Below are positions 1 through 35,035 of a stretch of 35,035 nt of DNA, piece after piece. The stretch's first letter is position 1; each line of letters begins with the position of its first letter. Source of the stretch: Halieaceae bacterium (GTDB lineage: Bacteria; Pseudomonadota; Gammaproteobacteria; Pseudomonadales; Halieaceae); assembly GCA_011524755.1 (NCBI GenBank), contig WTJR01000048.1, positions 1-35,035 on the forward strand, written 5' to 3'. Made by a program: the position numbers and the translations under genes. The notes under the pieces are model-generated. The model was not told the DNA's origin, made no database searches, and worked only from the letters and a program-made list of their open reading frames with translations.

Positions 1-920
1 CACGCACGACCGTGCCATCGCCGATCACACAGTCTTTGAGCACACAATTGGCCTCGATTACCACGTTATTACCTAGACGAACCTCACCTTCAACCAACAC
101 ATTCGCATCGAGCACCACATCTGTGCCACACGCCAAGCTGCCACGGATATCCAAACGACTCGCGTCCATAACATGTACACCTGCAGCCATCAGCTCATCG
201 GCCTTCTGCCTTTGATGTGCCCGCTCTAACGCCTCAAGTTGTGCGCGATCGTTCACACCAGAAATTTCATTCGACTTATCGGTCACCACGACACTCACCT
301 TCTTCCCATCCTGCAGAGCAAGACTTAACACATCCGGTAAATAGAATTCACCTTGAGCGTTGTCATTCTTTACCTGGCCAAGCCATGCGACTAACTCACT
401 TCCACGAGCGGCAAGGACGCCTGTATTGACCTCTGTTACTTCGAGCTCGTGAGGCAAACCATCTTTCTGTTCTACCACCCGCGCAAAATCGCCATCCCCA
501 CTTCGTAAGACCCGACCGTAACCCATGGGGTCTTCCAACGTTGCGGCTAACAGTGTCGGTTGAGTTTCAGCCGCGGAAACAACATCTGCCAGAACATCCG
601 CTGACAAGAGCGGGACGTCACCAAACAAGATAAGAACCGTACTGTCAGCACGGCAAGACGGAGCAGCCTGCAGCGCCGCGTGTCCGGTACCCAGCTGCTC
701 AGACTGTACATAGATTTCAACATCAGGCGCTTCGACTGCATCCGATACCTGCGATGCGCCGTGACCAACCACTACATGGATGCGCTCTGCTCCGAGTTGG
801 CGAGCCGTATCCAGCACGCATGCCACCATAGGTTTACCACCAATCGGGTGGAGTACCTTTGGTAATTCGGATTTCATGCGAGTGCCGCGACCTGCGGCAA
901 GAACAATGACTTCGAGCATT
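1..920 (-). CDS. glmU: Bifunctional N-acetylglucosamine-1-phosphate uridyltransferase / glucosamine-1-phosphate acetyltransferase GlmU, N-terminal part (runs off left edge)
   Basis: Reverse complement from ATG at 920 reads MLEVIVLAAGRGTRMKSELPKVLHPIGGKPM...VVGHG...EQLGTGHA...FGDVPLL, the GlmU pyrophosphorylase signature; open to window edge. Not in the ORF track because it has no stop in the window. Confidence 0.95.
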
Positions 921-1017
921 CGGACATTAACAGTGAACTGTTCCAAAAGCATCGCACAGCTATATGACAACTACTATGGCAAAAATTCCAAAGCGGTTTG
1001 ATCAGACAAAAGCGACA

Positions 1018-1034
1018 GCCCGCAAGGCGTGGGC
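1018..1034 (-). terminator. Weak candidate terminator after atpC
   Basis: Minus strand GCCC-ACGCCTTGC-GGGC (stem extendable with a G.T wobble) about 12 nt after the atpC stop, followed by TGTCGCTTTTGTC; short T-run only. Confidence 0.35.
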
Positions 1035-1046
1035 AAAGCGCGGGAT

Positions 1047-1472
1047 TTAACGACCCGCGCGATTCTTGAGTTTTCTGAGGGTAGCCAACTGGGCAGCCGC
1101 TTCGGCTAGCTGCGCTGATGCGCGGCCATAATCGAGCTCGCTGCTCTGGTTGGCCAGTGCTTCTTCTGCCGCTTTTCGGGCTTCTTCAGCAGCCACTTCA
1201 TCGAGGTCATCACCTCGAACAGCCGTATTCGCAAGGATCGTAACGACATCGCCTTGCACTTCGAGGTAACCGCCAGAAACGTAATAGACCTCTTCCTCAC
1301 CCCCTTGGAGCACCACTCGAACGGAGCCGGGTGTGAGATCGGTCAGTAACGGAGTGTGCCCATAGGTCACACCCAACTCACCGTTAGAACCGTTGGCAAC
1401 CAATAGTTCCACGAGGCCTGAAAAGATTTGAGCTTCTGCGCTAACGATATCGCAGTGAATGGTCAGTGCCAT
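1047..1472 (-). CDS. atpC: F1F0 ATP synthase epsilon subunit
   Basis: ORF MALTIHCDIVSAEAQIFSG...GELGVTYGHTPLLTDLTPG; position in atp operon. Confidence 0.97.
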   Translation of the reverse strand: MALTIHCDIVSAEAQIFSGLVELLVANGSNGELGVTYGHTPLLTDLTPGSVRVVLQGGEEEVYYVSGGYLEVQGDVVTILANTAVRGDDLDEVAAEEARKAAEEALANQSSELDYGRASAQLAEAAAQLATLRKLKNRAGR

Positions 1473-1484
1473 TGACGCCTCCGA

Positions 1485-2924
<1,440 letters not shown>

Positions 2925-2962
2925 TCAGCGTCGTCGTAATGCTAAAACTGCGCTTACCGCGC

Positions 2963-3826
2963 TTAACCAATAGCGGCCGCGCCGCCTACAATCTCTGACA
3001 GCTCCTGAGTAATCGCTGCCTGTCGAGCTTTGTTGTAAACCAACTGAAGCTCATCGATAAGTTCACCCGCGTTCTCGCTCGCATTTTTCATAGCGATCAT
3101 TCGAGCCGCCTGTTCACAAGCACCATTTTCGACTACCGCCTGATAAACCAACGACTCGATGTATCGAGCAAGCAGGCCATCTAACAGCTCTTTAGCATCA
3201 GGCTCGTAAATGTAGTCCCAGTGATGCGAATACTGTTGCTGAGCGTCCGCTTCCAAGGGAAGTAACTGCTGAACAGTCGGCGTTTGCGTCATGGTGTTAA
3301 CAAAGTCATTGCCCACCAAGTAAAGCTTGTCGATCGTGCCCTCAACATACGCATCAAGCATGTGCTTTACCGCCCCAATGAGTTGCTCGACCGTAGGCTC
3401 TTCACCGATGTCTCGAACGCTGGCAACGACGTTGCCACCAACAGAGCCAAAGAAGGCCTGACCTTTACCGCCAATAAGACATAGATCAACGTCGTGCCCT
3501 GCGTCAGAGTGCTCCTTCATGGACTGAAGCGCGCGCTTGAACAGGTTGATGTTTAAGCCACCACACAAGCCTCGATCTGATGAGACGATGATGTAGCCAA
3601 CGCGACGAATCGACCGCTGCTGCATGTAAGCGTGACGATACTCTGCCGATGCATTAGCAATGTGACCAATTACGGCGCGCATACGACGCGCGTAGGGCTT
3701 GCCCACTTCCATGCGATCTTGTGCGCGACGCATTTTACTCGCCGCCACCATTTCCATCGCGCTAGTGATCTTCTGAGTACTTTGAATACTCGAGATCTTG
3801 GTGCGAATTTCTTTACCCGCTGCCAT
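2963..3826 (-). CDS. atpG: F1F0 ATP synthase gamma subunit
   Basis: [47 protein letters not shown]. Confidence 0.98.
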
Positions 3827-3832
3827 CGCTAA

Positions 3833-5377
3833 TTACCAGGTTTGAGTTGAAACAAACGCATCGAGACCCGCCTTAAACGCAGCCTCTCGATCGTCGTTCC
3901 AATTACCGTCCGCAGCAATCTCTTGCATGAGTGCACCGTGCTCTGCATGCATGTAAGAAAGAAGCGCCGACTCAAAATCAGAAATCTTATCGACCTCAAC
4001 TGCCTTCAAATAACCCTCGTTCGCGGCGTAAAGCAAAAGACCCATCTCGGCGACACTTTGAGGCGCGTACTGCTTCTGCTTCATCAGCTCGGTGACTCGC
4101 TCACCGTGCTCGAGCTGTGCCTTAGTCGCTTCATCGAGGTCCGATGCAAACTGGGAGAACGCTGCCAGCTCGCGGTACTGCGCGAGGGCTGTTCGGATAC
4201 CGCCAGACAGTTTCTTGATGATCTTGGTCTGTGCAGCACCACCCACACGAGACACTGAAATACCAGCGTTCATCGCGGGTCGAATACCGGCGTTGAACAT
4301 GTCAGCTTCGAGGAAGATCTGACCATCAGTAATCGAAATAACGTTTGTCGGTACGAACGCCGATACGTCACCTGCCTGAGTTTCAATCACAGGCAGTGCC
4401 GTCAACGAACCTGTTTTGCCTTTTACCTCGCCGTTAGTGAATGCCTCGACGTAATCGGCATTAACACGCGCTGCACGCTCAAGAAGACGAGAGTGGAGAT
4501 AGAAAACGTCACCAGGGTAGGCTTCACGACCGGGTGGTCGACGTAGCAACAAGGAAATCTGACGATAGGCGACAGCCTGCTTAGATAAGTCATCATAAAT
4601 GATGAGCGCATCTTCGCCACGATCACGATAGTACTCACCCATGGTGCAACCCGCGAAAGGTGCTAGGTACTGCATCGCTGCGGGATCAGACGCATTAGCG
4701 GCAACCACAATGGTGTGATCCATTGCGCCGTGCTCTTCGAGCTTACGCACCACCGACGCTACCGAAGAAGCCTTCTGGCCAACCGCGACATAAATACACT
4801 TAATGCCAGTGCCTTTCTGGTTGATGATGGCGTCGACTGCAATCGCTGTCTTACCCACCTGACGGTCACCAATGATCAGCTCTCGCTGGCCACGACCGAT
4901 TGGCACCATGGCATCGATGGCTTTCAAGCCAATTTGAACGGGTTGATCAACTGACTGACGCGCGATAACCCCGGGAGCAATTTTCTCTAGAGCATCGGTC
5001 ATGGTTGTCTCGATAGCGCCCTTGCCATCGATTGGGTTACCCAGCGCGTCAACAACGCGTCCTTGTAGCTCTGGACCCACTGGAACCTCAAGGATTCGAC
5101 CAGTACAGCGGCAAGTTTGGCCCTCAGCCAACTGCTTGTAGTCGCCCAGTACAACCGCGCCGACCGAGTCACGCTCAAGGTTAAGAGCCAGTCCAAAGAC
5201 ATTGCCCTCAAATTCAATCATCTCGCCGTATTGCACTTCGGTCAGACCGTGAATGCGGATGATGCCGTCCGTTACCGAGACGATAGTGCCTTCGTTTGTA
5301 GCCTGCGATGCCACATCAAGCTGCGATATACGCTGCTTAATGATGTCGCTGATTTCTGAAGGATTCAGTTGTTGCAT
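3833..5377 (-). CDS. atpA: F1F0 ATP synthase alpha subunit
   Basis: [17 protein letters not shown]..., [20 protein letters not shown]. Start placed at internal ATG 5377 (preceded by AGAGGA) rather than the ORF-track start 5395. Confidence 0.97.
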
Positions 5378-5391
5378 GACCGGTTCCTCTG

Positions 5392-5928
5392 TCAAGATTT
5401 CAACGCAGTCGCTAGCTTGTGCAAGCGCCCACGAACTGAACCGTCGATAACCATATCGCCGGCTCGAATAATGGCTCCCCCAATTAAGGAAGCATCTGTT
5501 TCAACAGTCATATCGACTGTTTTGCCTAACTTTGCTGTCAATGAGGCAGAAAGTTGCTCAATTGTCGCGTCGGCCACATCGAACGCACTCGTTACCGTCA
5601 CGTTCGCCGCCGCATCGAGCGCTGATCGCAACTCAGCGAATAACGTCGCGACCTCACTTGAGAGGCCGAGACGGTGGTTTTCAGCCATCACTGAAACAAA
5701 CTGCGCGACACCCGCTGGAATATCGTCTCCCAGCACAGTCGCAACAGTTGCAGCGCGCTGGGATGCGGTCGTTGCAGGATCATCGAGCACCTTGGCCACT
5801 GATGGCTCAGCGACTACCGCGGCAACGGTGACCAACGCTTGATGCCAGCTGTCCACAGCGCCGTTATCAACAGCGAACTGAAACGCCGCCCGCGCGTAAG
5901 GTCTCGCCAGTGTGGTTGGCTCGATCAC
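5392..5928 (-). CDS. atpH: F1F0 ATP synthase delta subunit
   Basis: [15 protein letters not shown]... and C-terminal [29 protein letters not shown]. Confidence 0.97.
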
Positions 5929-5930
5929 GC

Positions 5931-6401
5931 CTACTGCTCCTTCACCAACTGCTCAAGAAGGGCAGCGTGTTTATCAGCATCGATTTCAGCTGCCAGCACT
6001 TTTTCAGCGCCCGCAATAGCCAGCGTACTGACTTGCGTTAAGAGCTGCTCTTTAGCCTGAGCTTTTTCGCGCTCCACTTCGGCAGACGCGAGCTCTTTCA
6101 CCCGATCCGCTTCTGCAACCGCAGCGACTTTTGCTTCATCGACAACCGTTGCTGCACGCTTATTAGCAGCTTCAACGATAGAGGCAGCTTCTTTCTTCGC
6201 CTCTGACAAGCGGTCAACCGCTTCTTTTTGCGCAAGCTCAAGATCGTGACTAGCGCGGTCTGCTGCAGCCAGACCGTCGGCGATCTTTTGTTGACGCTCT
6301 TCCATAGCGGCTAAGATCGGTGGCCATACGTATCGCATACAAAATGCAACGAACGCGATGAAGGCTACGATCTGTCCGATAATGGTCAGATTAATATTCA
6401 C
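5931..6401 (-). CDS. atpF: F1F0 ATP synthase subunit b
   Basis: [44 protein letters not shown]. Confidence 0.97.
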
Positions 6402-6426
6402 AGTATACTCCTGTGGGTTTCACTCA

Positions 6427-6443
6427 CGCCGGCTAAGCCGGCG
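6427..6443 (-). promoter_or_regulatory. Intercistronic hairpin between atpE and atpF
   Basis: Perfect 7-bp inverted repeat CGCCGGC-TAA-GCCGGCG, not followed by a T-run on the minus strand. Confidence 0.7.
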
Positions 6444-6457
6444 AGGAAAAAGGTTTC

Positions 6458-6694
<237 letters not shown>

Positions 6695-6724
6695 CTATTG
6701 AGTCTTAGTATGGAAGTTCAGAAA

Positions 6725-7624
<900 letters not shown>

Positions 7625-7655
7625 TTAAACAATCGCCCTAGCGCGATGCTCTCCG

Positions 7656-8030
7656 TTAAACCACTTTGTCTTTCGCAGCCAGATAATAAAAAACCGGACT
7701 ACTCACTAATACTGCTATCGCGCCCATGAAGATCGCTCCGGGCTGCGGGTCTGACGCTTTGGCGAACCAAAGACCAAACAGCAGTGCGCTGAGACTAAAT
7801 TTTGCTATCCCCAGTAAGGTTGGTGCTTGAGCACCAAACCTGCTGAACATGCTGGTCGCAAGCCATGCCTGGGGCAGTCCAATAATGGCCGCTCCTACCC
7901 ACACCGCTAACGCTGCATCACCACCGAGAAAAAACCAAACACCAGCAGAAAGTGCCGCTATCAAAACACTGGTAAATACCAAGGCCTTGGCGAAGTGGTG
8001 AGCCAGCATTGTTCGCGTGTACTCGCCCAC
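7656..8030 (-). CDS. atpI: ATP synthase subunit I
   Basis: Small hydrophobic ORF immediately upstream of atpB, AtpI-like (AALIGLPQAW-type segment). Confidence 0.85.
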   Translation of the reverse strand: MGEYTRTMLAHHFAKALVFTSVLIAALSAGVWFFLGGDAALAVWVGAAIIGLPQAWLATSMFSRFGAQAPTLLGIAKFSLSALLFGLWFAKASDPQPGAIFMGAIAVLVSSPVFYYLAAKDKVV

Positions 8031-8068
8031 TTAGCACTCCCACATTTTCGGGTTCTCAAGCGCGCGCA

Positions 8069-8097
8069 AGTCTATTCGAATTGCCTAAGCGCATCAA
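8069..8097 (-). promoter_or_regulatory. Candidate sigma70 promoter for the atp operon
   Basis: Minus strand TTGATG-N17-TAGACT (4/6 match at each hexamer) about 40 nt upstream of atpI. Confidence 0.35.
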
Positions 8098-8116
8098 CAA
8101 AGCAAAATGCCAACTT

Positions 8117-8998
8117 TTATTGGATACGATTCAAAATTCCGTCGAGCACGTCTAGGTCGCTGTACTGAATAACCAGCTTGCCACGGCCATTTTTATTTTC
8201 GATGACCACTTTGGTGCCAAAACGCTCTGAGAGTTGCCGCTCCAGCCGGTCGATATCAGGGTCTTTCCGCTGCGGGGCCGTATCAACAGCTGGCGCTAAC
8301 ATGGCTTTTACAAGCGCCTCTGTTTGTCTGACTGACAACTTGCTGTCCACAACTTTTCTTGCCGCGCGAACCTGATCCCCACCGTCCAATGCCAGAAGCA
8401 CCTTTCCGTGACCCGCATCAATTCGACCGTGCTCTAACATCTCTGACACTTCGCGCTCGAGGGACAGCAGCCGCATCAAATTCGCAATAACCGGGCGTGA
8501 TTTACCCACAGCTGTTGCGACCTCTTGTTGAGATAAATCAAATTCGGTCTGCAATCGCTTTAGCGCTCGGGCTTCTTCAAGTGGATTGAGGTTTTCGCGC
8601 TGGATGTTTTCTATCAGCGCCATTGCGATCGCTGTTTCATCGCTGATGTCGCGGACGATAGCCGGGATGGTATCCAAGGCGGCCAGCTGACTGGCTCGCC
8701 AACGGCGCTCGCCAGCCACAATTTCGTAACGATCTGCGCCAATAGATCTCACAACAATCGGCTGCATGACGCCTTGGGCTTTAATGCTGTCGGCCAGCTC
8801 TTGTAGCGCGGCTTCATCAAAGTCAATTCGAGGCTGATATTTACCGCGTTGTAAAAACTCCAGTGGTAATTGACGAAGATCACCATCCCCAGGTGATATT
8901 GTGCTCGCTTCTGCCGTGCCGGCCGGCGCTTTTTTGGTCAGGTCGGTCCCAAGCAGGGCGTCAAGGCCACGATTTAATTTTCGCTTTTTCGTGTTCAT
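8117..8998 (-). CDS. parB: Chromosome partitioning protein ParB
   Basis: KRKLNRGLDALLG, LPLEFLQRGKYQPR, IVAGERRWRASQLA, ALIENIQRENLNPLEEA. Confidence 0.97.
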   Translation of the reverse strand: MNTKKRKLNRGLDALLGTDLTKKAPAGTAEASTISPGDGDLRQLPLEFLQRGKYQPRIDFDEAALQELADSIKAQGVMQPIVVRSIGADRYEIVAGERRWRASQLAALDTIPAIVRDISDETAIAMALIENIQRENLNPLEEARALKRLQTEFDLSQQEVATAVGKSRPVIANLMRLLSLEREVSEMLEHGRIDAGHGKVLLALDGGDQVRAARKVVDSKLSVRQTEALVKAMLAPAVDTAPQRKDPDIDRLERQLSERFGTKVVIENKNGRGKLVIQYSDLDVLDGILNRIQ

Positions 8999-9076
8999 TC
9001 GCCTTTCCTGAGCACTTGTCGTTGTCTTGCACCATGTTTCATCACGTCACTGTCCATCAGTTTACCGGCCGAAATA

Positions 9077-9835
9077 TCACTGTCGACGTGAAAATTCTTC
9101 AGCAAGCGCCATGTACGCACGCGCGCCTCTTGAATATCGGTCATAAACAATCCCGGGTTCCCCGTGACTTGGTGCTTCTGCGAGTCGCACATTCCTCGGA
9201 ATCACTGTCCGATAAACGAGGTCACCAAAGTGGCTGAATAACTGCTCGGATACTTCTGTTGTCAGCGAATTTCTCGGATCATACATCGTTCGAAGAATTC
9301 CCTCGATTTCAAGATCGGGATTAACTGTCTCGTTGATCCGACGAATGGTATTCAACAAGGCAGAGAGCCCCTCTAGAGCGAAGTATTCGCACTGCATGGT
9401 GATGAGAATAGAATCACAGGCCACCATTGCATTGACGGTCAGCATGTTAAGAGAGGGAGGGCAGTCGATTAAGACAAAATCGTACGATGCTTCACCTTGC
9501 CGCAGTCCTTGCTTCAATCGTTTTTCTTTGCCCTCAACTTCGATGAGCTCTACCTCTGCTGCGGTTAGATCACCATTGGCCGGCAAAACAGAAAACTTAC
9601 CTGTGGGCGACTCGACCAAACACTCAGACAGCGATGCTTCCGCGAGCAACAGATCAAGCACAGATAGCTCTAGACCATTTTTTTCTATGCCAGAGGACAT
9701 GGTGGCATTGCCCTGAGGATCCATATCCACCAACAGCACACGCTTTCCCATCTGCGCCAACGAAGCAGCCAGGTTGACGCTTGTTGTTGTCTTACCAACG
9801 CCACCTTTTTGATTGGCTACGGCAATAATTTTCAT
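9077..9835 (-). CDS. parA: Chromosome partitioning ATPase ParA (Soj)
   Basis: [27 protein letters not shown] deviant Walker A; LLVDMDPQGNAT; directly upstream of parB. Confidence 0.97.
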   Translation of the reverse strand: MKIIAVANQKGGVGKTTTSVNLAASLAQMGKRVLLVDMDPQGNATMSSGIEKNGLELSVLDLLLAEASLSECLVESPTGKFSVLPANGDLTAAEVELIEVEGKEKRLKQGLRQGEASYDFVLIDCPPSLNMLTVNAMVACDSILITMQCEYFALEGLSALLNTIRRINETVNPDLEIEGILRTMYDPRNSLTTEVSEQLFSHFGDLVYRTVIPRNVRLAEAPSHGEPGIVYDRYSRGARAYMALAEEFSRRQ

Positions 9836-10470
9836 TTCTTATTCTCACCACGACGCAGCACAACTAACTGCCTCAATTCATCTAGCCCGGGTACCACCAG
9901 ATCGATTTGTTCGCTGATCTCTACAGATGTACTTAAATCCGCTATTTCAGTATCAACCGTTTGAGACTTCATGGCGAGCCAAACACCCTCTGTATCGAGT
10001 AAATGCGCTGTTAGATGACACATTCGATTTAAATCAGCGAATGCCCGACTCATCACAACATCGAAACCCTGGTCTGGTTGGTAAGTCTCAGCTCGCCCCT
10101 CAACAATACTGACATTGTCTAGCCTCAGTTGCTGGCGGACCTGATAGAGGAAACGGGTTTTCTTGCCGTTACTGTCCAGCAATACAAACTCTTTATCGGG
10201 GAAACACAGCGCCAACGGAATACCTGGCAGGCCTGCGCCTGTGCCAACATCACAGAGTCGCTTACAGGAGCTAAGATACGGCACCAGAGTAACGCTATCG
10301 AGGACGTGTTTAATCACCATGTCCTCCGGACGCCGCACGGCAGTCAGGTTATAGGGTTTATTCCATTTATGGAGCAAAGTGACGTAGTCCGTTAACGGTT
10401 CTGCTAACGCCACTTGTATATCGAGAGCCTTCAGCCCTCGGGTCATTTGATCAACTAAGCGTTCAGCCAT
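9832..10470 (-). CDS. rsmG: 16S rRNA (guanine-527 N7) methyltransferase
   Basis: [38 protein letters not shown]. Confidence 0.96.
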
Positions 10471-12361
10471 TGCTGACGGCGCGATCGGGAGCAGAATTGC
10501 TTTGCCGTCTCAGGTGTACCAGAAGCAGTGACAGCGCTGAAGGCGTAACACCCTGAATTCGACCCGCCCTTGCGATATTAGCGGGCCGAGTGTCTGTCAG
10601 TTTTTGACAGATCTCATTAGACAATCCAGACACTTCGGTAAAATCAAAGTCGCTTGGAATCAGCGTATTCTCGTGCCGTTTCAAACGATCAATTTCATCT
10701 TGTTGCCTTGCAATGTAACCAGCGTATTTCACACGTGTCTCTATGTGATCAGCGGTTGCCAAATCCGTAACGGGCGACCCTTTCAAGCCCGCTACATCGC
10801 TGTACGACAATTCCGGCCGCCGAATCAAATCCGCCATCGAATATTCTCGGTTGATAGGCGACTTTAGCTTGGCATCGAGAGCATTCGAAGCACCGGTATC
10901 AGGATGGATATAAGTTGACTCCAATCGTCCCAACTCCTCATCCACCACCGCTCGTTTGGCCTGATAAGCAGCCCAATGCGCTGACGATATCAATCCAAGC
11001 TCATTGCCTTTTGGCGTCAACCGCTCGTCGGCATTGTCTTCGCGAAGTTGCAGCCGATATTCAGCACGGGATGTGAACATTCGATAAGGCTCTTGCGTGC
11101 CCAACGTTACAAGGTCATCCACAAGAACACCGATATAGGCCTCATCGCGTCGTGGTTCCCAGGCATCGAGTTCGCGGGCATATCGAGACGCATTCAGCCC
11201 GGCAAGAAGCCCTTGTGCTCCAGCTTCTTCGTAACCTGTGGTGCCATTAATCTGACCAGCAAAATACAACCCAGTCACATGTCGTGTCTGTAAGCTGTGC
11301 ATCAAATCACGGGGATCAAAGTAATCGTATTCAATCGCGTAGCCTGGCCGCGTGATATGCGCGTTCTCTAAACCGGGGATGGTTCGAACCATGGCGTCCT
11401 GAATATCGAACGGCAGCGACGTTGATATGCCGTTTGGATACAACTCAGTGGTCGTTAATCCTTCAGGCTCCAAAAATATTTGATGGGAATTTTTATCGGC
11501 AAACCGGTGAATCTTGTCTTCAATGCTAGGGCAGTAGCGCGGACCTGTTCCTTCAATAACCCCACTGAACATGGGTGAGCGATCCAACCCACCACGAATA
11601 ATCTCGTGGGTAGCTTCGTTAGTCTTAGTCACCCAGCAACACAACTGCTGTGGATGTTGAGAGATTGACCCTAACTGAGACATCACTGGCCTTGGCTCGT
11701 CTCCCCATTGTTCTTCAAGAACCGAAAAATCCACTGAATTGCCATCAATTCGCGGTGGTGTGCCAGTTTTTAGTCTGCCGGTTCGAGGGCACAACTCGCG
11801 TAATCGATCTGCCAGCGTAACCACAGCCGCATCACCCATGCGCCCGCCCGACTGGTTTTCCATCCCAATATGAATCTTTCCATTCAAAAAAGTACCTGCG
11901 GTAAGAACACATGCAGGAGCAGAAAACCGAATACCTGTGGCGGTTCTAACGCCCGTCACTGTTTCACCAACGAGCTCAATATCGTCGACAGCATCCTGGA
12001 ATACCGTCAGGTTTTCTTGTGCAAAGAGTATTTGGCGAATCGCATTGCGATATAACACTCTATCGGCTTGCGCTCTGGTCGCCCTGACAGCTGGGCCTTT
12101 CCTTGCATTGAGTACTCTGAATTGAATGCCTGCGAGGTCCGTGGCTCTCGCCATCGCACCACCTAACGCGTCAATTTCCCTAACGAGGTGTGATTTACCG
12201 ATGCCGCCTATTGCCGGGTTACACGACATCTGACCTAACGTATCGATCGAGTGGGTAATAAGCAGTGTACGCACACCAGTGCGGGCAGCTGCCAACGCTG
12301 CTTCAGTACCCGCATGGCCACCGCCTACTACGATGACGTCGAACGTGCGATGAGTGCTCAT
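10463..12361 (-). CDS. mnmG: tRNA uridine-5-carboxymethylaminomethyl modification enzyme MnmG (GidA)
   Basis: [45 protein letters not shown]. Confidence 0.98.
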
Positions 12362-12391
12362 TTGCCGTCTTTGTTAGAAAAAAGGGCTGGG

Positions 12392-12420
12392 AGTATACGA
12401 ATAAATGTAGCTGAACTTAA
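12392..12420 (-). promoter_or_regulatory. Candidate mnmG promoter
   Basis: Minus strand TTAAGT-N17-TATACT; -10 is 5/6, -35 weak. Confidence 0.3.
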
Positions 12421-12558
12421 GTTATCGATCTCTTAGGCCGACAGATTCACAAAAGTTAGAGCTGTTTTTATCGTTAATTACGCCTTATAGAAAATCAAAT
12501 TTATATATATGTATTAGAAAAGATACTTTGATGTTGTTGTTATTAAGGCGCCTTTTTT

Positions 12559-12567
12559 TGTGGATAG
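12559..12567 (-). promoter_or_regulatory. DnaA-box-like site CTATCCACA
   Basis: TGTGGATAG on plus strand; one mismatch to TTATCCACA. Confidence 0.45.
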
Positions 12568-12723
12568 ATGCCCCATCACCAAGTAGCTCGAGGATTTACT
12601 CCATGTATAAGGTGTTTCATAAGATAGGAAAAACAACCCTATAAGGCCTGTGCTAATCGGGGATATCTCAATCTGTTGTTATGTCTCTTTCTTTTAATTC
12701 AATTTCTTCACAACGTCATGCAC

Positions 12724-12741
12724 AGAGTTGTCACCAACTCT
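12724..12741. repeat. Perfect hairpin AGAGTTG-TCAC-CAACTCT
   Basis: 7-bp stem, 4-nt loop read directly in the mnmG-mnmE gap. Confidence 0.7.
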
Positions 12742-12805
12742 ACTCACATCAGTACAGCGCGCGGCCTCTCGTAATCAATTTCTTAATGATGTTGTGGACA
12801 GGGTG

Positions 12806-14152
12806 TTACTTACCTATGCAAAAACTGCTGAAAATTAACCCCAAGATATCGTCACTTGCTACACGGCCCGTTAAAGAATCGATTGCGGTTTGAACCCGTT
12901 TTAGATCTTCGGCCAGTAGCTCTGCCGCGTTGTGGTGCTCGAAGGCAAGTAGAGATTCTGTGAGAGCGTGATGCGCTTCCAAGAGTGCGTCAACGTGGCG
13001 TTGGCGAGCGCTGAAAACAGAGTCTTGCGCCCCTTGTACCAATAATGAGCCCTCAATCGTTTGAATCAACGCGTTGATTCCATCACCTTTTTTGGCACTG
13101 ACTGCAACACAACGAGTTTCACCGTGATTCGGAAGTACGCCAGCTTGTCTGCCAGAGATATCAATTTTGTTTAGGACCTGAATATTAATGGCGGTATCAG
13201 GAAGCCATTCGGTATTAATTTCCTGTGGTTCATTGTCATCAATGATGTGAAGGACGAGGTCAGCATTCTGACTGCTGGACTTGGCACGCTTAACACCTTC
13301 TTGCTCAATGACGTCGTCTGTCTGACGAATGCCGGCCGTATCGATGAGATCCAGAATCACAGAGCCAGCTTTTATGCTTTGTTTTAGTGTGTCGCGTGTC
13401 GTACCCGGAACATCTGTGACAATGGCAATGTCATCACGAGCAAGTGCATTTAAGAGACTACTTTTACCGGCGTTTGGTGCACCAATAAGGACAGCCAGGT
13501 AGTGCTGGGTTTTGCGTTGCGATGCCGCAACATCGTTGATTAATTGCTCAATAGTGGCGTTGCAGTCGCGAAGCCTTGATATGACTGCATGGCGCTGTAA
13601 AACATCGATGTCTTCTTCAGGAAAATCGATGGATGCTTCTGTTAACGCTCTTAGCTCATTGAGTTGGTTAGAGAGGTCGCTGACCAACGCAGAAAATGCA
13701 CCTGATAATGAGGCAGACGCGAGCTTTGCTGCCGTTTCTGTTTCAGCTGTGATCAGATCGGCGATGGCTTCCGCTTGTAGTAAATCAATTTTACCGTTGA
13801 TGAAACTGCGCTCTGAAAATTCTCCGGGTCGAGCTTGCCTTGCCCCTAACTCAATGCATCGCGAGAGAAGTGCTTGTAAAACAATGTGTCCACCGTGCCC
13901 TTGAATTTCCACTACATCGTCACCGGTAAATGAGTTGGGACCGGGAAAGTAAATGGCTAGCCCGGAGTCAATGGCTTGACCTTCACTGTCGAGGAAAGAC
14001 CGGTAGTGAGCGTACCGAGGGGTGAGTTCTGATCCACTTAAAGCGAGCGCTATAGCGAGTGCATCAGGTCCACTTAAACGGATGATACCGACAGGACCGT
14101 TGCCGCGCGCCGTTGCGATAGCGGCGATCGTATCAGTATCAAGTCCGGTCAT
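12806..14152 (-). CDS. mnmE: tRNA modification GTPase MnmE (TrmE)
   Basis: DTIAAIATARGNGPVGIIRLSG, GAPNAGKSSLLNAL, DVPGTTRD, C-terminal LGLIFSSFCIGK. Confidence 0.98.
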   Translation of the reverse strand: MTGLDTDTIAAIATARGNGPVGIIRLSGPDALAIALALSGSELTPRYAHYRSFLDSEGQAIDSGLAIYFPGPNSFTGDDVVEIQGHGGHIVLQALLSRCIELGARQARPGEFSERSFINGKIDLLQAEAIADLITAETETAAKLASASLSGAFSALVSDLSNQLNELRALTEASIDFPEEDIDVLQRHAVISRLRDCNATIEQLINDVAASQRKTQHYLAVLIGAPNAGKSSLLNALARDDIAIVTDVPGTTRDTLKQSIKAGSVILDLIDTAGIRQTDDVIEQEGVKRAKSSSQNADLVLHIIDDNEPQEINTEWLPDTAINIQVLNKIDISGRQAGVLPNHGETRCVAVSAKKGDGINALIQTIEGSLLVQGAQDSVFSARQRHVDALLEAHHALTESLLAFEHHNAAELLAEDLKRVQTAIDSLTGRVASDDILGLIFSSFCIGK

Positions 14153-14173
14153 TGTTTTATGTTGATGTTGCGC

Positions 14174-15865
14174 TTATCGCGCAGCGGCTTGCTCAATTTG
14201 TCGAGTAACAACGTATTGCTGAGCAAATGACAGAAGGTTGTTGCACAACCAGTACAACACAAGGCCTGCCGGGAACCACATCATCAAGAAGGTAAATGCG
14301 ATAGGCATGTACATCATGATTTTGGCTTGCATTGGATCTGGCGGTGCAGGATTGAGACGTTGCATCAGCCACATGCTAATGCCCATCAGGATTGGCAAGA
14401 CAAAATAGGGATCCATGGCTGAGAGATCTTCGATCCATAGAATGAAAGGTGCGTGTCGGAGTTCAACCGATTCGAGAAGCACCCAGTAAAGCGCAATAAA
14501 GACAGGCATCTGAATGAGCATAGGAAGACACCCACCCATTGGATTAATCTTCTCTTTTTTCCAGAGCTCCATCATGGCTTGCTGCTGTTTAGCTTTGTCA
14601 TCTGCGTACTGATCACGAATACTTTGAATCTTGGGCTGTACCGTTCTCATTTTTGCCATGGATTTATAGCTTGCTGCTGATAACCGGAAAAAGATCAGCT
14701 TGATAACAATGGTCAGCGCGATGATGGCCAGTCCCCAGTTAATAACAAACTGCTGGATTAAAGTGAGCAACCAGAAAAGCGGTTGAGCAAGCCACCAGAG
14801 CCAACCGTAATCAATAACGAGATCGAGGTTCTCAGCCAGCGCGGCGAGCGCAACTTGGTCTTTGGGGCCTACGTAAAGTGTTTGAGTGATGGTTGCGGCT
14901 GATCCTGGTGCGATATCAACGTTTTGGTTTTTGTATCCGATAACGTTGTCACCATTAGAGAGCTGGCTAGCAAAGTAATCGTGACTTGTCTGCTGCGATG
15001 GAATCCAAGCTGAGACAAAATAGTGCTGTAATATTGCCACCCAACCTGCGGGCAAACGTTTTGAGAACGGCTCATCACTCAAGTCAGAAAAACTGAGCTT
15101 TGTGTAGCGCTCATCGGGTTGCGTAAGCGCAGCGCCCAAATAAGGACTGACGCCGAAACCTGTGTTGCCGTCGGGTGCTTGCGTGTTATCTCGCTTCAGT
15201 TGAGCAAACGACGTGACAGATGCGACGGAGCTCCCGCCGTTTCTGATATCGAATGACACATCGACGTCATAGCGGTCATCATGGGCCGTGAAACGCTTGT
15301 AAACCTGCATTCCTAGCGAGTCATTGCCGGTCCAGGCCAATGTCAGCGTGTGGCTACCATCGTCGTTGTTAGTAACGCCTTGGCTTGCGTAACGCGCTCG
15401 GTTACCACTGGCATCAATACCATCGGGTCCTATGAGTCCGCTCTGAGCCACATAGCGTCGCAGGTTGTTGTTTTCTAATAATCTAAAGGGTTGATCAGGC
15501 GTATCGAGTCTAACCGGGAATTTTGGTAGAGACGCAGAAACAACATCACCCCCGTCAGCAGAGACAACCAAGTCAAGCGCGTCGGTAGATAAGTTAAACG
15601 TCTCGCTGTCATCGAGTAGCACTGAAAGAGGGTTTGTTTCTTGGTTAACACTCGGGATACCGTCATTGATTCCCTGGCTTACAGGCGCAGCTACTGATTC
15701 ATTGGTTGATACGCCAGGCTCCGTAATAGCGGCGGTATACAGTTCACTCTGCTGCTTTTGATACTCGTCAGAATACTGATTCCATTCAATAAGCAGCATT
15801 AAAGACAATACGGCGGTGGTGCTTATTAATAGTAGTCGTACAGGGTCCATTGAGGTCCTCGGCAT
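14174..15865 (-). CDS. yidC: Membrane protein insertase YidC
   Basis: N-terminal TM plus periplasmic domain; NPMGGCLPMLIQMPVFIALYWVLLESVELRHAPFILWIEDLSAMDPYFVLPI. Confidence 0.98.
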   Translation of the reverse strand: MPRTSMDPVRLLLISTTAVLSLMLLIEWNQYSDEYQKQQSELYTAAITEPGVSTNESVAAPVSQGINDGIPSVNQETNPLSVLLDDSETFNLSTDALDLVVSADGGDVVSASLPKFPVRLDTPDQPFRLLENNNLRRYVAQSGLIGPDGIDASGNRARYASQGVTNNDDGSHTLTLAWTGNDSLGMQVYKRFTAHDDRYDVDVSFDIRNGGSSVASVTSFAQLKRDNTQAPDGNTGFGVSPYLGAALTQPDERYTKLSFSDLSDEPFSKRLPAGWVAILQHYFVSAWIPSQQTSHDYFASQLSNGDNVIGYKNQNVDIAPGSAATITQTLYVGPKDQVALAALAENLDLVIDYGWLWWLAQPLFWLLTLIQQFVINWGLAIIALTIVIKLIFFRLSAASYKSMAKMRTVQPKIQSIRDQYADDKAKQQQAMMELWKKEKINPMGGCLPMLIQMPVFIALYWVLLESVELRHAPFILWIEDLSAMDPYFVLPILMGISMWLMQRLNPAPPDPMQAKIMMYMPIAFTFLMMWFPAGLVLYWLCNNLLSFAQQYVVTRQIEQAAAR

Positions 15866-16122
15866 TATTCGTCGTCGGATTTCGACAAGCTCGGATGTTC
15901 AGGGACAGGATCATAACCGCCGGCAGCCCATGGATGACAGCGGCAAATTCGTTTTGCAGCTAGAAAACTGCCTGAAACTGGGCCGTGTGACTCTAACGCT
16001 TCAATGGCGTATGACGAGCATGACGGAAAATAACGGCAGCGATTTCCAATAAAGGGACTGATCCCAACTTGATAGAACTTGATGGGCAGTTTCAGCAGCG
16101 CGGTTAGAACGTTATTGATCAT
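15865..16122 (-). CDS. yidD: Membrane protein insertion efficiency factor YidD
   Basis: LPIKFYQVGISPFIGNRCRYFPSCSSYAIEALESHG...CRCHPWAAGGYDPVP. Start placed at internal ATG (MINNVL...), overlapping rnpA by 11 nt. Confidence 0.93.
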   Translation of the reverse strand: MINNVLTALLKLPIKFYQVGISPFIGNRCRYFPSCSSYAIEALESHGPVSGSFLAAKRICRCHPWAAGGYDPVPEHPSLSKSDDE

Positions 16123-16486
16123 CTTCAAACCGAATCTGCGCGTGTTTGTGATTGAGCTTCCGCCAAAGGCGATCAAGATCACCTAGCACGTCTGCATTAC
16201 TCAATGCACCAGCACCTCGTTTTGCCATGAAAACAAGGTTCATCGAGGCTGAAAGGGGGTGGTTTCGAAAGTATTCCCTGACCAACCGTTTAATCCGGTT
16301 GCGATCAGTGGCCAGTCGCACGTTTTTCTTGGCAACAATAATACCGAGGCGAGAGCGATTGTCTGATGCAGGAAGGGCAAGCACGGTGCCAGCTGTTGAG
16401 CCGGCACGTATTGAACAGTTTTCGAAAACTTGGGAGTAGTCGTGGGCGTTAAGTAAGCGCGCGGTCTTTGGAAATTTGTGGGACAT
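16112..16486 (-). CDS. rnpA: Ribonuclease P protein component
   Basis: RLGIIVAKKNVRLATDRNRIKRLVREYFR signature. Confidence 0.96.
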   Translation of the reverse strand: MSHKFPKTARLLNAHDYSQVFENCSIRAGSTAGTVLALPASDNRSRLGIIVAKKNVRLATDRNRIKRLVREYFRNHPLSASMNLVFMAKRGAGALSNADVLGDLDRLWRKLNHKHAQIRFEDDQ

Positions 16487-16506
16487 AGTGAGTTGCCCCG
16501 ATGCGC

Positions 16507-16641
16507 TTACGCCGAGAGACGAAGACGTCCACGTGCACGACGACGAGCAAGCACCTTGCGGCCATTTTTGGTTGCCATGCGAGCACGGAAGCCGTGGTTA
16601 CGCTTGCGCTTCAGAACGCTGGGTTGAAAGGTGCGCTTCAT
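16507..16641 (-). CDS. rpmH: 50S ribosomal protein L34
   Basis: Reverse complement translates to [44 protein letters not shown]; below the ORF-track length cut-off. Confidence 0.98.
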
Positions 16642-16682
16642 ACGAATGCCTTTACATCAATGCGGTTGTCAAAGGGGGCGGA

Positions 16683-16711
16683 ATTATAGGGACCCCCTGT
16701 GTGACTGGCAA
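16683..16711 (-). promoter_or_regulatory. Sigma70 promoter for rpmH-rnpA
   Basis: Minus strand TTGCCA-N17-TATAAT, upstream of rpmH ATG. Confidence 0.7.
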
Positions 16712-16867
16712 TAGCTGGGAATGTAAAAAAGTAAGTGGTTACAAAACGATTATTTTTTTTGGGTTAGTGGCCGCTTACTGGGATCGACTGTATTGCTGTC
16801 TTTTTACCAGTTTGGATGAAGCGCTTGGTCGTGTTTTGCCACAAAGCATCCATAAGTTATTAAAAAG

Positions 16868-16876
16868 TTATCCACA
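16868..16876 (+). promoter_or_regulatory. DnaA box TTATCCACA
   Basis: Exact consensus 9-mer in rpmH-dnaA gap. Confidence 0.85.
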
Positions 16877-16984
16877 GAAAAACAAAAATACGGCTTGCAT
16901 TTTTATTTTTTTATGAGAAACCCCTACAAACCAGTAAACCACTGATTTATATGGTTTTTATTTTTGTTGAACTGGAGATAAATG

Positions 16985-16993
16985 TGTGGATAA
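16985..16993 (-). promoter_or_regulatory. DnaA box TTATCCACA
   Basis: TGTGGATAA on plus strand, exact consensus, opposite orientation to the 16868 box. Confidence 0.85.
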
Positions 16994-17099
16994 CTATACA
17001 CCGTTGTCGTGGAGTGGCGGATTATTGAGCCAGTAGTCGACATAAGCACTGCAATAAGTCGCAGATTCGCCTCAATTCGCCTTGAAGAGCAATAACAAC

Positions 17100-18551
17100 A
17101 TGCAAATAGCGTCTCAATCTTCTTCGCCAGTTTCGAATACCGTGCTGTGGACACAGTGTCTCGAAGAGCTGCGGCGTGAAGTGCCAGAAGTTCAATTCAA
17201 TACCTGGGTGCGACCTTTAACCGTAATGGAAGATGGCGCTGACTTTGTGTTGTGTGCACCCAATCGGTTTATCCGGGATTTTGTAGAAGAAAAATACAGC
17301 GCAACCATCTCTCAGTGCCTCGCTGCGGTGAGTACCGAGGCGTCCTTGGTGTCGGTGAGGGTTGTAACGGGCGCTGGCGGGTCAATCACGACCCAGCCAG
17401 CTACGGTAAATAACGAGTTGAGTCTGCCCACGCACACTCCGATTCAGGATGATCGGGCTGCGAGAGTGGCGCCGGCAGAGCCGTCACGAATAGTTAAAAA
17501 ACAAGCGCCCGCCGTCGTGGTGCCGTCGCATCAGCACAACCTAGTAGACGGGTATACCTTTGCTAATTTTGTAGAGGGTAAGAGCAACCAGCTAGCGATG
17601 GCCGCTGCTCAGCAGGTTGCTGAAAGTCCGGGTGACGCCTACAACCCGCTGTTCCTCTACGGAGGCGTAGGTCTGGGAAAAACCCACCTGATGCATGCGG
17701 TAGGTAACGCGCTCAGGCAGCGCAAACCCGACGCTAAAATTGTTTACTTGCATAGCGAGCGTTTCGTCGCCGACATGGTGAAGGCTCTGCAGCTCAACGC
17801 GATTAACGACTTCAAGCGGTTTTACCGGTCAGTAGATGCATTGTTGATTGATGACATCCAGTTCTTTGCGAACAAAGATCGCAGTCAGGAAGAGTTTTTT
17901 CACACGTTTAATGCGTTGCTAGAGGGTGGCCAGCAGATGATCTTGACCTGCGATCGTTACCCGAAGGAGATCGATGGAGTCGAGGAGCGCTTGAAGAGCC
18001 GTTTTGGGTGGGGCCTAACAGTGGCGGTGGAACCGCCAGAACTGGAGACCCGTGTCGCCATTCTTATGAAGAAGGCAGAGCAGTCAGGTATCGAAATGTC
18101 TCATGAGGCAGCATTCTTTATTGCGCAACGAATCCGATCGAATGTTCGTGAACTTGAGGGTGCGCTCAAGCGAGTTATTGCGAGTGCGAATTTTACCGGC
18201 AGGCCTTTTGATATCGATTTGATCAAAGAGAGCCTGAAGGATCTTTTGGCCCTGCAGGATAAACAGGTCTCACTAGAAAACATTAAGCGGACGGTTGCGG
18301 ACTACTATAAGATTAAGGTTGCGGATTTGTTGTCGAAACGCCGAAACCGCTCGGTCGCGCGCCCTAGACAAGTAGCCATGGCGCTGTCGAAGGAGCTAAC
18401 GAATCATAGCTTGCCGGAGATTGGCGATGCGTTTGGGGGGAGAGACCACACGACAGTGCTTCACGCTTGTCGTAAGATAGCGGAGTTGCGTGGAACAACA
18501 TCGGATATTGGGGAAGATTATAAGAATCTGCTGCGCTTACTGACTACGTGA
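17100..18551 (+). CDS. dnaA: Chromosomal replication initiator DnaA
   Basis: [47 protein letters not shown]. Start uncertain (ATG 17100 or TTG 17082). Confidence 0.97.
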
Positions 18552-18586
18552 TATAAGCGTTGGCTACGACAAGAGAGATCAAACGA

Positions 18587-19699
18587 ATGAAGTTTTCGGT
18601 ATCACGGGATGCGCTAATTAAGCCTTTGAACTTGGTTGCAGGTGTGGTTGAGCGTCGACAAACACTACCCATTTTATCTAACGTTCTCATGAGCTTAGAG
18701 GGCAATCGCCTGTCGCTTACAGGTACCGATCTTGAGGTGGAGCTTGTTGGTCGCATCGATGTGCAAAGCGAAGGTGCTGATGGGGATATCACAGTCCCAG
18801 CGCGAAAGCTGGTCGATATTTGTAAAAGTCTGCCCGACGGTATCGATATTTCCTTTAGTGTGGAAGACGGTAAAGTCACTGTGCGAGCAGGGCGAAGTCG
18901 CTTCACCTTATCCACATTACCTGCTGCAGAGTTTCCAACCGTAGAAGCGGGCGACGGCGAGATAGATTTAGATTTGGCGCAGCCACTTGTCCGCCAGATG
19001 ATTGATCGCACTGGCTTCGCTATGGCGCAGCAAGATGTGCGCTATTACTTGAACGGCATGTACCTCGAGATAAAAGAGGGAAGACTGCGTTTCGTGGCAA
19101 CAGACGGCCACCGCTTGGCTTTGTGTACGGCCCCTGGACAGATAGCTGCAGATGACAAGTCTGTGATTGTGCCTCGTAAAGGTATCTTAGAGTTGTCGCG
19201 ATTATTGGACGGCGATGGCTCTGTTACGTTGAGTGTCGGCTCTAACCATATCCGTGCGGCAACCGATCAGTTTACATTCACGTCAAAGTTGGTTGATGGC
19301 AAGTTCCCCGAGTATGAGCGTGTGCTTCCTCGATCGCCTGACAAGTCGGTGTCCGGAGATCGGTCGGAGTTGCGGCAAGCGTTTACGCGCACGGCTATTC
19401 TATCCAACGAAAAGTATCGCGGTGTGAGACTGTCTTTGACGCCAGGTTCTCTGGAAATTACAGCGAATAACCCAGAGCAGGAGCAGGCGGAGGAGTCTGT
19501 ACCAGTGGATTACGCCGGAGACGCGCTCGAGGTTGGTTTCAACGTTAGCTACTTGCTCGATGTCATGGGTGTGCTAACGGGCGCTACTGTGCGCATGTCG
19601 CTCTCTGACTCGGCGAGCTCTGCGTTGATCGAAGAAGGAGAAGCGGGCGGTGATACAGACGCAGAAGCGTTGTATGTCGTTATGCCCATGCGGTTGTAA
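18587..19699 (+). CDS. dnaN: DNA polymerase III beta sliding clamp
   Basis: MKFSVSRDALIKPLNLVAGVVERRQTLPILSNVL; C-terminal YVVMPMRL. Start set at ATG 18587 rather than the ORF-track TTG 18560. Confidence 0.97.
   Translation: MKFSVSRDALIKPLNLVAGVVERRQTLPILSNVLMSLEGNRLSLTGTDLEVELVGRIDVQSEGADGDITVPARKLVDICKSLPDGIDISFSVEDGKVTVRAGRSRFTLSTLPAAEFPTVEAGDGEIDLDLAQPLVRQMIDRTGFAMAQQDVRYYLNGMYLEIKEGRLRFVATDGHRLALCTAPGQIAADDKSVIVPRKGILELSRLLDGDGSVTLSVGSNHIRAATDQFTFTSKLVDGKFPEYERVLPRSPDKSVSGDRSELRQAFTRTAILSNEKYRGVRLSLTPGSLEITANNPEQEQAEESVPVDYAGDALEVGFNVSYLLDVMGVLTGATVRMSLSDSASSALIEEGEAGGDTDAEALYVVMPMRL
18908..18916 (+). promoter_or_regulatory. DnaA box TTATCCACA inside dnaN
   Basis: Exact consensus 9-mer in dnaN coding sequence. 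Confidence 0.5.
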
Positions 19700-19717
19700 G
19701 CCACTCCTGATAACGCT

Positions 19718-20806
19718 TTGCTAACGCAGCTATCAATCCAAAACTTAAGAAATGTATCTGAGGCCTCTCTGGAATTGTCTGGGGGGTTGTCAGTGTTTAC
19801 GGGCCTTAACGGTGCCGGTAAAACCTCGGTGCTTGATGCTGTTCATATCTTAGGGACGGGCAAATCTTTCACAACGTCGCAGCTTAGCAAGGCCATACGC
19901 AACGAACAGCCAGGGCTCCAAGTGGTAGGCCGCATGAAATATGGAGGCGCCGAATCCGTGATTGGGATCAGGCGGTTGCGAGCGGGAGGTGGCGAAACCC
20001 GACTATCAGGCGCCCCCGTGAAGGCTTTATCAGAGCTTGCTCGTGAACTCCCGCTAGTTCTTTTAAACGCTGATTCATTGAATGCGCTCAGGGAGGGCCC
20101 AGAGGCGCGGCGGCGACTGATCGATCAAATGGTGTTCCACGTGGAACATTCGTATAGCTCGTCGTGGCAGCGATATCATCAGGCCTTGAAACAACGCAAT
20201 ATTCTGCTTCGAAAGACGCGCAGCGGTGATGATGATGCGTGGACAAGCGAAATGGCGGCTGTGGGCGAGCAGGTTCATCAGGCCAGAGAGCGAGTTACCG
20301 CGTTGTTATCGGATGAGGTGTCCGAGGTTTTGGCATCAATGGGCGTTGGGTTTCCTGATATGTCATTGGTTTTAAGGTCTGGATGGGCTGCGGGTGAGTC
20401 GTTGACTAGTGCGTTAAACGCCAGCGCGCAAAGTGACAGGCAGCGTGGCTTCACGCAGGTGGGCCCGCATCGCGCGGATTTACAGTGTTTGCTGGGGAGT
20501 AGGCCGGCGAATGAGGTTTTGTCTCGCGGTCAAATGAAGGTTCTGATGTCTGCTATGCGGGTGGCGCAGGGCCGGGTACTCGCAGAGGTGACGGGTCGTG
20601 CGCCCGTGTTTTTATTGGACGATGTGGGTGCAGAGCTTGATGGTGATAATGCTAGAGCCGTTTTTTCTGTCTTGGCCGAAAAAAAGGCGCAGGTGCTTGC
20701 AACCGCGGTGTCCCTGGGTGACCTCTCTAGGTGGGCAAATTTTGCTCCATTAACGGTGTTCCACGTGGAACAAGGGGTGATCACAGAGACCAAATCAGTG
20801 GCATAA
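19718..20806 (+). CDS. recF: DNA replication and repair protein RecF
   Basis: LSIQNLRNVSEASLELSGGLSVFTGLNGAGKTSVLDAVHILGTGKSF; LLDDVGAELD. TTG start; no ATG or GTG in frame between it and the dnaN stop. Confidence 0.95.
   Translation: MLTQLSIQNLRNVSEASLELSGGLSVFTGLNGAGKTSVLDAVHILGTGKSFTTSQLSKAIRNEQPGLQVVGRMKYGGAESVIGIRRLRAGGGETRLSGAPVKALSELARELPLVLLNADSLNALREGPEARRRLIDQMVFHVEHSYSSSWQRYHQALKQRNILLRKTRSGDDDAWTSEMAAVGEQVHQARERVTALLSDEVSEVLASMGVGFPDMSLVLRSGWAAGESLTSALNASAQSDRQRGFTQVGPHRADLQCLLGSRPANEVLSRGQMKVLMSAMRVAQGRVLAEVTGRAPVFLLDDVGAELDGDNARAVFSVLAEKKAQVLATAVSLGDLSRWANFAPLTVFHVEQGVITETKSVA
20133..20148. promoter_or_regulatory. parS: parS centromere site TGTTCCACGTGGAACA (copy 1)
   Basis: Perfect 16-bp palindrome, close to the B. 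subtilis-type consensus TGTTTCACGTGAAACA and the Pseudomonas-type parS; parAB is in the same window. Confidence 0.93.
20757..20772. promoter_or_regulatory. parS: parS centromere site TGTTCCACGTGGAACA (copy 2)
   Basis: Second perfect copy, 624 bp from the first, at the 3' end of recF. Confidence 0.93.
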
Positions 20807-20816
20807 TACGGGGTGA

Positions 20817-23264
<2,448 letters not shown>

Positions 23265-23289
23265 TCGCGATATTTGCGGTTAGTTGCAG

Positions 23290-24648
23290 CTAATTGTCGC
23301 TATCGTCTTCTTTTTTGCTGGGCTGGTCAGTCGCTAGCGAGAGCTGGCTAGCGTCAGTTTGATCAGGCAGTACGTCCAGGTTTTCAGGGAAGGTTTTTGA
23401 AACGCGTGTTGATAGCGTCTGAAACCGATCTACTTTCCCGTGTAGCCCCTGTCTCCCTACGAGGCTCTTTACAGCTTCGTTATAACGTTTGGTTGTTTGC
23501 GACAACGAAGCGCCTACGCTTTCCATCCGTTCAGCTACCAAACACACGGCATTGAAAATGTCGCCAGCACGGTCACTGATATCGCGCGCTTCGGCATTAC
23601 TGCGTTCGACCATCCAGAGGTTCGCTACGGTGCGCAAGATCGGCATAAGAGTCGTGTGTGAGACGAGAATGACGTTCTTCCGATACCCATAGTTAAAGAG
23701 GTCACGTTGCGTACGCATAATCTCGATGTACGCGGGCTCCACCGGCATGAACATGAGGACGAAATCTGGGCTTTGCAAACCAGCGAGGTTGGCATAGTCC
23801 TTCTCAGAAAGTTGGTCAATGTGACGCTTTACGGCGGCCGCGTGTGCTGCAAGGCTCTGTGTTCGTTCGCTGTCATCCTCGGCTGTGATTGCGCGCTCGT
23901 AATCAACCAGTGACACCTTGCTATCGATGACAATATGTTTGTCTTGAGGGAGGAAAATGACGAAGTCGGGAAGCATCCGCTGTCCGTCCTCACCTTTAAA
24001 GGCCTGTTGAGCTTCGAAATGCTCACCGCGCCGAAGGCCGGCTAATTCGAGTGTCCGCTCTAGTTGTGCTTCACCCCAGTTCCCCACGAGCTTTTTGTCA
24101 CCCTTGAGTGCTTGCGTGAGGTTGCTTGCTTCTGATGACATCTCCTGACCTACGTCATGGAGCTGCTTGATTTGCGTTTTGAGCGCTGCGTTTTGCCCTG
24201 TTAAATCACTGTGAACTTGGTTAACTCTGCTTTGAAAACCGTCGATCTTCTCCGAAAGTGGCTTAAGTAGCTGGTTTAATGATTCCTGATTTCGGGTGGA
24301 TAGTGACTTCTCACCTTGACTGACCAGTGCCTGCGCCGTCTTTTCAAACTCGAGTCGAAGCATTTTCTTCGCATCTTCGAGTAAAGCGATTTTTTCGGCG
24401 TGTTCCGTTTCTTTCAGAGCAAGTGTCGCCTTGAGGCCCTCTTCGCGACCTGAACTGGCAACCAAGTTTTGATTCATCTCCTCCAGTTGCCGCTTAAGCG
24501 CTTCGACCTCTTCTTTGGCAATATCTCCACGAGCGAGCGCATCGGCCACCGACTCGCGATAAGCACTGTGTTTCCGCATAAGGAGGCCGATAGCAATAGC
24601 GCTGGCTGAGATAAGTGCGAGAGCTACGACTACGGCATCAAATGACAT
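23290..24648 (-). CDS. rmuC: DNA recombination protein RmuC
   Basis: N-terminal TM, coiled coil, then GNWGEAQLERTLELAGLRRGEHFEAQ, LPDFVIFLPQDKHIVIDSKVSLVDYERA. Start set at ATG 24648. Confidence 0.93.
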   Translation of the reverse strand: MSFDAVVVALALISASAIAIGLLMRKHSAYRESVADALARGDIAKEEVEALKRQLEEMNQNLVASSGREEGLKATLALKETEHAEKIALLEDAKKMLRLEFEKTAQALVSQGEKSLSTRNQESLNQLLKPLSEKIDGFQSRVNQVHSDLTGQNAALKTQIKQLHDVGQEMSSEASNLTQALKGDKKLVGNWGEAQLERTLELAGLRRGEHFEAQQAFKGEDGQRMLPDFVIFLPQDKHIVIDSKVSLVDYERAITAEDDSERTQSLAAHAAAVKRHIDQLSEKDYANLAGLQSPDFVLMFMPVEPAYIEIMRTQRDLFNYGYRKNVILVSHTTLMPILRTVANLWMVERSNAEARDISDRAGDIFNAVCLVAERMESVGASLSQTTKRYNEAVKSLVGRQGLHGKVDRFQTLSTRVSKTFPENLDVLPDQTDASQLSLATDQPSKKEDDSDN

Positions 24649-24661
24649 GAATAAGCAGGCC

Positions 24662-26725
24662 TTATCTAGCGAGTACCGCGAGATCAGCAACTTTTAAAAA
24701 CTGACCGCGCAACTCTTGGAGCAGCGCTAAACGGTTCAGACGAACCCTGGCATCGTCTGCGTTAACCAGTACGTTGTCAAAGAACGCATCCACGGGTTCG
24801 CGAAGTTTGGCTAAGTTCGACAAGGCCTGTGGGTAGTCGTTATCAGCAACTGCTAAGTCTAGGGACGCTTGAGATTCGGTCAGTGCTACGCGCAAGGCTA
24901 GCTCGGCTGTTTCTGTCAGCAGTTGTTCATTAATGGCTGGCAAGGATTCATCTACTTTCGTCAGGATGTTGGCAACCCGCTTGTTGGCAGCAGCAAGGGC
25001 ATTTGCAGCGTCAGATCCTGCAAAGCTTGCTACTGCAAGGCTTCGACGATCGATATCGCCAATGGTCTCAGTGCCGACAGCGGTCACACTTCGCAGTATG
25101 TCCACCGACACCCCCTGCTCCTCGTAATGTGCAGGTAAACGATCAAGCAGATACGCCTTCACCGTATCAACGACGCCCTCGCCCAACACGCCCGAGGGGA
25201 AGGACTGCTTTGCCGTCGTCAAAATCATTTCGAGGTTTGCCGTTGGGGCAAAGGCGAGGAGTATTCGAATGACGGCGAGTGACGCTCGGCGCAGCGCAAA
25301 CGGATCTTTCGATCCTGTTGGCACCTGCCCTATTCCAAAGATGCCAATCAAAGTATCGAGTCTGTCGGCTAAGGCTAGTGCTGCCGACTCTGGAGACTGG
25401 GGCAATTGGTCACCCGAAAACTTTGGCCAGTAATGTTGCTCAATGGCGTTGGCAACGGCCTCCGGCGCTTCGTCATGCAGTGCGTAGTGTCGCCCTGCTA
25501 TACCCTGAAGCTCCGGAAACTCTCCTACCATGTCGGATACAAGATCGGCCTTAATTAAACAACCTGCGGCCCGTACCGTAGCTTTATCAGCACCAAGAGT
25601 TTGGCTTAAGGTCTGTGCCACCTCCGAAATACGCGTCTGCTTTTCCGCTAGGGTTCCAAGATCTCTCTGGAATAACACGCTCTCTAATCGCAGGGCCTTG
25701 CTCGCGAGTGTTGTTTGTTTGTCTGTGTCAAAGAAAAACGCGGCGTCAGCTAGGCGCGGACGGATAACCTTCTCGTTTCCATAAACGACAGCTTCCGGAC
25801 GCTTGCTCTCGATGTTGGAGATGGTAATAAACGATGGGACTAACTCGCCGTCCGGGCGCTCTATGTGAAAGTACTTCTGGTGTTCGCGCATCGATGAAAT
25901 CAGCGCTTGTCGTGGCACGGTGAGGAACGACTCATCGAAACTACCGCGCAAGGCCACTGGCCACTCGACCAGCCCTGTCACTTCTCCGAGCAGGTTGTCA
26001 TCGATAACCACGCGCTCGTCCTTTGAGGCCAGTCCCTCGACTTGGCCTTTAATCAGCGCTTTACGCTCGTCCACCGAAGCGATGACAAACTGTTCTTTCA
26101 ATGTCGCCTCGTAGGCATCGGCATGGGCTATCGTTACCGATGACTGACCATGAAAGCGATGGCCTCGTGACATACGATCGGAAACCAACCCGAATAAAGA
26201 GACCTCAATGACGTCGGCACCGTAAAGTAATACCAGCCATTGCACCGGCCGCAGAAATTCGTGGCGCTCCCTGCCCCATCGCATGCGTTTCGAGACTGGG
26301 ATATTTTCCACTGCCTGCGCGACCACGGCTGGCAATACGTCAGTACATAAGGCCCCTGCCGCTACCTTACGAACGCCCAGCCGATCACCTTTTTCTGTGC
26401 TGATTATCTGCAGTTCATCAGCACTCATTCCCTGCTTTTTTGCAAAACCCACGGCGGCGGGCGTCCAGCTCCCATCATTCGCTTTTGCTGCTGCCACCGG
26501 TGGCCCCAGGACTTCTTGCTCTGTGTCATCGGCGCGCGCTTGGACATTCTCAATCAGAACCGCCAGACGTCTGGCCGTAGCGAGCACGGTCATTTCGCCG
26601 ATTGCGAGCCCGTGTTGCTCAAGACCAGAAGCCACCCCACTGGCCAGGGCATTAGCCATGCCTTCGTACTCACCGGCGGGGAGTTCCTCGGTGCCGAGCT
26701 CGAATAAGACTGTTTGAGCACTCAT
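24662..26725 (-). CDS. glyS: Glycyl-tRNA synthetase beta subunit
   Basis: [47 protein letters not shown]. Confidence 0.97.
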
Positions 26726-27660
26726 GCCGCAGACTCCTCTGCCAGCGCTTTAAGCGCCGCTTCGGCAAGATCCTTATCGGCTAGAGGGAAACCCAATTTG
26801 GCGCGAGACGCGACGTAACCCTGCGCAGCTAATCGGGCTAGCGTTCTTACCCGGAGAATATAGCGCTGTCGCTCGGTCACACTGATCGCATGTCGTGCAT
26901 CCAGTAAGTTAAAGGTATGCGACGCCTTCATGACGAACTCATAGGCCGGAAGTGGCAGTTCGAGGGAAACCAATCGCTCAGCCTCCTTTTCGCAAAATTC
27001 GAAATAGCCGAACAGGTGATCAACATCTGCCTGCTGGAAATTGAACGTCGACATTTCCACTTCGTTCTGATGGAAAACATCGCCGTACTTAATGGTGCCC
27101 GTTGGCGTCTCAGACCACACGAGGTCATAAACCGAGTCGACGTCCTGCAGGTACATTGCCAGGCGCTCAATACCGTACGTAATTTCGCCGGTAACAGGTA
27201 GGCACTCGAGTCCACCGGCTTGCTGGAAGTAGGTGAACTGAGACACCTCCATACCATTGAGCCAGACCTCCCAACCAAGGCCCCACGCACCGAGGGTGGG
27301 TGATTCCCAGTTATCCTCGACGAATCTGACATCGTGCTCGAGTGGATCGAGTCCCAGTCGTCTCAGGCTATCGAGATAGCGCTCTTGGAAGTCGGCGGGC
27401 GATGGCTTCATGACCACCTGGAACTGGTAGTAGTGCTGCAAGCGGTTAGGGTTCTCGCCATACCGGCCATCCTGTGGCCGTCGGCTTGGCTGAACATAAG
27501 CCGAATTCCAATTTTCGGGCCCTAGCGCTTTCAGAAAGGTCGCAGGATGAAACGTTCCAGCCCCCACTTCGAGGTCAAGCGGTTGAAGAATCACGCAACC
27601 GTTTTCTCCCCAGAAGCTCTGAAGCTCCAGGATTAGCTCTTGGAAAGTTAATGAACTCAC
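26722..27660 (-). CDS. glyQ: Glycyl-tRNA synthetase alpha subunit
   Basis: [70 protein letters not shown]. Likely GTG start at 27660. Confidence 0.97.
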
Positions 27661-27748
27661 TTCTCTGTCCCGAATTACCGAAGGGTGAAGTATACAGTGG
27701 CCAGCACTGGCATAATATGAGCAACCAGACCGAATTAAGCGCATCTCT

Positions 27749-28705
27749 GTGCCAAAGAATCACAATTCACTGAAATTTCGACTGAAAGACGGACTCGCTG
27801 TAACGATTTTGCGATCGGTATTGCGGCTGTCAGCACTTGTGCCTCTTGAGGTGGCGCGGTCGGCGGGCCGTTTTGTTGGGCGTCTGGCGTTTAGGATGAA
27901 CACGCAGACGGTGCGCGTTGTGCGCAGAAATATTGAGCTGGCATACCCACAACTGCCGGCAGATCAACAAGCGGCACTGATGAAGGAGGCAGTGCTGGAG
28001 CAAGGTGCGCTGACCGCTGAATTGGGGCATGTTTGGCGCCGCTCCCCTGCCTACGTCATGTCCAAACTTAGGGTTGTCGGAATCGAGCATCTCGAAGCTG
28101 CCGCAGCGGATGAGCGAGGCGTTTTAGTACTCGCACCACACGTCGGTAACTGGGAGGTATTGCCTCATCACCTGGTAACCCAAGGCGATCTTCTGGGATT
28201 GTTTGAACCCCCAAAATTACCGTCGGTAGGCTCGCTTGTCCTGGAGGCACGAAAGCGTCCCGGTGGTGCCTATGTACCGACAACCCCGAAAGGCCTGGTG
28301 CAACTGGTTAGGCATTTTAAGCGCGGTGGCCTCACGGGTATTTTGCCCGATCAAGTGCCGGCGCATGAATCAGGTGGGTTAAATGTTCCGTTCAAGGGCA
28401 TCGAGTGTTTCACAGCAAGCCTCTGTGCCAACTTGTTGTCGAAATCGGGTGCACGCGCCGTACTTGCTGGTGTTTTCCGCGTGAGGGGCGGATGGGAGCT
28501 AATGTATTTGCCGGTATCTGCCGACATTTACCATGAGGATTTAGAGGTTGCGCTGAAGGTGATGAACCAGGACATTGAGACTCTGATCTCGGGCCGAGAC
28601 GCACAATATCAATGGTCGTATAAACGTTTTCGAACCCTGCCACGGGGCACCACTAACCATTACGACGGCGTCAAGCGAGCGTCTCATAAGGATCCCGCAC
28701 GATGA
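27749..28705 (+). CDS. Lipid A biosynthesis lauroyl/myristoyl acyltransferase family (LpxL/HtrB-like)
   Basis: [17 protein letters not shown] (H-x4-E motif), [21 protein letters not shown]. Confidence 0.88.
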
Positions 28706-29505
28706 ATGTATATACAGGTAAGATTCTCGGCAGCCTGCTGGGGTTTTTAACGCTGGGTGTCATCGGCGGTCTGGTTGGTTTTTTTGTTGGGCACCTATTT
28801 GATTCTGGGCTGGTTAGGGCTCTTCGTATGACGGGCCCTGACGGCCTTAATGCGCTTCAGCAAGAGTTTTTTGATACTACCTTTGTCATGTTGGGTTATG
28901 TAGCGAAGTCAGATGGTCGTGTGTCTGAGTCTGAGATCCAACAGGCTGAGGCTATGTTTACACATCTCAGGCTCACGCCATCTCAGCGTGCCTCGGCAAT
29001 CAAACGTTTTAAGCATGGTGCCGAACAGAATTTTGACCCTTCAGGCGAACTTTTGAAGTTCAGACGTACTGCCTCTCTTCGCCCACAGGCTGTTCAAACT
29101 TTGATGCTTTTTCTGGTGGGTATGGCGTATGCGGATGGTCAAATAAATAGTGCTGAGATGAATGCACTCACCCGAGTTGCCAATTCACTTGGCATCTCTG
29201 ACAAATCTTTGCAGCGAACGATCAGTATGGTTGCGGCACAAGCTAACTTTGGAGCACATCGACAGCGCCAGAAATATCATTCTGAAAAAAATCAGTTAAC
29301 TAATGCTTATAAGGCGCTAGGGGTGAGCCCCAGTGTTGACGACCGAGATCTTAAGAAGGTTTTTCGCCGACTTATGAGTGAAAATCATCCTGATAAGTTA
29401 AGCGCTCGCGGTGTACCAAAAGAAATGATCGACATAGCGACAGAGCGGTCGCAAAGCATTACGGCCGCATATGATCTTATTAAGGCGGCACGGGGTTTGA
29501 AATAA
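28702..29505 (+). CDS. djlA: Co-chaperone DjlA (TerB-like plus J domain)
   Basis: N-terminal glycine-rich TM, FVMLGYVAKSDGRVSESEIQQAE, C-terminal J domain with ENHPDKL. Confidence 0.88.
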   Translation: MNVYTGKILGSLLGFLTLGVIGGLVGFFVGHLFDSGLVRALRMTGPDGLNALQQEFFDTTFVMLGYVAKSDGRVSESEIQQAEAMFTHLRLTPSQRASAIKRFKHGAEQNFDPSGELLKFRRTASLRPQAVQTLMLFLVGMAYADGQINSAEMNALTRVANSLGISDKSLQRTISMVAAQANFGAHRQRQKYHSEKNQLTNAYKALGVSPSVDDRDLKKVFRRLMSENHPDKLSARGVPKEMIDIATERSQSITAAYDLIKAARGLK

Positions 29506-29516
29506 CTGTCGTATCG

Positions 29517-30965
29517 TTAAGGCCGCCAGAAAGTCGCTGTAAAAAGTATGAGCAATGTAAAAATTTCAAGTCGTCCCAAAAGCATGGCTATAGCCAAAAT
29601 TAATTTTCCACTGTCCGTAACAGCTGCGTAATTTGAGGCTACAGCGCCTAAACCTGGACCGAGGTTGTTTATGGAGGCGATTACTGAACTCGTTGCTGAG
29701 AGGAAGTCTAGGCCAGTGCCCAGCATGCACAGCACGAGGATAAATGTTGAGAACATATACACCGCGAAAAAGCTCCATACCGCGCTCACCACCTCAGGGC
29801 GCACACGTCGATGATCCAGTTTTAGTGGGATAACGGCATTAGGGTGTAATAGCTGTCTTAATTCCCTTAATCCCTGTCTGAAAATGAGCAGAATCCGCAT
29901 GGCTTTCATGCCGCCCCCGGTGGAACCTGCACATGCGCCCATCACGCTCAACATTACCAAGAAAATAGGCAAGAACGAGGGCCATAGAGCAAAATTATCG
30001 CTCGCGAAGCCAGTTGTCGTCGTTATAGAGACAGTTTGAAATATGCCGTGAACAACAGCCTTACTGGGTGCCAGTGTTTCGTTGATTATTAGCGTTGTGC
30101 AGGTAATACAAGTCGCGGCTATTACCATCCAGAGAAAGAATTTGGTTTCAGAATCTAGGCTGTAAATCCCTAGATCACGTTTTGAAAAAACTAAGAAATG
30201 AAGTCCGAAGTTGATAGCACTGATCATCATGAATAGTGAGGCCACCATTAAAATAAGCTCGCTATCAAAGTAACCCATACTTGCATCATGGGTAGAAAAT
30301 CCACCTATTGCAATTGTTGAAAAGGCATGGCCAATAGCGTCGAATATTGACATCCCGGCTAGGAAGTAAGCCAACGCGCAGGCAATGGTCAGCCCTAAAT
30401 AAATAGAGAAAAGAGCTTTAGCAGTAGAGGTAATGCGGGGGGTTAATTTGCTGTCCTTTGCGGGACCTGTACTTTCTGCACGGTAAAGCTGCACGCCTCC
30501 AATACCGAGCATTGGCAGCACGGCTACTGCCAATACGATGATGCCTATACCTCCTAGCCATTGAAGTAACTGCCGGTAGAGGAGGATGGACTGAGGAAGC
30601 GAATCTAGGCCATCAAGGACGGTCGCCCCCGTTGTTGTTAGTCCCGAGACGGACTCGAAAATAGCATCGATAACTGAAACTTGCATAGCGTTGCTGAGCA
30701 AGAATGGCAAGGATCCGTAAAGACCGAGAACGATCCAGAAGGCCGCAGTTACTAAAAAACCGTCGCGGATCTGTAGCTCTGAATTAACTCGTTGGGTCAG
30801 CAGTGATAAAAAGACGCCGGAAACCGCAGTTGCTGCAAAGGCTTGCCCGAATACAACAGCGGTACCGTCCTCTTGTACCCAACCTAACACCATGGAAGGC
30901 AAAGTCCCTAAGCTAAACAGCATAAGCAATAGCCCGACAATCCGGATGCATAGCCCGATATTCAT
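29517..30965 (-). CDS. trkH: Trk potassium uptake membrane protein TrkH
   Basis: SVSGLTTTGATVLDGLDSLPQSILLYRQLLQWLGGIGIIVLAVAVLPMLG; GACAGSTGGGMKAMR. Confidence 0.95.
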   Translation of the reverse strand: MNIGLCIRIVGLLLMLFSLGTLPSMVLGWVQEDGTAVVFGQAFAATAVSGVFLSLLTQRVNSELQIRDGFLVTAAFWIVLGLYGSLPFLLSNAMQVSVIDAIFESVSGLTTTGATVLDGLDSLPQSILLYRQLLQWLGGIGIIVLAVAVLPMLGIGGVQLYRAESTGPAKDSKLTPRITSTAKALFSIYLGLTIACALAYFLAGMSIFDAIGHAFSTIAIGGFSTHDASMGYFDSELILMVASLFMMISAINFGLHFLVFSKRDLGIYSLDSETKFFLWMVIAATCITCTTLIINETLAPSKAVVHGIFQTVSITTTTGFASDNFALWPSFLPIFLVMLSVMGACAGSTGGGMKAMRILLIFRQGLRELRQLLHPNAVIPLKLDHRRVRPEVVSAVWSFFAVYMFSTFILVLCMLGTGLDFLSATSSVIASINNLGPGLGAVASNYAAVTDSGKLILAIAMLLGRLEIFTLLILFTATFWRP

Positions 30966-32341
30966 CAGATTAAGCTACCACCGACCACAAAGAGCTTTTC
31001 TACCAGGCTAATTTTCGTTGGATCTGTTAGAAAAAGGATTACGTGGTCGTCTTCTTCAACTACTACGTGCCCATGAGCAATGATGACCTCACTTCCACGA
31101 AGTATTGCTCCCACGGTGGTTCCAGATGGTAGGTCTAGCTCATCGAGCCTACGGCCAACAACTTTTGATGTTTTTGGGCTTCCGTGAGCGGTAATTTCCA
31201 GAGCTTCAGCAGCACCTCGCCTCAGCGAATGAACATTACTTATGTCGCCCTTACGCACATGGGTCAAGAGACTGCTGATAGTTATTTGCTGCGGTGAGAT
31301 AGCAATATCTATTTCTTGGCCGACCAGTTCCGCATACGCCGGATTAGTTATAAGCGTGATTACCTTTTTGGCGCCCAGCCTCTTAGCCAACATCGACATC
31401 ATGATATTTGACTCTCCGTTGTTCGTGAGCGCGCAAAAGACATCGGTATTCGCAATATTTTCTTGCTGAAGAAACTTGGAATCACTGGCACTGCCATTCA
31501 AAACAATACTCTCTTCTAGGTCCTCAGAGAGCTGCCTGCATCGGTTGTAGTTGAGCTCGATTACTTTAACCTGATAATTCGCCTCAAGTTGCTTCGCGAG
31601 AGAAGCCCCGATTTTTCCACCGCCAGCAATCATGACTCGTTTGTAAGGTGCATCAAGCTTCCGAAGTTCAGAAGTTACTGCGCGTATATTTTCGCTGGCA
31701 GCAATAAAAAAGGCCTCATCTTCAGGCTCTACAACTGTGCTGCCAGTTGGAATAATAGCGTTTTGTGATTTTCGAAAGATCGCAGCGACACGAGTATCCA
31801 CACTTGGCATGTGCTCTCTAATTTCCTGGAGTTCCCGTCCGACAATCGGACCACCATCTATCGCGCGGACTGCAACCAATCGGATTTTACCGCCAGCAAA
31901 ATCAAGTACCTGCAAAGAGCCAGGATTTAAGATGAGTTGGTGGATTGCATCGGTGACTAGGTGCTCTGGGCTAATTGTTACGTCTACGGGTATGGCCCCC
32001 GATTGAAACAATCGCCTTTCCTCTTTGAGATAATCGACCTCGCGTATTCGACATATTTTTGTGGGTGTGCCGTAAAGCGTGAAAGCGATTGAGCAAGCGA
32101 GCATATTTACTTCGTCGCTGTCTGTGACAGCAATCAACATGTCGGCACGTTCTGCACCTGCTTCAGCAAGTGTAGTGGGCTTTGACGCGTCACCTTTTAC
32201 AGTCCTGATGTCTAGGCGATCTTGTAACTGTCGTAATGCGGTTTCCGAACTATCAACTACAGTTACATCATTTTTTTCATCCGTAAGATGTTCCGTGAGT
32301 GACCCACCTACCTGTCCGGCACCTAATATAATGATGTTCAC
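30965..32341 (-). CDS. trkA: Trk system potassium uptake protein TrkA
   Basis: MNIIILGAGQVGGSLTEHL and second Rossmann RVMIAGGGKIGASLAKQLE. Confidence 0.96.
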   Translation of the reverse strand: MNIIILGAGQVGGSLTEHLTDEKNDVTVVDSSETALRQLQDRLDIRTVKGDASKPTTLAEAGAERADMLIAVTDSDEVNMLACSIAFTLYGTPTKICRIREVDYLKEERRLFQSGAIPVDVTISPEHLVTDAIHQLILNPGSLQVLDFAGGKIRLVAVRAIDGGPIVGRELQEIREHMPSVDTRVAAIFRKSQNAIIPTGSTVVEPEDEAFFIAASENIRAVTSELRKLDAPYKRVMIAGGGKIGASLAKQLEANYQVKVIELNYNRCRQLSEDLEESIVLNGSASDSKFLQQENIANTDVFCALTNNGESNIMMSMLAKRLGAKKVITLITNPAYAELVGQEIDIAISPQQITISSLLTHVRKGDISNVHSLRRGAAEALEITAHGSPKTSKVVGRRLDELDLPSGTTVGAILRGSEVIIAHGHVVVEEDDHVILFLTDPTKISLVEKLFVVGGSLI

Positions 32342-32447
32342 AGTAAAGCCGATCCCTCATCTAAGCTTGGTTGCTTTTACTTTGGCAAATGGTACTCCGA
32401 TTTCCAGTGAACTCCAGACGAAACGCGGAGCTCAGATGATAAACCTT

Positions 32448-33731
32448 TTAAAGGAGGGGTTTTACAAGGAGTGAGTAATAAAGCCCGTCACCACCCAAAA
32501 CAGACGGGATAACTTGCTGGCCATATGCTGTCGATTCACCCACCTTTTGCGGCAGGATCATGGAGTGAGCGGTATTTTCAGCGCCGAGAAAGCTACCAAC
32601 AATGGCATCGTTTTCTTGTGGAAGTACGGAGCAAGTTGCGTAGAGCAATCGACCTCCAGGCTTAAGCAGCTTCCACACCGAGTGCAGTAGTTCGCTTTGC
32701 AAAGCTGCGAACTTGTTTATATCATTTTTTCTGCGGATAACTTTTACATCCGGGTTTCGTCGCATTACGCCTGTTGCAGAGCAAGGGACATCAAGTAGGA
32801 TTGCGTCAAACGATGCGGCCGCCAACACCTCATGCAAACTTCGCCCGTCACAAACAACGCTGGTAATTGAAAGGTTTAGTCGGTTCGCGTTTTGATCCAC
32901 CTTAACCAGTCGGTCCTCGGAGATGTCTGCGGCTGTGACATCTGCCCCCAGCTCCGCCAAGTGACAGGCCTTGCCGCCCGGGGCCGCGCACGCATCAAGC
33001 ACAGTCATGCCGGGCTCGGGCGATAAGAGTAAACCTGCCAGCTGTGCCGAAGCGTCTTGAACGCTGACAAACCCATCATGGAAGTGAGGAAGCTGGGATA
33101 CCGGCACTGGCTGTTCCAGTGTAAGACCAATGGTGCCCGCCGCCCGCGCATCGATCCCGGCCTCTGTAAGCAGCGCGCTGTAGTCATCGACAGAGATGCG
33201 CTCGGTATTTATCCGCAGGGTAAATGGAGGCCGTTGTCGACTGGCGCATGCCAACTGATCCAGCTGCTCCGGGTAGGATTTAGACAACAATTTGTGAAGC
33301 CATCCGGGTAAGGCTGCGCGTTCACTATCCCCAAGGGATTCAAGAAGTGTTGCTTTGTCACGCTGATATCGGCGAAGACAACCATTAATGAGGCGGTTAG
33401 CCCAAGGCCGCCCTAGCTGCTCACAACAATCGACGGCCCCGGAAACCGACGCATAGTCTGGTGTGGCACATTCATCCAGCTCGTACATTGCCACGATGAG
33501 TAAGGCTTCTAAGACAGCGTCTCTTGTTTTTAACGGCCGCTCAAGAAGCTGGCGCGTGACGCCTTTGTAGAGAGGCCATAGTCTGAGTGAGCCGTAAACC
33601 AGCTCGCGCAATAAAGGCTGCTCGCTGTCGGCGACCGATCGCTCCGCGCGGCTATAAATCTTGTTAAGAGAGCTGCCTTGAGCAACATCGTCGAGGAGAG
33701 AAGCTGCTACTGCCCTCACCGGTACGGTCAT
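32448..33731 (-). CDS. rsmB: 16S rRNA (cytosine-967 C5) methyltransferase
   Basis: VLDACAAPGGKACHLAEL, LLDVPCSATGVMRRNPDVK, LLYATCSVLPQEN. Confidence 0.95.
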   Translation of the reverse strand: MTVPVRAVAASLLDDVAQGSSLNKIYSRAERSVADSEQPLLRELVYGSLRLWPLYKGVTRQLLERPLKTRDAVLEALLIVAMYELDECATPDYASVSGAVDCCEQLGRPWANRLINGCLRRYQRDKATLLESLGDSERAALPGWLHKLLSKSYPEQLDQLACASRQRPPFTLRINTERISVDDYSALLTEAGIDARAAGTIGLTLEQPVPVSQLPHFHDGFVSVQDASAQLAGLLLSPEPGMTVLDACAAPGGKACHLAELGADVTAADISEDRLVKVDQNANRLNLSITSVVCDGRSLHEVLAAASFDAILLDVPCSATGVMRRNPDVKVIRRKNDINKFAALQSELLHSVWKLLKPGGRLLYATCSVLPQENDAIVGSFLGAENTAHSMILPQKVGESTAYGQQVIPSVLGGDGLYYSLLVKPLL

Positions 33732-34693
33732 TTCAAATGACTTCTAAATTGCTTGCCGGAAGACAACGGTTCCGGATTCCCGTTAACGATGTCTGCGATA
33801 GATAAGGGCTTTTTGTTGGGAAGTTGAAGACGTGTGATGGATACCAGGCCATCACCTGTCGAGACGATTAAGCCTTCTTTATTCAACGAGATGATGGTCC
33901 CCGGGGCGCTGTTGGCGCCACCGTCGTTAGAGATGGCGCTCGCCTCCCAAAGTTTAATGCGCTGGTCGCCCAAAAGCGTGAAGCAGCCGGGCGCTGGGTT
34001 AAGCGCGCGGATTTTCTGCGTAATGGTGTCCGTTGACTGAGACCAGTCGATGATGGCCTCGGTTTTAGAGATTTTATGGGCGTAGGTAATACCATCCTCT
34101 GGCTGATCTACGGCTTCATTCAATAGCGCCGGCAGCGCGTCAAGTGTTGCTATCAGCGTTTTTGCACCCAGTGTTTCAAGTTCGTCGGTTAGCGTGCCGG
34201 TTGTGTGACTGGTGGTAATGGAAGTTTTCGCGACCATCAGCATTGCGCCAGTATCTAAGCCCTCATCCATCCGCATGATGGTGACACCGGTTTCTTGGTC
34301 GCCGGCCTCTATCGCACGATGTATCGGGGCGGCGCCCCGCCAACGCGGGAGTAGCGATGCATGGACATTGATACACCCGAACGCGGGCACGACCAAAATG
34401 TTCTTGGGAAGCAGCAGGCCATAGGCAACCACCACCATTACGTCGGGTTTGAGTGCTTGCAGAGCAGCTTCTTCCTCGGGCGATCGCAGGCTGACGGGTT
34501 GGAACACGGGAATGGCGTGTTCTTGGGCTACCGCTTTGACCGGTGAGGCAGTCAGCTGCTTGCCCCGGCCAGCAGGTCGGTCGGGCTGCGTATAGACGGC
34601 TACGACCTCGTGCTCCGAGGCTAATAGTTCAGTGAGGTGTCCTGCTGCGAAAGCTGGGGTACCTGCGAAGACGACCCGTAACGGTGTTGGCAT
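33728..34693 (-). CDS. fmt: Methionyl-tRNA formyltransferase
   Basis: LRVVFAGTPAFAAGHL, INVHASLLPRWRGAAPIHRAIEAGDQETGVTIMRMDEGLDTG. Confidence 0.97.
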   Translation of the reverse strand: MPTPLRVVFAGTPAFAAGHLTELLASEHEVVAVYTQPDRPAGRGKQLTASPVKAVAQEHAIPVFQPVSLRSPEEEAALQALKPDVMVVVAYGLLLPKNILVVPAFGCINVHASLLPRWRGAAPIHRAIEAGDQETGVTIMRMDEGLDTGAMLMVAKTSITTSHTTGTLTDELETLGAKTLIATLDALPALLNEAVDQPEDGITYAHKISKTEAIIDWSQSTDTITQKIRALNPAPGCFTLLGDQRIKLWEASAISNDGGANSAPGTIISLNKEGLIVSTGDGLVSITRLQLPNKKPLSIADIVNGNPEPLSSGKQFRSHLK

Positions 34694-34700
34694 CTGGTGT

Positions 34701-35035
34701 TTACGCTCTGCGACGCTGCTCTTTTTCGAGTCGCTGTCGGATTCGCTGTCGCTTCAGAGGGCTTAAGTAGTCGACAAAAAGCTTGCCTTGCAAATGATCT
34801 ATCTCGTGTTGCAGACAGACTGCGAGTAAGCCCGTCACTGTCTCGTCGATGCTGCTCCCATCGCGATCAAGGGCATTGACACGGATCGCTTTGGGCCGTT
34901 CGACAGATTCGCTAAATCCTGGCACAGACAAGCAACCCTCTTCAAAGCCGTCGAGAGTCTCGTCGATGACTTCTACCTTTGGATTGACAAACACCCGTGG
35001 GGTTGATCGATCGCTGGAAAGGTCAATAACGATAA
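34701..35035 (-). CDS. def: Peptide deformylase, C-terminal part (runs off right edge)
   Basis: [10 protein letters not shown] and [23 protein letters not shown]; open to the window edge. Confidence 0.95.

Follow-up and report, generated by a model that had tools for sequence, protein, structure and literature searches.

A probable chromosomal replication origin in the mnmG-mnmE gap of a Halieaceae bacterium

The gene cluster and its two intergenic gaps

The window analysed here is a stretch of 35,035 nucleotides that comprises one whole contig of a draft MAG (1.85 Mb in 220 contigs, ~83% complete) of a marine bacterium of the family Halieaceae. Among named genomes its closest relatives are Halieaceae MAGs, one of them called Luminiphilus. 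Within the window lies a cluster in the order parB, parA, rsmG, mnmG, gap A, mnmE, yidC, yidD, rnpA, rpmH, gap B, dnaA, dnaN, recF and gyrB, and this order is kept in relatives, including parB-parA. The pair parB and parA (8117-9835, minus strand) is assigned from a ParB match (TIGR00180), from ParA-type ATPase matches that lie under the curated ParA cut-offs, and from the conserved gene order. Next come mnmG (gidA; 10463-12361, minus strand, TIGR00136), with the fourfold skew of a left replichore, and beyond gap A mnmE (12806-14152, minus strand, NF003661/TIGR00450), which has the fourfold skew of a right replichore despite lying on the minus strand. The skew of yidC (14174-15865, minus strand, NF002352) is like that of mnmE. 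It is followed on the same strand by yidD and rnpA (15865-16486), where rnpA matches TIGR00188 and yidD is assigned from its position and an order conserved in relatives, and by rpmH (16508-16642), assigned from position and conservation in relatives. The genes dnaA (17100-18551, TIGR00362), dnaN, recF and gyrB are all on the plus strand.

There are two side observations to the right of gap B. A parS-like palindrome, TGTTCCACGTGGAACA, occurs twice within recF (20133-20148 and 20757-20772) where 0.23 copies would be expected by chance; the copies lie ~8 kb from the proposed origin, with parAB on its opposite side. There is also a match to the Rfam family AsdA, an antisense RNA of the dnaA mRNA, at 17658-17738 on the minus strand (54.2 bits, compared with a gathering score of 52), which may reflect mere conservation of the dnaA coding sequence.

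Gap A (12362-12805) is the candidate oriC, marked out by a skew switch, a conserved core and AT-richness, and it contains no annotated gene. Its existence and composition had been noted in a first-pass annotation made from the sequence alone, and both hold: with the end of MnmG at 12361 and the start of MnmE at 12806 (complement) the gap is exactly 444 bp, and its GC content is ~37.6%. In a nearest-neighbour stability scan of the entire window the 50 bp with the lowest stability are 12485-12534 (1.015, compared with a mean of 1.437), and this is the probable DNA-unwinding element. The second-lowest value, 1.131, is found at 16948-16997 in gap B. Alignment of 12-13 relatives and a profile search define a conserved putative origin core, TATATATATG-tattagAAAAGATActttgatgTTGTTGTTATTAaGG-n12-TGTGGATAG, at 12499-12570 on the plus strand, with the layout in the alignment of an AT-rich run, AAAAGATA, TTGTTGTTATTA, ~12 bp and TGTGGATAG. 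The core resembles the last 13-mer and R1 of E. coli oriC, and is conserved as far as distant Halieaceae.

Potential DnaA boxes lie in both parts of gap A. On the mnmG side, like R1 in E. coli, a box scan finds the R1-like CTATCCACA with one mismatch (12559-12567, minus strand), represented in relatives by TGTGGATAG, TGTGGACA or TGTGGAAA. The mnmE-ward part of the gap contains four weak boxes on the plus strand (12704-12748), TTCTTCACA, TCATGCACA, TTGTCACCA and CTACTCACA, that start at 12704, 12716, 12728 and 12740 and are therefore spaced in exact 12-bp steps (p 0.003 against 300 dinucleotide shuffles). Most of the nearest relatives have a similar plus-strand 12-bp array; none was seen in several more distant Halieaceae, and in some of these the array has 11-bp steps. 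A further weak box, CTGTCCACA, lies at the mnmE end (12793-12801, minus strand). The perfect box TTATCCACA was absent from gap A on scanning the window and all of its closest relatives. GATC occurs once in gap A of the window and 0-4 times across the Halieaceae, and SeqA (PF03925) was absent from seven genomes including that of this bacterium, where the E. coli control was positive. With GATC so scarce and no SeqA found, sequestration of the enterobacterial kind would not be expected. Searching Rfam gave no origin-related family in gap A, and a literature search found no mention of a Halieaceae origin between mnmG and mnmE.

Gap B, between rpmH and dnaA (16643-17099), is the rival location, and is probably the dnaA promoter with a DnaA-binding platform. 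DnaA-like sites follow one another in 11-bp steps at 16835-16876 on the plus strand, ending in a perfect TTATCCACA (16868-16876); their p value of 0.007 is the floor set by 150 shuffles. A second perfect box in inverted orientation (16985-16993, minus strand) lies 117 bp from the first. The pair of perfect boxes at a spacing of ~117-120 bp is kept in most Halieaceae, and the pair, or the second box at least, in nearly all. The E. coli dnaA gene is autoregulated via DnaA boxes in its own promoter (PMC5835720), so the simplest reading of the boxes in gap B is that they most likely serve dnaA autoregulation in the same manner. We also considered the number of near-perfect DnaA boxes as an origin test. 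This points to gap B, and we rejected it as misleading because the boxes of gap A are weak and phased.

GC skew around the mnmG-mnmE gap

The first-pass annotation had reported, from partial hand tallies, that the plus-strand GC skew changes sign between mnmG and mnmE. Counting the full genes gives G/C values of 447/528 for mnmG, 346/313 for mnmE, 430/392 for yidC and 171/139 for yidD plus rnpA, and thus skews of -0.08, +0.05, +0.05 and +0.10. The switch of sign is therefore confirmed, but its size had been exaggerated by the partial tallies. The minimum of cumulative GC skew in the window is at 12331, only 31 bp from gap A.

The effects of gene direction and protein composition were stripped out by a change-point analysis that used fourfold-degenerate sites only and took orientation as a covariate (30 genes, 2877 sites in the window). 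The best switch is at 11900, with 2-lnL support from 10900 to 13200, and gap A is better than gap B by 7.99 lnL units. The earlier assertion that gene orientation does not explain the change of sign is thus borne out, since the orientation-corrected switch still falls at 10.9-13.2 kb; so too is the choice of the mnmG-mnmE gap over the rpmH-dnaA gap, given the window minimum at 12331 and a deficit of 8.0 lnL for gap B. The skew switch is more than chance. There is in addition some gene-specific bias in the genes between the gaps, because these exceed even the skew expected for the right replichore. Skew alone would be weak evidence for an origin, and reflects long-term averages.

As the genome of this bacterium is fragmented into 220 contigs, complete relatives were sampled, comprising three genomes of its genus, each a single contig (2.7, 2.7 and 3.3 Mb). 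In all three the skew of 20-kb samples is below zero left of the mnmG-mnmE gap and above zero right of it, the exceptions being one weak sample (L121, -0.007) and those near the expected terminus. In contiguous stretches of 160 kb the minima are at 2482358, 602028 and 1016555, each inside the mnmG-mnmE gap or no more than ~150 bp away, and in the fourfold change-point analysis gap B does worse than gap A by 4.1, 5.6 and 4.5 lnL. Cumulative skew in the window and in the complete relatives thus has its minimum at the mnmG-mnmE gap, and the fourfold sites prefer this gap to rpmH-dnaA.

The same step is seen across the family. In 40 of 41 Halieaceae loci the plus-strand fourfold skew of the genes from mnmE to rnpA is greater than that of the genes from parB to mnmG, all of them on the minus strand. 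The median difference is 0.22, compared with 0.06 in nine genomes in which mnmG and mnmE have almost no gap between them (rank test p 0.0007, for loci that are related and hence not independent). One control locus with strong skew and an mnmG-mnmE gap of 106 bp (L230) has its skew switch and minimum in the rpmH-dnaA gap, where there are four perfect and five one-mismatch DnaA boxes.

Distribution of the conserved core

Pairwise alignment of gap A to E. coli oriC gives modest similarity, with z = 3.5 for the window, 7.6 for the locus L197 and values near 0, down to -0.3, for other members. Since this was too weak and variable, we used instead a profile of the core built from 13 relatives. The profile recovers gap A in a large part of the remaining Halieaceae. 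In the genome of this bacterium the sole match is gap A (E 8e-19), and in the genomes G000, G058, G060, G112 and G098 there is a single match, always at mnmG; the core also adjoins mnmG in the complete relatives of the same genus. Of the ten genomes searched, two (G001 and G102) had no match at E 1. In one member of the Halieaceae (G054) mnmG and mnmE are 13 kb apart, and the core is still 173 bp from mnmG. The core was never matched in the rpmH-dnaA gap of any Halieaceae locus or genome.

On iteration over 4.1 Mb of loci the profile matches gap A in Halieaceae and the dnaA-dnaN gap in other gammaproteobacteria (L241:12557-12601, L240:12584-12637, L215:7418-7461 and L103:1123-1159), so that dnaA-dnaN appears to be a third address of the core. 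The iterated profile touches the R1 region of E. coli oriC weakly (E 1.7 in 4.1 Mb), a match that taken by itself is only suggestive.

The other two addresses emerge from a search of 118 genomes of the order, taking matches with E up to 0.005 together with some weaker matches in those positions. Only matches that share a contig with mnmG or dnaA were placed, leaving a few elsewhere unplaced, and the further families of the order are known from match coordinates alone. In families f1, f139, f145, f148, f151 and f158 the core lies 117-317 bp from mnmG. In f2, f146, f150, f153 and f156, and with a weaker match in f135, it lies ~300-550 bp upstream of dnaA; in several of these dnaA-side families mnmG has moved away or lacks a gap. 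Family f4 has matches at both addresses, the dnaA-side one being weak.

One member of the Pseudomonadaceae (G255, locus L225) has paralogous sequence in its mnmG-mnmE gap (6470-7000) and its rpmH-dnaA gap (10899-11422), with z = 14.3. The DnaN of this locus is very close to solved clamps that we take to be of the Pseudomonas type. Both copies resemble gap A in many members of the Halieaceae, with z up to 6.5 (~2 or less for the window), and do not resemble Halieaceae gap B (z -0.7 to 1.9). Two other f3 genomes match the dnaA-side sequence of L225 beside mnmG.

Assignment of the origin and comparison with known systems

Taking these observations together, we consider it very probable that gap A is the chromosomal oriC, both in this bacterium and across its family. 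The proposal of the first-pass annotation that the origin lies in the mnmG-mnmE gap is supported by the recurring position of the skew switch, the core with its unwinding and R1-like elements, the weakest duplex of the window, the phased boxes and the profile matches. By analogy with E. coli, DnaA would bind the R1-like box at 12559-12567 and assemble along the oppositely oriented 12-bp array at 12704-12748. The complex would then melt the AT-rich 12485-12534 beside R1, and the helicase would be loaded. Two forks would leave the gap, leftward via mnmG-parAB and rightward via mnmE-yidC-rnpA-rpmH-dnaA.

The alternative in which both gaps initiate, as a dual or bipartite origin with its parts 4 kb apart, seems to us very improbable. 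It would account for phased DnaA sites and weak duplexes being present in both gaps, and it could appeal to the paralogous sequence in both gaps of L225 and to the two autonomously replicating elements reported from P. aeruginosa, yet the same source describes only one of them as essential (PMC4403523). If gap B fired in a share f of initiations the genes between the gaps would lose skew. In a simple mixture model the combined estimate is best at f = 0, with f = 0.5 worse by 9.4 lnL and an upper limit of ~0.12, a limit of ~12% that is approximate because the genes between the gaps slightly exceed the full right-replichore expectation. Slightly less probable again is an origin in gap B alone, as reported for Pseudomonas, with the skew of mnmE-yidC-rnpA arising from gene-specific composition. 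The two perfect, position-conserved inverted boxes of gap B, where gap A has none, its 11-bp array and its second-weakest duplex would all fit such an origin, as would the description of P. aeruginosa oriC as adjoining dnaA (PMC3642087) and the presence of the core upstream of dnaA in other families of the order; moreover, every gene would then run with the fork. It is however rejected by 4-8 lnL in four genomes, the core that marks dnaA-side origins elsewhere is absent from Halieaceae gap B, and genomes without an mnmG-mnmE gap show no systematic skew step between mnmG and mnmE. Least credible of all is that the skew minimum is the scar of a rearrangement and gap A merely a promoter region. 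A skew minimum need not mark an origin (Mackiewicz et al. 2004, cited in PMC4403523), but gene order and minimum are identical in the complete relatives, and a promoter would leave unexplained the unwinding/R1-like core, its matches at the origin sites of other lineages and the 12-bp array.

Placing the origin in gap A has consequences for the annotation of these genomes. Origin finders and genome rotation conventions often take dnaA as the mark of the origin. In Halieaceae this mark would be ~4 kb off, and would give the wrong direction of replication for mnmE, yidC, rnpA and rpmH, which are transcribed against the fork if gap A is the origin.

In its location the proposed origin belongs to the mnmG-side type already known from E. 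coli and V. cholerae, here without mioC. E. coli oriC (NC_000913.3, 3925744-3925975, in the mnmG-mioC gap) likewise adjoins mnmG and has its AT-rich element on the mnmG side, followed by a TTATTAg motif, ~12-13 bp, TGTGGATAa (R1) and more boxes toward the next gene; its own sequence, on the corresponding side of mnmG, reads AAAAGAAGATCT...TTATTAG, 13 bp, TGTGGATAA. Gap A differs in lacking mioC, in having a single shorter run where E. coli has three 13-mers, and in having no perfect DnaA box and few GATC, with SeqA not found; and dnaA is just 4.3 kb from the proposed origin. Dense GATC with SeqA sequestration is a regulation of enterobacterial type and is not required of an mnmG-side oriC. On chromosome 1 of V. 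cholerae the order is parB-parA-gidB-gidA-ori-...-mioC, with 474 bp for gidA-ori-mioC, and the origin region is reported together with rpmH-dnaA-dnaN-recF-gyr (PMC5603330). The parB-parA-gidB-gidA-ori order and a similar length are thus shared with Halieaceae, while mioC lies between ori and the following genes in V. cholerae; the likeness is one of gene order and length. The first-pass annotation had called the gene order Pseudomonas-like and contiguous. The cluster is common to Pseudomonas and Halieaceae and its contiguity holds, yet the order also matches that reported for V. cholerae, minus mioC.

The contrast drawn there between a Pseudomonas type and an E. coli type of origin is correct in placing gap A on the mnmG side, but is less sharp than was assumed, because L225 has paralogous origin-like sequence in both gaps. 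We think it reasonably likely that, across the order to which Halieaceae and Pseudomonadaceae belong, one core has moved repeatedly between the flanks of mnmG and dnaA by way of a duplicated state. In Pseudomonadaceae the rpmH-dnaA origin would then be a copy of the mnmG-side one, and the E. coli and Pseudomonas classes would be one homologous element at two addresses. This apparent movement of the core between two gaps 4 kb apart is the more novel part of the analysis. Origin duplication within the cluster could account for the two autonomously replicating elements of P. aeruginosa; these elements and the dnaA-side origin of Pseudomonas, set against the mnmG side in E. coli and Vibrio, would become a history, open to testing, of how the origin was copied inside a single gene cluster.
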